Assembly (NCBI RefSeq): GCF_000238315.3 | Contig: NZ_CP011924.1 | Span: 2,024,501 to 2,088,500 of the forward strand | Source of the DNA: Pseudoalteromonas piscicida | GTDB taxonomy: Bacteria > Pseudomonadota > Gammaproteobacteria > Enterobacterales > Alteromonadaceae | Direction: 5' to 3' | Length of the DNA stretch: 64,000 nt | Part shown: positions 1 through 64,000 of the stretch, in pieces | Position numbering within the stretch: position 1 is the first letter of the stretch | Layout of the letters: every line of letters begins with the position of its first letter | Made by a program: the position numbers and the translations under genes | The notes under the pieces: model-generated | The model's database searches: none | The model's input: only the letters and a program-made list of their open reading frames with translations | Told to the model about the DNA's origin: nothing

Positions 1-623
1 AAGGCAGCGACGCACTTAAATCAAATATTAATCATATTTCAGACGTTGCACAAACAGTCACATCTGCAGGCGAGCTTGCCAATAATCTCGAGAAAAACTC
101 ACACAACATTAATGTGGTTGTTGACGTAATCAGAGAGATCGCGGAACAAACGAATCTATTGGCATTAAATGCCGCCATTGAAGCCGCTCGTGCAGGCGCG
201 CAAGGTCGTGGTTTTGCCGTTGTTGCGGATGAAGTTCGCTCACTGGCCCAACGCACCCAAGATTCAACCACGCAAATTGTTGAAATCGTCAACGACCTAC
301 AAACCAAGTCGAAGGAAACTGGCGTGGCAACCAAAAGCTGTGAACAAGGTATTGCACTTTGTGTTGAGCAATCGGAAGTCGCTGGCAATATGATCCATCA
401 AATTGAATCTCAAATTGATAGCATCGCAGCCATGAGTACACAGATCGCGTCAGCTTGTCATCAGCAATCAGTGGTTTCAGAGGAGCTGAACAAAAATATC
501 GAGACTATCAATTACTCAGCCGTTGAAATGACCGAAGGTGCCAACCAAACCGCGACGGCGTGTAATGAAATGAGTAAACTTGCCCATGACTTAAAGTCAC
601 AAGTCGACAAGTTTACGCTCTAA
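1..623 (+). CDS. Methyl-accepting chemotaxis protein, C-terminal part (5' truncated by window edge)
   Basis: This is the cytoplasmic signalling half of a chemoreceptor, which controls the CheA kinase through CheW. The open frame enters from the window edge, so the sensor and membrane parts are not visible. The highly conserved hairpin tip is present ([20 protein letters not shown], then [18 protein letters not shown]), followed by a long coiled coil with heptad-like alternation. There is no C-terminal CheR/CheB-docking pentapeptide; the protein ends in DKFTL. The ligand cannot be guessed from this part. Confidence 0.95.
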
Positions 624-641
624 GATAACCCGACGAAATTA

Positions 642-669
642 ATAGCGCTTAGGCTTAGCTAGGCGCTAT
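642..669. terminator. Hairpin between convergent genes
   Basis: Inverted repeat ATAGCGC ... GCGCTAT with a 14-base loop lies between the chemoreceptor stop and the end of the convergent hydrolase gene. There is no clear T tract, so a bidirectional terminator role is only inferred. Confidence 0.35.
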
Positions 670-738
670 ATAATTGAAACACTCTATCATCAGAAAACTA
701 TGCTCGGTAACAGACATAGCAAAAGTTGACTGCTGCGC

Positions 739-2166
739 TCACTTCAAGGTTGATTCTACAAACCTCTTAGCCGCTTCATGGCTACTATCTAATTGCAATA
801 ACTGCCGATAAGTAACACGTGCATTGGTTTTATCTCCTTTAATTAGATACGCCTCAGCAAGACTGTCATAGGTATTCACGCTTTTTGGGTGTGCCGTAAC
901 ATTCAATTTGAAAAATTCAATTGCGGCGTCGTAATAACCGACTTCCAATAATTGATACCCAAAGCGATTTAGCTGGCGCTCACTCAGCCCCTTCCCTTCG
1001 CGAACCTGTTGTTGATAGTTTTTAATCGCAACTTCAACGCCGTCAGATAGAATCGTTGCAAAAAGCAGCCGATATGGACTTAACTTAGGCGCTGCTACAG
1101 CCCTACCTGCAAGGATTTCAAGTATGCCATCAACCATCTGTGTCAATGGCGCACCACCTGTATTATCCAGCAAAATAATAACCGTTTTGTCCTCCAATAC
1201 TCTTGCAATCTTAGCCCCAAACCCTGGGATTCCACCGGCATGGTGAATCAGCGTTTTAGTTTGACTGGCATCTTCTTTGTTGGTGATTTCCCAGCCAAAC
1301 CCGTAATTTCTATGTTTAGAGGGGGTAAATAACAATGTCTTGGTCTCAGGCGTTAATAGTTTATCTGTGTATAATGCACGGTCCCACTTATACATATCTA
1401 GCACCGTTGAATACATTGCACCCGCGGAAAAAGGCACAGTCATGTCAATAAAATCGGCATGTTTGAACCCCTTTAACGTGGTATCGTAACCACTGGCTAA
1501 GCCTTTAATTACCTGCTCATCATCGGCAAATCCAGTTTCTTTCATATCTAACGGTACTAATATTTGCTTTTCAAGTAGTTGCCAGTAACTTTGTCCACTC
1601 ACAAGCTCAAGGATACGTCCAAGTATAGTGTAACCGGCATTGCTGTAACGAAACGCAGAGCCCGGCTCAAACAACAAGTCTCCTGAGCAGAAATGGTCGA
1701 TAAACTCATCATGGTTATAAGGGTTGTGACTCTGCACTTGGCGAAATTCGGGGTGTTGAAACACATCAGGTAGACCTGATGTGTGATTAAGTAATTGTCT
1801 TATGGTAATTTGGTCTCCCGTATCCTTTCGGTATTTAGGTAAATAACTGGAAATATTAGCATCAAGCTCAATCTTTCCTTTCTCAACCTGTTGTAATACC
1901 AAAAGCGCGGTAAACTGTTTGGTCACTGATGCTAGCTTAAATTTAGTATTGGGCTGATTTGCTATTTGCCACTCTACGTTGGCAAACCCATAACCTTGTT
2001 GCAGTAACACCTCAGATCCTCGAGCAACCAAAGCGGCACCATCAAACTCTTTAATTTGGTGATACTGCGCGATATAGTCATCTAGTTGTTTTTGCAGTTG
2101 AGTCGTCGCCTGAGCAGGCATAGAAAACAAGCATAAAAATAACAGTAAATGGGGTAATGCTTTCAT
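739..2166 (-). CDS. Secreted serine hydrolase, class C beta-lactamase/esterase fold, with C-terminal TPR-like tail
   Basis: Predicted 475-residue periplasmic or secreted enzyme of the penicillin-binding-protein/class C beta-lactamase superfamily (Pfam Beta-lactamase). A signal peptide ends near MPAQA (residue 20). The catalytic S80-V-T-K83 motif, the Y174-S-N176 motif and an HHAGG triad-like box at 308-312 are all present. Residues about 400-475 look like two helical TPR-type repeats, a tail common in EstB-like and D-aminopeptidase-like relatives. The substrate is unknown: members cleave esters, peptides or lactams, and this architecture alone does not predict antibiotic resistance. It is divergent from the ToxR-like regulator gene, about 140 bases away, which may control it. 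Confidence 0.88.
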   Translation of the reverse strand: MKALPHLLLFLCLFSMPAQATTQLQKQLDDYIAQYHQIKEFDGAALVARGSEVLLQQGYGFANVEWQIANQPNTKFKLASVTKQFTALLVLQQVEKGKIELDANISSYLPKYRKDTGDQITIRQLLNHTSGLPDVFQHPEFRQVQSHNPYNHDEFIDHFCSGDLLFEPGSAFRYSNAGYTILGRILELVSGQSYWQLLEKQILVPLDMKETGFADDEQVIKGLASGYDTTLKGFKHADFIDMTVPFSAGAMYSTVLDMYKWDRALYTDKLLTPETKTLLFTPSKHRNYGFGWEITNKEDASQTKTLIHHAGGIPGFGAKIARVLEDKTVIILLDNTGGAPLTQMVDGILEILAGRAVAAPKLSPYRLLFATILSDGVEVAIKNYQQQVREGKGLSERQLNRFGYQLLEVGYYDAAIEFFKLNVTAHPKSVNTYDSLAEAYLIKGDKTNARVTYRQLLQLDSSHEAAKRFVESTLK

Positions 2167-2304
2167 GTAAATCCTTGTTTATTGTTATGACGAGTCTTAC
2201 TCTACGTATCTAATGTTGGCTTGCCAGTGTGCTTTGGTGACATTGCGTGACAGAACAGTTAAAAGCTTTTAAATCAATAAAATAAAAAATACAGGATTGA
2301 TGAC

Positions 2305-3822
2305 TTGCAGTATCAGTTGAATCAAAAATGGGACTTTGATGTATCTTCTCGCACCATCAGTCATCGCGACGTGTCTCATGTACTGACACCGCTCGCGCAT
2401 AGATTGTTGCTGAACCTGATTGAGCATGCACCTCACCTTGTGAGCCACCAGCAATTAGAACAACAAGTTTGGCTTGGTCGAGTCGTGACTCATGATGCGA
2501 TTAAAAAACAAATAGCAAGGCTACGAAAGCTCCTTGAAGATGATGCCAATAAACCAGAATATATCGTGTCTGAACGCAGCTTCGGATACCGTTTTAGCGC
2601 AACCGTTAATATGATAAATCATGAAGCGCAAGCGCCAGCAGTAAAACGATTTACTACTCTAGCCGGCGGAAGTATCGGCTTAATTCTGGTGTCTGCAATC
2701 TGTATATATCACTCCCCTTTTACCTCACCATTTTCTTCAACAAACTCGGACGCAACATTGAGCATCGCCCAGCAACACTTTACCCAACAAACTTTAGAAG
2801 ATAATTTGCGGGCGATAGCGCTGTATCAGCAAAGCATCACAACATCGCAAGATGTAGATGAGAATTATAAGGGCTTGAGTCGAGCATTATTGAGCGACTA
2901 CAACTTATATAATCAGGTTGCAGACGCGCTGACGAAAAGCCGGATCAATACAGAAAAAGCGCTGGACTTAACACCTGATAGTCCATCAGCAAATCTGCTT
3001 TTGGCTCAAGCACAGACGCTTCAAGGGCATTACCATCAAGCACAAAAACTTCTAAATGACACCATAGCAAATACACCTAATTGGCCTTTGTTAAAGTCAC
3101 ACCTAGCCGAGACCTATCTCTTGCAAGGCAATACCATTGATGCATACCCGCTAGCACGCCAAGCTTATGAGGCTTCTCCCACCGAACCCAAGGTAGTTGC
3201 TAGCTACCTCCACTGCCTGCGCAAAATGTATATGGCCAACTGGTTTAGCAAGGTACTTGTCAATGCCAGCCCTGAAGTAAAGGGCTCTCCTTGGATACAA
3301 CTAGAACACATCCAGTTTTTGCAGCAACAAGCGCGGCACGAACAAGCCATCCAACAACTTAACTTATTAGCCAAAGCCGCACCAAATTCCCAGACATTAA
3401 ACTGGTTCACAGCCCTTTCTTATCTAAGTAACAATCATCATGATAAAGCGACCGATGTTTTAGCGCTGACTGTTGAAAAGCACGGTAAATACGCATTATT
3501 CAGTCAATTATACTTGTCACTCCTCACTGCTAAGCATCAATCAATAAGTAAATACACCAATGATATTGCCAACCAGATAAAGGCCGGCAACCAAGACCCT
3601 GAATTAGTCTTTAGCCTCGGTCTCATCAGCCTTTACCATCAGCAAAATGACAAGGCTCAGGACTATTTCAAACAGGCTATTCAACTGGGATTTAGTGACG
3701 AGTTTAGGTTTAAAGCATTACCCTTCAATATCACGGCAGATCAAGCTCATTTTTTAGATAGCATTGTTGAGCAGCTTACTCTGACTAACTTAAAGAAAAG
3801 AATAAAGCGCACACCAAAGTAG
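2305..3822 (+). CDS. ToxR/CadC-type membrane-bound winged-helix regulator with periplasmic TPR domain
   Basis: 505-residue one-component regulator. Residues 1-98 form an OmpR-like winged helix (LEQQVWLGRVVTHDAIKKQI, then YIVSERSFGYRF, the usual wing ending). A single transmembrane helix lies at about 117-137. Residues 150-480 are TPR-rich (alternating A/L/Y helices), probably sensing a periplasmic signal or partner. The chosen start is TTG: it directly precedes the conserved N-terminal strand (QYQLNQKWDFD) and has an AGGA box about 8 bases upstream. The likely target is the divergent serine hydrolase; this is inferred from position only. Confidence 0.85.
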   Translation: MQYQLNQKWDFDVSSRTISHRDVSHVLTPLAHRLLLNLIEHAPHLVSHQQLEQQVWLGRVVTHDAIKKQIARLRKLLEDDANKPEYIVSERSFGYRFSATVNMINHEAQAPAVKRFTTLAGGSIGLILVSAICIYHSPFTSPFSSTNSDATLSIAQQHFTQQTLEDNLRAIALYQQSITTSQDVDENYKGLSRALLSDYNLYNQVADALTKSRINTEKALDLTPDSPSANLLLAQAQTLQGHYHQAQKLLNDTIANTPNWPLLKSHLAETYLLQGNTIDAYPLARQAYEASPTEPKVVASYLHCLRKMYMANWFSKVLVNASPEVKGSPWIQLEHIQFLQQQARHEQAIQQLNLLAKAAPNSQTLNWFTALSYLSNNHHDKATDVLALTVEKHGKYALFSQLYLSLLTAKHQSISKYTNDIANQIKAGNQDPELVFSLGLISLYHQQNDKAQDYFKQAIQLGFSDEFRFKALPFNITADQAHFLDSIVEQLTLTNLKKRIKRTPK

Positions 3823-3834
3823 TCACTGTGCGCT
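3806..3834. terminator. Hairpin overlapping the regulator stop codon
   Basis: AGCGCACA and TGTGCGCT form an 8-bp stem around the TAG stop of the regulator, between it and a convergent gene. There is no T run; a two-way transcription end is possible. Confidence 0.35.
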
Positions 3835-3847
3835 GTATACCAATAAG

Positions 3848-4693
3848 TTAATTAGCAGGTCTTAGCGTTTCGATTACCTGAGCATCAACCCAAAAAATAT
3901 CAGCATCTCGTGAAGGTGTGGTACGGTTAAAGAACAAATATTTACCATCGGGCGTGACACTCGCTGACGCCTCCCGCGCACTGGTATTCACTTTGTCTCC
4001 CAAATTAATCGCTTCGCCCCAACTACCGTCTTTCAAGCGGAAGCTAATATAAAGATCCGAGTTACCAAACCCTGAATCTCGAACCCCGTCCCATATAATG
4101 TAAGAATCATCGGGCGCGATAAATGGATGTGCATTATAAAGGCCAGTGTTAATTTCAGGACCTAATTTAACCGGTCGTTGGCGCTGACCGTTTTTCACCT
4201 CAGAGATCCTAATAACATCGCCACTTTTATAATCGTCAAACACATACGTACCACTCGCAGATGCACTTAACCGCATGATCCCCCAGCTTTCTTTATCAAA
4301 CATAGGGCCTAGACTTTTGGCTTCAGACCAGCTCCCCTCTTGACGTGTCATAACATATTTACCCATATGCATGGTCACGCCATCTGGTGCTAATAATGGC
4401 CTGCCAACTCTTGGACCAACAACCGTATCATGCCACTGTTCACCTCGCTGCTTGTATGCAATTAAACTCCAACGGTTCACGTTCAGATCCTTTCGCGTAA
4501 AATAAAAGGTTTTCATGTCCGGGGAGAAAAACGCATTGTGATCTCTGTGCTCTGTTGACACCGTGCCAAGCGCAAATACTTGAGGTGTGTCCCCAGGAGG
4601 TGTTTGGCCAAGATAAGGACCGGATCTAAGCTGCGCGAAACTCTTAGCAGACATTGATATCATCAACAGCGCTAAACCAATGTTTATTTTCAT
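3848..4693 (-). CDS. Secreted WD40-like (PD40) beta-propeller protein
   Basis: 281-residue protein with a signal peptide (MKINIGLALLMISMSAKSFA). It contains repeated PD40/TolB-like motifs: NAFFSPDMKTFYFTRKD, AHPFIAPDDSYIIWDG and ASASVTPDGKYLFFNRTT, each with the P-D-G/D core followed by a beta strand. Such proteins are short propellers found in the periplasm, often of unknown binding role. It has no catalytic residues that can be recognised. It is convergent with the ToxR-like gene and appears to be a single-gene unit. Confidence 0.75.
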   Translation of the reverse strand: MKINIGLALLMISMSAKSFAQLRSGPYLGQTPPGDTPQVFALGTVSTEHRDHNAFFSPDMKTFYFTRKDLNVNRWSLIAYKQRGEQWHDTVVGPRVGRPLLAPDGVTMHMGKYVMTRQEGSWSEAKSLGPMFDKESWGIMRLSASASGTYVFDDYKSGDVIRISEVKNGQRQRPVKLGPEINTGLYNAHPFIAPDDSYIIWDGVRDSGFGNSDLYISFRLKDGSWGEAINLGDKVNTSAREASASVTPDGKYLFFNRTTPSRDADIFWVDAQVIETLRPAN

Positions 4694-4808
4694 TTTTATT
4701 ACTCACTTTCTTCGGTTAGAGATTATTTTTTTGAGAGTGGGTAAGGTAACAATTTCAGCAAAATTCTCTTGAATTTCTGATGATTTATTAATGACCTTTA
4801 TCTGATTT

Positions 4809-5351
4809 CTACCGTTTTCCTTTGCGTTTAAGCTCTTCTAACCGCTCTCGCTCCGCCAAAATCATCTTTAACATCTGGATGCGAAGCTCCGCTTCTTGCT
4901 GTTTAAATTCAGAGAGCTGCTCTTCAAGCACTTCCACTTCATCCACTTTTGTTTGGTCACGGTACTTTTTACTGCCTACGTGTTCGATTAAAGCTTGCTG
5001 CTCATCATTAGTCGCGTCTGGGTGTTGTTCGACTTTTAGAAAGCGCTGCTCTTGGGATTGCATCAGTTTATTAATTCTTTCTTGGAGTTTACGAATTTGC
5101 GCTTGAATAAGGTCCATTGCCTTTTCTAAGTTTTCATAATCCTCTTTAAATACAGGGTTATCTTCCTTATAACCAGCTGCTTCATCATCAAGCTCTTTGG
5201 AGAGCATCGCGGGCACCTCTGGCTTTTCTTCCGCATCGCTTGGTGATTTCGTTTTTAGCTGGTTGGAAGCAACTTGAGCCGAGCCTTGTGATTTCAATTC
5301 AGTCTGTTGCTTTAGCGGTGGTAAGCCACCTTGATGTATTTGAATATCCAT
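4809..5351 (-). CDS. Coiled-coil protein of unknown function
   Basis: 180-residue, very charged, Glu/Lys/Gln-rich protein with no signal peptide. Two long helices with coiled-coil character are apparent, roughly residues 70-110 and 135-175 (LIQAQIRKLQERINKLMQ and ELRIQMLKMILAERERLEEL). The start was placed at MDIQIHQGG because an AAGGAG box lies at the right distance. A longer frame reaches 12 residues further but lacks a ribosome site. The N-terminal third is low-complexity and probably disordered. No family could be named. Confidence 0.7.
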   Translation of the reverse strand: MDIQIHQGGLPPLKQQTELKSQGSAQVASNQLKTKSPSDAEEKPEVPAMLSKELDDEAAGYKEDNPVFKEDYENLEKAMDLIQAQIRKLQERINKLMQSQEQRFLKVEQHPDATNDEQQALIEHVGSKKYRDQTKVDEVEVLEEQLSEFKQQEAELRIQMLKMILAERERLEELKRKGKR

Positions 5352-5566
5352 TTTCACTCCTTGGGATAGATACTGTTTGCTATACATATCGGAAAAACTG
5401 GATAAAACTTAATTAAATTTACGTTGTGCGTTCCTAATTTCGTTTCCGCTGTCTTCAAACTGACATCAACTCGCGACCAATTTGTCATAAATACCAGCAA
5501 AAATACTCGATAAGCTAACTCGGCTAGGAAGTATGTTGGTATAGCCTCTTTTTTCGCGGGAGCGTT

Positions 5567-6316
5567 ATGGAAAACAAGCAAATTGCGGTAGTAACTGGTG
5601 CCTTCGGTGGTATTGGTTCTGCTATTACGAAAACACTCATTGAAAAAGATTTTTTTGTTGTCGCGATAGCAAGCGAAAGGCGTAATGAGGCCGACTTTGA
5701 TCTCTGGCTTAACACGCTACAAATCAATCCAGCGGCAGTAAAACCTCTATTCTTGGATGTGACTAATGCTGAGCAGTGCCACACAGCGATGACTCAGGTC
5801 CTACAAGAATTTGGTAATATCGATTTACTCGTAAACAACGCCGGGATCACACGCGACTCAGCGTTTAAAAAAATGACCCACGTGCAATGGAGCGAGGTGA
5901 TCAACACCAATCTAAATTCCCTTTTTAATATGACCAACCCGGTCTTTGCTTCAATGTGCGCTAATAAGCAAGGTCGTATCGTTAATATCTCTAGCGTTAA
6001 TGGCCTAAAAGGTCAATTTGGGCAGGCAAATTATTCCGCTGCGAAAGCGGGCATGATTGGCTTTACTAAGGCGCTAGCCTATGAAGGTGCGAGAAGCGGT
6101 GTCACCGTCAATGCAGTAGCACCAGGCTACACAGAAACGCCTATGGTGAGCGCCATGCGTGAAGACGTATTAAATAGCATAAAAGCACAAGTACCGATGC
6201 AGCGTTTAGCCACGCCTGACGAAGTTGCAGCTGCAGTTGCTTACTTAGCATCAAAAGAAGCCGGTTACATTACTGGCGAAACCCTGTCGCTCAATGGCGG
6301 CCTATACATGCAATAA
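5567..6316 (+). CDS. phaB: Acetoacetyl-CoA reductase (NADPH), polyhydroxybutyrate synthesis
   Basis: 249-residue short-chain dehydrogenase that reduces acetoacetyl-CoA to (R)-3-hydroxybutyryl-CoA, the monomer for the polymerase two genes downstream. Visible features: Rossmann glycine motif TGAFGGIGSAI near the N-terminus, NNAGITRDSAFKKM (PhaB-type), catalytic Ser in NISSVNG, and the YSAAKAG active-site Tyr/Lys. The C-terminal SLNGGLYMQ is typical of PhaB rather than FabG, and the phasin/phaC neighbours support the call. No phaA thiolase lies in this cluster, so acetoacetyl-CoA must come from a gene elsewhere. Confidence 0.92.
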   Translation: MENKQIAVVTGAFGGIGSAITKTLIEKDFFVVAIASERRNEADFDLWLNTLQINPAAVKPLFLDVTNAEQCHTAMTQVLQEFGNIDLLVNNAGITRDSAFKKMTHVQWSEVINTNLNSLFNMTNPVFASMCANKQGRIVNISSVNGLKGQFGQANYSAAKAGMIGFTKALAYEGARSGVTVNAVAPGYTETPMVSAMREDVLNSIKAQVPMQRLATPDEVAAAVAYLASKEAGYITGETLSLNGGLYMQ

Positions 6317-6417
6317 CCTAAGTACCACTGAGGGAGCGAGCTGTACCTGATGTTCGGTGGTGCCAACTATTCACTATCATCCATTGTGTTAACTTAATCG
6401 ATAACAAGGAAAAGACC

Positions 6418-6765
6418 ATGTACAGCGATTTATTCAAAACATTCAACGAACAAACTGAGCAATTCTTTGCACCAGCGGTACAGTTTAACCAAATCGTGGC
6501 AAAAAACATCGAAGCACTATCTAAAATTCAGCTGCACTCGGCTGAACAGATCACTAAAACATCCATTGAGCAGCTAAAGCAAGCGACTGAAATCAAAGAT
6601 GCAAAATCTATGATGGATTTTAACGCAAGTCAGTTGAACGCGTTAAACGCACTAAGCCAACAGATGATCCAAGATGATCAAAAGCTTTCTCAGTTAGGTC
6701 AAGAATTTAAAGACAGCTTAGAATCTCTTGGTAAAGAAACGCTAAAAACAGCGAAAGCGCAATAA
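6418..6765 (+). CDS. Phasin (PHB granule-coating protein)
   Basis: 115-residue helical, Gln/Lys-rich protein without signal peptide, matching the phasin_2-type family (MYSDLFKTFNEQTEQFFAPA, QFNQIVAKNIEALSKIQLHS). Phasins coat polyhydroxyalkanoate granules and control their number and size. An AAGGAAA ribosome site precedes the ATG. It sits 101 bases after phaB and 62 before phaC in the same direction, so the three are probably co-transcribed. A GC-rich imperfect hairpin lies in the gap before phaC and could give the phasin a higher transcript level than the synthase. Confidence 0.88.
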   Translation: MYSDLFKTFNEQTEQFFAPAVQFNQIVAKNIEALSKIQLHSAEQITKTSIEQLKQATEIKDAKSMMDFNASQLNALNALSQQMIQDDQKLSQLGQEFKDSLESLGKETLKTAKAQ

Positions 6766-6827
6766 CCTGCAATTTTGGGCGGCTTAGGTCGCCTTACCCG
6801 TTCAAACAACACAAAGGATCTACCTGT

Positions 6828-8594
6828 ATGGGCACTCAAGAAAATATTGAGCAAGGGTTAACTGCGTGGTGGCAATATAACCAAGAATTGTGGCAGCTCG
6901 CAGCGACAAATTTTGGTAAAGAGAATCCATTACAAAATGCATTAAATGAGCAAAACCAAGCCGACTTACAAAGTTGGCTCAGTGCACTCAATCAGCAACC
7001 AGAAACCTTTATTAAACAGCAAAATGCGTGGTGGCAAACTCAGTTTGCAATTTTTCAAAACAGTTTTATGCCACAAACGATTGATGAGAAAGAAGACATT
7101 ATTAGCCCTGAGCGTGGAGACAAACGCTTTATAGACCCAGATTGGCAGGACAATCCTTGGTTTAACTACCTTAAACAAAGCTATCTTTGGTTTGGACAAT
7201 CACTACAAAACACCATTGAAAATACCCCAGGTCTCGACCCAAAACTTAAAGAGCGATTAGCGTTTTTTGCAAGACAGTCCGTTAATTCAGTATCGCCGAG
7301 CAACTTTGTTTCAACCAACCCTGAATTACTCAAGCTGACGCTAGAAAGTAACGGGCAGAACCTATTCGATGGACTGGCGCGCTTAAAAAAAGATTTAGCC
7401 AAAAGTACTGAAATGCTCCGAGTCAGCATGACCAATGAAAATGCGTATACACTTGGAGAAGACCTAGCTTGTACACCGGGAAGAGTGGTATTCCAAAACC
7501 ACTTGTTTGAATTGATCCAATATCATCCGACTACGGAGCAAGTACACAAGACTCCCCTGCTTATCGTGCCGCCATTTGTTAATAAATACTATATTTTGGA
7601 CTTGAGAGCAGATAACTCGATGGTTAAATGGGCACTTGAACAGGGCTATACTGTGTTAATGATGTCATGGAAAAACCCAGATCCAAGCATGGCAAATATT
7701 GCGTTTGAAGACTATGTCGTCGACGGTGTGTTATGTGCTTTAGAGCAAACTGAAAAGCAAACAGGCGAAACCCAAATCCATTCTGTGGGTTATTGTATCG
7801 GCGGTACTCTACTCACTACGTGTATGGCCTATATTGCTGCTAAGCGCATCAAACAAAGAGTAAAAAGTGCAACCTTGCTAACTACGATTTTAGATTTCTC
7901 GCAGCCTGGAGAACTTGGCGCATTTATCAATGAGCCCACCATTAATGCGCTAGAGCAGTATAATAATCAAAATGGCGTGATGTCTGGGCACTTGCTCGGT
8001 ACTTCTTTTAGTATGCTGAGAGAAAACAGCTTGTATTGGAATTACTTCGTCAATAACTACCTCAAAGGCAAAGCGCCCGCCGACTTAGATTTACTCTACT
8101 GGAATAGTGATAGCACGAACCTAACAGCGGCCTGCCACAACTTTATTTTACGAGACTTATATCTCAATAATCAGCTTATTGAAGACAAATCTGTCAGTAT
8201 TCGTGGCACTAAAATTGACCTCAGTAAAGTAAAGCAGCCAGTCTACTTTCTCTCTACCCGTGACGATCATATTGCGCTGTGGCAAGGCACTTTTGAGGGG
8301 GCCAAAAGACTCAGCAGCCCGCTCACCTTTGTGCTCGGTGAGTCTGGTCATATTGCTGGTGTGGTTAACCCGCCAAATGCAAACAAATATGGTTATTGGT
8401 TTGATGGACAAGACCAAGAAAACCCCGCTGAGTGGCTTGCCTCGGCAAAGCATGAAAGCGGGTCATGGTGGTCCCATTGGGCACAGTGGTTACATCAAAT
8501 AAACCCAGAGCAAGTCCCAGCTCGTGCTGCACAAAATGATGAACAACCGGGGATTTACGATGCCCCCGGAGAATACGTCAAACAGAGTATTTAA
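6828..8594 (+). CDS. phaC: Class I poly(3-hydroxyalkanoate) synthase
   Basis: 588-residue polymerase that links (R)-3-hydroxyacyl-CoA units into PHA on the granule surface. The alpha/beta-hydrolase core carries the lipase-like box GYCIGG with nucleophile Cys323, the catalytic Asp in STRDDHI (about residue 480) and His508 in GESGHIAGVVNPP. The N-terminal PhaC_N region holds WFNYLKQSYLW and TPGRVVFQN. The length matches class I (about 560-600), which works as a single subunit, consistent with no phaE or phaR nearby. A hairpin terminator follows. Functional confidence is high; short-chain monomers are inferred from phaB. Confidence 0.95.
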   Translation: MGTQENIEQGLTAWWQYNQELWQLAATNFGKENPLQNALNEQNQADLQSWLSALNQQPETFIKQQNAWWQTQFAIFQNSFMPQTIDEKEDIISPERGDKRFIDPDWQDNPWFNYLKQSYLWFGQSLQNTIENTPGLDPKLKERLAFFARQSVNSVSPSNFVSTNPELLKLTLESNGQNLFDGLARLKKDLAKSTEMLRVSMTNENAYTLGEDLACTPGRVVFQNHLFELIQYHPTTEQVHKTPLLIVPPFVNKYYILDLRADNSMVKWALEQGYTVLMMSWKNPDPSMANIAFEDYVVDGVLCALEQTEKQTGETQIHSVGYCIGGTLLTTCMAYIAAKRIKQRVKSATLLTTILDFSQPGELGAFINEPTINALEQYNNQNGVMSGHLLGTSFSMLRENSLYWNYFVNNYLKGKAPADLDLLYWNSDSTNLTAACHNFILRDLYLNNQLIEDKSVSIRGTKIDLSKVKQPVYFLSTRDDHIALWQGTFEGAKRLSSPLTFVLGESGHIAGVVNPPNANKYGYWFDGQDQENPAEWLASAKHESGSWWSHWAQWLHQINPEQVPARAAQNDEQPGIYDAPGEYVKQSI

Positions 8595-8614
8595 GAAACT
8601 TACAATCAAATCAA

Positions 8615-8645
8615 TTAGAGGCAAGAAATCTTGCTTCTAATATTT
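8615..8645 (+). terminator. Rho-independent-type terminator after phaC
   Basis: An 11-bp stem (TTAGAGGCAAG / CTTGCTTCTAA with one G-U pair) and a four-base loop AAAT, followed by TATTT. It closes the phaB-phasin-phaC unit. Confidence 0.65.
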
Positions 8646-8707
8646 CCCGTTATTGACACATTCTATACATTCGGTCAGTCTAGGACGCAAAAATATAGGG
8701 AAATAAC

Positions 8708-9385
8708 ATGATTGGATTTCTTATACTTGTTGCGGCGTTCGTAGCCTTTGTTGGCGTATTACAATATCAAAAAGTAAAAACGACGGCACGTAGACGTAGT
8801 TTTATTCAAGATTACAATCTCACACATTTAAGGCCCAAACTCAGCCACCATTACCCTGAGCTTACCAATGAGCAACTGACACAGGTTGAGCTAGGCCTTA
8901 AGCAGTTTTTTCAAGCGAACTTATTGCTCGAAGATCAATCCTTGGCTATGCCCTCTCTGGTTGTCGATGCGCTGTGGCATGAATTTATTTTACATACACA
9001 AGAGTATCATTCCTTTTGCTACCAGGCCTTTGACCGTTTCTTACACCATTGTCCATCTGAGGCAATGAAAGGGAAAAACAAAGCTCAACTCAGTTTGCGT
9101 AAAACATGGAGAGCCTGCTGTAGCATCGAAGGAATATCTCCGCGAAGACCAGCTACTTTACCTATATTATTCGCACTGGATGCCTTACTTAACATCCCAA
9201 ATGGCTATTACTACTCGGCAACTGATTTTCGAGAGCCCATTGCCAAAGGCGACTCCAGCAGCACAACCTATGCCGGGCACATCGGGTGTACGTCAATGGA
9301 CAGTGGCGACAGCAGCACTTCCTCAAGCTCTTCAAACTCAAGTTGTAGTAGTGATTCAAGTTGCGGTAGCGGCTGTAGTAGTTAA
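8708..9385 (+). CDS. Membrane-anchored protein with GRDP-like domain and Ser/Cys-rich tail
   Basis: 225 residues. Residues 2-17 form one N-terminal transmembrane helix. The middle carries DALWHEFILHTQEYHSFC, which resembles the conserved W-H-x-F/H-x-L-x-x-x-x-Y-x-x-F-C motif of glycine-rich-domain proteins (GRDP/DUF1399-like). The last 35 residues are almost entirely Ser, Cys and Gly (SSSNSSCSSDSSCGSGCSS), a low-complexity tail that could bind metal or form disulfides. Function is unknown. It is monocistronic and preceded by an AGGGAAA ribosome site. Confidence 0.7.
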   Translation: MIGFLILVAAFVAFVGVLQYQKVKTTARRRSFIQDYNLTHLRPKLSHHYPELTNEQLTQVELGLKQFFQANLLLEDQSLAMPSLVVDALWHEFILHTQEYHSFCYQAFDRFLHHCPSEAMKGKNKAQLSLRKTWRACCSIEGISPRRPATLPILFALDALLNIPNGYYYSATDFREPIAKGDSSSTTYAGHIGCTSMDSGDSSTSSSSSNSSCSSDSSCGSGCSS

Positions 9386-9501
9386 ACACAAAGTATTTCT
9401 AGGATGCGGCCTTTTACATTCGTTAACGTTAAGGCCTTATATTGGCGCCAAAGATTAGCTACTATTTGTACCGGTTTAACTAGTTTTCTTTTGGTGATCC
9501 G

Positions 9502-9990
9502 GTGCCTATTTTCAACAAACATTACAGCCTGCTATTTTCAGCCTTACTGATGTCGGGATGCCACCAGCTGGGCGAAGGTCAATCTTTGTGGAGAATAGCT
9601 TCAGAAGGCATCATTTTTGATGGTCAGCTGCAAACGCACCTGTCAGCTCCCTCAATTCAATGTGAACAGTGTGAAGTCAAACGTCAGACCGATATGCGCC
9701 CTTCCGGTCCTGCGGATTACACATTGGTGTCGGAAAACCACAAACTCAAAGCGATTTGGGGTAAAAGTAGCAATGCCGCTTTATATATTCCAAATAACGC
9801 AGGAAGAACCTTAATAAACTTGGCTCCGGATACAGAAACTGGTGTCTGGATAATGGATTTAGATAGCACACCAAAACCGCTCAAGGTGGGTAAGGTGAAT
9901 TATGTGATGCTTGGCGCTGACACTTACCAAGTAGTGATCAGCCCAAATTCACAGCGCACAAACTTCGAGTACGCCGTACTTGTGAAATAG
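9502..9990 (+). CDS. Small lipoprotein of unknown function
   Basis: 162 residues beginning at GTG. The hydrophobic N-terminus ends in the lipobox LMSGC, so it is expected to be acylated and anchored to a membrane. The mature part is predicted beta-rich and contains a Cys pair (IQCEQCEVK) soon after the anchor, which could be a disulfide. No family was recognised. It runs convergently into the DUF4920 gene with a 3-base gap. Confidence 0.65.
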   Translation: MPIFNKHYSLLFSALLMSGCHQLGEGQSLWRIASEGIIFDGQLQTHLSAPSIQCEQCEVKRQTDMRPSGPADYTLVSENHKLKAIWGKSSNAALYIPNNAGRTLINLAPDTETGVWIMDLDSTPKPLKVGKVNYVMLGADTYQVVISPNSQRTNFEYAVLVK

Positions 9991-9993
9991 CTT

Positions 9994-10461
9994 TTATTGC
10001 GCTTCTAAAATCGTTACTGAGTCCGGTTTGAGCCTAACTAGATTCATTCCCTCAGTGACTTTGCTTGCATCAAACACTTCACCGTTTTCATGTGCTCTAT
10101 GAGCCAAATAACGCTTCGTTTTCTCAATGTCTAACTCGAACTGCTCAAGTATTCCAGTCGCATAGGCTTGCTTTCCAATGGCGGACATTGGAAAAACCAT
10201 ATCGCCATCCCGTACCTTTACGTTTATTTCCTCGCCGTTATCTACTTTCAGTGTCATCCAACAACCACGCTTTTTACACACCTTGACCACCTCACCCGAC
10301 AGCGTGATCTGACTCCCCACAAACTGCTCAGTATTTTTCAATACGTCTTTGCCCGCAACGAGCTTACTCATGTCTGCACCACCGCCAAACTGAGTATCAC
10401 TTGCATAAGATATAGTACTAAGCAATGCCAACATCAGCAGCAACCTATTTTGTAATTTCAT
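9994..10461 (-). CDS. DUF4920 family periplasmic protein
   Basis: 155 residues with a cleavable signal peptide (MKLQNRLLLMLALLSTISYA). It contains the DUF4920/OB-like core: GSQITLSGEVVKVCKKRGCWMTL and NVKVRDGDMVFPMSAIGKQA. The invariant C-x-x-x-G-C-W motif suggests a metal or redox role, but none is established for the family. An AAGGAGG ribosome site precedes the ATG. Single-gene unit. Confidence 0.8.
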   Translation of the reverse strand: MKLQNRLLLMLALLSTISYASDTQFGGGADMSKLVAGKDVLKNTEQFVGSQITLSGEVVKVCKKRGCWMTLKVDNGEEINVKVRDGDMVFPMSAIGKQAYATGILEQFELDIEKTKRYLAHRAHENGEVFDASKVTEGMNLVRLKPDSVTILEAQ

Positions 10462-10549
10462 AAAACCTCCTTCTCAAAAATTACAGCCAGTATAAACAAA
10501 TATGCCGACTTAAAGTCGGCATATTTAACATCATTTTAGCTTTTGCTCG

Positions 10550-12277
10550 TTATAGTTTTTTCAGCTTCATATCAGTGCCAAATACAAGGCCGTGATCTGC
10601 AACATCCATACTAAACTCAAACACCATATTTTGCTGTAAAACTGCATCCATACTATCAGTTATAGTGAGATCCGTCGCTTTTGCCGCTTCTAACATTGGT
10701 GCTAAAAACGCTTGCATATCCATGCTCAAATGCGTCATACCATTAGTTTCTAGCGCTTGGTTTGCCATTTTCTCAGCAATAACCGTCGCCTTTTCACCCG
10801 TAAACAATACCAAGTGATCGCCTTTAACTGCTAGTTTAATATCTACATCTAAAGGCTGTGGAGATGGAATATACTGGTTAATTGAAACCGGAGTACCATC
10901 TTCTGGGATTTGAATTTGACCCAGCATAGGTGCAAGCCCTTTTATCGTATTAACAAGTACTAAAGGATCTTCGGCAGACAATGTGACTAGAGCATCAAAC
11001 GTTTTAGGTTCTGGCATGCCTTGGTCGTTTGGCTCCATAATAAGATCAAAAACGGATGCACTCACGCCTTTAACCGAGTTCGCCATGCCTGTCATCATCG
11101 CAATAGCCATTGGACTGTTTTGTTTCGCTTGCTGCTGTAGCGCAACGAGTTCAGAACACTTGAATTCAGCTTTAGTAAAGCGGCCCCAAAGGGTGTTTAC
11201 AAGCGGCGCAACTTTTGCAACATCAACACCATAGCCAAACCCTAGTACTTTCTCTTCACCGTTGGTGACGTGGGCAGGAATAAAGCCACGGATCGACCCA
11301 AGCGCTTTCATCAGTTCGGCATCTTTACCCACCACCACAGTATCAACTTCAAAGTCGATTGCAGAATTAGTAAATTGAATATTCTTGGTACCCAATACCG
11401 TTGCTGGCCACAGATTGGCGATTTCACTGTAGTCCGCCTGACACTCAGGAGCACGTACCGCTGCTAATTTCTCAGTACCACCACCTAGCTGCAATAGGTT
11501 ATCTAACATACGAGTCAAATCAGACTGCTTATTTGCAGTAATGCCATCGACGATAGCCACATGGTTCAGAAACGCAATTGACGAACCATCAAAACCGAAC
11601 TGCGTATTGTATTGCTCAAGTTTGCCAGATTGCGCCAGTGACTGGGCTGGTTTGGCAATACCCAAAGCAACTTTTAAATCCGCCTCGGTGTTAATTGGCG
11701 TGTTAAATGTCGTCGTTACCCATTGACCCTGCACGGATGTGATAAGCTCAATTTTAGCTTCTGGCGCGAACTCAAGCTGATAACGCGTTAATGCGACGCC
11801 ATCAAGCGTATCTTCTTGGTATGTGATTTCGGCATCTTTTGCAGCCATTTTTATTGTGCGCTGAAAAGCTTCAGGATCTGCAAGCTCATAACGCAGTGTC
11901 GGTAACAATCCAACGGTGTAGAATACACTTCTAACTGTCTCACCCATACCTAAGATAGCTTTCATTTGCTCAGGGGATGTCATTGCTAGATTGTACTGCT
12001 CTAATAGCGTTGCCAGAAAATTAAGATGTTTGTCATTTTCTTTTCTAAGCAACCCAGTTACTTCTTCAAGATCTTGTACTTTTCTAAGCGATTCAGGCAT
12101 AAAAGATAAATATTTTTGCTGCTCAAAAGGCGTTAATTGCCCCCAAAATACAGCGGTATCAGCCGGAACATATTCCAGTTGTTCCATCGCGATGCTTGAA
12201 GAAGATGATTGAGTGGTTACATAAGCACCAACGGCAATAGCCACCGCACCTAAGCCAACGAGAAGTTTTGTATTCAT
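10550..12277 (-). CDS. Large periplasmic protein of unknown function
   Basis: About 575 residues. The start is set at MNTKLLVGLGAVAIAVGAYV because AAGGAATCA lies directly upstream; a longer in-frame start adds 24 residues without a ribosome site and is less likely. An N-terminal hydrophobic helix acts as signal or anchor. The remainder is soluble, with alternating alpha/beta segments such as LEYVPADTAVFWGQLTPF and VLGFGYGVDVAKVAPLV that resemble DUF3352-type proteins, but I cannot assign a family firmly. No catalytic motif is apparent and no partner gene is adjacent. Confidence 0.65.
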   Translation of the reverse strand: MNTKLLVGLGAVAIAVGAYVTTQSSSSSIAMEQLEYVPADTAVFWGQLTPFEQQKYLSFMPESLRKVQDLEEVTGLLRKENDKHLNFLATLLEQYNLAMTSPEQMKAILGMGETVRSVFYTVGLLPTLRYELADPEAFQRTIKMAAKDAEITYQEDTLDGVALTRYQLEFAPEAKIELITSVQGQWVTTTFNTPINTEADLKVALGIAKPAQSLAQSGKLEQYNTQFGFDGSSIAFLNHVAIVDGITANKQSDLTRMLDNLLQLGGGTEKLAAVRAPECQADYSEIANLWPATVLGTKNIQFTNSAIDFEVDTVVVGKDAELMKALGSIRGFIPAHVTNGEEKVLGFGYGVDVAKVAPLVNTLWGRFTKAEFKCSELVALQQQAKQNSPMAIAMMTGMANSVKGVSASVFDLIMEPNDQGMPEPKTFDALVTLSAEDPLVLVNTIKGLAPMLGQIQIPEDGTPVSINQYIPSPQPLDVDIKLAVKGDHLVLFTGEKATVIAEKMANQALETNGMTHLSMDMQAFLAPMLEAAKATDLTITDSMDAVLQQNMVFEFSMDVADHGLVFGTDMKLKKL

Positions 12278-12533
12278 AATTGATTCCTTGTTATCACCAC
12301 GGTACATAGCCAAACACGTGGTAAATTTATTCTTCCCTACGAACCGCAACGATTGCGCGCGTCAGAGGTCGTTGCATAAAGACAATTGCATGCCCAAAAA
12401 TGCAGCGGTATTGTACCTCGATTATTGTCTCAATTCCATTAATTGTGAACGGTCAAGCTACTCTCAAAATTCGGTCAGTTTTAAAATGAGCTTGATCGTT
12501 ACACCAATAACCACCAAGCTCTCATTTACAGGG

Positions 12534-14498
12534 TTATTGACTTTCTGCTTGTAGAGTCAATCCTGAAAAAGCAGCGTAACCATAGAGCCCAATATGCCAA
12601 GTTCCCGCATTTGGATTGGTGATTGTGCATGTTTCATTATTGCCATTTTCATAAGGCCGACATTCGTAGGTATTACTATTTGGTTGTTGACCAAAGCGCA
12701 GATATAAATCAGCATCTCCAGTACCACCCGATGCCTTTACTTGCAGGCTCTGTGTGCCCTGTGCCACGTCAAAAGTATAATACTGCCACTGACCTTTACT
12801 GGCGGATTGATCCAACCATTGCTGGCTATTGCCTTGATCTGGAGGAGTGTCAGTATAAACCGTAGCCGTTAGCGCAACGCCTGAATAACTCTCATAGCCA
12901 TTAAGCATGACATAGTAACGACCTGTTTGTACTGGAGTAATCGCACAGACTTCATTATTACCTGATTTATAGGGTCGACAATCGTAGTTTTGTGTCGTTG
13001 GCTCCGCATTAAAGCGCACATACATATCTACATCCCCACTGCCGCCCGCCGTTTCGACTTTTAGCTGCGTTGCTCCTGCTGGCACATCAATGTAATAAAG
13101 TGTCTGAGAAGACTTAGCGCCAGTGACATTCGCTTGTGTTTGACCACTGATAAGTTCAATTGCAGCTGGCGGCTCAATAATGGGAGTTTCAATCACGGAT
13201 AGATTATTGCTTGCTTTGATCAGATTCAGTTCATCACCAATTTCAGCGGCATACCACCATGTCATATTCATAGGTAACGCGAGCGGATCAGCATCTCGCT
13301 GCGCTTTAGATAACGCGGTTGCATTACTTGAAAACTCAGCGGTTCGAACTGTGAGCTTATCGTTTGTCACACTCAACACCTTAAACTGTTGAATACTCGC
13401 AAGATCGATAGTCCAGCTTTTTGGATCATTGGCGCTTCTTGCCGGTGCACCCCAGCTTCCTTCACCCACATAAACGGTGCCGCCTTGCGTCGTTGCCGTA
13501 AAACCATTGCTGGTAGGCGTTAGTGCGTAAGTTAGTTTATTGATATGAGTATCGGACTCTACCACTAAGTTCATCGCATTATTATAGAAGTCTTGTGCCC
13601 ACCAAGTGTGTAATATGGTGTTGTCTGACTTACCAGAATAGTGAGGATACATCGGCTTGTGATACTGAGCGATACGCCACGTTGCGCTGTTGCCCTGAGA
13701 CTGTAAGTCGCTTTTCAGCCAATTGTTCATCGCCGTAGCATAGCTCGACCAGCCACTATTTTTAAATTGGCTGTTTAAGGTATAAACCCTTAAAAGCCCC
13801 GCCACGTTAAAAGCACCATAGGTATCTTTTGCTGTACACGCACCATCTTGGTCATAATCTACACCAAATACTTCGCATAGCGTTTTGTAGTTATCGTCTT
13901 CGTGATTGCCATGTGTTGCTACAAATGGATAAATTCGCTTGTATGCAAGGCCATCTATCAAATCATCCGAAAAGGTTAATTGCCAATCTTTTAAGTACTC
14001 ACGCATTTCAGAAACGGAGTTTGCATTGGTGTAATCGCCACCATGCATAATAAATAACGGTCGAATTTTAGCGATCAACTCATTGCCTTTACGACGCGTT
14101 GTCCAACCTGTGCGCGTATCACCACCAGCTACAGCAGTGATCCCTGATGCCGTTTGCGGCGCAGTTCTGAACCACAAACGCTGACCGCAACCTTGTGAAT
14201 CACAAACACGATAATAAACCGCACTATCTGGGGTTAAACCGGTTAATTTCACAAATGAACTTGAGAGGCCACCGTCAAAGGTATGCGTTGCGCTGACCGC
14301 AGCACTTTGCCAGCTCTGCTCATCCGTTGTGCTGCCATATTTAACAATATGATTAGTGCCTGATGTGGGTGTAAATCCTATTGTTGCTGAAGTGCTTGGA
14401 CTGGTGTCCCACACAAGACGATGGTAGTCACTCGCAGCAAAACTGCTACAAGATAGGCCAACTGCAACCACAAAAGTTGCCATTTGAGTATATTTCAT
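12534..14498 (-). CDS. Secreted purple-acid-phosphatase-like metallophosphoesterase with two PPC domains
   Basis: 654-residue exported enzyme with signal peptide (ending SCSSFAA). An N-terminal fibronectin III-like domain (residues 25-115) is followed by a calcineurin-type phosphoesterase. Its metal motifs are AGGDTRTGW, MHGGDYTN, ATHGNHEDD, AQYHKPMYPH and VESDTHINK. Two C-terminal pre-peptidase domains (about 447-550 and 560-652) share D-x-D-L/M-Y-x-R-F and Y-E/D-C-R-P-Y-x-x-G-N-N-E signatures. PPC domains are usually removed or help type II secretion. Likely substrates are organic phosphates. It is the last of three same-strand genes, 11 bases after the DUF1566 gene. Confidence 0.88.
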   Translation of the reverse strand: MKYTQMATFVVAVGLSCSSFAASDYHRLVWDTSPSTSATIGFTPTSGTNHIVKYGSTTDEQSWQSAAVSATHTFDGGLSSSFVKLTGLTPDSAVYYRVCDSQGCGQRLWFRTAPQTASGITAVAGGDTRTGWTTRRKGNELIAKIRPLFIMHGGDYTNANSVSEMREYLKDWQLTFSDDLIDGLAYKRIYPFVATHGNHEDDNYKTLCEVFGVDYDQDGACTAKDTYGAFNVAGLLRVYTLNSQFKNSGWSSYATAMNNWLKSDLQSQGNSATWRIAQYHKPMYPHYSGKSDNTILHTWWAQDFYNNAMNLVVESDTHINKLTYALTPTSNGFTATTQGGTVYVGEGSWGAPARSANDPKSWTIDLASIQQFKVLSVTNDKLTVRTAEFSSNATALSKAQRDADPLALPMNMTWWYAAEIGDELNLIKASNNLSVIETPIIEPPAAIELISGQTQANVTGAKSSQTLYYIDVPAGATQLKVETAGGSGDVDMYVRFNAEPTTQNYDCRPYKSGNNEVCAITPVQTGRYYVMLNGYESYSGVALTATVYTDTPPDQGNSQQWLDQSASKGQWQYYTFDVAQGTQSLQVKASGGTGDADLYLRFGQQPNSNTYECRPYENGNNETCTITNPNAGTWHIGLYGYAAFSGLTLQAESQ

Positions 14499-14509
14499 TT
14501 CCTTGGTTC

Positions 14510-15181
14510 CTAGTTTAGAGTAACAGGCTCAACACGACTTTGAGCCAATGAGAGTGGTGTTGACGGCGTAGCCACCAACATGACAAATGCGGCGTTTGCA
14601 TAAGGGAGCGAAAGCGTCTCTGCCGATTGAAAATTCACGGCCGTTGCCCCTAACTTTTCACGCTTAAACGACTTGGGTAACGACACTCCAGCCTCACTAC
14701 TCCAATAGTCACCATTTTTAATGTGTGGGAAAAAATCACTTGCGATATGGGGCTTTCCGGGACTATTTGGTGTTTGAATTAAAGAGCGCAGCTCATCAGG
14801 TGTAGGTAAGCGCCACTCGGCACTACCACATAATGAAGCTTGGTTGGTTTTACGGATCAGATCTTGGCTGTCGCAGTGGGATGCTTCGAAATAACAATCA
14901 CCTTGATCAGCATGACCAAATTGACCGTCATACCAAGAGTAACTCCAATAGCCATCGTGAATAGACTCATCATCTCGTTTTACTTCCCAAAGCAGATTAA
15001 GCTTTTTATCATAGACACAATGCCAAGGGCCCTGCCATACAGACAAAAACTGCATGTCATTGGTGACTTTAATAAAGCGTGCATGAGTTGGAATTTCTCG
15101 CTCAGGAGCGCTGAATAACAAGTAGCTAATCGCCACAGCGGCAATCGCTAAACTAAGTATTAAACGTGAGGCAACGGTCAT
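14510..15181 (-). CDS. DUF1566 (Lcl C-terminal) domain protein, membrane-anchored
   Basis: 223 residues with an N-terminal signal/anchor helix (LILSLAIAAVAISYLLFSA). The DUF1566 fold is recognisable from SLCGSAEWRLPTPDELRSLI and YWSSEAG. Such domains are C-type-lectin/FGE-like surface modules of unknown role. The gene overlaps the upstream cytochrome-like gene by 4 bases (ATGA), and the phosphoesterase follows 11 bases later, so the three are translationally coupled. A working link with the heme protein is inferred from this coupling. Confidence 0.8.
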   Translation of the reverse strand: MTVASRLILSLAIAAVAISYLLFSAPEREIPTHARFIKVTNDMQFLSVWQGPWHCVYDKKLNLLWEVKRDDESIHDGYWSYSWYDGQFGHADQGDCYFEASHCDSQDLIRKTNQASLCGSAEWRLPTPDELRSLIQTPNSPGKPHIASDFFPHIKNGDYWSSEAGVSLPKSFKREKLGATAVNFQSAETLSLPYANAAFVMLVATPSTPLSLAQSRVEPVTLN

Positions 15182-16680
15182 AGCATATACCTCAATTGAA
15201 TAGCTCTGTGGTGACGAGTATGCGCGATTTGTGCGTGATCAAATGCCGAAACCCACATGCAAACACCAGAGCGCAGTTCAACATCAAGAGGAGAATGCGT
15301 TTGGTGTTTACGTACCAGCTCTAGCGTCCAATAGCCATCGCGCCACTCTCCCCTAGCTCTAACATCTGCTCTATCTCCTTCAAAGCGATTTGAACGGTAC
15401 AACACGGACGGTAACTGTTCGCCAATTTTCGCCATGTCTCGTTGTGGGTTGTAGGTTTCGCTGGCAAACCAATCAAGGACTTTGCGCTCAGTGATATCTG
15501 GCGATGGGATTGGTATTCGCTTTGGCGTAACCTCAGTCGGTGAGTACCAGCACCAGTTCATCACATAAGCACCGCTTTCTTTGCCATCAGGTTGATACCC
15601 TGCGGTGTAGCGTCTTTGCCCAAGTGCAACGCTTTGAGGCGGCCCAAAAAAATTATCATCGGCCAAGTACATGTCATTGGTTCTCAGCGCTTTCCAGTGC
15701 CATAAATCTCGCGTGCGGCCGTCCGTACTTGCATGATAGCCCTTGCCATGCCAGTTACGGGGCTTGCCTGCAAGCGGCGCATCGCCGTATTGAACGGTGC
15801 CATCACCTCCTAGTTCACAGGTAGTCGATAGCATAATGGCAAACTTATCTTCATAATAAGTGCGCTCGTCAAAGCGATAAAAGCCATTTTCTTGTACTTG
15901 CCAACCGTTCGAGGTTTTTTCGAGCGGCAGATGCTCTAGACTTTCGGTCGGATCTTGCCAGCGGATCAGAAAAAAGGTTTCATCATGGTTGCTCAACGCT
16001 TTTATTTCGACCTCACTACTCCCATCCAAGAAGTTTGCACCACCAAATGTAGTTAACTTAATAGGCTTAGCACGCAACCATTCAGGCTCGTCTCCTTTAC
16101 CGTCTATTTCAAGGTGGCTTTGCCTTGATAGCGGCGCAACTTCTAACCGTAAATGCTGATCTGCAACAATAAGCTTTATGCCAAGGCCGCAAAAATACAC
16201 CAGAGCAATACTGCAACTGAGTAAAATAAGCGCGTTTCTAGGCAATAATACGCTCAGTACTTGCTTGCCCTTAAATACGGTGTGCTTTATGCCATGTAAC
16301 ACCAAATACAAAAAAATGGCTGTCGCTGATAACCCATGAATGACTAGACTTAGACTCTCTGGATTGAGCCAAAGTAACCAACCGGTGGCTATACTCAGCA
16401 CGATAACAAGATACCCAATGTAGTTAACAGCTTTATCAAACTTGCTTGGTGCACCACGAAACGGTGCGCGAATGGTTGCCAAAGTAAAAACAATCGCAAT
16501 CAAGGTGAGTAAGCAACCAAATAACACATGCATTGACAGCAACGCGCCTTGGGGAAGCAAAGGCGAAAGAAACGCCAGAAAATCATGATTGATAATGCCC
16601 AAACGAGGACCTGTCAGTAACCCAACCAAGATAACTATTACCGCCATAACATGAAAAATGGCAAAACTACTTCGACGCAC
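15178..16680 (-). CDS. Cytochrome b561-like membrane protein fused to ethylbenzene-dehydrogenase-type heme-binding domain
   Basis: 500 residues. The N-terminal 175 residues hold five hydrophobic helices with His in helices (MHVLFGCLL, VIHGLSA, VLHGIKHTVF), a cytochrome b561-like/DUF4405-like layout. After a periplasmic linker, residues 180-500 match the EB_dh/heme-binding gamma-subunit domain of DMSO-reductase-family enzymes (FFLIRWQDPTES, FDERTYYEDKFAIML, YWTLELVRK). No molybdenum subunit is encoded nearby, so it probably passes electrons for something else. It is divergently transcribed from the di-heme cytochrome, separated by 184 bases; cooperation with that protein is an inference. Confidence 0.82.
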   Translation of the reverse strand: MRRSSFAIFHVMAVIVILVGLLTGPRLGIINHDFLAFLSPLLPQGALLSMHVLFGCLLTLIAIVFTLATIRAPFRGAPSKFDKAVNYIGYLVIVLSIATGWLLWLNPESLSLVIHGLSATAIFLYLVLHGIKHTVFKGKQVLSVLLPRNALILLSCSIALVYFCGLGIKLIVADQHLRLEVAPLSRQSHLEIDGKGDEPEWLRAKPIKLTTFGGANFLDGSSEVEIKALSNHDETFFLIRWQDPTESLEHLPLEKTSNGWQVQENGFYRFDERTYYEDKFAIMLSTTCELGGDGTVQYGDAPLAGKPRNWHGKGYHASTDGRTRDLWHWKALRTNDMYLADDNFFGPPQSVALGQRRYTAGYQPDGKESGAYVMNWCWYSPTEVTPKRIPIPSPDITERKVLDWFASETYNPQRDMAKIGEQLPSVLYRSNRFEGDRADVRARGEWRDGYWTLELVRKHQTHSPLDVELRSGVCMWVSAFDHAQIAHTRHHRAIQLRYML

Positions 16681-16864
16681 AACCGCTCCCGAACAAATAA
16701 AGTAAATTTAGTGTAAACAAATAAATTTACATAAATATTTCATATTTGGAAAGATGAGACTTTCTCATCTTGTGAATTAGCGGCACGTGTAATGTCGTGT
16801 AACTTGATTGTTAATTAGTTTGTACTAAGGTAGTTGGTACTTCGACCGTCACGGACAGTTCAAC

Positions 16865-18703
16865 ATGAACAATAGACTAGTAATAAAATATGTAAGTGCG
16901 GCAGTGGCTTGCACATTGTTTCTCGCAAGTTGTAGCTCACCAAGTAAAAAACCTTCTGTGCCAAAAGAAACGCTCGACCCGGTTGCAGAATCTGGTCAAG
17001 TGCCTGAGCGAGTTTGGCTCAATCAAGGGTGGTCAGATAAACTTCGGCAAGACTTTTGGTTTACAGGCCAAGGGTCACAAATCATTCCCTATACTTGGTT
17101 TACTTGGTTAGAGCAACCCAATAGTAAAAAGCTCTTTCGCGATAGCGAACATATGGAAATGCTGCGCTACCTGCCCAGTAAAACCGCCGCCAATAACCCT
17201 TCAGGCTTGCCCATCGGTTTTGCCGTGCATAACAATCAAACCACGGGACAAGCTTGGGTCGGGATGACCTGTGCAGCATGTCACACTAACCAAATTGACT
17301 ATAATGGCACAAAAATCTTGGTAGAAGGTGCGCCCACCCTCGCCAACTTTGTACTCTTCTTTAGCCGCCTAAATGCCGCGTTAGAAGCGACCCTTAACGA
17401 TAATCAAAAGTTTAGCCGTTTCGCGATGCGCGTATTAAAAGAAGGGGCATCGCAAGAATTGATTGATGATCTACGAGACGATCTCAAGCATGTGGCGCTT
17501 GCAACCGCCGAGCGACAAACCGTTAATGACTTGCCCGAAGACTATCCAGACGATTTTACTAGCTATGCTCGACTTGATGCATTTGGCAATATACAAAACG
17601 CCGGCACGGCATTTGCGCTTGACGACCTTAACAATAAAAATGCGCCCACCGCGCCCGTCTCCTATCCATTTTTATGGGGGACGCACCAGTCAAATGTTGT
17701 GCAGTGGAATGCTTCCGCCCCCAATATTCCTGTGGTCGGCCCATTAGTACGCAACATTGGTGAAGTTGTCGGTGTGTTTGGTTCGTTATCCATTGAAGAA
17801 GCACCGGTTTGGCAGCGCGTTTGGGGAAAACATGCTCGATATAGCTCAACGGTAGACATGCATGCGTTAGGGCAACTAGAAGCCTGGGTAAAAACACTTC
17901 TGCCACCAGCTTGGCCTGAGCAATACCTTCCGGGGATTGACACCAATAAGGCGGCACAAGGGAAAATGCTATTCCAAGCAAATTGTGCCAACTGCCACCA
18001 ACTTATTGATAGCAAAAACTTACTCAAGGATTACGAAGCAGTAAAAGTACCGGTAAAAGAGATAGGTACCGATCCGACTATGTCTAATAACGCAAGCTGC
18101 CACATGGCAAAAACACTGTTCTTGGAAGGCACAAAAACCGACATTATCGCGGGAGACAAATTCCAAGCAGTGGATAGCGCTATCGATATCCCAGTAAATG
18201 GGGTTGTGGGTCTAGTGCTAAAAGATCCCATCAAAGCAATCGAAGCGGGCTTAATAGCAGAGCGCACCGGGCCAGATGGTAAGAAAACCACCGTGAAAAA
18301 ATCCATTGAAGAGCGCCTCAAAGTCTATTTGGCAAATAGACAACAGTTAACCCCCAATACTAACGAAGATTGTGTGGATGGTTTTTACGATGCAGGTGTC
18401 TACAAAGCAAGGCCGTTAAATGGAATTTGGGCAACCGCGCCTTATTTACATAATGGCTCGGTGCCAAACCTATGGTCACTACTACAATCACCAGAGTCGC
18501 GCCCAGATACCTTCTGGGTTGGCAGTCGTGAATTCGATCCTATCAACGTTGGTTATATTACTCATCAAGGCATGAACGAGTTCAATGTGAACAAAGCCAG
18601 CGGTGAAGTGATGCCGGGCAATGATAACAGCGGTCACGTTTACGGCACAACCTTGAGTGACAATGAAAAATGGCAAATCGTTGAGTTTTTGAAAACACTA
18701 TAA
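16865..18703 (+). CDS. RoxA-like di-heme cytochrome c (peroxidase/oxygenase superfamily) lipoprotein
   Basis: 612-residue exported lipoprotein (lipobox LASC23). Two covalent heme sites are visible: CAACH at 136-140 and CANCH at 374-378. The spacing, size and VRNIGEVVGVFG segment near residue 295 fit the RoxA/RoxB-like branch of the MauG/cytochrome c peroxidase superfamily, whose studied members cleave polyisoprene with oxygen. Most relatives have unknown substrates, so rubber cleavage is not claimed. A later NGIWATAPYLHNGSVPNLWSLL motif is typical of the second heme domain. A strong hairpin follows the stop. The divergent heme-binding membrane protein is a possible partner. Confidence 0.85.
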   Translation: MNNRLVIKYVSAAVACTLFLASCSSPSKKPSVPKETLDPVAESGQVPERVWLNQGWSDKLRQDFWFTGQGSQIIPYTWFTWLEQPNSKKLFRDSEHMEMLRYLPSKTAANNPSGLPIGFAVHNNQTTGQAWVGMTCAACHTNQIDYNGTKILVEGAPTLANFVLFFSRLNAALEATLNDNQKFSRFAMRVLKEGASQELIDDLRDDLKHVALATAERQTVNDLPEDYPDDFTSYARLDAFGNIQNAGTAFALDDLNNKNAPTAPVSYPFLWGTHQSNVVQWNASAPNIPVVGPLVRNIGEVVGVFGSLSIEEAPVWQRVWGKHARYSSTVDMHALGQLEAWVKTLLPPAWPEQYLPGIDTNKAAQGKMLFQANCANCHQLIDSKNLLKDYEAVKVPVKEIGTDPTMSNNASCHMAKTLFLEGTKTDIIAGDKFQAVDSAIDIPVNGVVGLVLKDPIKAIEAGLIAERTGPDGKKTTVKKSIEERLKVYLANRQQLTPNTNEDCVDGFYDAGVYKARPLNGIWATAPYLHNGSVPNLWSLLQSPESRPDTFWVGSREFDPINVGYITHQGMNEFNVNKASGEVMPGNDNSGHVYGTTLSDNEKWQIVEFLKTL

Positions 18704-18723
18704 ACGCCATGTAGCACTAAAAA

Positions 18724-18748
18724 CAAAGGGCCGAATACAGGCCCTTTG
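18724..18748. terminator. Bidirectional hairpin terminator
   Basis: Perfect 9-bp stem CAAAGGGCC / GGCCCTTTG with a 7-base loop between the convergent cytochrome and GNAT/C39 genes. Confidence 0.65.
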
Positions 18749-18769
18749 ACTTATAACCGAAAACGTTAT

Positions 18770-19879
18770 TTAAAATGACTCGTGCAACACCACCAGCGCA
18801 CTTAATTTGCTTGCGCCAAACGTCATCATTTTTTCAAAATCCGACCTTGCGATGGGCACTTGCTGGCAGTCGATAGGGTTTTGGTCGTCCTCGACATCAG
18901 GGTCATTAAGATATAAACACAACTCATCTAAGCCCGTAATAAGCACCCAATGCGGCGCTTTTTTACCGTTTAGCCGATAAGTGCTGATCAAAGCCAATAC
19001 CGCACTGCCCTGTAACAACCATTGTTCAACCTGTTCAAGCTTTACATCGGCTTGGTGAATAGCAATATCACGATATTCACACTCTTGACGGAATTGTTCA
19101 TGAACTAAGGTCATCACCTGCTTTTTCTGCGCGCTTCTCACGCCATCTAAAAATAGCGGGCCCGCCGTATTCACCATCACCTCTGCCGCAAAACCACGGC
19201 GCTCCGCAGCCAATGCCAATCCAAATGGGTGACAGCCGCCGTGACCTGCGGTCATAAAGATGGTGGTCGCTTCACGCCATATCTCAAGCTCTAAGGCCTG
19301 ATCGCCCATACAGCCTGGATCTATGCTTGCCATTGCCATCATCAGTGACGCCGGTCCGCAGGTAAAGTCTGTCGTTTGCTGATACCAAGGAGCCTGATGC
19401 AATACCGCCTTTTGCGACAGCTTACGCACGCATTTTTGCATTCTTAGCGCATCGTCATGATCCGCGTAATAGTTTTGATACTCGCCAAATACACGATAAC
19501 CCATGCGTTTATATAAGCCGATGGCCGCGTCATTGCGTTTAGCCACTTCTAAACGCATATATAACCAGCCCATTTCACCCGCTCTAACTTCAAGCTCAGA
19601 CATCAATTGGCGTGCGATCCCTTTACCTTGATGATGAGGCGATACCGCCAATGAATAAAGCCTTGCTAGCCGCGTCCCTTGGTGCAACCAAAGCAATCCA
19701 TAGCCCACAAGTTCCCCTGCTAACTTTGCAGTGAGCAGCAAGCTATGTTCAAAACTGATGTAATGCTTGAGTTGGCGGCGACTCAGTCTATCTGCACTAA
19801 AGCAGCTTTGCTCCAGTGCGTTAAGTGAATTCAAATCGTGCTGTGTCGCCTTTTCAAGCACCAACGCGGCTTGCAACAT
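18770..19879 (-). CDS. GNAT N-acetyltransferase fused to peptidase C39-like domain
   Basis: 369 residues. Residues 1-150 are a RimI-like GNAT domain with the acetyl-CoA motif VSPHHQGKGIARQLM. Residues 163-350 form a papain-like C39 peptidase domain with Cys174 (DFTCGPAS), His310 (KAPHWVLITG) and Asp326 (YLNDPD) as a plausible triad. This fusion occurs next to RLAN-type ATP-grasp genes, as described by Aravind and colleagues for amidoligase systems. Here the ATG overlaps the upstream stop by one base (TAATG), so the pair is coupled. Likely job: acylate or trim a peptide made by the ligase; the product is unknown. Confidence 0.88.
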   Translation of the reverse strand: MLQAALVLEKATQHDLNSLNALEQSCFSADRLSRRQLKHYISFEHSLLLTAKLAGELVGYGLLWLHQGTRLARLYSLAVSPHHQGKGIARQLMSELEVRAGEMGWLYMRLEVAKRNDAAIGLYKRMGYRVFGEYQNYYADHDDALRMQKCVRKLSQKAVLHQAPWYQQTTDFTCGPASLMMAMASIDPGCMGDQALELEIWREATTIFMTAGHGGCHPFGLALAAERRGFAAEVMVNTAGPLFLDGVRSAQKKQVMTLVHEQFRQECEYRDIAIHQADVKLEQVEQWLLQGSAVLALISTYRLNGKKAPHWVLITGLDELCLYLNDPDVEDDQNPIDCQQVPIARSDFEKMMTFGASKLSALVVLHESF

Positions 19880-21327
19880 TACTTTTTACCCCTCGCTTCA
19901 AGACGTCTTGAAAATTCAGACATCACTTGCATGTACAGCTCGTCACCGAGATATTTGTCTTCAACCCCTTGATCAATATTGGGGTTGTCGTTTACTTCAA
20001 GCACGTAGGCTTTGCCGTTGTGCTCTTTAATATCAATACCATACAAACCATTACCCACAACTGCCGCCGCTTTTAACGCCGCACGTAACACCGCTTTTGG
20101 CACTTCAAACGTTGGTAGCGTGTCAAACCCACCCGAGAAATTACGTTTTGACTCATGGTTATAGATTTGCCAATGGTTACGTGCCATATGGTAACGGCAT
20201 GCGTAGATCGCACGGCCATTTAATACCCCAATACGCCAGTCGTAGTCTGTGTATAAGTAAGCTTGCGCCAACACAATCGCAGAGACGCTCATCAGCTCTT
20301 GTAAACGCTCGCCAAGTTCTTCTTTGGTTTTTACTTTAAATACGCCTTTTGAGAACGAACTCTCAGGCATTTTAAGCACCATAGGTAGCGATAACTCAGC
20401 AATGAGTTTATCGATTATTTGTTCATTACACTGACTCACAAATCGCGTTTCTAAACTTGGCACCTTCTTGTAATTAAAGGCATCATGTAAAAACACCTTA
20501 TTACAACAGCGTAGGATCGAGCTTGGGTCATCAATTACGACTAAATCTTTTTGCTCTGCTTCTTGCGCAAGGCGATAAGTATGGTGGTCAATCGCTGTGG
20601 TTTCACGAATAAATAGCCCATCGTATTGGCCTAAGTTGTATAACTCAGCCGCTTCTAATGGATGGACTTTAATGCCAAGCTTTTCACCCGCTTTTACAAA
20701 GCGGCTGATCGCCCCTTTATTACTTGGCGGCAACTTTTCATCGTGGTCCACCAGCATCGCGATATCCCAGCGATACTTTTTGTGGCTCTTACGCTTGTTC
20801 CACTGAGTGGCATGCACATGACCTAATACTTGAGTACAAAACTCAAGCTGCGCCACCTGTAGAGTCGAAAAGTCTCGACGCTGCACCTGCACACGCACGC
20901 CTTTATCTTGCTGCTGTAATGTCACTTTTAGTAAAGGCGCTGGAAATTGCTGAAATAAATACGCCGCCAACTTACTAAACTCAGGCTGTTGGGTTTCGCC
21001 CATATAAATGATCAGCTCAGCGTCATCGGTAATCGCGATCCCACGCTTATCAAACCAGGCTTGCGATAAAAACAACGCATTATCGCCATCACGTAAACCG
21101 TTAATAACTTTTAGACTCGGAAGTACTTGGTGATTACGCGCTTCAGCAAGTAAAGAGCAGTAATAACCTTGGCTTAAATAACGGTCACAGTCACATAAAT
21201 TAATCACTCGAAGTTTTGATTCACCGAGCTTTGGGTACTCTTGCAAATACGTTTCAAACGTCACTACGTTATTTGCCAAAGGCAGTACATCTGCATTTTG
21301 ATCAACAACGAATAGAGTAGATAGCAT
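19879..21327 (-). CDS. RimK-like ATP-grasp ligase with RLAN N-terminal domain
   Basis: 482 residues. The N-terminal 180 residues fit the RimK-like ATP-grasp N-terminal (RLAN) domain (LREVINL-like segment RVINLCDCDRYLSQGYYCSLLAEAR). Residues 190-475 form the ATP-grasp catalytic part, with lysine-bearing VLKMPESSFSKGVFKV and the metal-binding end KAYVLEVNDNPNID. Family members ligate amino acids, often glutamate, to proteins or small peptides. It starts 8 bases after an AAGGAT box. No target peptide gene is seen next to the pair. Confidence 0.88.
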   Translation of the reverse strand: MLSTLFVVDQNADVLPLANNVVTFETYLQEYPKLGESKLRVINLCDCDRYLSQGYYCSLLAEARNHQVLPSLKVINGLRDGDNALFLSQAWFDKRGIAITDDAELIIYMGETQQPEFSKLAAYLFQQFPAPLLKVTLQQQDKGVRVQVQRRDFSTLQVAQLEFCTQVLGHVHATQWNKRKSHKKYRWDIAMLVDHDEKLPPSNKGAISRFVKAGEKLGIKVHPLEAAELYNLGQYDGLFIRETTAIDHHTYRLAQEAEQKDLVVIDDPSSILRCCNKVFLHDAFNYKKVPSLETRFVSQCNEQIIDKLIAELSLPMVLKMPESSFSKGVFKVKTKEELGERLQELMSVSAIVLAQAYLYTDYDWRIGVLNGRAIYACRYHMARNHWQIYNHESKRNFSGGFDTLPTFEVPKAVLRAALKAAAVVGNGLYGIDIKEHNGKAYVLEVNDNPNIDQGVEDKYLGDELYMQVMSEFSRRLEARGKK

Positions 21328-22056
21328 CTAAATAATCCTTAGGTGGCGATACGTTAGCACATCAGTACATGATGGTTTAGGCACCCCACGATTTAACATA
21401 GGGTTAGTGGGCAAATTCAAGACCCACATTAAAGTGGAGTAGTTGTAATCTTAAATATAGCACTTAGCAATTGAGTAATTTTGATTCTCAAGATAAATCT
21501 TTCTTGCTGTCGACGACCGGAACAAAATCATTAAATTTCAAAAGGTTAAAAACCATAAAAGCACGTACAATTAAATTTGATTGAAACGATTAAGATTTCT
21601 CGTGTTTACAAACAGATATCAAGGATGAAATAGCAAGTGGTAGACATGCGTGGAAGCACCACGAGCAATGAGTGCTTTGGTTGTAGTTGCTTATATTTGT
21701 GAGCGGATAAGCCTTAAGTCCATCTGCAAAGAAGTCGTGAGTAAACAGCGAGAGTGGACAGAGCTACACCCTATTGATGATTTCAAGACAGGTATTTTTA
21801 AGCCGCTTGAATCGTTAAGAATACGAGCAATAGGGTTACTTGAGTCGTGGTCAAGAGAAAGCAATGCAAATGTGTAATGCAGTGTAATTTCAATTGTTAA
21901 AAATAAATGATAAAAGTCTGTTACAAATTTGCCACACAATGAAAAAATGAAAGATCTCGAATACCTCACCGGTGAAATTTAAAGTTGAGTATTCAGTTGT
22001 TGCAATCGTTGTGTCCGTAATCAGTGTTGCAGTTAGAGTAACCGTTTCCGTATAAG
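21328..22056. other. Gene-poor left edge of the cassette region
   Basis: AT-rich stretch with no convincing gene. A 75-codon frame (21650-21877, GTG start, no ribosome site) and short degraded fragments such as a 22-codon stretch ending ASGRHAWKHHEQ are present. These could be remains of earlier cassette genes. The far left holds the promoter region of the ATP-grasp gene. Confidence 0.5.
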
Positions 22057-22057
22057 T

Positions 22058-22139
22058 AGCTATAACAAGCGCCTTAAGAATGGGTTCTAAAGCTTGGCTG
22101 GCACTCATTCTTCGCTAACTTTAGCCAAAAAAGTTATGC
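22058..22139 (+). other. attC-like recombination site (incomplete or divergent)
   Basis: GCTATAACAAGCGCC opens it, as in Vibrio-type attC sites. AAGAATG and CATTCTT pair around a central AAAGCTTGGC that resembles the conserved AACGC-TGGC of such sites. It ends near GTTATGC. The usual GTTAGGY right core is not clear, so this may be a decayed site. Confidence 0.5.
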
Positions 22140-22175
22140 AATTTTAAACATGTCAATAGAAATTATTGGATATTT

Positions 22176-22816
22176 ATGAAATCAAGAGATTTAAAAACAA
22201 TATATGACGTTATTGTAACTGAATACATGATGACACATATCGGTGAAGGCCGATTCTTACACACATTTAAGCCGAAAACGACGAATACTTTATATCAGTT
22301 CGAAGCTAATGGTGTCGCAGAGATGGAAGAAGGCGAAAGGTACAACATCGGATTCCGTGAGGATAAAATGGTCGTAAGATCGTCGACTTGTCGTGTATTT
22401 CAAAATCAGACAGTGTAAACCCAATGTTATCCTATATGTATGCAAAAGAGTTTTCTAGAGCTAAACATACAGTTAACAAGCAGAAAAACGACGAAAGGGT
22501 TACACATAAAGGCACAGATGGTTATTTATGGGGTAAGAAATATGCGTGGCGTGAGTTTGGTCTGGTAATTTCAAAAGATGCTTTTTATGCCTACTTGAAG
22601 CAAATCGATCATCCTAAAGTGCCTTGTATAACGGTAAATCCAGATATGAAATTTAGTAATGAACCTTCAACAGCATACAAAGAAGAGGGATTAGCTGAAG
22701 CCATGGAACTGTTAATTACGATCGCTGAGAAAAAAACCAAAGCTCTATACAAATCACCTCATTATAGTAAACGTTTCTCTATTCGAGGCGTCGAAGCTAT
22801 TACGGACAAAAAATAG
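22176..22816 (+). pseudogene. Cassette gene of unknown function, broken by a 1-base deletion
   Basis: Two frames join into one convincing protein of about 213 residues if one A is restored in the AAAA run at 22365-22368. The frame then reads GERYNIGFREDK followed by NGRKIVDLSCISKSDSV and NPMLSYMYAKEFSRAKH without a break. As sequenced, the first part stops at residue 80 (TAA 22416-22418), and a second start at ATG 22424 could yield a 130-residue C-terminal piece. I do not recognise the family; it is soluble, basic at the C-terminus and has no signal peptide. It lies between two attC-like sites. The lesion may be real or a homopolymer sequencing error. Confidence 0.65.
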
Positions 22817-22937
22817 CATAACAACTGTTTGAGAGTGATTCGAAACGCATGGCTTTTTTGTTATGAGTTGCTCTGAGTGTTTAAGGTTGTATGCGGCGGC
22901 ATCAGTATTGCGTTACTCCGCCCCTAACAGGCGTTAG
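22815..22937 (+). other. attC site of integron type (Vibrio-like)
   Basis: The left arm CATAACAACTGTTTGAGAG mirrors the right arm CCCCTAACAGGCGTTAGG: reverse-complementing the latter gives CCTAACGCCTGTTAGGGG. Between them lies GTGATTCGAAACGCATGGC, nearly the central signature of Vibrio attC sites. Size is about 120 bases. It begins 2 bases after a gene stop, as expected at the end of a cassette. This is the best-preserved site of the cluster. Confidence 0.85.
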
Positions 22938-22984
22938 GAGTACAAATTAGTTGTTGTAAGTAAAATAGTAATAAAGGAAAAAAA

Positions 22985-23740
22985 ATGGCTTATAGATATG
23001 ATAGTGACTTAGAATTTTTAGGAGCGATTAAATCTGAAGATCTTAGTGACTTAGTTTATTGTTTAACTCATGATAAGGATGGTGAGGAGCGTTTTACTGA
23101 AGAGCTTACTCAGCATGCAAACTATAAAAGACACTATCCAGATCATTCGATGTACTGGGAAGAAATAGCTGCTGAAATACAATGTTTTGGTGCCAACACT
23201 TTTGTGACTCTCCTACGTGGTGGTAAAGGCGTCGAGTATAAGGAAGTGTTGACTGATGTCTGCGACAAGATGAAAGTAAATTACAATGAAAACTCTAGTG
23301 TTGAAAAGATTGAGCAAAATTTGCTAATGAAAATTCTCGAGGACGCTATTGAAAAAATGTCTCCGGAAGAGCTCAAAGAATTGGCATTGAGTACTGGTGT
23401 AGAAAATACTTCAGGTATAACGAAAGAAGCAATGGTTGGTCTTTTTCAGGCGGTATTCCGTGCCGGAGGTTTTAAGTCATACCAGCTAACACTAATTATC
23501 GTAAATGCCGTAGCTAAAGCTCTAATTGGTCGCGGCTTGACGTTCGCAGGTAATGCTGCGCTTACTAGAACAATGGCGGTTTTGACTGGACCAATTGGTT
23601 GGGCTATCACAGGCTTGTGGACAGCAGTTGATGTTGCCGGGGCTGCATACCGTGTAACAATCCCTGCCGTAATTCAAGTATCCGTTTTGAGGCAAAAACA
23701 TATATATGAAAAACAAGCTGAAGAAGTTGAGTTTTCGTAA
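22985..23740 (+). CDS. YaaW / UPF0174 family protein on a cassette
   Basis: 251 residues that align by eye with E. coli YaaW along the whole length: YDSDLEFLGAIKSEDLSDLV, LTHDKDGEERFTEEL, IAAEIQCFGANTFVTLLRG, VLTDVCDKMKVNYNE, and the C-terminal AYRVTIPAVIQVSVLRQ. The N-terminal part is DUF3944-like; a hydrophobic glycine-rich segment lies at about 180-225. Function of the family is unknown. An AAAGGAAA box precedes the ATG. It sits directly after a good attC site and is itself followed within 8 bases by another attC-like arm, so it forms a full cassette. Low GC sets it apart from the core genes. Confidence 0.85.
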   Translation: MAYRYDSDLEFLGAIKSEDLSDLVYCLTHDKDGEERFTEELTQHANYKRHYPDHSMYWEEIAAEIQCFGANTFVTLLRGGKGVEYKEVLTDVCDKMKVNYNENSSVEKIEQNLLMKILEDAIEKMSPEELKELALSTGVENTSGITKEAMVGLFQAVFRAGGFKSYQLTLIIVNAVAKALIGRGLTFAGNAALTRTMAVLTGPIGWAITGLWTAVDVAGAAYRVTIPAVIQVSVLRQKHIYEKQAEEVEFS

Positions 23741-23747
23741 GACGCAT

Positions 23748-23790
23748 CGATAACAACCTGTTCGAAATCAATTCACAAAGAGAGAGCAGA
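23748..23790 (+). other. Left arm of an attC-like site, interrupted by a repeat element
   Basis: CGATAACAACCTGTTCGAA starts just after the yaaW-like stop and matches the left arm of the preceding attC site. The expected right half is missing here: a TGACACCC repeat starts at 23791. A possible right end (GCGGCATTATGTGCTAGG) appears just before the next gene. Confidence 0.5.
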
Positions 23791-23882
23791 TGACACCCAT
23801 CACATATTTTCACCGATACTGGGAAGGTACTTCAAAGTTGAAAATGTTATCTTTTTGATACACAAACTTTAGGTGGGTGTCA
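23791..23882. repeat. TGACACCC/GGGTGTCA repeat, copy A (92 bp)
   Basis: Ends are TGACACCCA and TGGGTGTCA, imperfect terminal inverted repeats. Copies A and D share most of their interior (ATCACATATTTT..CCGATAC, CTTCAAAGTTGAA, ACACAAACTTTAGG). Too small to code for anything; resembles a MITE or REP-type element. Confidence 0.75.
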
Positions 23883-23952
23883 GCACAAACTTTAACGATT
23901 AGTCTTCAATAAAATTAGCCGTATATTGCGGCATTATGTGCTAGGAGGTCAA

Positions 23953-24330
23953 ATGAGCAAATATGGAGATGTTGCTGTAGGAGCTACTCATATCGCTCAA
24001 ACTGGAGTCTGTCCAGTTGAAGCTTGGAATACAGCCGCAGAAAAAGAGTTCAAGGACAGTACTGCTTCCATTAAAAAAGGATGTCCAAAAAACGCTTTTC
24101 TAGGTTTAGCTGAAAATGGCTTTGTCGTCGGTGTGCCCAAAGGAAGCTATACAAAATCAGTTTTAAATAAACAGTATGCTTTAAGGGCTGTTAGGCTGTT
24201 AAACGAAAAGCCAGATATGCAAAATGACATCAAAAAACTTTGGATTCAGTCATGTGGCTCTGAGTCTAAAGTTCATAATAGCCAAATGGATGTTGTTGTG
24301 TCGTTGTGGTCTCAAGGATTACTGGAGTAA
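23953..24330 (+). CDS. DUF6979 family protein on a cassette
   Basis: 125 residues. ATG was placed at MSKYGDVAVGA because a strong AGGAGG box lies just upstream; a longer frame with 9 more residues overlaps that box. Conserved blocks fit DUF6979: PVEAWNTAAEKEF, IKKGCPKNAFLGLAENGFVVGVP, YALRAVRLLNEKP and SKVHNSQMDVVVSLWSQGLL. This is a small soluble family known from phages, plasmids and genomic islands, with no proven function. It is flanked on both sides by TGACACCC repeats and sits inside the attC cluster. Confidence 0.75.
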   Translation: MSKYGDVAVGATHIAQTGVCPVEAWNTAAEKEFKDSTASIKKGCPKNAFLGLAENGFVVGVPKGSYTKSVLNKQYALRAVRLLNEKPDMQNDIKKLWIQSCGSESKVHNSQMDVVVSLWSQGLLE

Positions 24331-24363
24331 GCACATGGAGTCGATCATGAAGTCTGGAGTCAA

Positions 24364-24445
24364 TGATACCCATCACTACGTTTCAGTATTAAAACTTAAA
24401 TGACATTTTTAGAACATTAGAACACCCCAATTTGAGGTGGGTGTA
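24364..24445. repeat. TGACACCC repeat, copy B (82 bp)
   Basis: Starts TGATACCCATCAC and ends GGTGGGTGTAA. The interior (ACGTTTCAGTATTAAAACTT) matches copy E. Followed by GCGATTTA, the same right flank as copies D and E. Confidence 0.7.
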
Positions 24446-24471
24446 AGCGATTTAGGATTTAGTGGAATAAG

Positions 24472-24544
24472 TGACACCCCCTATTATTTGTATCTATACT
24501 GGCAAAGTGAGATTAAAAAGCACGCAAATTTAAGGTGGGTGTCA
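24472..24544. repeat. TGACACCC repeat, copy C (73 bp)
   Basis: Starts TGACACCCC and ends GGTGGGTGTCA. The interior is different from the other copies, so conservation rests on the ends. Confidence 0.6.
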
Positions 24545-24558
24545 GTACAAGCTTTAGA

Positions 24559-24650
24559 TGACATCCATCACATATTTTTGCCGATACAGGGAGGGCACTT
24601 CAAAGTTGAAGCTGTCATCTTTTGAATACACAAACTTTAGGTGGGTGTCA
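24559..24650. repeat. TGACACCC repeat, copy D (92 bp)
   Basis: Starts TGACATCCATCACATATTTT and ends GGTGGGTGTCA followed by GCGATTTA. It is the same length as copy A and closely similar throughout. Between D and the next gene (24651-24857) I see no gene. A short hairpin (CGAGC/GCTCG, about 24789-24809) is followed by GTTATGTG, a possible decayed attC end. Confidence 0.75.
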
Positions 24651-24857
24651 GCGATTTAAGCGATTTATTCAACAGAGACCAACCTTATAAGACATAGCAA
24701 AAAAATGACAGTGACGTTTAGAGTAAACAATTGAACCAAGCACGGAACTCGGCTAAGGTTGATACCACAATGCAAAACGTATTAAAAACGAGCAATTCCA
24801 CAGGCTCGTTATGTGTAAGTGTTTTGGGGTCATTTATTAAAACTAAAGGGAGTTGTT

Positions 24858-25298
24858 ATGAAAGGTCAAATTAGTCTTGCTGATTTTATTAGTGAAGTAA
24901 AAAAGGAATTGGTTGAGGCTGTAAAAAACAAAAAAGAAGACGATGATCCATTTTTTACGCTTAATGCAGTTGAGCTTCAAACAGAGTTTGGATTAAAGGC
25001 CGAAGCAAGTGGCGGGTTTAAATTTTTTGTCGATTTATCGGCCAAAACCGAAGCAAATCAAAGACACTGTGTCACTCTTAAGTTTTCGCCAATACGACAG
25101 TCGATAAATCCCTCTTTACTTAGTGGTGGAGGAGGAAATAGCATCACAGCCCACGGCGATATAACTGTATCAACTCCAGAACAAGCAGTTGCAATTCGGC
25201 AATATCTGCAAGCACACCCTGAAGTTATAGATCCAGATGGTATAAATTTTCATGTTGTTACTATGCCGGTAGCTGGGAAATTAGAGGGTGAAGCGTAA
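24858..25298 (+). CDS. Trypco2-domain protein on a cassette
   Basis: 146 residues. The start at MKGQISLADF has AAGGGAG upstream. Residues 1-80 match the trypsin-co-occurring domain 2 pattern: helix LADFISEVKKELVEAVKN, then strands LNAVELQTEFGLKAEASGGF and a HCVTLKFSPI end. Trypco domains were defined in predicted NTP-dependent conflict systems with trypsin or caspase effectors (Aravind group). Here the domain stands alone, followed by a Gly-rich linker and a C-terminal segment (ITVSTPEQAVAIRQYLQAHP). An attC-like arm starts 2 bases after the stop. A defence role is inferred from the family only. Confidence 0.75.
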   Translation: MKGQISLADFISEVKKELVEAVKNKKEDDDPFFTLNAVELQTEFGLKAEASGGFKFFVDLSAKTEANQRHCVTLKFSPIRQSINPSLLSGGGGNSITAHGDITVSTPEQAVAIRQYLQAHPEVIDPDGINFHVVTMPVAGKLEGEA

Positions 25299-25300
25299 TT

Positions 25301-25345
25301 GCATATAACGAGAGACTATGGCGTCAATAACTGACTTTATGCTTT
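25301..25345 (+). other. attC-like arm after the trypco2 gene
   Basis: GCATATAACGAG lies directly after the stop codon, as at the other cassettes. GCATA pairs with TATGC 40 bases further on. No full right core was found, so the site is probably decayed. Confidence 0.4.
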
Positions 25346-25391
25346 GCCGATTGCGACATGAAACGCATTGCTTATGAACAGAGCGAAAAGA

Positions 25392-25466
25392 TGACACCTA
25401 TCACTACGTTTCAGTATTAAAACTTAAGTGGCATTTTTAGAACACGTCGATCTGAGGTGGGTGTCA
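25392..25466. repeat. TGACACCC repeat, copy E (75 bp)
   Basis: Starts TGACACCTATCACTACGTTT and ends GGTGGGTGTCA followed by GCGATTTA. Close to copy B except for a 7-base deletion. Confidence 0.7.
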
Positions 25467-25549
25467 GCGATTTATTTCTCGGCTTAGTAGAAAGGGAATG
25501 AAAAAGTGCTAACAAGCCAAGTCAGGAGTATTCGTAAATAGGAAATCGA

Positions 25550-25600
25550 TGACACCCACTATATATTCCCACTGCATATTTGCACCGAAGCTGGGAATTT
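25550..25600. repeat. TGACACCC repeat, partial copy F
   Basis: Has the left end TGACACCCAC and the CACCGAAGCTGGG interior resembling copy A, but no right end before the AraC gene. The rest of 25299-25635 holds nothing else recognisable. Confidence 0.5.
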
Positions 25601-25635
25601 GACTAACAAACCAAAACTTACCTACCTTCGGTTCT

Positions 25636-26604
25636 TCACTTTAGCTTTGACGGTGGTTTCCCATACCATTTTAAACAAACTTTATTGAGCGCACTTTGTT
25701 CTGTAAAACCGAGTGCGTCTACAATATCGAGTAACCTTGTGTTGCCGATGAGTTGTTCAAATCTATGCTTTCGCTCTCGGTCGAGTAAGGCTCTAAAGCT
25801 GGTGTGTTGTGTTTTTAGCTTACGCTGCATCGAACGCACACTCATGTTTAATGCCTTAGCAATACTTGCTTGGTTGACTCCAGTCAGTGAGTGCTTTGCC
25901 GCAAGTAAATTGGCAACACGCGTTTTTAAATCATGATTATCGCAGAGCGCTGATACGCTTTTTGCAACCGCTTGCTCAATATGTTCGTGCATTAGGCTGT
26001 CGACGGTAGCGACTGGCATGGTAAGAAAATCTAACGGAAACGACAGTGCATTTTCAGGGCAATTTTATGATACGGGGCAACCAAACCAAGTTTGCAACCG
26101 CTGTAATTCTAGGTCACACACGCTAAAGCTAAGCTGGAGTTGGTTAGGCGATAAAGTTGATCGCAAAAGCTGCCGTGCAGCGCTCACCCAAGCGGTCATA
26201 TTACGCAAAATGGCTTGCTTACCCAGCGGGGTTTTTGGTTGCCAAGTTAACTTGGCATTGTCGCTATCACTTGTGAATACGGCGAGGCCAATATCAGCAA
26301 CAATGGCGTCGTAATGCAATAATGAGGTAATAGCCTGCTGCAAGTCTTTACTGGTTTCGACCAAGTAACCAAGCGCCCCATAGTCATGCAGCTGAATGGC
26401 TTTACCCAGCTCAAAGCCAATTAGGGGATCGCCGCTTAACTCCTGCCCTACCTCAAGCAACCGCTCGTACTCAATGAGTGTTGCACGTTCAGGCCGTGAC
26501 GCTACTAGCTCAGCAAACTCGCCTTGCAGTCTCTTGTTATCGGTAAAACGGTCATGGAGATATACCCACGCACTATAAAAATATACAAACGAAGTGGAGT
26601 GCAT
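25636..26604 (-). pseudogene. AraC-family regulator interrupted by one in-frame stop
   Basis: One reading frame of about 321 residues is cut by TAA at 26065-26067. The N-terminal part (179 residues) is an Arabinose_bd-like sensor domain (DPLIGFELGKAIQLHDYGAL). After the stop the same frame continues NCPENALSFPLDF and then the AraC helix-turn-helix pair (ASIAKALNMSVRSMQRKL, IVDALGFTEQSALNKV). Family pattern suggests a Tyr codon stood where TAA is. The truncated product would have no DNA-binding domain. An internal ATG could restart the HTH half (127 residues). It is divergent from the hydroxylase, 121 bases away, its likely target. Confidence 0.85.
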
Positions 26605-26725
26605 TGCAGTTCCTTTTGTCGTATTTGGACAAATTGTTGGCGCAGTTTGGCAGGATTGTCAATGGCTAACCCGCTACGCTTACGCATATAAAGTACCAAA
26701 GCTTTGGCTAAAGAAGGAGCTGTAT

Positions 26726-27574
26726 ATGATTGATGTATCACTAATTTTACTGGCACTCAGTCCCGTCTTTTTACTTTGTGTTGCATGGGAATATATTAAG
26801 CACCACGAGTACTATGATTGGCGAGATTCATTACTCAATGCCCTACTTGCGTTGCTCCATCAAGGCAGCGACGCGCTGGCTTTGCTTGTGCTGATGCCGC
26901 TCTTTTACTGGCTCCATCAATTTGCCTTATTCACAATCGAATTAAATATCTTCACTTTGCTCTTTGGGTTTATCTTGCAAGATTTTTTGTATTACTGGTT
27001 TCACCGCGCATCACATTGTATTCACTGGCTTTGGAGTGCACACGTAGTCCATCACAGTTCTAACAACATGAACTTTACCACCGCATTTCGCCAAAGCTTG
27101 CTATACCCTATTGTCGGTATGTGGCTGTTCTGGCTGCCTATGATACTGCTTGGATTTACCCCGACCCTGGTATTTGCCATCGTCGCAATCAACTTGGCTT
27201 TTCAATTTTTTGTCCATACACAAACGGTTAATTGATTAGGGATGGTAGAGCGAATTTTTAATACGCCTTCTCACCACAGAGTCCATCACGCCAGTAATCC
27301 TGACTATATAGATAAAAACTTTGCTGGGGTGCTGATCATTTGGGATAAGCTTTTTGGTACCTTTGTTGAAGAACGTGAAGACATAACAATTTGTTATGGA
27401 ATAAGAGGTGCGGCGCCAAAGCAGACTCCTTTAGATGTTAACTTTGCTCAGTGGCGCCATATGTTCCACCGTTTTTCACAAGCAAACACCTTAAAGGGCA
27501 AATGGTTAGCGCTATTTGGTTATCCAACCCACTTATCCGAAAAGCCTAAGAATACTGCTTCAGTCAAGCCCTAG
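26726..27574 (+). pseudogene. Fatty acid hydroxylase / sterol desaturase family protein interrupted by one in-frame stop
   Basis: A 281-residue membrane di-iron enzyme if read through TGA at 27233-27235. Start at MIDVSLILLAL has AAGGAGC upstream. The His boxes HRASH, HVVHH and HHRVHH are present, but the last one lies beyond the stop, so the first product (169 residues) would lack iron ligands. The frame continues LGMVERIFNTPSHHRVHHAS without shift, as in intact relatives. Relatives hydroxylate lipids or sterols. Four or more hydrophobic helices lie before the stop. The 3' end nearly touches the convergent LysR gene (4 bases). Confidence 0.85.
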
Positions 27575-27578
27575 TGTG

Positions 27579-28490
27579 TTATTTATATCGCTCGGCCTTT
27601 TCTACAAGCGCTTGGCAATACATTCTTAGTTTATCGCGCAGCACTCTCACGCTTGGGTTGATCATTTGCTTTGACGGGCAGATCAACCACAGCGGCTTAC
27701 ATTCAACGCGGTAGTCATTTAATATACTTTGCACCACACCTTGCTCTAGTTGGTCTGCTACATCTATCGCGGAGCGCAATGAAATACCCGCTCCTTGCGC
27801 ACACCAGCGCTTTACCACATCCGCATCATTACTGGTTCTACGCCCTTTAAGCACCACTTTGTAAGTTTGTTCATTTTTCGTCAGTTTCCACGTATCAAAC
27901 TTACTGCCTCTGATCAAAAAGAATAGCCCTTGGTGCTCACTTAAATCCTCATGATCCTTTGGTGTACCCTGTTTTTCTAGGTATTCCGTAGAGGCACACA
28001 GCAGCAATGGCACATCACAAATTTTAAAGCCGTAGAAGCTACTGTCTTCAGGCGCACCATAGCGCAGCGCGATATCAACACCGTCACGATAAAAGTCGAG
28101 ATTGTGATCATTAAGAATAAGCTTCAGGGCAAGTTTAGGGTATTCATCAAGTAATTCGTCTAGCCAAGGAAGGAGGATATTACGACCAAAATCTGACGGT
28201 GCGGTTAACCTTAGCTCACCGTCAATTTCGTTGTCGTTGTCGAGCACCTGCTTTTTGCCATCAGCCAAAAGCGCAAGTGCCTGCTCGCAAATTGGCAAGT
28301 AAGTTTCACCTTGCTTTGATAGCCTTAAGCTGCGCGTAGAACGCACAAAAAGTTGAAAGCCAAGGAGCTTTTCTACTCGCTTTATCGCAGCGCTCGCTGT
28401 AGCAACCTGCATATCTAACTGCGCAGCCGCCGCACTAATATTGCCAAGCTGAGCCGTTTTCATTACGACGATTAAATCTTGCGTATTCAT
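27579..28490 (-). CDS. LysR-family transcriptional regulator
   Basis: 303 residues from ATG (MNTQDLIVVMKTAQ); a TTG two codons earlier is less likely. N-terminal winged helix-turn-helix (LGNISAAAAQLDMQVATASA) and a LysR substrate-binding domain (ELRLTAPSDFGRNILLPWLDELL, YRDGVDIALRYG), close to the AaeR/DmlR subgroup. It is divergent from a nitroreductase gene with a perfect TTTCAAAAA/TTTTTGAAA palindrome at its start codon, so it likely controls that gene and itself. The effector is unknown. Confidence 0.92.
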   Translation of the reverse strand: MNTQDLIVVMKTAQLGNISAAAAQLDMQVATASAAIKRVEKLLGFQLFVRSTRSLRLSKQGETYLPICEQALALLADGKKQVLDNDNEIDGELRLTAPSDFGRNILLPWLDELLDEYPKLALKLILNDHNLDFYRDGVDIALRYGAPEDSSFYGFKICDVPLLLCASTEYLEKQGTPKDHEDLSEHQGLFFLIRGSKFDTWKLTKNEQTYKVVLKGRRTSNDADVVKRWCAQGAGISLRSAIDVADQLEQGVVQSILNDYRVECKPLWLICPSKQMINPSVRVLRDKLRMYCQALVEKAERYK

Positions 28491-28509
28491 TTTCAAAAAA
28501 TTTTTGAAA
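28491..28509. promoter_or_regulatory. Likely LysR operator in divergent promoter
   Basis: TTTCAAAAAATTTTTGAAA is a perfect 19-base palindrome containing the T-N11-A LysR pattern. It touches the LysR start codon, a usual place for self-repression. Confidence 0.5.
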
Positions 28510-28586
28510 CTATTTAACTCATTATCATCTTTTTATTGATTATGTAAATCCATATTATGTCTTTAAAGCAATTTTAGGAGTCTGAT

Positions 28587-29246
28587 ATGTACACATTACG
28601 CGATGCAATCCACAATCGTTATTCAACAAAAGCCTTTGATCCTAATAAAAAAATTAGTGATTCAGATATTGACCTACTCAAGCAGGCGCTAAGACTAAGC
28701 CCGTCTAGTACCAACGTTCAGCCATGGCATTTTGTCATCGCAAGTACTGAGGCTGGCAAAACTCAAGTGGCAAAAAGCACACAAGAGAATTACAAATTTA
28801 ATGAAGCAAAAATACTAAATGCATCGCATGTTGTTGTATTTTCTGCAAAACAAAATATAGATGATGCACATTTAGATAAAGTGCTTGCCAAAGAAAGTGC
28901 CGATGGCCGGTTTGAAAAAGGCTCTGAGATCGAGGCACAAATGAACAATGGCCGTCGCTATTTTGTCGGCTTAAATCAAACCAGCGATGAAGCAATCAAA
29001 GCATGGACTGGCAAACAAGTTTATTTAAATCTTGGACAGTTCTTGCTCGGTGCGGCATCTCTTGGCATTGACTCAGTTCCTATCGAGGGTTTTGATGCTG
29101 AAATCCTCAGCAATGAGCTTGGGTTAACTGAGCAAGGCTTTGACGCTCTTGCCATTGTCGCATTGGGCTATCGAGACGAAGGTGATTTTAATGCTAAATT
29201 ACCTAAATCTCGCCTTGCTATCGACGATATCATTACCGAAATCTAA
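28587..29246 (+). CDS. nfsB: Oxygen-insensitive NAD(P)H nitroreductase / dihydropteridine reductase (NfsB-like)
   Basis: 219-residue FMN flavoprotein that reduces nitro groups and quinones by two electrons. It carries the NfsB start (DAIHNRYSTKAFDPNKKI), the FMN-contacting LSPSSTNVQPWHFVIA and the C-terminal LGYRDEGDFNAKLPKSRLA. The length matches E. coli NfsB (217). TAGGAG precedes the ATG. Divergent LysR regulator upstream; hairpin terminator downstream. Confidence 0.92.
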   Translation: MYTLRDAIHNRYSTKAFDPNKKISDSDIDLLKQALRLSPSSTNVQPWHFVIASTEAGKTQVAKSTQENYKFNEAKILNASHVVVFSAKQNIDDAHLDKVLAKESADGRFEKGSEIEAQMNNGRRYFVGLNQTSDEAIKAWTGKQVYLNLGQFLLGAASLGIDSVPIEGFDAEILSNELGLTEQGFDALAIVALGYRDEGDFNAKLPKSRLAIDDIITEI

Positions 29247-29255
29247 TACCCAGTT

Positions 29256-29310
29256 TGGCACTGATAATGGCTAGCTAGATAACGTCAGTGCCACTCCAAC
29301 TTCTGTTGGA
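29256..29310 (+). terminator. Tandem hairpins after nfsB
   Basis: TGGCACTGA / TCAGTGCCA (9 bp) is followed at once by TCCAAC-TTCT-GTTGGA. The remaining bases to 29633 are AT-rich and hold no gene that I can see. Confidence 0.55.
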
Positions 29311-29633
29311 ATACCATTTCAAACACCTCAATGTAAACCAATGTGAATGAAACAATAAATTCACAACTATCCTCTCCCCAGTTTTGTATTAAATTTATCC
29401 ATACTTTTCAATAACATTACAGTTATTTGAAATTATTGGTAATTTTTTAATGTGAATTTTTTAGCTCTGTTGTGAAAATTCTGCTTGAAACATTGAATAT
29501 ATTATTGTTAATTAAAAGTGAAGAGTGAATTCACCTTTAAAAATAACGAAATGACAACAAGTAAACTCAGTCCTCACAACTGGTTTTGTACCTGCCAACC
29601 GAGAGACTGTAGCAACCTCAACAGGAAGAAATA

Positions 29634-30746
29634 ATGAAGCTACTATCACGCACACTATCTACAGGGTTACTCGCAGCAGCCGTAACCGCATCACTGAATG
29701 CTCAAGCAATGAATAAAAACCTAGCGGTAAGTGTTGATGTCGACACAAAAAGCAATGGCGATGTTGTTGCGACGCTAAACATCACCAATCAGGGTAAAGG
29801 CAATCAAAAAATCTTAAGCTGGTATACAGACCTTGAAGAAGAGCATATTTTCAAAATTACGCGTGATGGTAAAGAAGTTAATTTCTTTGGTCCTCACTAC
29901 AAACGCCCAGCTCCTACTGAAGCTGACTTTATCAAGTTAAAGTCTGGCGAAACGCTCACTAAATCATTTGAGCTTTCAGGCCTTTATGATCTTAGCCAGC
30001 CAGGTAACTACGAAATTAGTTATGATGTTGAATCATTTGATCTTTTCGGTAAAAAAGAAATCCCGAGCATGACTACAAGAACGATGGGTCAGCAATCGAT
30101 GATGCGTGCCGATGTAGCAGAACTCAGCTCAAATTCGGTAAATCTGTGGCTTGAAGGCGTTGCGATGACGAAGGGCAATGTTCAAGTCAATGCAAAACCA
30201 ACCGCAGGCGCGGCCGATTGTACTGATGGCACTTGTTTTACAGGTCGTTGTAGTAACAGTGAAAAAACCAGTATTTTGTCAGCACTAAATGCTGCAGACC
30301 AGATCACTAATGACTCCGTTGCTTACCTAAATAGCCACTCAGCAAGCAACCCATCTACGCGTTATCAAACTTGGTTTGGCGCAGCGACAAGCAGCCGTTA
30401 CGCAACCGTGAAATCTAACTTCAACGCAATCAATGATGCAATCGACAACCAAGATCTCACTTTTGACTGTAGTTGTAACAAATCATACTTTGCTTATGTA
30501 TACCCAAATCAACCATACAAAGTCTATCTATGTCGCGCATTTTGGAGCGCAAATGAGCTAGGTACAGATTCACGTGCGGGCACGATTGTTCATGAGCTAA
30601 GTCACTTTAATGCCGTTGCAGGTACAGATGACATCGTTTATGGCCAATCTGGTGCGAAAAACTTAGCAAACTCAAACCCAAGTCAAGCGATTCAAAATGC
30701 TGACAGCCATGAATATTTTGCGGAAAACACTCCGTACCAAAACTAA
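29634..30746 (+). CDS. Secreted M35 (deuterolysin/aspzincin) metalloendopeptidase
   Basis: 370 residues with signal peptide (ends NAQAM). The C-terminal half is a peptidyl-Lys metalloendopeptidase-like domain with HELSH at 320-324 and the aspzincin third ligand in GTDD at 330-333. Paired Cys residues (CTDGTCFTGRC, FDCSCNKS) suit an extracellular enzyme. The first 170 residues form a beta-rich propeptide-like domain (SVDVDTKSNGDVVATLNITN) usual for bacterial M35 proteins. AGGAAG lies before the ATG. A long hairpin follows. Probably digests extracellular protein; substrate preference cannot be read from the sequence. Confidence 0.9.
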   Translation: MKLLSRTLSTGLLAAAVTASLNAQAMNKNLAVSVDVDTKSNGDVVATLNITNQGKGNQKILSWYTDLEEEHIFKITRDGKEVNFFGPHYKRPAPTEADFIKLKSGETLTKSFELSGLYDLSQPGNYEISYDVESFDLFGKKEIPSMTTRTMGQQSMMRADVAELSSNSVNLWLEGVAMTKGNVQVNAKPTAGAADCTDGTCFTGRCSNSEKTSILSALNAADQITNDSVAYLNSHSASNPSTRYQTWFGAATSSRYATVKSNFNAINDAIDNQDLTFDCSCNKSYFAYVYPNQPYKVYLCRAFWSANELGTDSRAGTIVHELSHFNAVAGTDDIVYGQSGAKNLANSNPSQAIQNADSHEYFAENTPYQN

Positions 30747-30769
30747 TCTCAACTAGTTATCCCTGAACG

Positions 30770-30805
30770 AGTATCGGGTTTAGGCAACCGTCTAAACCCG
30801 ATACT
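30770..30805. terminator. Strong hairpin terminator after the M35 protease
   Basis: Perfect 14-bp stem AGTATCGGGTTTAG / CTAAACCCGATACT with an 8-base loop; T tract weak. Confidence 0.65.
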
Positions 30806-30870
30806 ATTCACAGCGATTTCAGCTAACATGAAATATACTTCTTAAATTCATCTATTTGCTGAGGAATTTC

Positions 30871-31932
30871 ATGACTTGGGTTATCGTCGCGCTGTGTGGT
30901 TTTATCCTACTTGCTACGTTATTGCCACTTGCTAAGCATCCGCACTGGAGTGTCAGAGCAATGGAGTTCCCACGGCTTCAGCTCGCTATTATTACTGCAT
31001 TTACGCTACTGCTGTCCATTTTCTACCTTAATCTTCAAAGCGTAGCCGCGCTTGCTGTCATTGCTCTATTAGGTTGTTTAAGTTTTCAACTGTGGTGGAT
31101 TTTACCCTACACCCCGCTTTGGCCGGTCGAAGTAAAAAAAGCGACAACCAATACTCACACAATCAGTTTGATCACCGCCAATGTCCTGCAAACCAATCGA
31201 CAGTTTAATCTGATATTGGAGCAAGTTAGGACACATCAACCTGATATTTTAGTCACGTTAGAAAGTGATGAGTTATGGGAGCAAAAATTAGACTCGTTGT
31301 TAGATATACTGCCCTACAGCGTTAAATGTCCACAATCCAATTTATATGGCATGCACGTTTATTCTCGCTACCCGCTAGACGAGGCAAAATGTGAGTATAT
31401 CGTTGAAGAAGGCGTGCCTTCGATACATGCAAGACTCAAGATCGCTCCCCATATCACTATCCAAACCCATTTTTTGCACCCAGCACCTCCGAGCCCCACC
31501 GAGAACGAAACGGCCATTGAGCGAGATGCAGAACTGGTGGTTGTCGCCAAACGCGTCATAAAGGAGCCTTTGCCTACCATAGTCACAGGCGATCTCAATG
31601 ATGTTGCTTGGTCACCAACCACGAGGTTATTTAGGAAAATAAGTGGGCTTCTTGATCCGAGAGTTGGCCGAGGCATGTTTAACACTTTTCATGCACAGTA
31701 CCCGTTTGCACGCTGGCCGCTAGATCATTTGTTTGCGAGTCACCATTTCACAGTGATCAATATTAAAAGGCTCAACAACATAGGGTCAGATCACTTTGCG
31801 CTTTATGCAAAACTCGCTTATCAACCCGTAAAAAATGAAGATGAAGCAGGTCTTGAGCTGAAAAAGAAAGATATACATCGCAGCAAAGAAATTATTGAAA
31901 ATGCCGTGGCAAAGCCGAATTGCAAATTATGA
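30871..31932 (+). CDS. Endonuclease/exonuclease/phosphatase family membrane protein
   Basis: 353 residues starting at MTWVIVALCGF (GAGGAA 6 bases upstream; a TTG start five codons earlier is ignored). Three N-terminal helices (about 1-85) precede a cytoplasmic or periplasmic DNase I-like domain: SLITANVLQTN, DILVTLESDELW, VTGDLNDVAWSPT and the final SDHFALYAKL. These are the Mg-binding Asn, Glu, Asp/Asn and Asp/His of the family. Similar proteins are annotated YafD-like. The true substrate (nucleic acid or phospholipid) is unknown. Confidence 0.85.
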   Translation: MTWVIVALCGFILLATLLPLAKHPHWSVRAMEFPRLQLAIITAFTLLLSIFYLNLQSVAALAVIALLGCLSFQLWWILPYTPLWPVEVKKATTNTHTISLITANVLQTNRQFNLILEQVRTHQPDILVTLESDELWEQKLDSLLDILPYSVKCPQSNLYGMHVYSRYPLDEAKCEYIVEEGVPSIHARLKIAPHITIQTHFLHPAPPSPTENETAIERDAELVVVAKRVIKEPLPTIVTGDLNDVAWSPTTRLFRKISGLLDPRVGRGMFNTFHAQYPFARWPLDHLFASHHFTVINIKRLNNIGSDHFALYAKLAYQPVKNEDEAGLELKKKDIHRSKEIIENAVAKPNCKL

Positions 31933-31981
31933 TGGTGAGTTATGAACGAGCGCTATAAATAGAGGTTTTTAAATAGTGTCA

Positions 31982-32014
31982 GCTTGAAGCCAGCATCTCT
32001 CACTGACTTCAAGC
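31982..32014. terminator. Hairpin between convergent genes
   Basis: GCTTGAAG and CTTCAAGC form an 8-bp stem between the EEP-domain gene and the DUF885 gene. Confidence 0.45.
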
Positions 32015-32026
32015 CGAAAAGTATAT

Positions 32027-33895
32027 TTACGACTTCAGAGAATTAATCCAAGTCTTAATATCTTCTTCAACAAGCGCCATAGGCCTTGCGCCTTTTAACA
32101 ACACCACGTCGTGGAATGCTTTAATATCAAACTTATCACCTAGCTGTTGCTTAGCGTGCTCTCTAAGTTCAACCAATTTAAGCATACCTAATTTATAACC
32201 AAGCGCTTGTCCTGGCCAAGCGATATAACGGTCGATAGCCGATACCACATCACTCATCGCCGTACCGGTTGCATCAGCAAAATAAGTGATCGCTTGGTCT
32301 CGTGTCCACTTTTTATAATGTAGGCCCGTATCCACCACCAGTCGAGCAGCACGATATGCCTCAGCTTGCAGACGACCTAAGTCTCCAAATGGGTCGTCCT
32401 TATACATCCCCATTTCGTAAGCCAATAGCTCTGAATACAGTGCCCAGCCCTCAACATAACCATTAAATGAAGCATTTTGACGCATCAAACCGATTTCTGT
32501 TTGCAACATATTAAGCGCAATTTGGAAGTGGTGACCAGGAACCGCCTCATGATACGTTAAGGTTTTCATGCCAAAGCTTGGTACTGCTTTCATGTCTTTT
32601 AGGTTGATTGAAAATACCCCAGGGCGACTTCCATCAAGCGATGGACCGTTGTAGTAACCACCCGGTGCGCCTGCTTCCACTGCTTTTGGTATACGTTTCA
32701 CTTCAACAGGTTGCGGTGGAATAGTAGAAAAATAATCTGGCGCTTTTTGTAAAATAGTCCCTATTTCACCACGCAAGAACGATAATAACGCTTCACGACC
32801 TTCGTCAGAATCCGCATATAAAAATCTCGACTCTTCATTGAGCTGCTTCATCCGGTCACCAACAGTACCTTGTGAATAGCCATTTTGCTTGAGGATTTCG
32901 TCCATACGCTTTGAAATACGCTCCACCTCAGCAAGACCAATTTGGTGGATCTCTTCCGCGCTCAGATCAGAATCCGCCAAATAGGTGATTTCATGCTGGT
33001 AGAAAGCTTCGCCATTTGGTTGGGCCCAAATACCGACATTTTCAGGCGCCTTGCTCTCTAGAGCGTGCATAATCGCAGACACATTTTTAAATTCAGGATA
33101 AAGCTTTTGCTCAACAATTTGTGCTGCCTGTGCAACATAATCAGCAGCGGCTTTATCCGTAATACCTTCAATATTCGCAAGTTTATCTTTAAACGACGCA
33201 ACCAAAGGATGTTCTGCACCACTTGGCGCCGTGAAGTTATCTAAATAACCTAGCGTGTTCGGAAATAAAACTTTTGGTAAAATTACGCCTTTATTAGCAT
33301 CCGCTTTTACCTTACTTGCAACTTGCTTCGTGACTTCAACAAAGGCATTTAGGCGCGCAACATAGTCTTTTGCATCTTGCTCACTCTCTATTCCATGCTG
33401 GTCTTTAAGCACATTCGGAATATCCAGCAATGGGCCGGACAATTGATTGACAATATATGGCAGGTGTCCGCCCCAAGTATCAATATAACCTGCTGAGAAG
33501 CCCTTATCACCAGCATAATAACGTGCAATAACTTCATTTACTTTAAGGTGCAACAAGTCATCAGAGTTCGCCACGCCCGATTGTAATTGTTTTAATTTAT
33601 CTGCGGCTGCATTCATATCCACTTGGAGCGCCTGCATACCGACAACCGAGTAATCCGGCAGTCTATTAGCATAGTGGCCATATTCACTACTTGATAATTT
33701 GAGCGAAGTGGCTAGTGCGGGTTCATGGTTAATAAACTGCTTGGTGTACTGTTCTACGACTTTGTCGATTTCTGCACGAGAGAGAGTTGATTCAGTGGTT
33801 TTAGCAACAGATGTAGTTTCTGTTACTGGCTTGTCTTGAGCACATCCGCTCAAACCTAGCACGACAGAGAGTGCTACCAAGCTTATTTTATTCAT
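32027..33895 (-). CDS. DUF885 family lipoprotein (putative metallopeptidase-like)
   Basis: 622 residues with lipobox LSGC17 after a short signal peptide. The DUF885 core is clear: GGYYNGPSLDGSRPGVFSIN, TLTYHEAVPGHHFQIALN with a zinc-site-like H-E-x(4)-H-H, and the C-terminal YIAWPGQALGYKLG and LLKGARPMALVEEDI. The length is normal for the family (about 600). Proteolytic activity is suspected because of the HE...H motif but is not proven for most members. Single-gene unit. Confidence 0.9.
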   Translation of the reverse strand: MNKISLVALSVVLGLSGCAQDKPVTETTSVAKTTESTLSRAEIDKVVEQYTKQFINHEPALATSLKLSSSEYGHYANRLPDYSVVGMQALQVDMNAAADKLKQLQSGVANSDDLLHLKVNEVIARYYAGDKGFSAGYIDTWGGHLPYIVNQLSGPLLDIPNVLKDQHGIESEQDAKDYVARLNAFVEVTKQVASKVKADANKGVILPKVLFPNTLGYLDNFTAPSGAEHPLVASFKDKLANIEGITDKAAADYVAQAAQIVEQKLYPEFKNVSAIMHALESKAPENVGIWAQPNGEAFYQHEITYLADSDLSAEEIHQIGLAEVERISKRMDEILKQNGYSQGTVGDRMKQLNEESRFLYADSDEGREALLSFLRGEIGTILQKAPDYFSTIPPQPVEVKRIPKAVEAGAPGGYYNGPSLDGSRPGVFSINLKDMKAVPSFGMKTLTYHEAVPGHHFQIALNMLQTEIGLMRQNASFNGYVEGWALYSELLAYEMGMYKDDPFGDLGRLQAEAYRAARLVVDTGLHYKKWTRDQAITYFADATGTAMSDVVSAIDRYIAWPGQALGYKLGMLKLVELREHAKQQLGDKFDIKAFHDVVLLKGARPMALVEEDIKTWINSLKS

Positions 33896-33969
33896 TATTA
33901 CGCCGCTCCATTAGGGTTGTTGTCAAAGCTAAAAATACCAGTGCAGATCAGACTGGTGATAGAATAATC

Positions 33970-34005
33970 ATACCAATTTGACTGAACACTTGTTCAATTT
34001 GGTAT
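33970..34005. repeat. ATACCAA intergenic palindrome
   Basis: ATACCAATTTGA ... TTCAATTTGGTAT forms an imperfect hairpin upstream of the DUF885 gene. Similar ATACCAA/TTGGTAT pieces occur near 3838 and 50547, which hints at a dispersed short repeat. Confidence 0.4.
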
Positions 34006-34178
34006 AAGCACTTCATTCATTGAGAAATCAGAATGCAATAAAGTGCTCACGCTATTCTCATAGATGCAACTACAAGTAACATATTTGCGCTTTTGTTACA
34101 GCTATAAAAGATAGAATCCTGCAAAATAAGTTACTTTCTCTACACCTTAACTAAGGTACATAACCTTAGATAGAGTGC

Positions 34179-34865
34179 TTAGTCTTCAAGCAACAGAGGT
34201 TCAGGTATTTCGTTGTGGCCAAATGCAGAGTCAGCAATAATCTGCTGCACGCGACCAGATGACTTGTCAAACACAAAGCAAGCATGTGGCCTTTGCTCCA
34301 ACTGTAAGCTGATGGTGATACTCAAACTTTTAGGTAAAGCCTGCGCTATCACATCTCTCGAGGCTTCTGTAAAGAGTACAGATTCAGGGGTAAATTGATA
34401 AAACTGCCCAAACTGTAAATCACAATGCTCGCCTTGCTGTAATTCCTTCCTATATTCATATTGGTAGAGCTTGCTGCCACAACCGGGGCCAAAATAATTG
34501 GTTGTCAATGCCGTAAAGTTGTAGTCCCGCACTTGCGGAATAAAACAGCGCTGAGTCCCCCGCTTTGGCATTGGATGCCAAATTTGTGCGCACACTTTAA
34601 AAAATGGTCGTTTATTTTCATAAAGTACATATAGATCATCATTGTCCAACATCCCTCTGGCATGATGCTGGTAATTACTGCTGCCCGCAACTTGAGCCGC
34701 GAGAAATTGCTTGTTTTGCGATAGCCGATACAACATCTCAGCAAGTAGTCTTAATGTACTATCATCCAAGCAGTCTGGACCAGTATATAAGCTAGAAACA
34801 CAATTAATAAAATCACTAAAATTAATTGCCCCATGACTATAAAAGTTATCGAATTGGCGTGCCAT
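34179..34865 (-). CDS. Protein of unknown function, possibly cupin-like
   Basis: 228 residues, no signal peptide. The second half has alternating strands typical of a small beta barrel (LQQGEHCDLQFGQFYQF, VLFTEASRDVIAQALP, SLSITISLQLEQRPHACFVF), which makes me think of a cupin-like fold, but the metal-binding His set is not clearly there. The gene starts at ATG with GGAAG upstream and stands alone. Both flanks are long AT-rich gaps, which suggests an acquired or independently regulated gene. Confidence 0.6.
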   Translation of the reverse strand: MARQFDNFYSHGAINFSDFINCVSSLYTGPDCLDDSTLRLLAEMLYRLSQNKQFLAAQVAGSSNYQHHARGMLDNDDLYVLYENKRPFFKVCAQIWHPMPKRGTQRCFIPQVRDYNFTALTTNYFGPGCGSKLYQYEYRKELQQGEHCDLQFGQFYQFTPESVLFTEASRDVIAQALPKSLSITISLQLEQRPHACFVFDKSSGRVQQIIADSAFGHNEIPEPLLLED

Positions 34866-35275
34866 ATTTCTTCCTTGTGTGTGAGTGTTTTAGTCAGACG
34901 AATAGTGAGTACGTCAGCTAAAATTCGTATTTTTTTAAAACAGAAACTTGCATATATCCGATTGCAAACTGCGCTGCTTTTTTCTTAGTCCCTAATTAAA
35001 GCTAATGCAGACTGGGAAGAACGCAACAAATTAATTACAATTTTGGTGACAGCCTGGTTAAGACTATTAATGAGATGAGTCAGAGGTGGTAGTTTAGAGT
35101 TTATACGCTATACAGAGCGTAAGTGAAGCATGAGTATATGTCATAAAAACTTCATGCAAACTTATGCACTTAACACTACGCGCAACAAAGACTGAGCCGA
35201 GCGCAATATTTATATTAATTTTTCATCGTTTCGAGTGACACTAATCAGCAAAACAAGATAAATCACAGCCCAAAC
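34866..35275. other. Gene-free interval
   Basis: AT-rich, no coding frame, RNA gene or repeat that I can support. It probably holds the promoter of the unknown gene to its left. Confidence 0.5.
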
Positions 35276-35446
35276 TTACTTAGATTTGGACTCGGTAATC
35301 ACCTCGTCTTGGCTAAACATCTCAACCTGAGTTGCTTGAGATGAGATGCTATGAGCATCAGTTGTTAACGTTAAAATAACAAACAATACAGTCATCACTG
35401 CAAATGCAATATTGACCGTTTTCCCTAAAAAGCGTGTTTTTAACAT
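35276..35446 (-). CDS. 56-residue single-pass membrane protein
   Basis: Small gene with a good GGAG box 8 bases before the ATG. It encodes MLKTRFLGKTVNIAF, one transmembrane helix (about residues 12-30: AFAVMTVLFVILTLTTDA) and an acidic C-terminal tail ending ESKSK. No family was recognised. The clean start signal and normal codon use favour a real gene. Function unknown; the helix could instead be a signal peptide cut after TDA. Confidence 0.6.
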   Translation of the reverse strand: MLKTRFLGKTVNIAFAVMTVLFVILTLTTDAHSISSQATQVEMFSQDEVITESKSK

Positions 35447-35579
35447 CACGATTTCTCCTAAACTTATTCCTACTAAGCTTAGTCGAAATCGTGAGCAAAA
35501 AGGTTTAATTCAAATAAAAAATAATTTACTAAATGCAATTATCGAAGCGTGTGGGATTATGCGTTAGCCAACGTTCGAG

Positions 35580-36044
35580 TTAATTGGTTTTAACGCCTTG
35601 ATAAGCCTGAGTTCCCCATAATGGAACCGTTGATAAGCTATGCTTAAAGCTACCAGAGGTTTCCTTAGTGGTATAGGCTAAGTACATCAAGGTTTGATTT
35701 TTTGCATCAAAGATCCTTCTCACCTTCATTGCTTTAAAAAACACACTTTTTGATTTTTTAAATACCACTTCGCCTGAGTCACTTTTATCTATATTCGCCA
35801 GCATTGCCGGTGTTATTTCACTCGTTTGACGGCAAGAAATAGAGCTATCGCTTGGGTCGGAAAAACTCAAGTCATCTTCAACACTCGCCACATGACAGGT
35901 CACACCCGTTACAACGGGATCAACCATAGAGTCTAATTTTATATCTTTGAGCGTAAATAGACCGAGTGACACATCACCAACTTCACTGTCAGAGCAACCT
36001 AGTAACGTACAAGATGCCAACAATGCAAACATCAGCTTTTTCAT
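35580..36044 (-). CDS. creA: CreA family periplasmic protein
   Basis: 154 residues with lipoprotein-type signal (LLASCTLLGC). Matches CreA over its length: VGDVSLGLFTLKDIKLDSMVDP, GVTCHVASVEDDLSFSDPSD, SISCRQTSEIT, VFFKAMKVRRIFDAKNQTLMYLAYTTK and the final STVPLWG. The role of CreA is not established. In E. coli it heads the creABCD operon, but here no creBC two-component genes follow. Confidence 0.9.
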   Translation of the reverse strand: MKKLMFALLASCTLLGCSDSEVGDVSLGLFTLKDIKLDSMVDPVVTGVTCHVASVEDDLSFSDPSDSSISCRQTSEITPAMLANIDKSDSGEVVFKKSKSVFFKAMKVRRIFDAKNQTLMYLAYTTKETSGSFKHSLSTVPLWGTQAYQGVKTN

Positions 36045-36384
36045 TGTTTTTCCTTAAGATAATCGACGTACAAAAGAAACATACGGAGTTAATACTCTAA
36101 GCTATTTGAAAATTTTCGCAAATCACCTTATCTAAAAAAGAGATAACCATTCAAATAACTGAAATAATTATTCACAAAATACGAATAAGCATGTTAGCAT
36201 GCGCCGCAGTTTCAGGGTGGCTAAATTTACCTAAACCATGAACAAAACATGGCTAGTTTATTCACCACCGGTTGTATGAAATTCTCTCTAAACTCGGGAC
36301 AGAAATGCACCACCTGCATAGTTACCCATTTCTAAAGATTGAAATTTCGTCACGTTTAATTCTTAATTTGAGGTTCCGCCATCC
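36045..36384. other. Promoter interval upstream of TonB-dependent receptor
   Basis: 340 bases between divergent creA and the receptor. Contains AGCATG-TTAG-CATGC near 36187-36202, a short inverted repeat, but no motif I can name such as a clear Fur box. Confidence 0.35.
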
Positions 36385-38832
36385 ATGAGTAAGCTCCATC
36401 CAAGCTTAGTCGCACTAGCTGTTAGTTCGAGTTTTTTTGTTGTTAATCAATCACAAGCTGAAGAAAGTAAGCTTCAAGAAAAGTCAATTGAGCGAATTCA
36501 AGTAACAGCTACTCGACGCGCAGGCACAGTTCAAGAAGCGCCATTAAACATTACTGCCGTCGACAGCGATGTTATGAGCGACCAAAATATTGGCGACCTT
36601 GAAGATGTAGCAAGATGGGTTCCTGGTTTGACAATCACAGAGCAAGGTGGCCGTGAGGGCTCACCTATTATTGTTCGTGGCTTGAATACTAATTCGTCGG
36701 AACGTGCTTCTGACTCAGGAACAGTGGCAACTTACCTCGGTGAAATCCCAATCAATGTGGATTTGCGACTAACCGATATCGAACGTGTTGAAGTCTTGAT
36801 CGGCCCACAAGGTACGCTTTACGGTGCAGGCACGCTAGGTGGTGCGATTAGAACCATGCTTAAAGCGCCAGTGCTTGACGTTATTGAAGGTAAACTAAGT
36901 GGTGACTTATTCAGTATCAATGAAAGTGACAGCCATGGTCATGAAGTAGGTGCTGTCTTCAATATGCCTATAGTGATGGATGAATTAGCCGTTCGCGCGA
37001 GCATTAACCGCTATCACAACCCCGGCTTTATGGATTACAATTATGTGGTTAAGCAAGCCGGTGTTTCAAACCCAGATCCTGATTGGTCCAATGCTGAGGA
37101 TGTAAAAGCAAACATCAACGCAGTTGCGGATGCAAATGATGAGACCATAACAACCACACGAGTTTCTCTACGTTGGTTAGTGAGTGAGAATATCGATACC
37201 ACGCTGAACTATTTTCATCAGAAGCAAGAAAATGGCGCTAACTCAATTTCACAATATCAAAGCCTTGCAGCACAGCACCCGCTTGCCGATTCTATTAAAC
37301 CATACGAGTCAGCCTATCGTGTGCTTGAACCTAACGAACAAGAAGACGACCTGCTTAGCCTTGAAATCAACGCCGATTTAGAGTTTGCTGATTTAGTTTC
37401 GGCGTCTGGTTGGTCAAGCAAAGAGCAACAAGGCCAACGAGATCAAACCGATCTACTTTATGATATTTGGCCGGGTTATGCGGATTTTCCTAGTTTTACC
37501 GCTTTGACTAAAGATACTACTGATCAAGACACTTTTACCCAAGAGATCCGTTTAGTCTCTAAAGGGGATGACGCGCTAAATTGGATTGCAGGGGTATATT
37601 ACAGCAAACAAGAAATTAGTTCGGATGATAGAGAGTACACGCCAGGACTCACGGCGTTTTGGGGCGATGAAATCAACAATATTGAGCAAGATCTTGAGTA
37701 TATCGCACTGACCAATGCCACCAGCAAAGAGTCAGCATTGTTTGGCGAAATTGGCTATGCATTTTCAGACGATTTTAATATCACAGTGGGCGCTCGTTTC
37801 TATCGCTATGATGTTAAAACTGAGTCAGCGGCTGAAACCCCGCTCTATTCTGGAGGCCTGCCAAGCCTCGAACAAATTTCATTTGAACAAGTCAGTGCCA
37901 AAGACAATGGTAGTTTGTTTAAGTTTAATGCCAATTACACTTGGCAAGATGGACTACTGACGTACTTCACTGTCAGTGAAGGATTTAGGTTAGGCGGTGG
38001 TAACGGTTTGGAATCGTGTCCAGAAACACTACCAGAGCAACAGATCATCTGTGCACTGCCGCATGAGCTTAGCTATAAACCAGATACCACCACTAACTAT
38101 GAGCTGGGATTAAAGTCAACATGGCTAAATAACAAGCTGCATTTTAATGCCGCATTATTCAGTGTTGATTGGGAAGATGCACAGATCTCATCTGTGACGG
38201 TAAACGGCCAAGAGATCATTACCTCCAATGCTGGTTCTGCGAACGCTAGTGGGATTGAGTTGTCAACCCGGGCGATATTGAACGACCAGTGGACGGTGTA
38301 TGCAACCTATTCTTATGCAAAAGCACAGCTAACTGATGATGCACCAGCCCTGTTTGCGGTATTCAAAGAAGGTGACTATAGCGCTGAAGAAATCGCGCTT
38401 TACCAGCCGTACTATGACGGTACAGACGGTGACCGCTTACCTGGCGCGCCAAAACAGCAGTTCTCATTCGGTTTAAGCTACGAACAGGAAGTGTTCGACG
38501 ACAAAATGCTTAACGTTAATTATGGAGTAACCGCACAGAGTGACGTATACACGAAAGTCGGACTCAAAGCTGACGGAGAGGTATTGCCAGGGTTTGCCTT
38601 GTCTAACCTCAGTGCTAAGCTTTCAAGCGAGCAATGGGCCGTCACTTTTTATGTCGACAACCTGTTTGACAAATTTGCTTTCACCTCGGTAAGGCGCGAC
38701 AAATCTTGGGCTGGTGAAGCTAAATTTTCGGCGTTAAATAAAGCCTTGCCAGAGCAGCAGCGTGTTTACGGACACTACGTCACAACACCTCGCACCGTTG
38801 GGGTCAAGCTTAACTACCAGTTTGAGTTATAA
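36385..38832 (+). CDS. TonB-dependent outer-membrane receptor
   Basis: 815 residues. Signal peptide (ends SQAE), plug domain (IERIQVTATRRAGTVQEAPLNI ... split here into IQVTATRRAG and PIIVRGLNTNS, VEVLIGPQGTLYGAGTLGGAI) and a 22-strand barrel ending in the aromatic KLNYQFEL. The ...ATRRAGTVQEAPLNITAV style belongs to the group often serving carbohydrates or secondary metabolites rather than classic siderophores. The substrate is unknown. A hairpin terminator and then a TPR-sulfotransferase gene follow, a frequent neighbour of such receptors. Confidence 0.93.
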   Translation: MSKLHPSLVALAVSSSFFVVNQSQAEESKLQEKSIERIQVTATRRAGTVQEAPLNITAVDSDVMSDQNIGDLEDVARWVPGLTITEQGGREGSPIIVRGLNTNSSERASDSGTVATYLGEIPINVDLRLTDIERVEVLIGPQGTLYGAGTLGGAIRTMLKAPVLDVIEGKLSGDLFSINESDSHGHEVGAVFNMPIVMDELAVRASINRYHNPGFMDYNYVVKQAGVSNPDPDWSNAEDVKANINAVADANDETITTTRVSLRWLVSENIDTTLNYFHQKQENGANSISQYQSLAAQHPLADSIKPYESAYRVLEPNEQEDDLLSLEINADLEFADLVSASGWSSKEQQGQRDQTDLLYDIWPGYADFPSFTALTKDTTDQDTFTQEIRLVSKGDDALNWIAGVYYSKQEISSDDREYTPGLTAFWGDEINNIEQDLEYIALTNATSKESALFGEIGYAFSDDFNITVGARFYRYDVKTESAAETPLYSGGLPSLEQISFEQVSAKDNGSLFKFNANYTWQDGLLTYFTVSEGFRLGGGNGLESCPETLPEQQIICALPHELSYKPDTTTNYELGLKSTWLNNKLHFNAALFSVDWEDAQISSVTVNGQEIITSNAGSANASGIELSTRAILNDQWTVYATYSYAKAQLTDDAPALFAVFKEGDYSAEEIALYQPYYDGTDGDRLPGAPKQQFSFGLSYEQEVFDDKMLNVNYGVTAQSDVYTKVGLKADGEVLPGFALSNLSAKLSSEQWAVTFYVDNLFDKFAFTSVRRDKSWAGEAKFSALNKALPEQQRVYGHYVTTPRTVGVKLNYQFEL

Positions 38833-38850
38833 TCAGCAAAAAACTAAAAT

Positions 38851-38878
38851 AGAGAGTGAAGTTACCTTCACTCTCTTT
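38851..38878 (+). terminator. Intrinsic terminator after the receptor gene
   Basis: AGAGAGTGAA / TTCACTCTCT (10 bp) with a 6-base loop and a short T run. Confidence 0.65.
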
Positions 38879-38886
38879 ACGTTGCG

Positions 38887-40371
38887 ATGACATCATACAA
38901 TCAGATCCAAAGCTATATTCAACAGCGTCAATTTCAAGCGGCGCATCACGCATTAGTCGCTCGCATTAACAGCAATGCCAACGATCACCACGCGTACGCC
39001 TTATTGGCCGATTTGAATATCGCTCTCGGTAACCTCAGCAAAGCGCTAAAAATTTACGACAAGTGCCTAAGTTTATTTCCATGCGCACTTTACTCCCTAA
39101 GTGCTGCCAAACTTGCGCTTTTTACCCAAGCACCATTAGTGGCAAAGCGTTATATTCTGCATTTGCTAGGTAACACACAATTGTCGGGGTCAGAGCACGA
39201 TACCCTCGCAAATCTCTTACTGAGATTAAACCAATACACTGACGCTGGTTGGCATTTTAACCATGCCTATACACGCTCACCACACTGTCCTGAAATCGCG
39301 CTCAACTATGCAATGCATTTAAAGATGTCTGGTGAATTAGCACAAGCGCGGACGCTGCTTGCCTCTTTAGTGCAAGCAAAGCCAAGTAATGCTAAGTGCC
39401 AGTTAGCCTACTCAGAGCTTACTCCTGTAGAATTAGCATCGACTCGCATCACTCAGTTAGCAACTGAGATAACAGTGCAAACTGCACCACTTGCATTACA
39501 ACGGCTTTACCATGCGCAGGCAATCGAATATGAAAAGCAGGAAAATTATCCCAAGGCATGGCAAAGCTTTATTGCCAGTAAACAAGCGATTAGTACTGAG
39601 GTTTCCTATTCATCTGAACAAATGACTGGCTATTTTCAAACACTTGGCAAACTTCTAGACAAGCCTATTAATTTTGCTCCAGAGCAAACGCTTGCACCAA
39701 TATTTGTCATTGGTCTGCCACGTTCAGGCACCAGTTTAATGGAGCAGATCTTAGCGCAATTGTCGCTACAACCGCTGGGAGAAACCAGTGTATTACCCCA
39801 AGCACTTAGGTTTTCTTGTGACTATAACAGCAATATTCAGCACATCAGCCACGCCTATGAAGAAGCTAACGCCATTGAGCAATACCGCCTCTTCACCGTG
39901 CAATCCGTTGCTGGTGACCAACGTTTTATAGACAAACAACCATTTCATTTTTTCTTTACCGATTTGCTTGCAAAGGCGTTTCCACGCGCAAAATTTGTCG
40001 TGATGAAACGAGACAGAACAGATACTTGTATCGCAAACTTCCGTCAGCTATATCAAACGAATAGCCCCTTTCATGGCTACTCATACCGGATGCAAGATAT
40101 TCAAGCTATGTATGATAATACTTATGCGTTTTTGCAAGATGCTGCACAAAGACATCCGACTCAAATTAAGTTTGTGAATTATGAATCGCTGGTAGAAATA
40201 CCCCAGGCTGTGATGAAGGAAGTCTGTCAATTTCTCGAATTGGATTGGCAAGATAATGCACTTCACTTTTATAAGCAGGGTTATTACTCAGCGACAGCCA
40301 GCAAAATGCAGATCAGACAGCCATTGAATAACTCAAGTGTTGGGAAATTCAGAGGAAAATACGCGATCTAA
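38887..40371 (+). CDS. TPR-repeat sulfotransferase family protein
   Basis: 494 residues. Residues 1-190 are tetratricopeptide-like (HAYALLADLNIALGNLSKALKIYDK). Residues 270-490 carry a sulfotransferase domain with the PAPS-binding loop FVIGLPRSGTSLMEQIL and the second site KFVVMKRDRTDTCIANFRQL. It follows the TonB receptor by 54 bases, with a terminator between. TPR-sulfotransferases commonly neighbour TonB receptors in marine Gammaproteobacteria, and their acceptors are largely unknown. No signal peptide, so cytoplasmic. Confidence 0.88.
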   Translation: MTSYNQIQSYIQQRQFQAAHHALVARINSNANDHHAYALLADLNIALGNLSKALKIYDKCLSLFPCALYSLSAAKLALFTQAPLVAKRYILHLLGNTQLSGSEHDTLANLLLRLNQYTDAGWHFNHAYTRSPHCPEIALNYAMHLKMSGELAQARTLLASLVQAKPSNAKCQLAYSELTPVELASTRITQLATEITVQTAPLALQRLYHAQAIEYEKQENYPKAWQSFIASKQAISTEVSYSSEQMTGYFQTLGKLLDKPINFAPEQTLAPIFVIGLPRSGTSLMEQILAQLSLQPLGETSVLPQALRFSCDYNSNIQHISHAYEEANAIEQYRLFTVQSVAGDQRFIDKQPFHFFFTDLLAKAFPRAKFVVMKRDRTDTCIANFRQLYQTNSPFHGYSYRMQDIQAMYDNTYAFLQDAAQRHPTQIKFVNYESLVEIPQAVMKEVCQFLELDWQDNALHFYKQGYYSATASKMQIRQPLNNSSVGKFRGKYAI

Positions 40372-40455
40372 CCTAGCCGTGAATGGTCCCATTAACTAGG
40401 AAGGACTAGTAGTAGCCGCTCCTTTGCTCTCCCAAACGGTTAAAATAAAGATGCC

Positions 40456-41034
40456 TTAACTAGCTATCCACCATGCGAGCAGCACAATGGCCGTTGTGAG
40501 AATAACGGCTTTTATTTTATGTTTTTTAATTAGCTTTTCAGCCTGATTACCAGCAAAGTAAACGACCGCCGCCAAGCCAAAATAACGTAAAGAACGGGCA
40601 ATACAGGTTGCAATTAGAAATTGTAATAGTGAAAATTTTGTGGCGCCTGCTGCTAGCATGGCAATCTGAAAAGGTACTGGCGCAATACCTAAGGTCAACA
40701 CAAACCAAAATCCCTGACTTTGCATCTGCGCTTTCACTTGCTCAAACTGAGACGGACTCGACAGCAGCTCAATAACGGAATCCCCCACTGCATCAAATAA
40801 ATAGTAACCCAACGCATAACCAAATAAGGCACCAATTACACATCCAACCGTCGCCATTAACGCAATTAGCCATAGCTTTTCTCGCCTTGCTTGCATAAGC
40901 GGCACCATCACAGCTTCAAGCGGAATAGGCACGATGGTTGACTCTAAAAAAGATGCAACCGTGATCCCTTTAAGCATATTTTTTGATTCTACTAATCGCT
41001 TGGTCTTCTGCTTCAATTCAGCCGTTAACGCCAT
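40456..41034 (-). CDS. YqaA/DedA-type (VTT domain) membrane protein
   Basis: 192 residues from MALTAELKQK (GGGGAAG upstream; the longer frame with 13 extra residues is less likely). SNARE-associated/VTT domain with the typical ESTIVPIPLEAVMVPLM and GYALGYYLFDAVG, and PVPFQIAMLAAGATKFSLLQFL. Several transmembrane helices. DedA/VTT proteins move lipids or carriers; the YqaA branch is uncharacterised. Confidence 0.85.
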   Translation of the reverse strand: MALTAELKQKTKRLVESKNMLKGITVASFLESTIVPIPLEAVMVPLMQARREKLWLIALMATVGCVIGALFGYALGYYLFDAVGDSVIELLSSPSQFEQVKAQMQSQGFWFVLTLGIAPVPFQIAMLAAGATKFSLLQFLIATCIARSLRYFGLAAVVYFAGNQAEKLIKKHKIKAVILTTAIVLLAWWIAS

Positions 41035-41189
41035 CACACTTCCCCTGATTTTTTCAGTAACGGAGACAAGCATAGCCTAAGCTAAGTTTCTCCTTCCTGA
41101 ATTAAGCAGTGCTTTATATATGCTGGTATTTGTATGTGCGGAAAAATGCGGTACCCTGTTTTAGAGTTAATGGTTGGAGGGATGTTTCT

Positions 41190-41786
41190 GTGAATTATTT
41201 GGCGCATTTGTACTTTGCCAAACCGACTGCCGCATCGCACTTTGGCAACTTACTCGGTGACTTTCAAAAAGGCGTGAATATACAAGCACTGCCTAAACCT
41301 GTGCAACTTGGTCTACAAACACATAGGCAAGTCGATAAATTTACCGATAGCCACTCGATTACAAAATCTGCTAAACAACTTTTTTCGCCCACGCGTCGCC
41401 GTTTTGCAGGCATTGCACTGGATGTGTTATATGACCACTTTTTGATTAAACACTGGCAGCAATATCACAGCACCTCGCTTGACGACTTTAAACGTCAGAG
41501 CTTTTCCTTGCTGCACGATAACTTGCATACCATGCCTGCGCACATGCAACGAGTCGTTAGCGCAATGACACAAAATGATTGGTTTGCCACCTATGAGTCC
41601 GTAGCTGGTGTGGGCCATGCACTCGATAACATCGCTAAACGTATTCGTTTTCAAAATCAATTTGCTGGCAGTGAAAGGGATATTACCAAGCACTATCAAC
41701 AACTAGAATCAGGATTTAATGTCTTTTTTCCACAATTAATTGCCCACATGCAACAACAACTCATCGAACCTGAAAATTTAGAGTAA
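41190..41786 (+). CDS. acpH: Acyl carrier protein phosphodiesterase
   Basis: 198 residues, GTG start, chosen because E. coli AcpH begins M-N-F-L-A-H-L and this frame begins VNYLAHLYFAKP with GGAGGG upstream. The family (DUF479) removes 4'-phosphopantetheine from ACP. Conserved HRQVDKFTDSHSI, FAGIALDVLYDHFLIKHW and MTQNDWFATYESVAGV are all present. The HD-like metal residues (His, Asp) are intact. A single-gene unit. Confidence 0.9.
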   Translation: MNYLAHLYFAKPTAASHFGNLLGDFQKGVNIQALPKPVQLGLQTHRQVDKFTDSHSITKSAKQLFSPTRRRFAGIALDVLYDHFLIKHWQQYHSTSLDDFKRQSFSLLHDNLHTMPAHMQRVVSAMTQNDWFATYESVAGVGHALDNIAKRIRFQNQFAGSERDITKHYQQLESGFNVFFPQLIAHMQQQLIEPENLE

Positions 41787-41823
41787 ATACTCCTCTATAT
41801 TTGCTCCATGGTTATCAACTATA

Positions 41824-44085
41824 ATGCAGATATATTTGTTGGTTATGGGGTTTTTTGCAGTGTTAAACAGAGTTAGGTTGCTTTTTGCCCAGGCACTATT
41901 TACGCTATTTTTACTTTTAACTCCGTTTTCCACCCAAGCCAGTGCATTATTACCCACGCTTGAAACGTTAAAGCAGCTGTTAACAGATAACCCATCTGTT
42001 GCGCTTGAAGAAATTGACACACTCCTAAACAAAAACACGACTCCAACTTATCTTTCAGCAGCTTGGTTTAAACTCAGCCTAATGAAGGTTGAAGCCCATT
42101 CTTTGCTTGGCCATTATGAAACTGCTTATCAGGCGATAGATGAGCTCAATCAGGTGTTAGATAAAGTGGCAGACCCTGATGCCAAGAGTAAATTGCTATT
42201 GAGTCACGCCACGGTGCTACTTAGTCAAAATCGCGCGACAGAGGCAGAAGAAAAGCTTGAGCTGGCACTCAACACCACCTCTCAAGTCGATGAGCGGTTA
42301 ATTGCAGATATTCATGATCGCCTTGCTCATATTAACCGCTTTCGGGCAAACTACCGCAGCGCGCTAAATCATGCTGAGCAGGCCATCCAAATTGCAAAAC
42401 GCATTAACGATGTTCCGCGACTCGCAGGTTTCTATAACCAAATTGGCATTGTTTACGATTACATGGGCCAAATTGAGCAAGCTATCAGCTTCCATGAACA
42501 ATCCCTTATGCTTCAGCGCAAACGCAATAACCAGCAAGGGATCTCCAACTCACTGTACAACATCGGCGAACTCTACCGTGATTTAGAAGAATTTCCTCTT
42601 GCACTATCACATTTTGAGCAGGCGCTCAGGGTTGATAAGCTATTAGGTAATCCGCGTCATATCGCCAACAGTTACGGTAAGATTGGCCAAGTTTTATATC
42701 AACAGGGAGAGTATAAACAAGCTCAGGTGTTTATTCTAAACGGCCTTGCCCTAACAAAAAAAATGGAGGCTGACAGCGACACGGCTTGGCAATTAAGTAA
42801 TTTAGTCAATGTCCAACTAGCTCAAGGTGATGTGAATGAAGCCTTAAATAGTGCAAATGAAGCGCTTACGCTTGCGATAAAATCCGGTGCCAACCGAACA
42901 GAGCGCACCGTTAGGCTGGCACTTGCTAATGTCTATTTGGCTCAAGATAAAAGTGAAGACGCCAAAGAACAGCTTGAACTATTACTAAAGCAACCTCAGC
43001 TTGGCACTCAAACTCAAAGTGATATTCACAAACAGCTGGCCGCAATTTATCAACAAGCAGGCGAGTTTGAAGCCGCACTTGCTCAATTAAAACAATATCA
43101 GCAAGCACAAACTGAATTAAAGAAGGTTAGTGATAAAAACAAAGCGTACAAAATGGCATTAAACATAGAACTTGTGAAAAAGGAACAAGCACTTAGCCTG
43201 TTGCAAAAAGAACAGTCGCTGCAACAAGCAAATTTAGAAAACCTAAAGTTGCAGCGAGGCTTGGCCATCGCCTCTGCGCTGTTGCTGCTCGCAGGGCTTG
43301 CCATATACTTTTTAAGACAACGCCAGAAACAAAAACTAGAAGCCTTAGAGCAGCACATGGCCGCGCGAGCTTTAGAGCAAAAAAACCAGTTGCTCGCCGA
43401 TATTTCTCACGAGTTGCGTACCCCGTTAACCGGACTAAAACTGACAATTGAGGCGATGCAATTTAATATCGAGCCTGATATTGATGTCGCCTATAAAAAA
43501 GTGAACAGTAAAATCAACCAACTAGATACCTTAATCTCGGATATTTATCAGTCCGCTCAGTTTGACAATAATGTGATGTCGTTAGAGCTCAGGCCGCTTG
43601 ATATTAATACCCTTGTTAAGGATTGCTGCGCAGAACTCACGCCTGTTTTTGCGAAAAAGCAGCAATCTCTGCGTTGTAATTTAAGTGAGCAAACCTTGCA
43701 GGTAAAAGGCGACCCACAGCGTCTAAAACAAGTCATCCTGAATCTTTTACGGAACAGCCATTTTTACACTGATGCAGCGGGAACCAGTCTAATACATACA
43801 CGCATAGTCGACTCATATGCCATTATCACAGTGGAAGATTCAAGCCCAGGAGTAGCAACCTCGGAGCTAGATAAAATTTTTGAGCGACTTTATCGCTGTG
43901 AACACTCCAGAAGCCGAGATCTTGGAGGCTCGGGGCTTGGACTTGCGATTAGCAAACATATTGTGTTGGCGCATCATGGTTCTATCAACGCCAATCATAG
44001 CCCGCTTGGCGGGCTACTCGTTGAAGTGAAGCTTCCGATTAAATCCGCTCAAAACGATATAGGCCACGCCAAATCACCGCAGTGA
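41824..44085 (+). CDS. TPR-containing sensor histidine kinase
   Basis: 753 residues. Signal peptide/TM at the N-terminus (ALFTLFLLLTPFSTQASA), six or more TPR repeats over about residues 45-430 (GIVYDYMGQIEQAISFHEQS), a coiled coil, a second TM (AIASALLLLAGLAIYFL, about 478-496), then HisKA with the phosphorylated His near residue 529 (ADISHELRTPLTGLKL) and HATPase_c with N box (ILNLLRNSHFYT), VEDSSPGVAT and GGSGLGLAISKHI. No response regulator gene is adjacent, so it is an orphan kinase. Its last 47 bases overlap the convergent serine hydrolase gene. Confidence 0.9.
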   Translation: MQIYLLVMGFFAVLNRVRLLFAQALFTLFLLLTPFSTQASALLPTLETLKQLLTDNPSVALEEIDTLLNKNTTPTYLSAAWFKLSLMKVEAHSLLGHYETAYQAIDELNQVLDKVADPDAKSKLLLSHATVLLSQNRATEAEEKLELALNTTSQVDERLIADIHDRLAHINRFRANYRSALNHAEQAIQIAKRINDVPRLAGFYNQIGIVYDYMGQIEQAISFHEQSLMLQRKRNNQQGISNSLYNIGELYRDLEEFPLALSHFEQALRVDKLLGNPRHIANSYGKIGQVLYQQGEYKQAQVFILNGLALTKKMEADSDTAWQLSNLVNVQLAQGDVNEALNSANEALTLAIKSGANRTERTVRLALANVYLAQDKSEDAKEQLELLLKQPQLGTQTQSDIHKQLAAIYQQAGEFEAALAQLKQYQQAQTELKKVSDKNKAYKMALNIELVKKEQALSLLQKEQSLQQANLENLKLQRGLAIASALLLLAGLAIYFLRQRQKQKLEALEQHMAARALEQKNQLLADISHELRTPLTGLKLTIEAMQFNIEPDIDVAYKKVNSKINQLDTLISDIYQSAQFDNNVMSLELRPLDINTLVKDCCAELTPVFAKKQQSLRCNLSEQTLQVKGDPQRLKQVILNLLRNSHFYTDAAGTSLIHTRIVDSYAIITVEDSSPGVATSELDKIFERLYRCEHSRSRDLGGSGLGLAISKHIVLAHHGSINANHSPLGGLLVEVKLPIKSAQNDIGHAKSPQ

Positions 44086-45484
44086 TGTCACCTTTGTCAT
44101 TCGTTTCAATGGTGACATCTGCGCCCCCTTCAAGCTCAATCAGGGTGTCTTCCTCTGTGGCAACGAATGCCATCAGGTTATCGCGGGCCATATCTAAGAC
44201 GTTAAATCGCGTACCATCTCGGGTGATTTTCATTTTAAACTGATGATCTTTCTCGTACGCATACAGACCTTCCAATTGCTTTGCGCGTGCCTCAGATAAT
44301 GTAATCGATATTATTTTTTTACTGCGTAGAAAATCCCAGCCGTAATGTTCGCTGATGGCAATGCGAAGCTCACCAAATACGGTACTCGCTGAGTCGCCAT
44401 TGGACATCAACACCATACCCTCACCTTTTTCTACATATGCTTCAAACCGGTTGCTAAAGCCTTTATTTTTACCACCATGGGTGAAGATAAGTCCTTGCTC
44501 ACGCTGTTCAAGCTCTGGTCCCAAACCCCATACGTCATGATGAACTTCAAGCATTTGCTTCGCCAGCTCTGGCGTGATGGGCCCCACGGTATTGCCAGCA
44601 TACGCTTGTTGTACAGCCATAATGTATTTAGCAAGATCCACCGGAGTGGTCCAAAGACCAGCCGCGGCTTGTTCTGGATAAACATGCCAGTCCCCTTCGA
44701 CTTGCTCGCCTTTATCGTCAAACGCAGCACTGGCTTTTGACCATAACGCTTTCGGTAGTGGTTGTGCATAGGTACTGTTGTGCATCCCTAGCGGAGTTAA
44801 AATTGCCTGTTGGACATACTCTTCAAATGGCATTTTTGTCACATCTGCCACGAGCAACTCCATTACCGTGTAACCACCGCCAGAATAGCGCCAAGCTTTA
44901 CCTGGCAAAGTGTCAACCGTCACTAAGTCGGTATTGCCTTTACCCATTAAGACTTCAACATCGGTTGGAATTTTACTACCACGCACGTAGCCCGGAAAAC
45001 CATGTTGGGTGAGCCCCGAAGTGTGAGTCATTAACTGTCTCAAAGTAACAGGATTGGCTTTGGTAAATTCGTTTGTTGGTACTTTCCAAGAGGTGAGATA
45101 TTGATTAACGTCAGCATCTAAATCGACTTTACCATCTTGCGCTAACTTTAATACCGCAAGCGCTGCAACGGGCTTACTTATTGACCCTGCCTGAAACAGC
45201 GTTTCAGTGGTCACTTTTCGATTTTGCTTTTTATCTGCAATGCCAAAACCCTCAGCCCACACCACTTTACCACCTTTAATCACAGCAAGGCTTAAACCTG
45301 GCAAATGTGTTTCTTGAAGACGCGTCTGCAAATCTACAGGCTTATATTTTTGGCCTTCCAATTGCACTTTAGGTAAGAGGTTATGTGCAACTTGTTGAAC
45401 TTGAGGTTGAGCTGAGTCAGTGGCGAAGGATGTCTGACTTAGCAAAGACGAGCAAAATATGGCGCAGTACAATAGTTTCGACAT
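44039..45484 (-). CDS. Secreted serine hydrolase, class C beta-lactamase superfamily
   Basis: 481 residues from MSKLLYCAIFCSS (AAGGGAA box; ten extra residues in the longer frame ignored). Signal peptide ends SFATD. Catalytic SISK follows LFQAG, the YSGGGYTVMELL box replaces the usual YSN, and a HGGKNKGF box lies further down. A C-terminal DUF3471-like lipocalin-like module (LEGLYAYEKDHQFKMKITRDG) is present. Role unknown; relatives are peptidases or esterases. It overlaps the 3' end of the histidine kinase gene. Confidence 0.88.
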   Translation of the reverse strand: MSKLLYCAIFCSSLLSQTSFATDSAQPQVQQVAHNLLPKVQLEGQKYKPVDLQTRLQETHLPGLSLAVIKGGKVVWAEGFGIADKKQNRKVTTETLFQAGSISKPVAALAVLKLAQDGKVDLDADVNQYLTSWKVPTNEFTKANPVTLRQLMTHTSGLTQHGFPGYVRGSKIPTDVEVLMGKGNTDLVTVDTLPGKAWRYSGGGYTVMELLVADVTKMPFEEYVQQAILTPLGMHNSTYAQPLPKALWSKASAAFDDKGEQVEGDWHVYPEQAAAGLWTTPVDLAKYIMAVQQAYAGNTVGPITPELAKQMLEVHHDVWGLGPELEQREQGLIFTHGGKNKGFSNRFEAYVEKGEGMVLMSNGDSASTVFGELRIAISEHYGWDFLRSKKIISITLSEARAKQLEGLYAYEKDHQFKMKITRDGTRFNVLDMARDNLMAFVATEEDTLIELEGGADVTIETNDKGDITAVIWRGLYRFERI

Positions 45485-45588
45485 GATATTTCCCTTGTTA
45501 TTATCGTTATTCACTCACTTTACACACTGATAAATGTGCCGTGAATGAATAACAGTATAATCATGAGATGAAGAAAAATGCACCTATA

Positions 45589-45972
45589 TCAACTTTGTGC
45601 CTGTGACACTCGGCGATTAACGGGGTAACGCTCGAAATCCTCCCAGTAATGAATTCCACCTATCATCTCTTTTACTTGATAGCCCATTTTTGCAAGCTTA
45701 TACGCGGCCTTTGTTGCGCCATTACACCCAGGACCCCAACAATAAACCACGATTGGCGTAACCTTGTCATATTTAGTCATCGTCAGTTCGCTTATGTCTG
45801 CGCTTGGCATATTGACTGCGCCTTGAGCATGACTTTTGGCAAAGGCTTCATTCGACCTGACATCAAATAGCACAAAATCCTGCTGCCCCGTTAATATCGC
45901 CTGATAAACATCAGCACAATCCGTTTCGCAAGCCAGCTTCATTGCAAAATACTGTGATACATCTACTTTCAT
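45589..45972 (-). CDS. Rhodanese-like domain protein
   Basis: 127 residues, single rhodanese domain (QDFVLFDVRSNEAFAKSHAQGAVNMP). The active-site loop reads YCWGPGCNGATKAA, with the catalytic Cys followed by WGPGCNG rather than the common R-S ending. It moves sulfane sulfur or acts on phosphate-like groups. Cytoplasmic, divergent from the LysR gene by about 200 bases, which may regulate it. Confidence 0.88.
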   Translation of the reverse strand: MKVDVSQYFAMKLACETDCADVYQAILTGQQDFVLFDVRSNEAFAKSHAQGAVNMPSADISELTMTKYDKVTPIVVYCWGPGCNGATKAAYKLAKMGYQVKEMIGGIHYWEDFERYPVNRRVSQAQS

Positions 45973-46180
45973 CTTCTAACTCCTATTTAAATACTCTGGG
46001 TCCTAAATAATCTGAGCTGCGGATAACTATTTAACGTCACCCGAGGTCAACTACGTTACGCATTCAATCAACGTTAATGAATTCATATTTTTTGAAGGCG
46101 ATGTTCGTCATTTCAGAATAGGCAATCACAGCAAGCTCATTTAAACTGGTGGTATTCAATACGTGATTGAGTTTAGTGCA

Positions 46181-47044
46181 ATGGAGTTTTACCATTTAAG
46201 GTCGTTTGTTGCGGTTGCAGAGGCCCAAAATCTAACGGCAGCAGCGAAACGACTGTACACCACACCACCTGCTATCAGCGCCCATATCAAAGCGCTTGAA
46301 GAAGAACTCAATACTGTGTTGTTCCACCGTTCTAGCAAAGGGATGCAGCTCACAGAACAAGGTAAGATCTTGCTAGACAAAGCTAAGTTAACGCTTGCAA
46401 GTGCAAATGATTTAATGCACACCGCAGCGCAAGCCAAAACACTGCTCACCGGCGAGTTCAGACTTGGCTTGAACCACCCTATTGGCACCTCGAGCGAACT
46501 TGTCACACTGATAAAAACCCTCAACCAGCACTTTCCAAGTCTTTCTTTTTCTCTGGAATTACTCTCAAGTGGTGTCATCGTCGACAAACTCAGTGATGGC
46601 CTCCTTGATGGTGGGGTTATTTATGGCGAAGTACCTGCTCATTTTAGCGCTGTACCGCTCACAGAAGTTGCGGTTACCACCGCTTATCCTGCATCTTGGC
46701 CTACGCCATCACATAAAGCCGAATTGGCACAGATGACGTGGATACGTATGGGAAAAGGCTGCCCTTTTGATAAGCAACTTGATCAACAGCTAAGCGAAGT
46801 AAACGCGGTAAATATTAATGCTGCAGATGAGCGCTCCCGCTTGGCTTTAGTTAAGGCAGGACTCGGCGTGAGTTTTATTGAAGCCAACGCCATTGCAGAT
46901 CAAGGAGCAGAGGTTGCCTTGTCTAGTTTGCTAGACTTTTCGCTCCCTGTACATTTTGTTGTGGCAAATCAAGCGCTCACAGAACCTAAAGTGAACGCCG
47001 TGTACCAAGTCGTTTGTGCATCTATTGATGCTGCGCAAGGATAA
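46181..47044 (+). CDS. LysR-family transcriptional regulator
   Basis: 287 residues from MEFYHLRSFVAVAEAQN. N-terminal HTH (LTAAAKRLYTTPPAISAHIKALEEEL) and substrate-binding domain (GEFRLGLNHPIGTSSELVTLI). GTG six codons upstream is an alternative start. It is divergent from the rhodanese gene and its 3' end overlaps the convergent YjbR-like gene by 23 bases. Confidence 0.9.
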   Translation: MEFYHLRSFVAVAEAQNLTAAAKRLYTTPPAISAHIKALEEELNTVLFHRSSKGMQLTEQGKILLDKAKLTLASANDLMHTAAQAKTLLTGEFRLGLNHPIGTSSELVTLIKTLNQHFPSLSFSLELLSSGVIVDKLSDGLLDGGVIYGEVPAHFSAVPLTEVAVTTAYPASWPTPSHKAELAQMTWIRMGKGCPFDKQLDQQLSEVNAVNINAADERSRLALVKAGLGVSFIEANAIADQGAEVALSSLLDFSLPVHFVVANQALTEPKVNAVYQVVCASIDAAQG

Positions 47045-47408
47045 TCCCCTGCTGCTTTTTCGGCATTTTTTCGACTACAAGGCGAAATGAGTTATCCATC
47101 ATCCGCTCAAGTTCTCCAGTTGGAATGGAGCCATCGAGCACCACCGTGTTCCAGAGCTTTTTATTCATGTGATAACCCGGTAACACCGCACTAAAAATGT
47201 CTCGCAGCGCTTGCGCTTCATCAGGATCGCATTTGAGATTTACGCGCCAATGGGAGTGCTCGTCATCTTCTTTACCCATTTTACCAAGCGCCAACGTCGC
47301 GAACATTTTGTCCTTCACTTTATATACATCCACGCCTTCACCAAAAGGCTGACTTACGCTGGTATAAGGTTTTGCAAGCAAGTAGTCGTGTACTTGTTGA
47401 TGGTTCAT
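47022..47408 (-). CDS. MmcQ/YjbR family protein
   Basis: 128 residues. Contains the YjbR fold signatures KPYTSVSQPFGEGVDVYKVKD split as PYTSVSQPFGEGVDVYKV, MFATLALG, RVNLKCDPDEAQALRD, VLPGYHMNKKLWNTVVLDG and LERMMDNSFRLV. These are CyaY-like small proteins of unknown biochemical function, sometimes called DNA-binding. No signal peptide. Confidence 0.88.
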   Translation of the reverse strand: MNHQQVHDYLLAKPYTSVSQPFGEGVDVYKVKDKMFATLALGKMGKEDDEHSHWRVNLKCDPDEAQALRDIFSAVLPGYHMNKKLWNTVVLDGSIPTGELERMMDNSFRLVVEKMPKKQQGIILAQHQ

Positions 47409-47540
47409 CTTATTCTTCTGCCTTTAGATTAATCGTTGCCGCTTAGTAGTAAAGCATAATACCAAGCGGCGTAGTAGCATAAATTACGCAACCTGAGGTT
47501 TGAATAAGAAATACGCTAACTCATTGTTTTGAAGCTCAGG

Positions 47541-48551
47541 TTACTCAGGTTGCGGTGCCTGTCCTTGCCAGCTCCAACTTGGAAAGAGTTCGCCATTCAC
47601 GACGGCATTATTACCAGAAAACAGCGAGTGCGGCCTTTCTTGCGTTACCCAATTTGTCGCAGAGGAGTGCTCCAACTCAAAAACCACATTACCAAAGAAG
47701 CTGTAAGGCCCTGATAAGGTCGAGTTTCGATAAGCAGCAAACAAGGTTTGGCCGCCCATCATCAGTTCACCAACACTACTTTGCTGGTCGATTTCGGCGG
47801 CGCCTTTACTCCAGATCATCAATAGGTTTATATGCGACTGCCCATCTGCTAAAAAGTAGCCATTTCCAGCAACTTGTACTGCGTCAAACTGGTTCCCTTG
47901 AGTACTTCTAGCATTGGCGGTGTCAAATACATATGCTGTCATCGCCTGATTGCCGGCTACAAATTCAGCAAAAGCGCCCCCTGCTATTTTCACTTTCGCT
48001 TGGTTTAGATTACTTAAGTAAAGATTACTATTATCTGTCACGATATAGTGGTATTCAGGCTCAGTGCCTTGCACTTGAGTCGCGACATTATCCAATCTTG
48101 CCATTCCCTGCGCCGTCACCGTTACGCTACTTTGCTGAGCTGTGCTAACAAGCCCTAAGTTATTGAGCTTAACCGAACCAGACTCCACTAATATGGTCGG
48201 CTGCACGCTGCTTTGCGCCGCAGAGATAACATCTTGAGTATTATCAGACCCAGAAATGGTGATACCACGTCTCGTGATCTTAATTGGGCCCTGACATTGT
48301 CCTTGAATAGCAAAGGTAATTTCATCGACAGGCCAACTTACTTGCTCAACGGCACGTTTCAGTAAGCTGGGGTTAGTATGACAGTTGATAGCAAAAGTAT
48401 ACGACCCACTGACACTTTGTGATGCGACTTGCTTTGCCAAGACATGCAGTCTTTTGACATCGCTGTCATTTATGTCCTTTGCAAAAACATGGGAAGCGCA
48501 GATAGCGGATGCAACCAAACTGGTTGCAAATATGCTAGTACTTAATTTCAT
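47541..48551 (-). CDS. Secreted protein of unknown function, probably beta-helical
   Basis: 336 residues with a signal peptide (ends SHVFA). Many short, regularly spaced strands rich in V, T, S and N (GITISGSDNTQDVI, ILVESGSVKLNNLGLVS, SSVTVTAQGMARLDNV) suggest a right-handed beta helix similar to pectate-lyase-like surface proteins. No catalytic residues are evident. A single gene after AAGGAAAT. Confidence 0.65.
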   Translation of the reverse strand: MKLSTSIFATSLVASAICASHVFAKDINDSDVKRLHVLAKQVASQSVSGSYTFAINCHTNPSLLKRAVEQVSWPVDEITFAIQGQCQGPIKITRRGITISGSDNTQDVISAAQSSVQPTILVESGSVKLNNLGLVSTAQQSSVTVTAQGMARLDNVATQVQGTEPEYHYIVTDNSNLYLSNLNQAKVKIAGGAFAEFVAGNQAMTAYVFDTANARSTQGNQFDAVQVAGNGYFLADGQSHINLLMIWSKGAAEIDQQSSVGELMMGGQTLFAAYRNSTLSGPYSFFGNVVFELEHSSATNWVTQERPHSLFSGNNAVVNGELFPSWSWQGQAPQPE

Positions 48552-48711
48552 TTCCTTATCCTTTACACGGTTAATCCTGCCAATTGCAGTACCCTAAATC
48601 CTAATACAGATCCTTTGTTTTGCCAGGTGAAACTGTATATTTAAACACTACTGACACTCCCTGACACAACATCGTGGTTTACTCTTTTTGAACTCAAAAA
48701 GGAGAAAGACC

Positions 48712-49029
48712 ATGCAACAAAATGTCGTAGAGATTGTAAAATTTAAATTGGCTCTTGGTGCTACAGAGAGTGACATTATGGGTGTAAACCCAGCATTTAC
48801 CGAGTGGGTTGAACAGCAACCTGGGTTACTATATCGTTCGTTGACTAAAGACAGTCAGACTGGCGAGTATTTAGATATTATTTATTGGCAATCGATGGAG
48901 CATGCAAAAGCGGTGTCGGCACAATTCCCAACAACCGAAGTATGCCAAAGATTAACGCAATACATAGACAGCGAGAGTGTCACCATTAGTCACAGTAATG
49001 TACTCTCTCAAACGCCATGTAGCGGTTAA
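48712..49029 (+). CDS. Antibiotic biosynthesis monooxygenase-like (ABM) domain protein
   Basis: 105 residues from MQQNVVEIVKFKL with AAAGGAGA upstream; eight extra residues of a longer frame are ignored. Ferredoxin-like ABM pattern: VEIVKFKLALGATE, WVEQQPGLLYRSL, EYLDIIYWQSMEHAKAVSAQF. Such small dimers use no cofactor and often oxidise aromatic rings. The WYL regulator follows by 32 bases and may control it. Confidence 0.75.
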   Translation: MQQNVVEIVKFKLALGATESDIMGVNPAFTEWVEQQPGLLYRSLTKDSQTGEYLDIIYWQSMEHAKAVSAQFPTTEVCQRLTQYIDSESVTISHSNVLSQTPCSG

Positions 49030-49061
49030 TTAATCTGAGATTTGAATAACAAGGAAAACTC

Positions 49062-49796
49062 GTGCATAAATCAGAACGTCTCTTTCAGTTAGTGGATCTG
49101 CTCAAGGGTCGACGATTAGCGGTTACCGCTAAGTCATTGGCCGATCACTTTACGGTATCAGAGCGTACGATTTATCGCGATATTCAGGACTTACAAAGTT
49201 CTGGCGTGCCAATTGAGGGGGAAGCAGGTGTCGGCTATATCATTGGTGACTACCCACTGCCCCCTATGATGTTTAGCTATGATGAACTCACCGCATTATT
49301 ACTTGGCAGTAAAATGGTTGGAGCATGGACGGATCCCGAACTAAGCGCACATGCAAAAGCGGCCATTGCCAAAATAGAGGCCGTGCTACCCGCTCACCTC
49401 AAATAACAGCATGACCACTCCCCATATTTGGTCTCGAGTTTTAAGCACGGACCACAACAACAATCCTTTAGCGCTACACTTAGGCTCGCCATTGCGGCTA
49501 AGCAGTGTGTACAACTTGAATATCAAGACGTTGCAAAGCAACAAACCCTGCGTATTATCGAGCCACTCGGATTGGTTTATTGGGGTGGAAAATGGACGCT
49601 GGTCGCATTTTGTCAGCTCCGCAGTGATTACCGTGAATTTCGCTTGGACCGTATCACCGCGATACATAAAAGTGAGCGGACCTTTACCGTAAGTCCTGAT
49701 AAAAACCTCAACCATTACGTTGAACTAGTCAAGGCCAAATACGCCGAAGAAATTGCACAGCACCAATGCCAAGCGCCTGATAAAAGTAGCAACTAA
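49062..49796 (+). pseudogene. YafY-type HTH/WYL transcriptional regulator interrupted by one in-frame stop
   Basis: The frame begins at GTG with AAGGAAA before it. An HTH_11 domain (LADHFTVSERTIYRDIQDLQ) and GYIIGDYPLPPMMFSYDELTAL are followed by TAA at 49404-49406. The same frame continues QHDHSPYLVSSF, then a WYL-like domain (KQCVQLEYQDVAKQQTLRIIEPLGLVYWGGKWTLVA), giving 243 residues plus the stop. A CAA to TAA change is the simplest explanation. The truncated form (114 residues) keeps DNA binding but loses the ligand-binding part, so it might still repress. Located behind the ABM gene. Confidence 0.85.
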
Positions 49797-49912
49797 TTCT
49801 AAGCTCACTGCCCGATTCATATTTTGTTACTATTACTTGCGCATCTAAAACCAACCTTTTCAGACTGCACCGCGACTAATTTTGTAAATCAGACTTATCC
49901 TTCGAGGTGCTT

Positions 49913-50467
49913 ATGAAAACCACAAAATCAATACTCATTATTTCGGTAACACTGGCTGTGAGTGCCTGCGTTGGCTACTCCAATGCAAATCCAACAGAGC
50001 CGCAAACGCAAGGTAGCTACCAGCTTATCGCTTACCAAGACTGTAACCCAATAATCAAACACACCATGGACGCCGAACAGGTGGCTGCATACAAAGCACT
50101 CAAAGCGGCAGAGCTTGATATGTCAGCTTCTGAGTTACCAATGAAAGATATTGAAGACAAGCTCGCACTGCTTAGCAAAGAAATGGAAGCCATTAGTAAA
50201 GAGGCTATACAAGAAGACGACGATCGACTTGTGATCAATAAAGCGCTACTGGCTAAACAAGAAGAAAAGGCCAAGCAGATTGAGGCTGTAATTGAAAGCC
50301 ACGCTGCTAATTTTGATGCCATTGACGACTATGCCGAAAAAATCGAAGCCGCAGCAAATCGTTTTGATAAAGCTTTAAAACCCATAATCGGTGACTTAAA
50401 AGAGGTCAATATTAATATCATCGAACCCGGTGAAACCCCGAGTACCCGTTGCCTCGCGTCAAGCTAA
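49913..50467 (+). CDS. Coiled-coil lipoprotein of unknown function
   Basis: 184 residues from MKTTKSILIISVTLAVSAC with a GAGGTG box. Lipobox AVSAC. The mature region is mostly one long helix of heptads (LKAAELDMSASELPMKDIEDKLALL, continued by EDRLVINKALLAKQEEKAKQ), so a rod-shaped envelope protein. No family was recognised. A TGGAGGAA/TTCCTCCA hairpin ends the unit. Confidence 0.7.
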   Translation: MKTTKSILIISVTLAVSACVGYSNANPTEPQTQGSYQLIAYQDCNPIIKHTMDAEQVAAYKALKAAELDMSASELPMKDIEDKLALLSKEMEAISKEAIQEDDDRLVINKALLAKQEEKAKQIEAVIESHAANFDAIDDYAEKIEAAANRFDKALKPIIGDLKEVNINIIEPGETPSTRCLASS

Positions 50468-50486
50468 ACAAGTTGAACTGACTGAA

Positions 50487-50506
50487 TGGAGGAAAATATT
50501 CCTCCA
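50487..50506 (+). terminator. Hairpin after the coiled-coil lipoprotein gene
   Basis: TGGAGGAA and TTCCTCCA (8 bp) with loop AATA. Following bases to 50822 hold no gene; a second GC hairpin (GCCTTACCAG / CTGGTAGGC, about 50526-50569) surrounds an ATTGGTAT piece. Confidence 0.6.
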
Positions 50507-50822
50507 ACTGTATTTGCTCATCGCTTGCCTTACCAGTTAGACAAATTGGTATGGAGTTTAGCTGGTAGGCGGCTTTGAGCGCAAGCAATGAGCAATGAAG
50601 TGCGACCTATAAGCCCAAGATTTAACTCTTTGTCTCTTAGTGTTTTTACACCAAAGTCACAATATGAGAAAAGTACGTTGATTTTCCAATTGATAATAAA
50701 TAAACAACCTGAAAGTATATAGGTAGCAAAAAACCACATAAACTGTTATTAGTATGTAATGAAAATGGACGCGTCTTTTTTATAAAAGACGCAAGTGCTA
50801 TTTGACTAACTTTTTAAGCATC

Positions 50823-51611
50823 ATGGAAAAGAAAGAAGCAAGTATCCCCGACTGGGTAAAAGATATTGATATTGGAAGAGCAGCGGAAAACCTCCTTATG
50901 GGGGTAATTTTGTTTGTTGGCAGACTTGTTATAACCTCATGGGACTTCTTATTTAGACCTAAGATAATTAAGGATGAAGTCTTATCAATTAAAGAGTTGA
51001 AAGACTCATACAAAATTACACATGTAAGACCTCTTGTATTCTTTGTGATAATAGGTTTTATATCCATTGCATTTTCATATAAATCTTTGAACCAGCTAAT
51101 GTTTATTAGTTGGTTATTTGAACGATATGATTTTTTGAGTAGCGGAATTAACACAGAGGCTTCTAAATTTTCGATAACCAAAGCTGCTGGAGCTATGATT
51201 CCAACAGTCCTTATTATTTCTTTGTATGCCTTCGTAACGCAAAAAGTTTTCTCGAAATTAAATTTAACGCCCCAGTTCAAACCGCACCTTGCAATATGTT
51301 GCTACACATCAGGCATGCTACTCCTTATGCTTATGTTTACAAACATGTATGAAATGCATATTTGGGCAGATCCAAATAATGACACGACGCTAAATGACAC
51401 TATTCGACCAGCTATTGGTACTATTGGAATGGCAGGCTCAGCCTTACTGAGTCTCTTCGTCATTTATCGATATTTCTACTACTTGTATGTTATTTCAGCT
51501 AGTTCACTTGCCAAGACAATAATGGCAACTTTGTTGTCTGCTATGGTTTTTTGGTGTTTATTTTTTGTCATCGGTTTGTTTATGGACCCTATGTTTGAGT
51601 CCATAAATTAA
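50823..51611 (+). CDS. Multi-pass membrane protein of unknown function
   Basis: 262 residues from MEKKEASIPDWV; an alternative TTG start adds seven residues, and neither has a strong ribosome site. Five or six hydrophobic helices: about 22-43, 70-86, 120-137, 155-172, 195-215 and 228-250. Distinctly AT-rich compared with its neighbours, so it may be acquired. No family was recognised. Confidence 0.6.
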   Translation: MEKKEASIPDWVKDIDIGRAAENLLMGVILFVGRLVITSWDFLFRPKIIKDEVLSIKELKDSYKITHVRPLVFFVIIGFISIAFSYKSLNQLMFISWLFERYDFLSSGINTEASKFSITKAAGAMIPTVLIISLYAFVTQKVFSKLNLTPQFKPHLAICCYTSGMLLLMLMFTNMYEMHIWADPNNDTTLNDTIRPAIGTIGMAGSALLSLFVIYRYFYYLYVISASSLAKTIMATLLSAMVFWCLFFVIGLFMDPMFESIN

Positions 51612-51633
51612 AAAACGCTGACCCCCGATATCA

Positions 51634-52587
51634 CTACCCTCTCACTCGATTAAGCGATTGGTTATAGTACTTTTTGTATTGCTTCGCTAAAGCCTGACTG
51701 TCTTGGTAGCCAACCTGATTGGCTATCTGCTCCACACTCATATTGGTGCTATGCAATAGCTGTTTGGTGCGAACGAGTCGCGCAAGTCGCACATACTCAA
51801 AAGGTGTCATACTCGTGTGCTGTTTAAAACGTCGAATTAGCGTGCGTTCTGACATACAAGCCTGTTTCGCAAGGCTATGTAAGCTATGCGAAACATCTAG
51901 ATTATCACTAATATGATGCTGTGCTTTGAGCAATTGCGCATCTCTATGTTGTAAAAAGCCACTGAGCTGCACAAACTCATTTTGACTCGCTTGCTCGTTT
52001 GGTATCGCCAGCCAGGCGGCGATTGTTTTTGCCACTTCTGAACCCAGCACGTCGGTAATAAACCGCAACATCAAGTGCAAGTAACTATGAGCCGCGCCCG
52101 CGGTATACACCATACCGCTTTGCTCTGTTACCTTTTGGCTGTTGGGCTTTAAAACGGGATAATATCGTGTAAAAAAGGGCGTAAGCCACCAGCTACATGT
52201 AAATTGTTTTTGATCCAACAATCCTGCTGTGGCTAAAAATGCGGTACCGCAACATCCGGCAAGTTGATAAGTCGCGGGATGAAATTCAATACCATGCTTG
52301 TTTAATTGTGCTTTGACCTGTTGGCATTGTTGCCACAACAAAGGCTCTGACGAAAACTGGCTGCCGAGCCAGATAACGACATCAGCATCAGCCAATGCGC
52401 TAAATTCTGCATGACAAACAAATTCTAAGCCTTGACTACTCATCACCGACTTTTGCCCAGAAAGTGCAACCGTCTGCCAGCAAAACACCGTCTTACCAGC
52501 GACTTTATTTGCCACATTCAAAATATCAATCACGCCAGTTAATGCACTCGCAAATACATGTTCAGGACATAGCAAAATTACTTTCAT
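51634..52587 (-). CDS. GlxA-type AraC regulator with DJ-1/PfpI domain
   Basis: 317 residues. Residues 1-185 are a DJ-1/PfpI-like domain (LLCPEHVFASALTGVIDILNVAN) with a CCG at the nucleophile-elbow position (QLAGCCGTAFLATAG). Residues 215-317 are an AraC HTH pair (LAKQACMSERTLIRRFKQHTSMTPFEYVR and IANQVGYQDSQALAKQYKKYY). The DJ-1 part probably senses a metabolite and is not catalytic in most relatives. Divergent from the MAPEG gene (94 bases), a probable target. Confidence 0.9.
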   Translation of the reverse strand: MKVILLCPEHVFASALTGVIDILNVANKVAGKTVFCWQTVALSGQKSVMSSQGLEFVCHAEFSALADADVVIWLGSQFSSEPLLWQQCQQVKAQLNKHGIEFHPATYQLAGCCGTAFLATAGLLDQKQFTCSWWLTPFFTRYYPVLKPNSQKVTEQSGMVYTAGAAHSYLHLMLRFITDVLGSEVAKTIAAWLAIPNEQASQNEFVQLSGFLQHRDAQLLKAQHHISDNLDVSHSLHSLAKQACMSERTLIRRFKQHTSMTPFEYVRLARLVRTKQLLHSTNMSVEQIANQVGYQDSQALAKQYKKYYNQSLNRVRG

Positions 52588-52681
52588 GGCAATATCAAAC
52601 CAAAATTAGTCATTATTGACACGATAAGTTAGCAATCAATCTAGTTAAAGTAAAACCTCTTTCAAACTCAGGAGCTTTACT

Positions 52682-53089
52682 ATGTGGATCCATATTCCGA
52701 TTTTATTTTTGCTTAGCCTAACGCTGTTATTATTCCTTTTGACCGCAACGAGTAGAATTCGCGCAGTCAAAAATGGTGATATTGCACTTCAAGATATTCG
52801 CTATGTCGAAAAACATGCCTTCCCCGAGCGCATAAGATTATTAGGTAATAGCTATGACAGCCAGTTTCAGCAGCCCGTTTTATTTATTGCACTGCTGATA
52901 CTTTTGCATATTGAGCAAATGACAGGACAATTTTGGTTTGTGCTCAGCACTGTGTTTGTCGCAGCAAGATATTGGCACAGCTACGAGCACGTACTGGGCA
53001 GTAACTTACGATTAAGAACCCTAGCATTTGGGTTAAGTAGCTTTTGCTTGTTTTTTGCCTGGTTTAGCTTCTTGTTCGATAGGGTGTAA
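52682..53089 (+). CDS. MAPEG family membrane protein
   Basis: 135 residues, four helices. The family signature is visible: ERIRLLGNSYDSQFQQPVLF, matching the R-x-x-x-N-x-x-D/E-x-x-P-x-x-x-F pattern of glutathione-transferase-like MAPEG proteins. Relatives conjugate glutathione or bind eicosanoids; bacterial substrates are unknown. CAGGAGC precedes the ATG. Divergent GlxA-like gene upstream. Confidence 0.82.
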   Translation: MWIHIPILFLLSLTLLLFLLTATSRIRAVKNGDIALQDIRYVEKHAFPERIRLLGNSYDSQFQQPVLFIALLILLHIEQMTGQFWFVLSTVFVAARYWHSYEHVLGSNLRLRTLAFGLSSFCLFFAWFSFLFDRV

Positions 53090-53176
53090 AAAGTCTCTGG
53101 TCAAAGGGTTTTTACACTGGCTAAGTTACGCACAAGTTTGTTACATTAACTACAACAATAACCTTAGGTTTTCGTT

Positions 53177-54751
53177 GTGCTGCAGTCTAGGTTGAATGGC
53201 GTCAAAATATACAGCAACTTTAGTGGGAAGCTTACGCTCCTACTCGCTGTTATTTACGGCGCTGTATTTTTGTTTAGCCCCTCAATTTTTGCGCTTGATG
53301 ACAATTGCTCACTCACGATTGCTCACGGCAACTCGATTTCGCTTGCTATCAATACCACGTCTTATAGCAAAATTAAACGCGGCAACAATACCGTCTCGAT
53401 AGCCTGCAATTTAAATGAAGACAGCGTTATTTCATTTGTAGATGTTGGCCTTGAACACTATCAGTGGCGAGTCAATGCCCCTTCGCCCGTTAAGTTCTCA
53501 CAGCCCGCATTTATCATTCCAAAAGGTAAGTACACAGCAACCTTAAGCTTAGATTCTATGCAAATTCATACGCCAAGATTTAGGCTGATGAGCGTGCCGA
53601 AATTTATTTGGGAAAGTCAAAAAAACAGCCTAGTCATGGGCGCATTTTATGGCCTTTGCTTTACCTTAATTTGCTATGTATTGATCATGGGTAGTCGCCT
53701 CAATGATCCTATATTTAGGCTTTACGGGGCTTATATTTTCTGCCTTTGTGGATTTGTATTATTCCAAGAAGGGCAATTAAATCTTTTTGTTTCATCTCAG
53801 TATAAATCATTACTCAAACACGCATATTTACTTAGTATTGGTCTCACTGTGGTTTCGGCAACCTGGTTTATGTTGAGTATCCTACTTGTTGACAAGCAGT
53901 GGCCAAAACTCGTGTTGTTACTTAAAAGTGCCGCGGGTATCGTGATGCTCCTGAGCATACTTAAAATTCCCACTCAACAAGCACAATTGTCCTACTTATT
54001 AAGCCAAATTATGGCCTATATAACCCTCGTTATTGTCGCCACTATCTTTGTGCTATCTGCTCTTCAAACCAAGCGTAAAATTGGCGAAGCAAGTTTGGTT
54101 TTTGCGGCTCTGAGCCTAGTATTAGTCGGTATGGTATTTCGCGTGCTGTTAGTGGGATATAGTCCATTTATGCAGCGCTATGCACTTATTTTTGCGTTTG
54201 CCATTGAGTCTTTACTGCTTGCCGTTGCGGTATCTAAACGCATTGGACGGCTCAGACAGCAAAAGCAACAAGCTGAAAATGAAGCAAATTATGATCAATT
54301 ATGCGGCATTTTTAACCGTCGAGGCTGGTACAAACATGCCAACGTGCTAGTCGAGCAATTTAATAAACGTGGTGGTGTTTTGGCATTATTTTACATTGAC
54401 TTAGATAAGTTTAAGTTGATTAATGACCAATTTGGTCACGATGCTGGAGATAAGGCGCTTGCCCATGTTGCGACGTTTTTGTCATCAAGTATCAGAAAAC
54501 AAGATATTGTAGGACGCCTAGGTGGCGATGAGTTTGCAGCCCTGTGCTTATTTGACGACACACAGTCCGCAGAAGAAAAAGCACAACAGCTGCAACAACA
54601 ACTCAATAGCTTGCAATTTAGCCATGGGAAACAAAAAGTGGCAATTCAAGGTAGTGTCGGACGAGCATTTTCCCAACACCCGATAACAGATATCAGCGAT
54701 TTAATCGCACAAGCTGACAAGCAAATGTATCAGCAAAAAACCTTATCTTAA
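53177..54751 (+). CDS. Diguanylate cyclase with 7TMR-DISM sensor
   Basis: 524 residues, GTG start. N-terminal signal and extracellular domain (to about 145), then seven or eight helices (150-355) of 7TMR-DISM type, and a GGDEF domain (370-524). The catalytic GGDEF is intact in VGRLGGDEFAALC, and an RxxD inhibitory site (RKQD) lies five residues before it. It makes cyclic di-GMP and is probably feedback-inhibited. No EAL domain, no partner genes. Confidence 0.92.
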   Translation: MLQSRLNGVKIYSNFSGKLTLLLAVIYGAVFLFSPSIFALDDNCSLTIAHGNSISLAINTTSYSKIKRGNNTVSIACNLNEDSVISFVDVGLEHYQWRVNAPSPVKFSQPAFIIPKGKYTATLSLDSMQIHTPRFRLMSVPKFIWESQKNSLVMGAFYGLCFTLICYVLIMGSRLNDPIFRLYGAYIFCLCGFVLFQEGQLNLFVSSQYKSLLKHAYLLSIGLTVVSATWFMLSILLVDKQWPKLVLLLKSAAGIVMLLSILKIPTQQAQLSYLLSQIMAYITLVIVATIFVLSALQTKRKIGEASLVFAALSLVLVGMVFRVLLVGYSPFMQRYALIFAFAIESLLLAVAVSKRIGRLRQQKQQAENEANYDQLCGIFNRRGWYKHANVLVEQFNKRGGVLALFYIDLDKFKLINDQFGHDAGDKALAHVATFLSSSIRKQDIVGRLGGDEFAALCLFDDTQSAEEKAQQLQQQLNSLQFSHGKQKVAIQGSVGRAFSQHPITDISDLIAQADKQMYQQKTLS

Positions 54752-54754
54752 AGC

Positions 54755-54937
54755 TTAGGCTGCCTTAAGGTAAGGCTCTTGGCCTTTGTGCTTTACGCTA
54801 CGTTGATAACTACCTTTGCCTTTTTTGCTCTTTTCAACTTTCGCCTTAAACAACGGGCTGGTTACCAACGCTTTTAGTGCGTTGTCTTTAATTTCACCAC
54901 GATGATGAGCATGCTGAAGTTTGCTTTTTTTAGTCAT
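54755..54937 (-). CDS. arfA: Alternative ribosome-rescue factor ArfA
   Basis: 60-residue basic protein that rescues ribosomes stalled on non-stop mRNA together with release factor 2. It matches E. coli ArfA at GEIKDNALKALVTSPLFKAK and VEKSKKGKGSYQRSVKHKG (E. coli: GQIKDNAIEALLHDPLF, VEKNKKGKGSY). The E. coli form is longer, with a hydrophobic tail that is normally cut off; here the tail is absent. A short hairpin (GCCTTA-CCT-TAAGGC) spans the last codons. Starts with GGAG upstream. Convergent with the diguanylate cyclase by 3 bases. Confidence 0.9.
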   Translation of the reverse strand: MTKKSKLQHAHHRGEIKDNALKALVTSPLFKAKVEKSKKGKGSYQRSVKHKGQEPYLKAA

Positions 54938-55149
54938 GACTTACTCCAAATAAGAATCGTATAAATTGATAGTGTTGATGCATAATTTCCGACCATCAAC
55001 AAGCGCGAATATTAACCTAAATGCTTTAAAGCGCAATGGCTTTTAGCAATAAATTTTCGTCTTTTTTGACTGCTATTTTAAAGTTAAGTTCATACCTACG
55101 CTCTATACTTAAATGCAGCCCTTTCAAGTCAAGCTAAACGTTCGCGACA

Positions 55150-56157
55150 ATGACCGATATCAAGATTGCAACCGGGATCAGCATACATTATCAGGACGAG
55201 GGTGCGCCTCACGCCCCCGTTATTATTTTGATAATGGGTCTTGGGGCACAAATGACGATTTGGCCAGATGAATTGTACTTTGGGCTAGTCAATAAAGGTT
55301 TTCGGGTGATCCGTTTTGATAATCGCGACACGGGATTATCGAGCCACTTGGACCATTTAGGTTCTCCGAGTGTGATAAAAACCATGCTGAGTAAAAAGCT
55401 TCCCATCCGCGCTTCTGTTCCCTATACCCTAGAAGATATGGCCGAAGATGTTGTCGCTTTGATGGCTGGACTTAAGATTAAACGCGCCCACCTTGTTGGT
55501 GCTTCTATGGGCGGGATGATTGCACAAATCGTTGCCGCTAAGCATAAAAAGAAAGTGGTAAGTTTGACCTCAATTATGTCAACCTCAGCGTATCCCAAGT
55601 TTACCGCAGCAAATGTAAAAGTCATGCTGCAACTGGCAAAAGCACGGCCAAAGTCAGACTGCCACCAATCTGCCATTCAATACAATATAAAACTCAACCA
55701 GCTGATCGGCAGTCCCGCCTACCCTCAAGACGAAGGGACACTACATCAACAAGCCAAACACAGTATTGAACGCGCACATAACCCGCAAGGATTTAAGCGC
55801 CAGCTTGCGGCGATTGTCGCAAGCCAATGTCGCAAGCACACGCTGGCAAAGATCAAAACGCCTACACTTGTTATCCATGGTACAGACGACCCTATTTTCC
55901 CGGCGGCCGCTGGCCAGCAAACCGCCGCTACTATTCGCAAATCCAAACTAAAACTGGTCAATGGGATGGGTCATGACTTCCCTCCAATGCTCATGCAAAA
56001 GATTGCTAAATGGGTGGCAAAGCACGTAACTAAAGCAGAGCGAAAGCGATTAAAAAAGAAACAACACAAACAAATTGCAACTCAAGAGACTGCGAATAAA
56101 AAAGTCCCGAAAAATCAATCAAACACGCCCCAACAAAACACAGTCCAAAATAAATAA
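55150..56157 (+). CDS. Alpha/beta hydrolase with lysine-rich tail
   Basis: 335 residues. Nucleophile elbow GASMGGM, oxyanion IMGLGAQMTIWP, acid in HGTDDPIFP and His in VNGMGHDFPP: a complete hydrolase triad of the esterase/haloperoxidase-like group. The last 50 residues are Lys/Gln/Thr-rich (KAERKRLKKKQHKQ and KKVPKNQSNTPQQ), probably disordered. No signal peptide. Substrate unknown. Confidence 0.85.
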   Translation: MTDIKIATGISIHYQDEGAPHAPVIILIMGLGAQMTIWPDELYFGLVNKGFRVIRFDNRDTGLSSHLDHLGSPSVIKTMLSKKLPIRASVPYTLEDMAEDVVALMAGLKIKRAHLVGASMGGMIAQIVAAKHKKKVVSLTSIMSTSAYPKFTAANVKVMLQLAKARPKSDCHQSAIQYNIKLNQLIGSPAYPQDEGTLHQQAKHSIERAHNPQGFKRQLAAIVASQCRKHTLAKIKTPTLVIHGTDDPIFPAAAGQQTAATIRKSKLKLVNGMGHDFPPMLMQKIAKWVAKHVTKAERKRLKKKQHKQIATQETANKKVPKNQSNTPQQNTVQNK

Positions 56158-56406
56158 CATTCCCTGACATTACGCCCTGTAACGCCTGACAGTGCTAGCC
56201 TTCGCATCGTAATTCAAGCTAAATCAGGAACATCAATTCTATCCTTATCGTTAAATTAAAGTAAATTTCCATTTGACAAGCGTACATAAAAGCAACAACA
56301 ATTAAACCGTTCCAAGTTAATTTGGACACCAAAATAAAAATAGCCATGGATACAACATCAACAGATATTCACCCACAAAAAATGGAACGATACAAAAGAG
56401 GTCAAC

Positions 56407-57951
56407 ATGAACATCATTATAGCTAAAACGCGTTTCCAACGTTCTCTCATAGCAACCGCTTTGGTGAGCTTAGGCTTAAGCTCGGCGCACGCAAACAGCG
56501 ATCTGACAACTGCCAATGCCGCTGCTATCAGCGTTTCAGGAGAAAACCAACCCTATGAGGGCAAAGTCAACGCATTTGATAATAACCACTACAGCAAATG
56601 GCTTACTTTTTCAGCTTCCGGTTGGATAAGTTATGCGTTTAGCGAAGCGGTGAATTTAACAGCTTACACCCTCACTTCTGCGAACGATGCGCCACAAAGA
56701 GATCCCAAAAATTGGACGCTTCAAGGCTCTCAAGACGGTCAAGTGTGGTTCACTATAGATTCGCAAAACAATCAAAGTTTTGCTTCGAGACATCAAACTA
56801 AGCAGTTCAATGTCAGTACCAATCAAGCGTACCGCTTTGTGCGCTTAAATGTTACTGCAACGCAAGGTGCCAATTTATTACAGCTTGCAGAAATCGAATT
56901 TATCGGTGCTCCGGCAAACGGTGGTACAACCTTGCCATTTAACCAAGGTGGCAGCGTTACCCCTGGCCAATGGTCACATTTTGGGCCATTTACAAGCTCA
57001 GCTCCTATCACAGCAACCTTGACTGGCAGCGGTGATGCGGATCTATACCTAAAAGCCAATAGCCAACCGACCACCGCAAGTTATGACTGCCAAAGTATCA
57101 ATGATGCCAGCTCCAACGAGCGCTGTGATTTGAGCTCAAACGCACCGGTTTATGTTTCTGTATACGGTTTCCAAAGCGCCAATTATGAATTAACCGTCAG
57201 TAGCGATAGCACACCACCAAACGACACGTGGCAACGTCCGGAAGTGAACTTTGTTGATGTAAACCCTGAAACACAAGGCTCGGCATTATTTAAACGGATC
57301 ATACCAAACCCAGCTGCACACATGGCCGAGCGCTGTGTGGATGTAGCAAAAGTATTATACCGCAACGCCAGTGAATCCCAGCGTTTTAGAAAATTGCAGT
57401 TTGAGCTGAGAGCCAAAGATCATTGGGGTAAGGATTTCGTTGCCTATAAGATGGGACAAGACGGTTCGGGTGAGATGACTATCGTCGTTAGCACCGCGCA
57501 CTTAGAGCGTATTTATCGTGATAATAATAACAACGATGCCGTGATCCGTGATGAAATCGACGGCATTTTATTCCACGAAGTCACCCATGGTTACAATAAC
57601 TCACCGCTGACTCATGACAGCTATGGTGATGGCAAGGCAAATTGGGCATACACCGAAGGCCTAGCTGATGCCGTGCGGATCGGTGCTGGTTTTCATAAAT
57701 CACGCTCACCGGATATCATTAACGCTAAACGCTGGCTTAGTGGCTACACCACTACTGGGTTTTTCTTACATTACGTCAAACAACAGCACGACTCAGAGTT
57801 TATCTACAAGTTTAATAAAGCGGCGAAAGATATGGGCAATTATACTTGGTCATTTGATGCTGCATTTCAACATATCTTGGGCCGAAGTGTTGAAGATGTT
57901 TGGAACGAATATGTCGCCTTTATCCAAAATGGCGGACAACTGGAGTATTAA
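56407..57951 (+). CDS. Secreted basic-secretory-protein-like metallopeptidase with F5/8C and PPC domains
   Basis: 514 residues, signal peptide (ends SSAHA). Residues 40-165 form a discoidin (F5/8 type C) domain (LTAYTLTSANDAPQRDPKNWTL), 175-265 a PPC domain (SGDADLYLKANSQPTTASYDC), and 285-514 a plant basic-secretory-protein-like peptidase. Its zinc site HEVTH is at 390-394, with the E of YTEGLAD (about 417) as a candidate further ligand. The discoidin part may bind polysaccharide. Together with the M35 and phosphoesterase genes it forms part of a rich secretome. Ends before a very long hairpin. Confidence 0.85.
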   Translation: MNIIIAKTRFQRSLIATALVSLGLSSAHANSDLTTANAAAISVSGENQPYEGKVNAFDNNHYSKWLTFSASGWISYAFSEAVNLTAYTLTSANDAPQRDPKNWTLQGSQDGQVWFTIDSQNNQSFASRHQTKQFNVSTNQAYRFVRLNVTATQGANLLQLAEIEFIGAPANGGTTLPFNQGGSVTPGQWSHFGPFTSSAPITATLTGSGDADLYLKANSQPTTASYDCQSINDASSNERCDLSSNAPVYVSVYGFQSANYELTVSSDSTPPNDTWQRPEVNFVDVNPETQGSALFKRIIPNPAAHMAERCVDVAKVLYRNASESQRFRKLQFELRAKDHWGKDFVAYKMGQDGSGEMTIVVSTAHLERIYRDNNNNDAVIRDEIDGILFHEVTHGYNNSPLTHDSYGDGKANWAYTEGLADAVRIGAGFHKSRSPDIINAKRWLSGYTTTGFFLHYVKQQHDSEFIYKFNKAAKDMGNYTWSFDAAFQHILGRSVEDVWNEYVAFIQNGGQLEY

Positions 57952-57971
57952 TTTTTAAAATAGTAACTCTG

Positions 57972-58032
57972 CCACGTAAAAGGGTCTAAGAAATTTCTCT
58001 GAGAAACTCCTCTATGAGACTCCTTTACGTGG
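57972..58032. terminator. Long bidirectional hairpin
   Basis: CCACGTAAA ... TTTACGTGG outer stem extends inward to GGGTCT/AGACTCC; an inner TTTCTC-T-GAGAAA hairpin sits in the centre. It separates convergent genes. Confidence 0.65.
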
Positions 58033-58038
58033 TATTCG

Positions 58039-58356
58039 TTATTTTTGTAACGCCTGCTCGTGGGACATTGTTTTTAGTTTAATCGCAAGGCCACAGGAGA
58101 AGTAGATCTTCACCACTCCGACAATGATCAAATGAAAGTTCGGGTGTGAAAGCAAATCTAAGTCATAGAGATAGGCTGCTTTTATTGGCGCGTCGCCGTT
58201 TTCTATCATGGCGACTAGCCAATGATAGATTGCAATCCCCTCTTTGATCACCCCAAACACTATCAAGGCTACGCCCGTCAAAAACAACAAGCGACAATAC
58301 CACAGCGCAGTTTCTAAACCCGGACAGCGTAAATTACGAAATGGAATAAATTTCAT
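58039..58356 (-). CDS. Small membrane protein of unknown function
   Basis: 105 residues with two to three hydrophobic segments (LFLTGVALIVFGVIKEGIAIYHWLV and LIIVGVVKIYFSCGLAI). Ends in a Lys/Gln tail. No family was recognised. It begins 9 bases after the metallo-beta-lactamase stop on the same strand, so it is probably co-transcribed, but any functional link is a guess. Confidence 0.65.
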   Translation of the reverse strand: MKFIPFRNLRCPGLETALWYCRLLFLTGVALIVFGVIKEGIAIYHWLVAMIENGDAPIKAAYLYDLDLLSHPNFHLIIVGVVKIYFSCGLAIKLKTMSHEQALQK

Positions 58357-58365
58357 GTCAGTCCT

Positions 58366-59088
58366 TTATTTACCTTTTGATTGCTCGATTTTGATTAGCT
58401 TAACGGTATGGTGCAACAAAGATAAATCCCCTTCTTTACCATGCCCTGGGATAACCATGTTTATTTCCGGATATCGGCTTAATACCTTGTGTATAGACGC
58501 TTGCCACTCATCAACCGAAGCATCCTCCAAGTTACCTAAACTTTTACTCGCCATACTTTTCACAAAGCATCCTGCGAATAAAATCTTAGATTGTGGCAGC
58601 CACACGACAATATTATCTTTCGAGTGTCCTGCACCTGGGTAATAGGTTTCAACGACACCTGACTTAATCGCTGATGAGGCTTGCGGCAAATTATGTAACG
58701 CGATTGCGCTGTGTTTTTGGGCTAATAGATGATTGGTTTGGGCTGATGCATAGGTTGGGATCTGATGTTTATTTACTACTGCTAGACCACCACTTGCATC
58801 TTGATGGTAATGCGTGACCACCGCCCCTTTAACGTTGAGCTTGCGGTCCTCAGCCCACAATAGCAGCGCTTCTGTGTCTTGCTCGGTCCAAGGTGTATCA
58901 ACAATGTAAGCATCTTGACCGTCGACCACAATCAGCCCAGAGCCTGCCACAACCCCCCAAGGTTCAACCTGTAGCGAAGATTCATGTTTATAGACATGCT
59001 CTGCTATCGGCGTTACCACTAAAGTCGATGTTTCCGTTGCAACTGTCACACAGGGTAACAAAAATAAGAAAGGAGCTAAAAGCTTCAT
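58366..59088 (-). CDS. Subclass B1 metallo-beta-lactamase (IMP-like)
   Basis: 240 residues with signal peptide (ends VTVAT). All six zinc ligands of the B1 subclass are present: His93, His95, Asp97 (HYHQDASGG), His155 (GAGHSKDN), Cys174 (FAGCFVKS) and His216 (IPGHGKEGD). IPTYASAQTNHLL and DNIVVWLPQSKILFAGCF resemble IMP and the Shewanella SFB/SLB enzymes. It should hydrolyse most beta-lactams including carbapenems if expressed. There is no mobile element next to it, so it looks like a resident chromosomal gene. Confidence 0.9.
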   Translation of the reverse strand: MKLLAPFLFLLPCVTVATETSTLVVTPIAEHVYKHESSLQVEPWGVVAGSGLIVVDGQDAYIVDTPWTEQDTEALLLWAEDRKLNVKGAVVTHYHQDASGGLAVVNKHQIPTYASAQTNHLLAQKHSAIALHNLPQASSAIKSGVVETYYPGAGHSKDNIVVWLPQSKILFAGCFVKSMASKSLGNLEDASVDEWQASIHKVLSRYPEINMVIPGHGKEGDLSLLHHTVKLIKIEQSKGK

Positions 59089-59324
59089 CTGAGGTTGTTC
59101 GTGTTAATTAAAAGTGACGAAAGACTATCAAGTTCCAGAATGTAAAGTCCAGCGAAATGAAACGTCAAACTGCTAAATAACAGAAACCGACTTTTTGGTG
59201 TTAAACACGTGTGGGAGAGTGGATTGTTATGTTTTCTATGGTTTAGTTATTGGTTGTATATACGCCCAACATGGTTTCACATCAGGCGTAATATAGTTGT
59301 AATCTGAATGAGTTCAGATAGCGC

Positions 59325-59501
59325 TTAAAGCATATCTTTTGGACGCTGACAGTAGTGCTTACCTGTAGGAGGTGGATTACATGCCATTAGGCCTGTTAAT
59401 GTATCAGTCCCTCTTGCACCCGCAACATCTTTAGTTTGAGACGCTGCAATTTCTTTACCTAATAAGCTTTTTAAGTTGGTTTTTTTTATAGTTAATTTCA
59501 T
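59325..59501 (-). CDS. 58-residue RiPP/natural-product-precursor-like peptide
   Basis: Small gene with AAGGAAG before the ATG. The leader begins MKLTIKKTNLKSLLGKEIA, the Lys-rich start seen in class I lanthipeptide-like 'natural product precursor' peptides of marine Gammaproteobacteria. The C-terminal half (AGARGTDTLTGLMAC and NPPPTGKHYC) has two Cys (41, 51) and four Thr, possible modification sites. No lanthionine synthetase, radical SAM or transporter gene is nearby, so maturation enzymes would lie elsewhere. The recognition rests on leader style only. Confidence 0.6.
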   Translation of the reverse strand: MKLTIKKTNLKSLLGKEIAASQTKDVAGARGTDTLTGLMACNPPPTGKHYCQRPKDML

Positions 59502-59680
59502 GTTACTTCCTTATTTTCATTGTTATACTCAAGTAATACAGTACCCAAAAAAAACAGAAAAACAACCCCCAAATAGAAACAAAAAAGATTTTTTTAAACA
59601 ATTTGATACCAAAAAGCATCAAAGTGACAACAAAACTTACTACCGTCTTATTTCCCCAACTGAGCTGGTATTATAGGTCT

Positions 59681-59712
59681 AAAAAATGCGCGGCAATCTA
59701 AAATCGCCACGC
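59681..59712 (-). terminator. Intrinsic terminator of the oadGAB operon
   Basis: On the minus strand GCGTGGC ... GCCGCGC forms a 7-bp stem (one G-U), followed by ATTTTTT. Confidence 0.7.
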
Positions 59713-59733
59713 AAATGGTTGGATAAGTGTAAA

Positions 59734-60867
59734 TTAACCTACTAGTGCAAGCAAAATACCGGCAGCAACCGCACTACCCAATACACCCGCTACATTGGGG
59801 CCCATCGCATGCATCAGCAAGAAATTATGCGGATTACTTTCAAGGCCAACCTTATTGACCACGCGCGCAGCCATCGGGACTGCAGATACCCCAGCTGCGC
59901 CAACGAGCGGATTAATGGGGGTATCGCTAAACTTGTTCATGGTTTTAGCCATTAATACACCTGCTGCGGTACCAATTCCAAAAGCCACGGCACCCAGCGC
60001 TAAAATCCCCAACGTCTCAACCGTTAAGAATTGATCAGCGGCCAGCTTTGAGCCCACCGCCAGTCCGAGGAAAATAGTGGTGATATTAATCAACTCGTTT
60101 TGCGCCGTTTTACTCAAGCGGTCTACTACACCGCACTCTTTCATCAAGTTACCTAAGCAAAACATACCAACCAAAGGTGTTGCAGCAGGTAAAAACAATA
60201 TCGTCAAACCTAGTACCGCCAGAGGAAAGAGGATTTTCTCGGTTTTTGATACATGGCGCAGCTGTGGCATCGCAATCTGGCGCTCTTCTTTCGTCGTGAG
60301 TGCTTTCATGATTGGTGGTTGAATAATTGGCACTAACGCCATATACGAATAGGCTGCCACCGCAATTGCCCCTAGTAACTCTGGTGCAAGCTTAGACGCG
60401 AGGAATATCGCAGTTGGTCCATCAGCACCGCCAATAATGGCGATTGCTGAAGCGTCTTGCAGGGTAAATTCAAAGCCCGGAATATAGTTCAGCAAAATAG
60501 CCCCAAACAAAGTGGCAAAAATCCCAAACTGCGCCGCGGCACCAAGCAACAGCATCTTGGGGTTGGCTATCAGTGCACTAAAGTCCGTCATCGCGCCCAC
60601 CCCCATAAAGATCAGCAAGGGGAATACTCCGCTGTCTATACCAATGTAATACACGTAGTACAAGAGCCCACCGGGATCGGCAAGCCCAGCAACAGGAATG
60701 TTCGTGAGTATGGCACCAAAGCCAATAGGCACTAATAGCAACGGCTCAAAGCCTTTGGCGATCGCAAGATACAAAAGTCCGCAGCCCACTGCCATCATGC
60801 AAAGTGCAGGCACGGTGAAGTTGGCAAGCCCTGTTGCTTGCCATAAATTAAATAACCCTTCCATCAC
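59734..60867 (-). CDS. oadB: Oxaloacetate decarboxylase sodium pump, beta subunit
   Basis: 377 residues, about nine transmembrane helices. Couples decarboxylation of carboxybiotin to Na+ export. Key elements: [27 protein letters not shown], the Na+-site Asp in [19 protein letters not shown], and [19 protein letters not shown] near the end. The length matches Vibrio OadB. It starts 7 bases after the oadA stop. Confidence 0.95.
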
Positions 60868-60874
60868 GACATCC

Positions 60875-62655
60875 TTATGCTAAAGACATGATGGCATCGC
60901 CAGCACTGACGGAATCGCCTTCAGAGACGAGTAGTTCTGCGACTTGACCACTGTGTGTTGCACGCACCTCGGTTTCCATTTTCATGGCTTCCATGATGAG
61001 TACTACATCGCCTTCTTGCACCTCATCTCCTGCGCGCACCATAAGCTTAAAGATGTTGCCGGCAAGTGGGGCATTCAAAGTTTCACTGGAGCTCACCGAA
61101 GTTGATTGCGGAATGAGCTCACTGTCTTTGACTTGTACTTCTTGTAACTCACCTCCCGGCGCAACCACTACATCGTATACTTTGCCATCCACTTTTACGC
61201 TGTAACGCTCAGTAGCTGATGACTTAGCTTTAGCAGGCGCCGCTGCTGCTTTTTGTTGTTTGTTTTCAACAAGCGTCGGTTTTGGCTCAAACGCATCTGG
61301 GTTATTGCGATTTTTCAAGAATTTAAGGCCAATCTGCGGGAATAATGCATAGGTAAGCACATCATCAATAACCTCGTCGGCTAAGGTAATTTGTTCCTCT
61401 TTTGCCGTCGCGACTAGTTCGCTTTGTAAACTATCTAGCTCAGGTTCAATTAAGTCTGCAGGACGGCAGGTAATAGGCTCTGCGCCTTCAAGTACTCGTT
61501 GTTGCAAAGCTTGGTCGACTTGCGCTGGTGTCGCTCCATATTCGCCTTTCAGCACGCCAGCCGTTTCTTTGGTTATAGACTTGTAACGCTCACCGGTAAG
61601 TACGTTTAATACCGCTTGCGTCCCGACTATCTGTGAGGTTGGTGTTACGAGCGGTAAGTAGCCAAGTTCTTTACGCACACTTGGAATTTCTTTTAGTACC
61701 GCGTCAAGCTTGTCACCTGCACCTTGCTCTCGCAGTTGATTTTCCATATTAGTTAACATGCCACCTGGCACTTGTGCAGATAGAATACGACCATCTACTC
61801 CTTTCAAGCTGCCCTCAAAAGCTGCATATTTCTTTCTCACCTCACGGAAATAGGCTGCGATCTCTTCTAGCTCTAGTAAATCAAGCCCTGTATCACGTTC
61901 CGTGCCTTCCACAATCGCCGCGATAGTTTCTGTTGCACTATGGCCATAGGTCATACTCATCGAAGATATCGCTGTATCGAGCATATCGATACCCGCATCT
62001 ATGGCTTTTTGATAAGTTGCAGTACTGAGCCCTGTGGTTGCATGGCACTGCATTGCGATAGGAATAGAGACGGACGCTTTGAGCCCAGAGATTAACTTTT
62101 CAGCATCATAGGGTTTCAGTAATCCAGCCATGTCCTTAATACAAATGGAATGACAGCCTAAGTCTTCGAGCTGCTTAGCTTGCGTGAGCCACATTTCCAG
62201 CGTATGAACAGGGCTTACGGTGTACGAAATCGTGCCCTGCGCATGCGCGCCCACTTTGATGGCCGCTTTAATAGCCGTTTCTAAGTTGCGCACGTCGTTC
62301 ATTGCATCGAATATTCTAAATACATCTACCCCGTTATGGTGGGCACGCTCAACAAACTTTTCGACAACATCATCTGCATAGTGACGATAGCCCAATAGAT
62401 TCTGACCACGCAGTAGCATTTGCTGTTTGGTTTTTGGCATTGCAGCTTTCAGTGCACGGATCCGCTCCCATGGATCTTCGCCTAAATAGCGAATACACGA
62501 GTCGAAGGTTGCTCCCCCCATGATTCAACAGACCAATAGCCCATATTGTCGAGCTTCTCAGCGATAGGAAGCATATCTTCCAAGCGCATTCTGGTGGCGA
62601 GTAATGACTGATGCGCGTCGCGCAGCACTAATTCGGTTAGCTTTAACTGTGACAT
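60875..62655 (-). pseudogene. oadA: Oxaloacetate decarboxylase alpha subunit, frameshifted in a G tract
   Basis: The true start is ATG at 62655 ([20 protein letters not shown]). The frame runs to GYWSVESWG and then shifts: only six G occur (62514-62519) where seven are needed for [14 protein letters not shown]. Downstream, the other frame continues unbroken for 548 residues with the biotin-carboxyl-transferase barrel ([22 protein letters not shown] block) and the biotinyl site [13 protein letters not shown]. Restored length is 593, normal for the family. If real, the pump lacks its catalytic subunit; a homopolymer read error or ribosomal slippage are alternatives. Confidence 0.85.
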
Positions 62656-62667
62656 GCAAAACCCCTA

Positions 62668-62916
62668 TTAATTGTTTTTTCTGTAGGCTGCAACGGCAGC
62701 GCTAATGGCTGCAATATGTGCCTGCGGCACACCCTGTGACGATGTTGCTCTGGTTGTTTTTGATCTTGTGGTACTTGGCTCTACTTCTTTAAATTGAGCA
62801 GCAAAGTTGGCCAACAGTCGCATCGCAAAAATCAAAATGGACAGAAAAACAAAAACACCAACCATACCGGTCAGCATGAGATTTCCTGCTTGCAGTAGCT
62901 GCGATCCAATATCCAT
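62668..62916 (-). CDS. oadG: Oxaloacetate decarboxylase sodium pump, gamma subunit
   Basis: 82 residues. One N-terminal transmembrane helix (LMLTGMVGVFVFLSILIFAM) and a soluble tail ending in a C-terminal region that binds OadA; the usual His-rich end is replaced by QAHIAAISAAVAAYRKNN. First gene of oadG-oadA-oadB, 12 bases before oadA. Confidence 0.9.
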   Translation of the reverse strand: MDIGSQLLQAGNLMLTGMVGVFVFLSILIFAMRLLANFAAQFKEVEPSTTRSKTTRATSSQGVPQAHIAAISAAVAAYRKNN

Positions 62917-63041
62917 TTTTACCCCTTACTTGCTGTTTGGTTTTCCTGTTCGATGTTAACGAACCGGTATAAACCTTCACTTTTTGTAGATATTTATTCA
63001 CCTTATAACAAAAAATGTTCCCCTGTAAAGCGCGTTGTAAA

Positions 63042-63054
63042 TTGGTATTACCAA
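63042..63054. promoter_or_regulatory. GntR-type (PdhR/LldR-like) operator, site 1
   Basis: TTGGTATTACCAA is a perfect palindrome matching the TTGGT-N3-ACCAA pattern bound by PdhR/LldR-family regulators. It is preceded by TTGTAAA, as is site 2. It lies about 125 bases upstream of oadG. Confidence 0.5.
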
Positions 63055-63215
63055 AGCACTTAACTTACAAACTATCAGTGAGTTAGCTAAGAAAACATTA
63101 ATAAATATGGAAAATTAACGTAATAAATATGAAAAATATTCAAAATAGCGCCAACTAATACTGAGATTTTAATGAATATAGAATGGATTTTTGATTACGC
63201 AAGATAAATTGTAAA

Positions 63216-63228
63216 TTGGACTGACCAA
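63216..63228. promoter_or_regulatory. GntR-type operator-like site 2
   Basis: TTGG-ACTGA-CCAA preceded by the same TTGTAAA as site 1, 174 bases away. It has the outer half sites but not the inner bases. The rest of 62917-63374 is AT-rich without a gene. Confidence 0.4.
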
Positions 63229-63374
63229 CAATTAACGTTTACGTTAACGTCACCCTATGTGACGCGTATTTCGCTGGATGTAGGAAAAGGGAGCTGCAAA
63301 CAATTTATTCGCGTTACAGCTTTTTCAATATAGATGGGTATAATAAGGGGAAATTTTTACCAAAACGAACGTCT

Positions 63375-63869
63375 ATGCCCTCCCTTGAACAAAATGAAAA
63401 TTTATCTTTTCAAAGCCAATTTAAGTTAGATAAAGCCTATTATCGAGAGTGTTTTGAAGAGTCTGAAGCCAATGGGCTTGCTGTTAAACCGAAATATGGC
63501 TTGCTTGTACTGCTAATTGTACTGGGGCTGTTTGCTATTTACGGATTGCAGGAGCACTACGTCGGGAACTTTCTTATTCTATTGGCTGTAGTTGAATGCG
63601 TTGCTTTCTACTATCGCAAAGCTTGGTGGGTGATAAGACAGTCATATTCTCGTGCCGCCGGCAATATCGTCGAGGTTTCAATCTCTAAAGCAGGCATTAG
63701 CACCAAAGCGACACATGCCGAATTTTCTTACCTATTTGACGACTTAGATAAACTTGTTGAAACGAACAGAGGTTTTTTGGTATTTCACCAAAACAAACCG
63801 AGCTATATCAGTAAATCTGGACTTAACGAAGAAGCGATAGCCTTTTTATCTGAGCAAAGCCAGAAATAA
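63375..63869 (+). CDS. Membrane protein with YcxB-like C-terminal region
   Basis: 164 residues. Two transmembrane helices at about 45-62 and 66-82 (GLLVLLIVLGLFAIYGLQEH, NFLILLAVVECVAFYY), then a soluble PH-like C-terminal part (ISTKATHAEFSYLFDDLDKLVETNRGFLVFHQNK) resembling the YcxB domain. No function known. Followed immediately by a terminator. Confidence 0.75.
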   Translation: MPSLEQNENLSFQSQFKLDKAYYRECFEESEANGLAVKPKYGLLVLLIVLGLFAIYGLQEHYVGNFLILLAVVECVAFYYRKAWWVIRQSYSRAAGNIVEVSISKAGISTKATHAEFSYLFDDLDKLVETNRGFLVFHQNKPSYISKSGLNEEAIAFLSEQSQK

Positions 63870-63871
63870 GA

Positions 63872-63897
63872 AACCCCGCAATGGCGGGGTTTTTTAT
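63872..63897 (+). terminator. Rho-independent terminator
   Basis: AACCCCGC-AATG-GCGGGGTT followed by TTTTT: a classic GC stem and T tract. Confidence 0.85.
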
Positions 63898-63944
63898 GCC
63901 AGTTAAACCATGTTAACTAACATCGTAATTCAGTATTTGGTCAA

Positions 63945-64000
63945 TTACATATTGCCCGGGCTAGATTTCTCAGCCTGGATTCGCATGTAAATTTCTTCAC
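63945..64000 (-). CDS. Possible 3' end of a gene entering from the right
   Basis: On the minus strand the frame EEIYMRIQAEKSSPGNM then TAA is open to the window edge. It looks protein-like but is too short to prove. Confidence 0.3.
   Translation of the reverse strand, partial: EEIYMRIQAEKSSPGNM

Follow-up and report, generated by a model that had tools for sequence, protein, structure and literature searches.

The interval at positions 22058..25345 of the window (the whole 64,000-nucleotide stretch of Pseudoalteromonas piscicida DNA that was analysed, C1:2024501-2088500 of a genome of two contigs, C1 and C2, totalling 5.49 Mb) is supported as a minimal, decaying CALIN with Vibrio-type attC, an already known kind of element. 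According to PMC9892861, a CALIN is a cluster of attC sites lacking an integron-integrase. We consider it rather probable that 22061-25303 consists of integron cassettes that were deposited by an integrase encoded elsewhere, decayed, and were then likely invaded by short RAYT-type derivatives. The CALIN is an ordinary member of its kind, and the part worth following is an association between RAYT-like transposase genes and integrons in these genomes. Over a 20-kb stretch, C2 is 96% identical to replicons of Pseudoalteromonas piscicida and of a Pseudoalteromonas sp. The features of the interval and its flanks are listed in Table 1.

Table 1. Features of the cluster and its flanks, in window positions
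Feature	Position	Strand	Remarks
Left flank, RimK-like ATP-grasp gene	19879..21327	-	conserved in siblings
Decayed attC, 100-nt class, 3' arm lost	22061..22160	+	R2 24.4 bits
Cassette gene 1, unknown family, frame-split	22176..22816	+	overlapping ORFs 22176-22418 and 22388-22816
attC, long Vibrio-type, somewhat diverged	22817..22938	+	R1 90.3 bits; 26/31 consensus pairs kept
Cassette gene 2, 251 aa	22985..23740	+	DUF3944 + Ubiq_cyt_C_chap; best PADLOC model JukA
attC-like 5' arm, statistically unsupported	23749..23765	+	3' of gene 2 stop; E=1.8
REP-type E1, ends TGACACCC...GGTGGGTGTCA	23788..23886	-	strand by resemblance to transposase-gene ends
Gene 3, DUF6979	23953..24330	+	PF22399, 151.5 bits (ORF taken from 23926)
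REP-type E2	24362..24450	-	end motifs
REP-type E3	24471..24547	-	end motifs
REP-type E4	24556..24652	-	right end, 19 nt identical to end of the intI-abutting transposase copy on C2
Conserved element, ends CTCGTTATG	24719..24815	+	precedes diverse ORFs across many genomes of the genus
Gene 4, Trypsin-co-occurring domain 2 (Trypco2)	24858..25298	+	PF19631, 43.5 bits (ORF from 24819)
attC-like 5' part, unsupported by profile	25303..25385	+	two siblings are 86% identical here over 70 nt
REP-type E5	25390..25470	-	end motifs
Right flank, AraC-type regulator, two ORFs	25636..26604	-	conserved in siblings

attC sites of the cluster

Candidate attC sites came from two sources: DNA next to intI in other Pseudoalteromonas genomes, searched by pairing rules, and BLAST matches of the window site within the genus. 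They were aligned in two sets, A1 (16 long sites) and A2 (36 short sites), from which the covariance models R1 and R2 were built, the window's own genome being absent from both. In the consensus fold of A1, 11 of the 31 pairs have both sides changed yet paired in at least one sequence. As a positive control, 16 kb of a plasmid array from Vibrio alginolyticus gave 12 R1 matches, of which 11 share a strand and score 88-147 bits. Genome-wide searches were run at E<=1 with 150 candidates scored for each model. An Rfam scan at gathering thresholds gives no match in the window.

The long site, placed by the original prediction at 22815-22937, is confirmed as 22817-22938 on the plus strand with AACGCATGGC at its center, as had been claimed. 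R1, part of whose sites were picked up through similarity to this very site, scores it at 90.3 bits (E=4.4e-24), the best R1 match in the genome, and the runner-up within the window reaches 11.7 bits; the covariance searches thus give a significant match here, and further sites elsewhere in the genome. The site begins immediately 3' of the stop codon of the upstream ORF. On the evidence of its sequence it is a genuine attC belonging to the long Vibrio-type class, and the Vibrio-type label that it had been given is borne out by R1, by the V. alginolyticus array control, at the low end of whose R1 score range it lies, and by BLAST matches: the segment 22800-22960 has similar sequences in 115 plasmid records, of which 90 are from Vibrio. 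Stretches 73-83% identical to 22817-22938 by BLAST are also present in many genomes of the genus. The long attC of the Vibrio superintegron, about 124 nt, is known as the VCR; the window site resembles it in length, in its center, in the 75-84% identity among the sites listed, and in that one model recovers both, but it differs in its Pseudoalteromonas host, in three single-base deletions and one insertion relative to the consensus, and in its incomplete set of kept pairs.

The second site, at 22061-22160, is weaker: its R2 match has E=0.0017 within the window and 0.14 genome-wide, and its 5' part is 76-90% identical over 31-76 nt to stretches of integron arrays, several of which are attC sites. 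The two lie on the same strand 0.7 kb apart. Outside 22061-22938, the rest of 22058..25345 contains no significant attC. Of the four attC-like sites or arms originally described, two are therefore retained, one strongly and one weakly, and the arms at 23749 and 25303 stand at chance level in the profile search (E=1.8 at 23750; absent at E<=20 for 25303), although they follow closely on stop codons, 8 bases after the 251-aa ORF and 4 bases after the Trypco2 ORF, respectively. The further observation that all four point in one direction is correct. These two arms are what speaks for the attC resemblance being due to chance; for 22817-22938 that reading is refuted by its E value and by its distance from the next R1 match, and we give it a negligible probability.

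Single-strand folding was tried as proof of attC identity and was rejected, as it is a weak test and does not favor the window copy. Folded alone, the bottom strand of 22817-22938 does not adopt the attC hairpin as its best structure (z=-1.89), whereas the bottom strand of L035, a related site from another genome, folds best as an attC hairpin, and the modelled structure suggests that the window copy may be dead. The weakness of the test is apparent from two related sites that reach z values of only -0.75 and -0.88 when the correct strand is folded.

Genes and REP-type elements

Gene 1 has no Pfam or NCBIfam match at E<=0.1, but a relative in another genome, with 68% DNA identity, is a single ORF of 215 aa. 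Relatives of gene 2 (up to 85% identity) are found in Photobacterium, Endozoicomonas and others, and an attC adjoins them in two of the 26 loci tested, of 41 found. Genes 3 and 4 have no attC support for a cassette origin. The conserved element upstream of gene 4 is a predicted promoter-bearing cassette boundary. We also considered it as the attI of this genome's IntI and rejected this, because it is absent upstream of the three intI genes by eye and BLAST gives no match there.

The right part of the cluster contains five repeats, E1-E5, of 77-99 bp, all in one direction and with ends like TGACACCC and GGTGGGTGTCA; the REP-type end motif, allowing one mismatch, occurs seven times in the window where 0.57 matches are expected. 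The 19-mer GGTGGGTGTCAGCGATTTA, at up to two mismatches, occurs 16 times in the genome and is present in 22 of 108 genus genomes, and it borders a transposase-like gene of 323 aa, which has seven matches in this genome and is found in 92 of the 108 (E<=1e-60). This gene has no Pfam match and was missed by a search with PF01797; its match to the NCBIfam model REP_Tyr_transpos is partial, at 35.7 bits against a cut-off of 80, and we therefore call it only RAYT-like. Among 26 of its loci read by eye, the inverted REP ends are seen as GACACCC on the left in 23 and GGGTGTC on the right in 18, and the ends are partly interrupted by another sequence at L137-L140. Judged by shared ends, E1-E5 are likely short derivatives of this hairpin transposon, and they may be candidate REPIN-type elements that carry both transposon ends, with putative mobilization in trans. 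The possibility that E1 had inserted into a single attC was discarded, as neither of the flanking arms is significant.

Integrases, other attC sites and the interval in sibling genomes

No integron integrase match is present in the window (TIGR02249 and PF00589, E<=0.001). The original prediction had the integrase lying elsewhere or lost, and the first of these is supported: full-length IntI proteins are encoded at C1:3007007 (462 bits) and C1:1141957 (394 bits), and a truncated copy on C2 spans residues 1-186 of 315 with one stop. Upstream of the second IntI is a sequence one base off, by eye, the Shewanella-type attI given in PMC9892861. At E<=1 the genome has at least 16 R2 matches and at least 5 R1 matches. 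Seven R2 matches at C1:3000892-3006405 lie beside the full-length IntI at 3007007, four are at C1:1980980-1987304, and the remainder are single or paired; the IntI-linked array is mainly of another attC class than the window site.

The interval was compared at 10 loci in 9 sibling genomes. The flanks are together in seven loci, and contig ends break the interval in two genomes, an eighth having the flanks on two contigs and a ninth only the left flank on its contig. None of the 10 loci has an attC at E<=1, and none of the four window genes has a BLAST match there. The loci hold other ORFs, some of them common between siblings, with the exception of L076, which has no ORF of at least 60 aa in the interval. 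The same REP-type ends are present at least once in 9 of the 10, L084 having none.

These comparisons bear on how the cluster arose. One explanation is that an entire integron used to occupy this position and that the cluster is what remained after its integrase was lost, the stranded superintegron fragment of the original prediction. Loss of integrases does occur in the clade, since RAYT-like copies abut truncated intI: one at C2:893757-894725 lies beside an intI match ending at 894819, and intI fragments are also found at the RAYT-like loci L127, L136 and L142. For this cluster, no intI remnant lies in the window, the class of attC differs from most of the IntI-linked array, and the siblings have different contents in the interval, with no attC detected; the data do not establish a superintegron origin, and we regard it as unlikely. 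A second explanation is that the interval is a general insertion hotspot for unrelated mobile DNA and for homologous exchange between REP repeats, the attC having arrived within one fragment without integrase action. The varied sibling contents, the recurrent repeat ends, the lack of an attC match in the sibling loci and the presence of several left breakpoints (21595, 21683, 21700 and 21991) are consistent with this; however, as in a cassette, the attC begins directly at the end of gene 1, and relatives of gene 2 are flanked by attC in two other loci, and we hold a hotspot of this kind to be possible, if doubtful.

Cassette deposition from elsewhere, the reading that we favor, has in its support the full-length IntI on the same chromosome with an attC array of its own; against both it and the CALIN assignment counts that there is a single strong attC, the other being below genome-wide significance. 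An IntI encoded elsewhere would have inserted the cassettes ectopically, through attC recombination with a folded bottom strand; the cassette order would then have frozen while the attC sites decayed, and the repeats would be RAYT derivatives with internal deletions, mobilized by single-strand transposition. An ectopic target sequence was not found.

Association of RAYT-like copies with integrons

In four sibling genomes, 12 of 20 RAYT-like copies (L126, L127, L128, L131, L134, L136, L137, L138, L139, L140, L142 and L144) lie no more than about 6 kb from an intI fragment or from an attC (E<=1e-3), compared to none of 20 arbitrary control regions even at E<=0.5 (one-sided Fisher P=2.3e-5), the controls being hand-picked round coordinates and not other insertion sequences. 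The 20 copies were chosen as near-complete from 29 matches in these genomes; L143 (E=0.059) is counted as a miss, and L136 is counted by intI fragments only. In the present genome, four of seven copies are within 4 kb of attC or intI, or four of six if a tandem pair is merged (post hoc binomial P about 1e-5 at 6 kb). One is the copy abutting the truncated intI on C2, another sits between attC sites of the IntI array at 3007007, a third is 3 kb from the second IntI, and a fourth is 1.8 kb from an attC; the remaining three are at least 127 kb from any attC at E<0.01. By comparison, one of nine non-IntI PF00589 matches in this genome, read by hand, has an attC at E<0.01 no more than 6 kb away; a further PF00589 match, at C1:1271500, adjoins a RAYT copy counted as a miss and is 4.4 kb from a weak attC match (E=0.043).

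The insertions look mostly separate, because in the 700 bp beside the elements no pair among 26 copies has long common sequence on both sides. L137, L138, L139 and L140 have one near-identical abutting sequence in common, and L137 and L139 an additional 94 nt at 80% on the opposite side. The IntI array at 3007007 contains two copies, at a spacing of 952 bp, of an attC that has a transposon end at 65 bp distance, which fits cassette hitch-hiking.

The association may reflect targeting, travel in cassettes, or a shared taste for variable DNA. As the controls are arbitrary coordinates and not other insertion sequences, its source may be a general tendency of mobile DNA to gather in variable regions. 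A more specific proposal, which we put forward tentatively and think improbable as it stands, is that this Pseudoalteromonas family of RAYT-type single-strand transposons preferentially colonizes integrons, inserts between attC sites and within intI, breaks integrases, seeds REP-bounded elements into the arrays and so manufactures CALINs.

Orientation and replication

GC skew indicates that the minus strand is leading at the window. For the window attC, a plus-strand site, this should put the bottom strand on the lagging-strand template, an orientation that raised excision in Vibrio cholerae according to PMC11023631. The other C1 attC matches at E<0.01 (1399822, 1855911-1857181, 1980980-1987304, 2324316 and 3000892-3006405) are on the minus strand in regions of negative skew, and the window attC should therefore be the only one among the C1 matches found at this threshold with its recombinogenic strand on the lagging-strand template.

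Integron-linked RAYT copies run against the array direction in 14 of 16 cases read by hand, the array direction in L023, L025 and L136 being inferred from intI. This bias was considered as proof of RAYT targeting the bottom strand of attC and rejected, as replication direction accounts for it: the copies are mostly anti-leading everywhere (21 of 27 overall and 7 of 11 away from integrons, with L133 at near-zero skew), and the arrays are mostly co-leading (14 of 16, read by hand).

Relation to known systems

Like the CALINs of PMC9892861, the cluster has two or more attC predictions on one strand within 3 kb, lacks a neighboring intI, and carries small genes of an unknown or defense-like kind; it departs from them in the weakness of one site, in our use of R1 and R2 instead of HattCI/IntegronFinder, and in the presence of RAYT-type repeats. 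The 323-aa gene and the repeats are like the REPtron/RAYT (TnpAREP) systems of PMC8266576 in combining a single-strand transposase gene with inverted REP-type ends and short paired-end elements. They differ in that the gene is below the REP_Tyr_transpos cut-off with no Pfam match, and in that there are many IS-like copies, with repeats that are few genome-wide and many near integrons. A single-strand transposon also adjoins a CALIN in Halorhodospira, where ISHahl1 (IS200/605) is described beside it in PMC7923331; that is one case, whereas the association here extends over many copies and several genomes. Among the open-literature papers listed on RAYT, REP-associated tyrosine transposase or IS200 with integron, and on CALIN or chromosomal integron with Pseudoalteromonas, no title or abstract opening reports a RAYT-integron association.

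The CALIN is useful in that it shares a genome with IntI genes and several further attC sites dispersed over it, and in the predicted lagging-strand position of its recombinogenic strand, which sets it apart from the other C1 matches at E<0.01. Should the association hold against other insertion sequences, an agent that turns integrons into CALINs would be named, and two single-strand DNA systems would be linked.

A conserved element at a putative cassette boundary

Relatives of a short element in the window's cassette cluster (Table) are found in dozens of genus genomes at ~72–90% identity, and the ORFs downstream of its copies are unrelated to one another. At several loci (L110, L118, L119, L123 and L125) the order is element, ORF and attC, all on one strand. 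The element looks like a promoter-bearing cassette boundary, with −35 and −10 boxes assigned by eye (cf. the promoter cassettes of Vibrio, PMC11014356). Its pattern, also read by eye, is GATTGAAYCAAAATAGGAACTCGGCTATGGTT...ACGAG-N12-CTCGTTA.

Features located in the window and elsewhere in its genome (C1 and C2, first and second contigs)
Feature	Position	Strand	Basis
Conserved element	window 24719-24815	+	BLAST across genus genomes
AraC-type regulator, two ORFs	window 25636-26604	-	
12 copies of 110-bp unit	L099:8111-9436 = C1:1398111-1399436		
RAYT-like end motif and truncated intI	L025 = C2:893757-895376		

RAYT-like elements and neighboring sequences

At locus L025, 4 bp separate the end of the truncated intI match from the end motif of a RAYT-like element. 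The array of twelve 110-bp units at L099 has a RAYT-like gene on one side and an attC on the other; its units share 98% matches, and each contains the transposon end GGTGGGTGTCATC. In one sibling genome, four RAYT copies (L137, L138, L139 and L140) have a common sequence abutting their REP ends; it is 99.5–100% identical over 640–700 bp and may be an IS110/IS1111-type element with the REP ends as its putative target.

The second contig of the window's genome has a positive or near-zero GC skew in 10/10 stretches sampled, as if replication ran in one direction.

Other features of the interval and its right flank

The N- and C-terminal domains of the AraC-type regulator fall in separate ORFs, and this is possibly a broken gene. 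In the same interval, the sibling locus L083 carries a 346-aa ORF next to one of 224 aa; these may encode a phosphoribosyltransferase-type and a NADAR-type protein respectively, a possible defence pair at the same hotspot.
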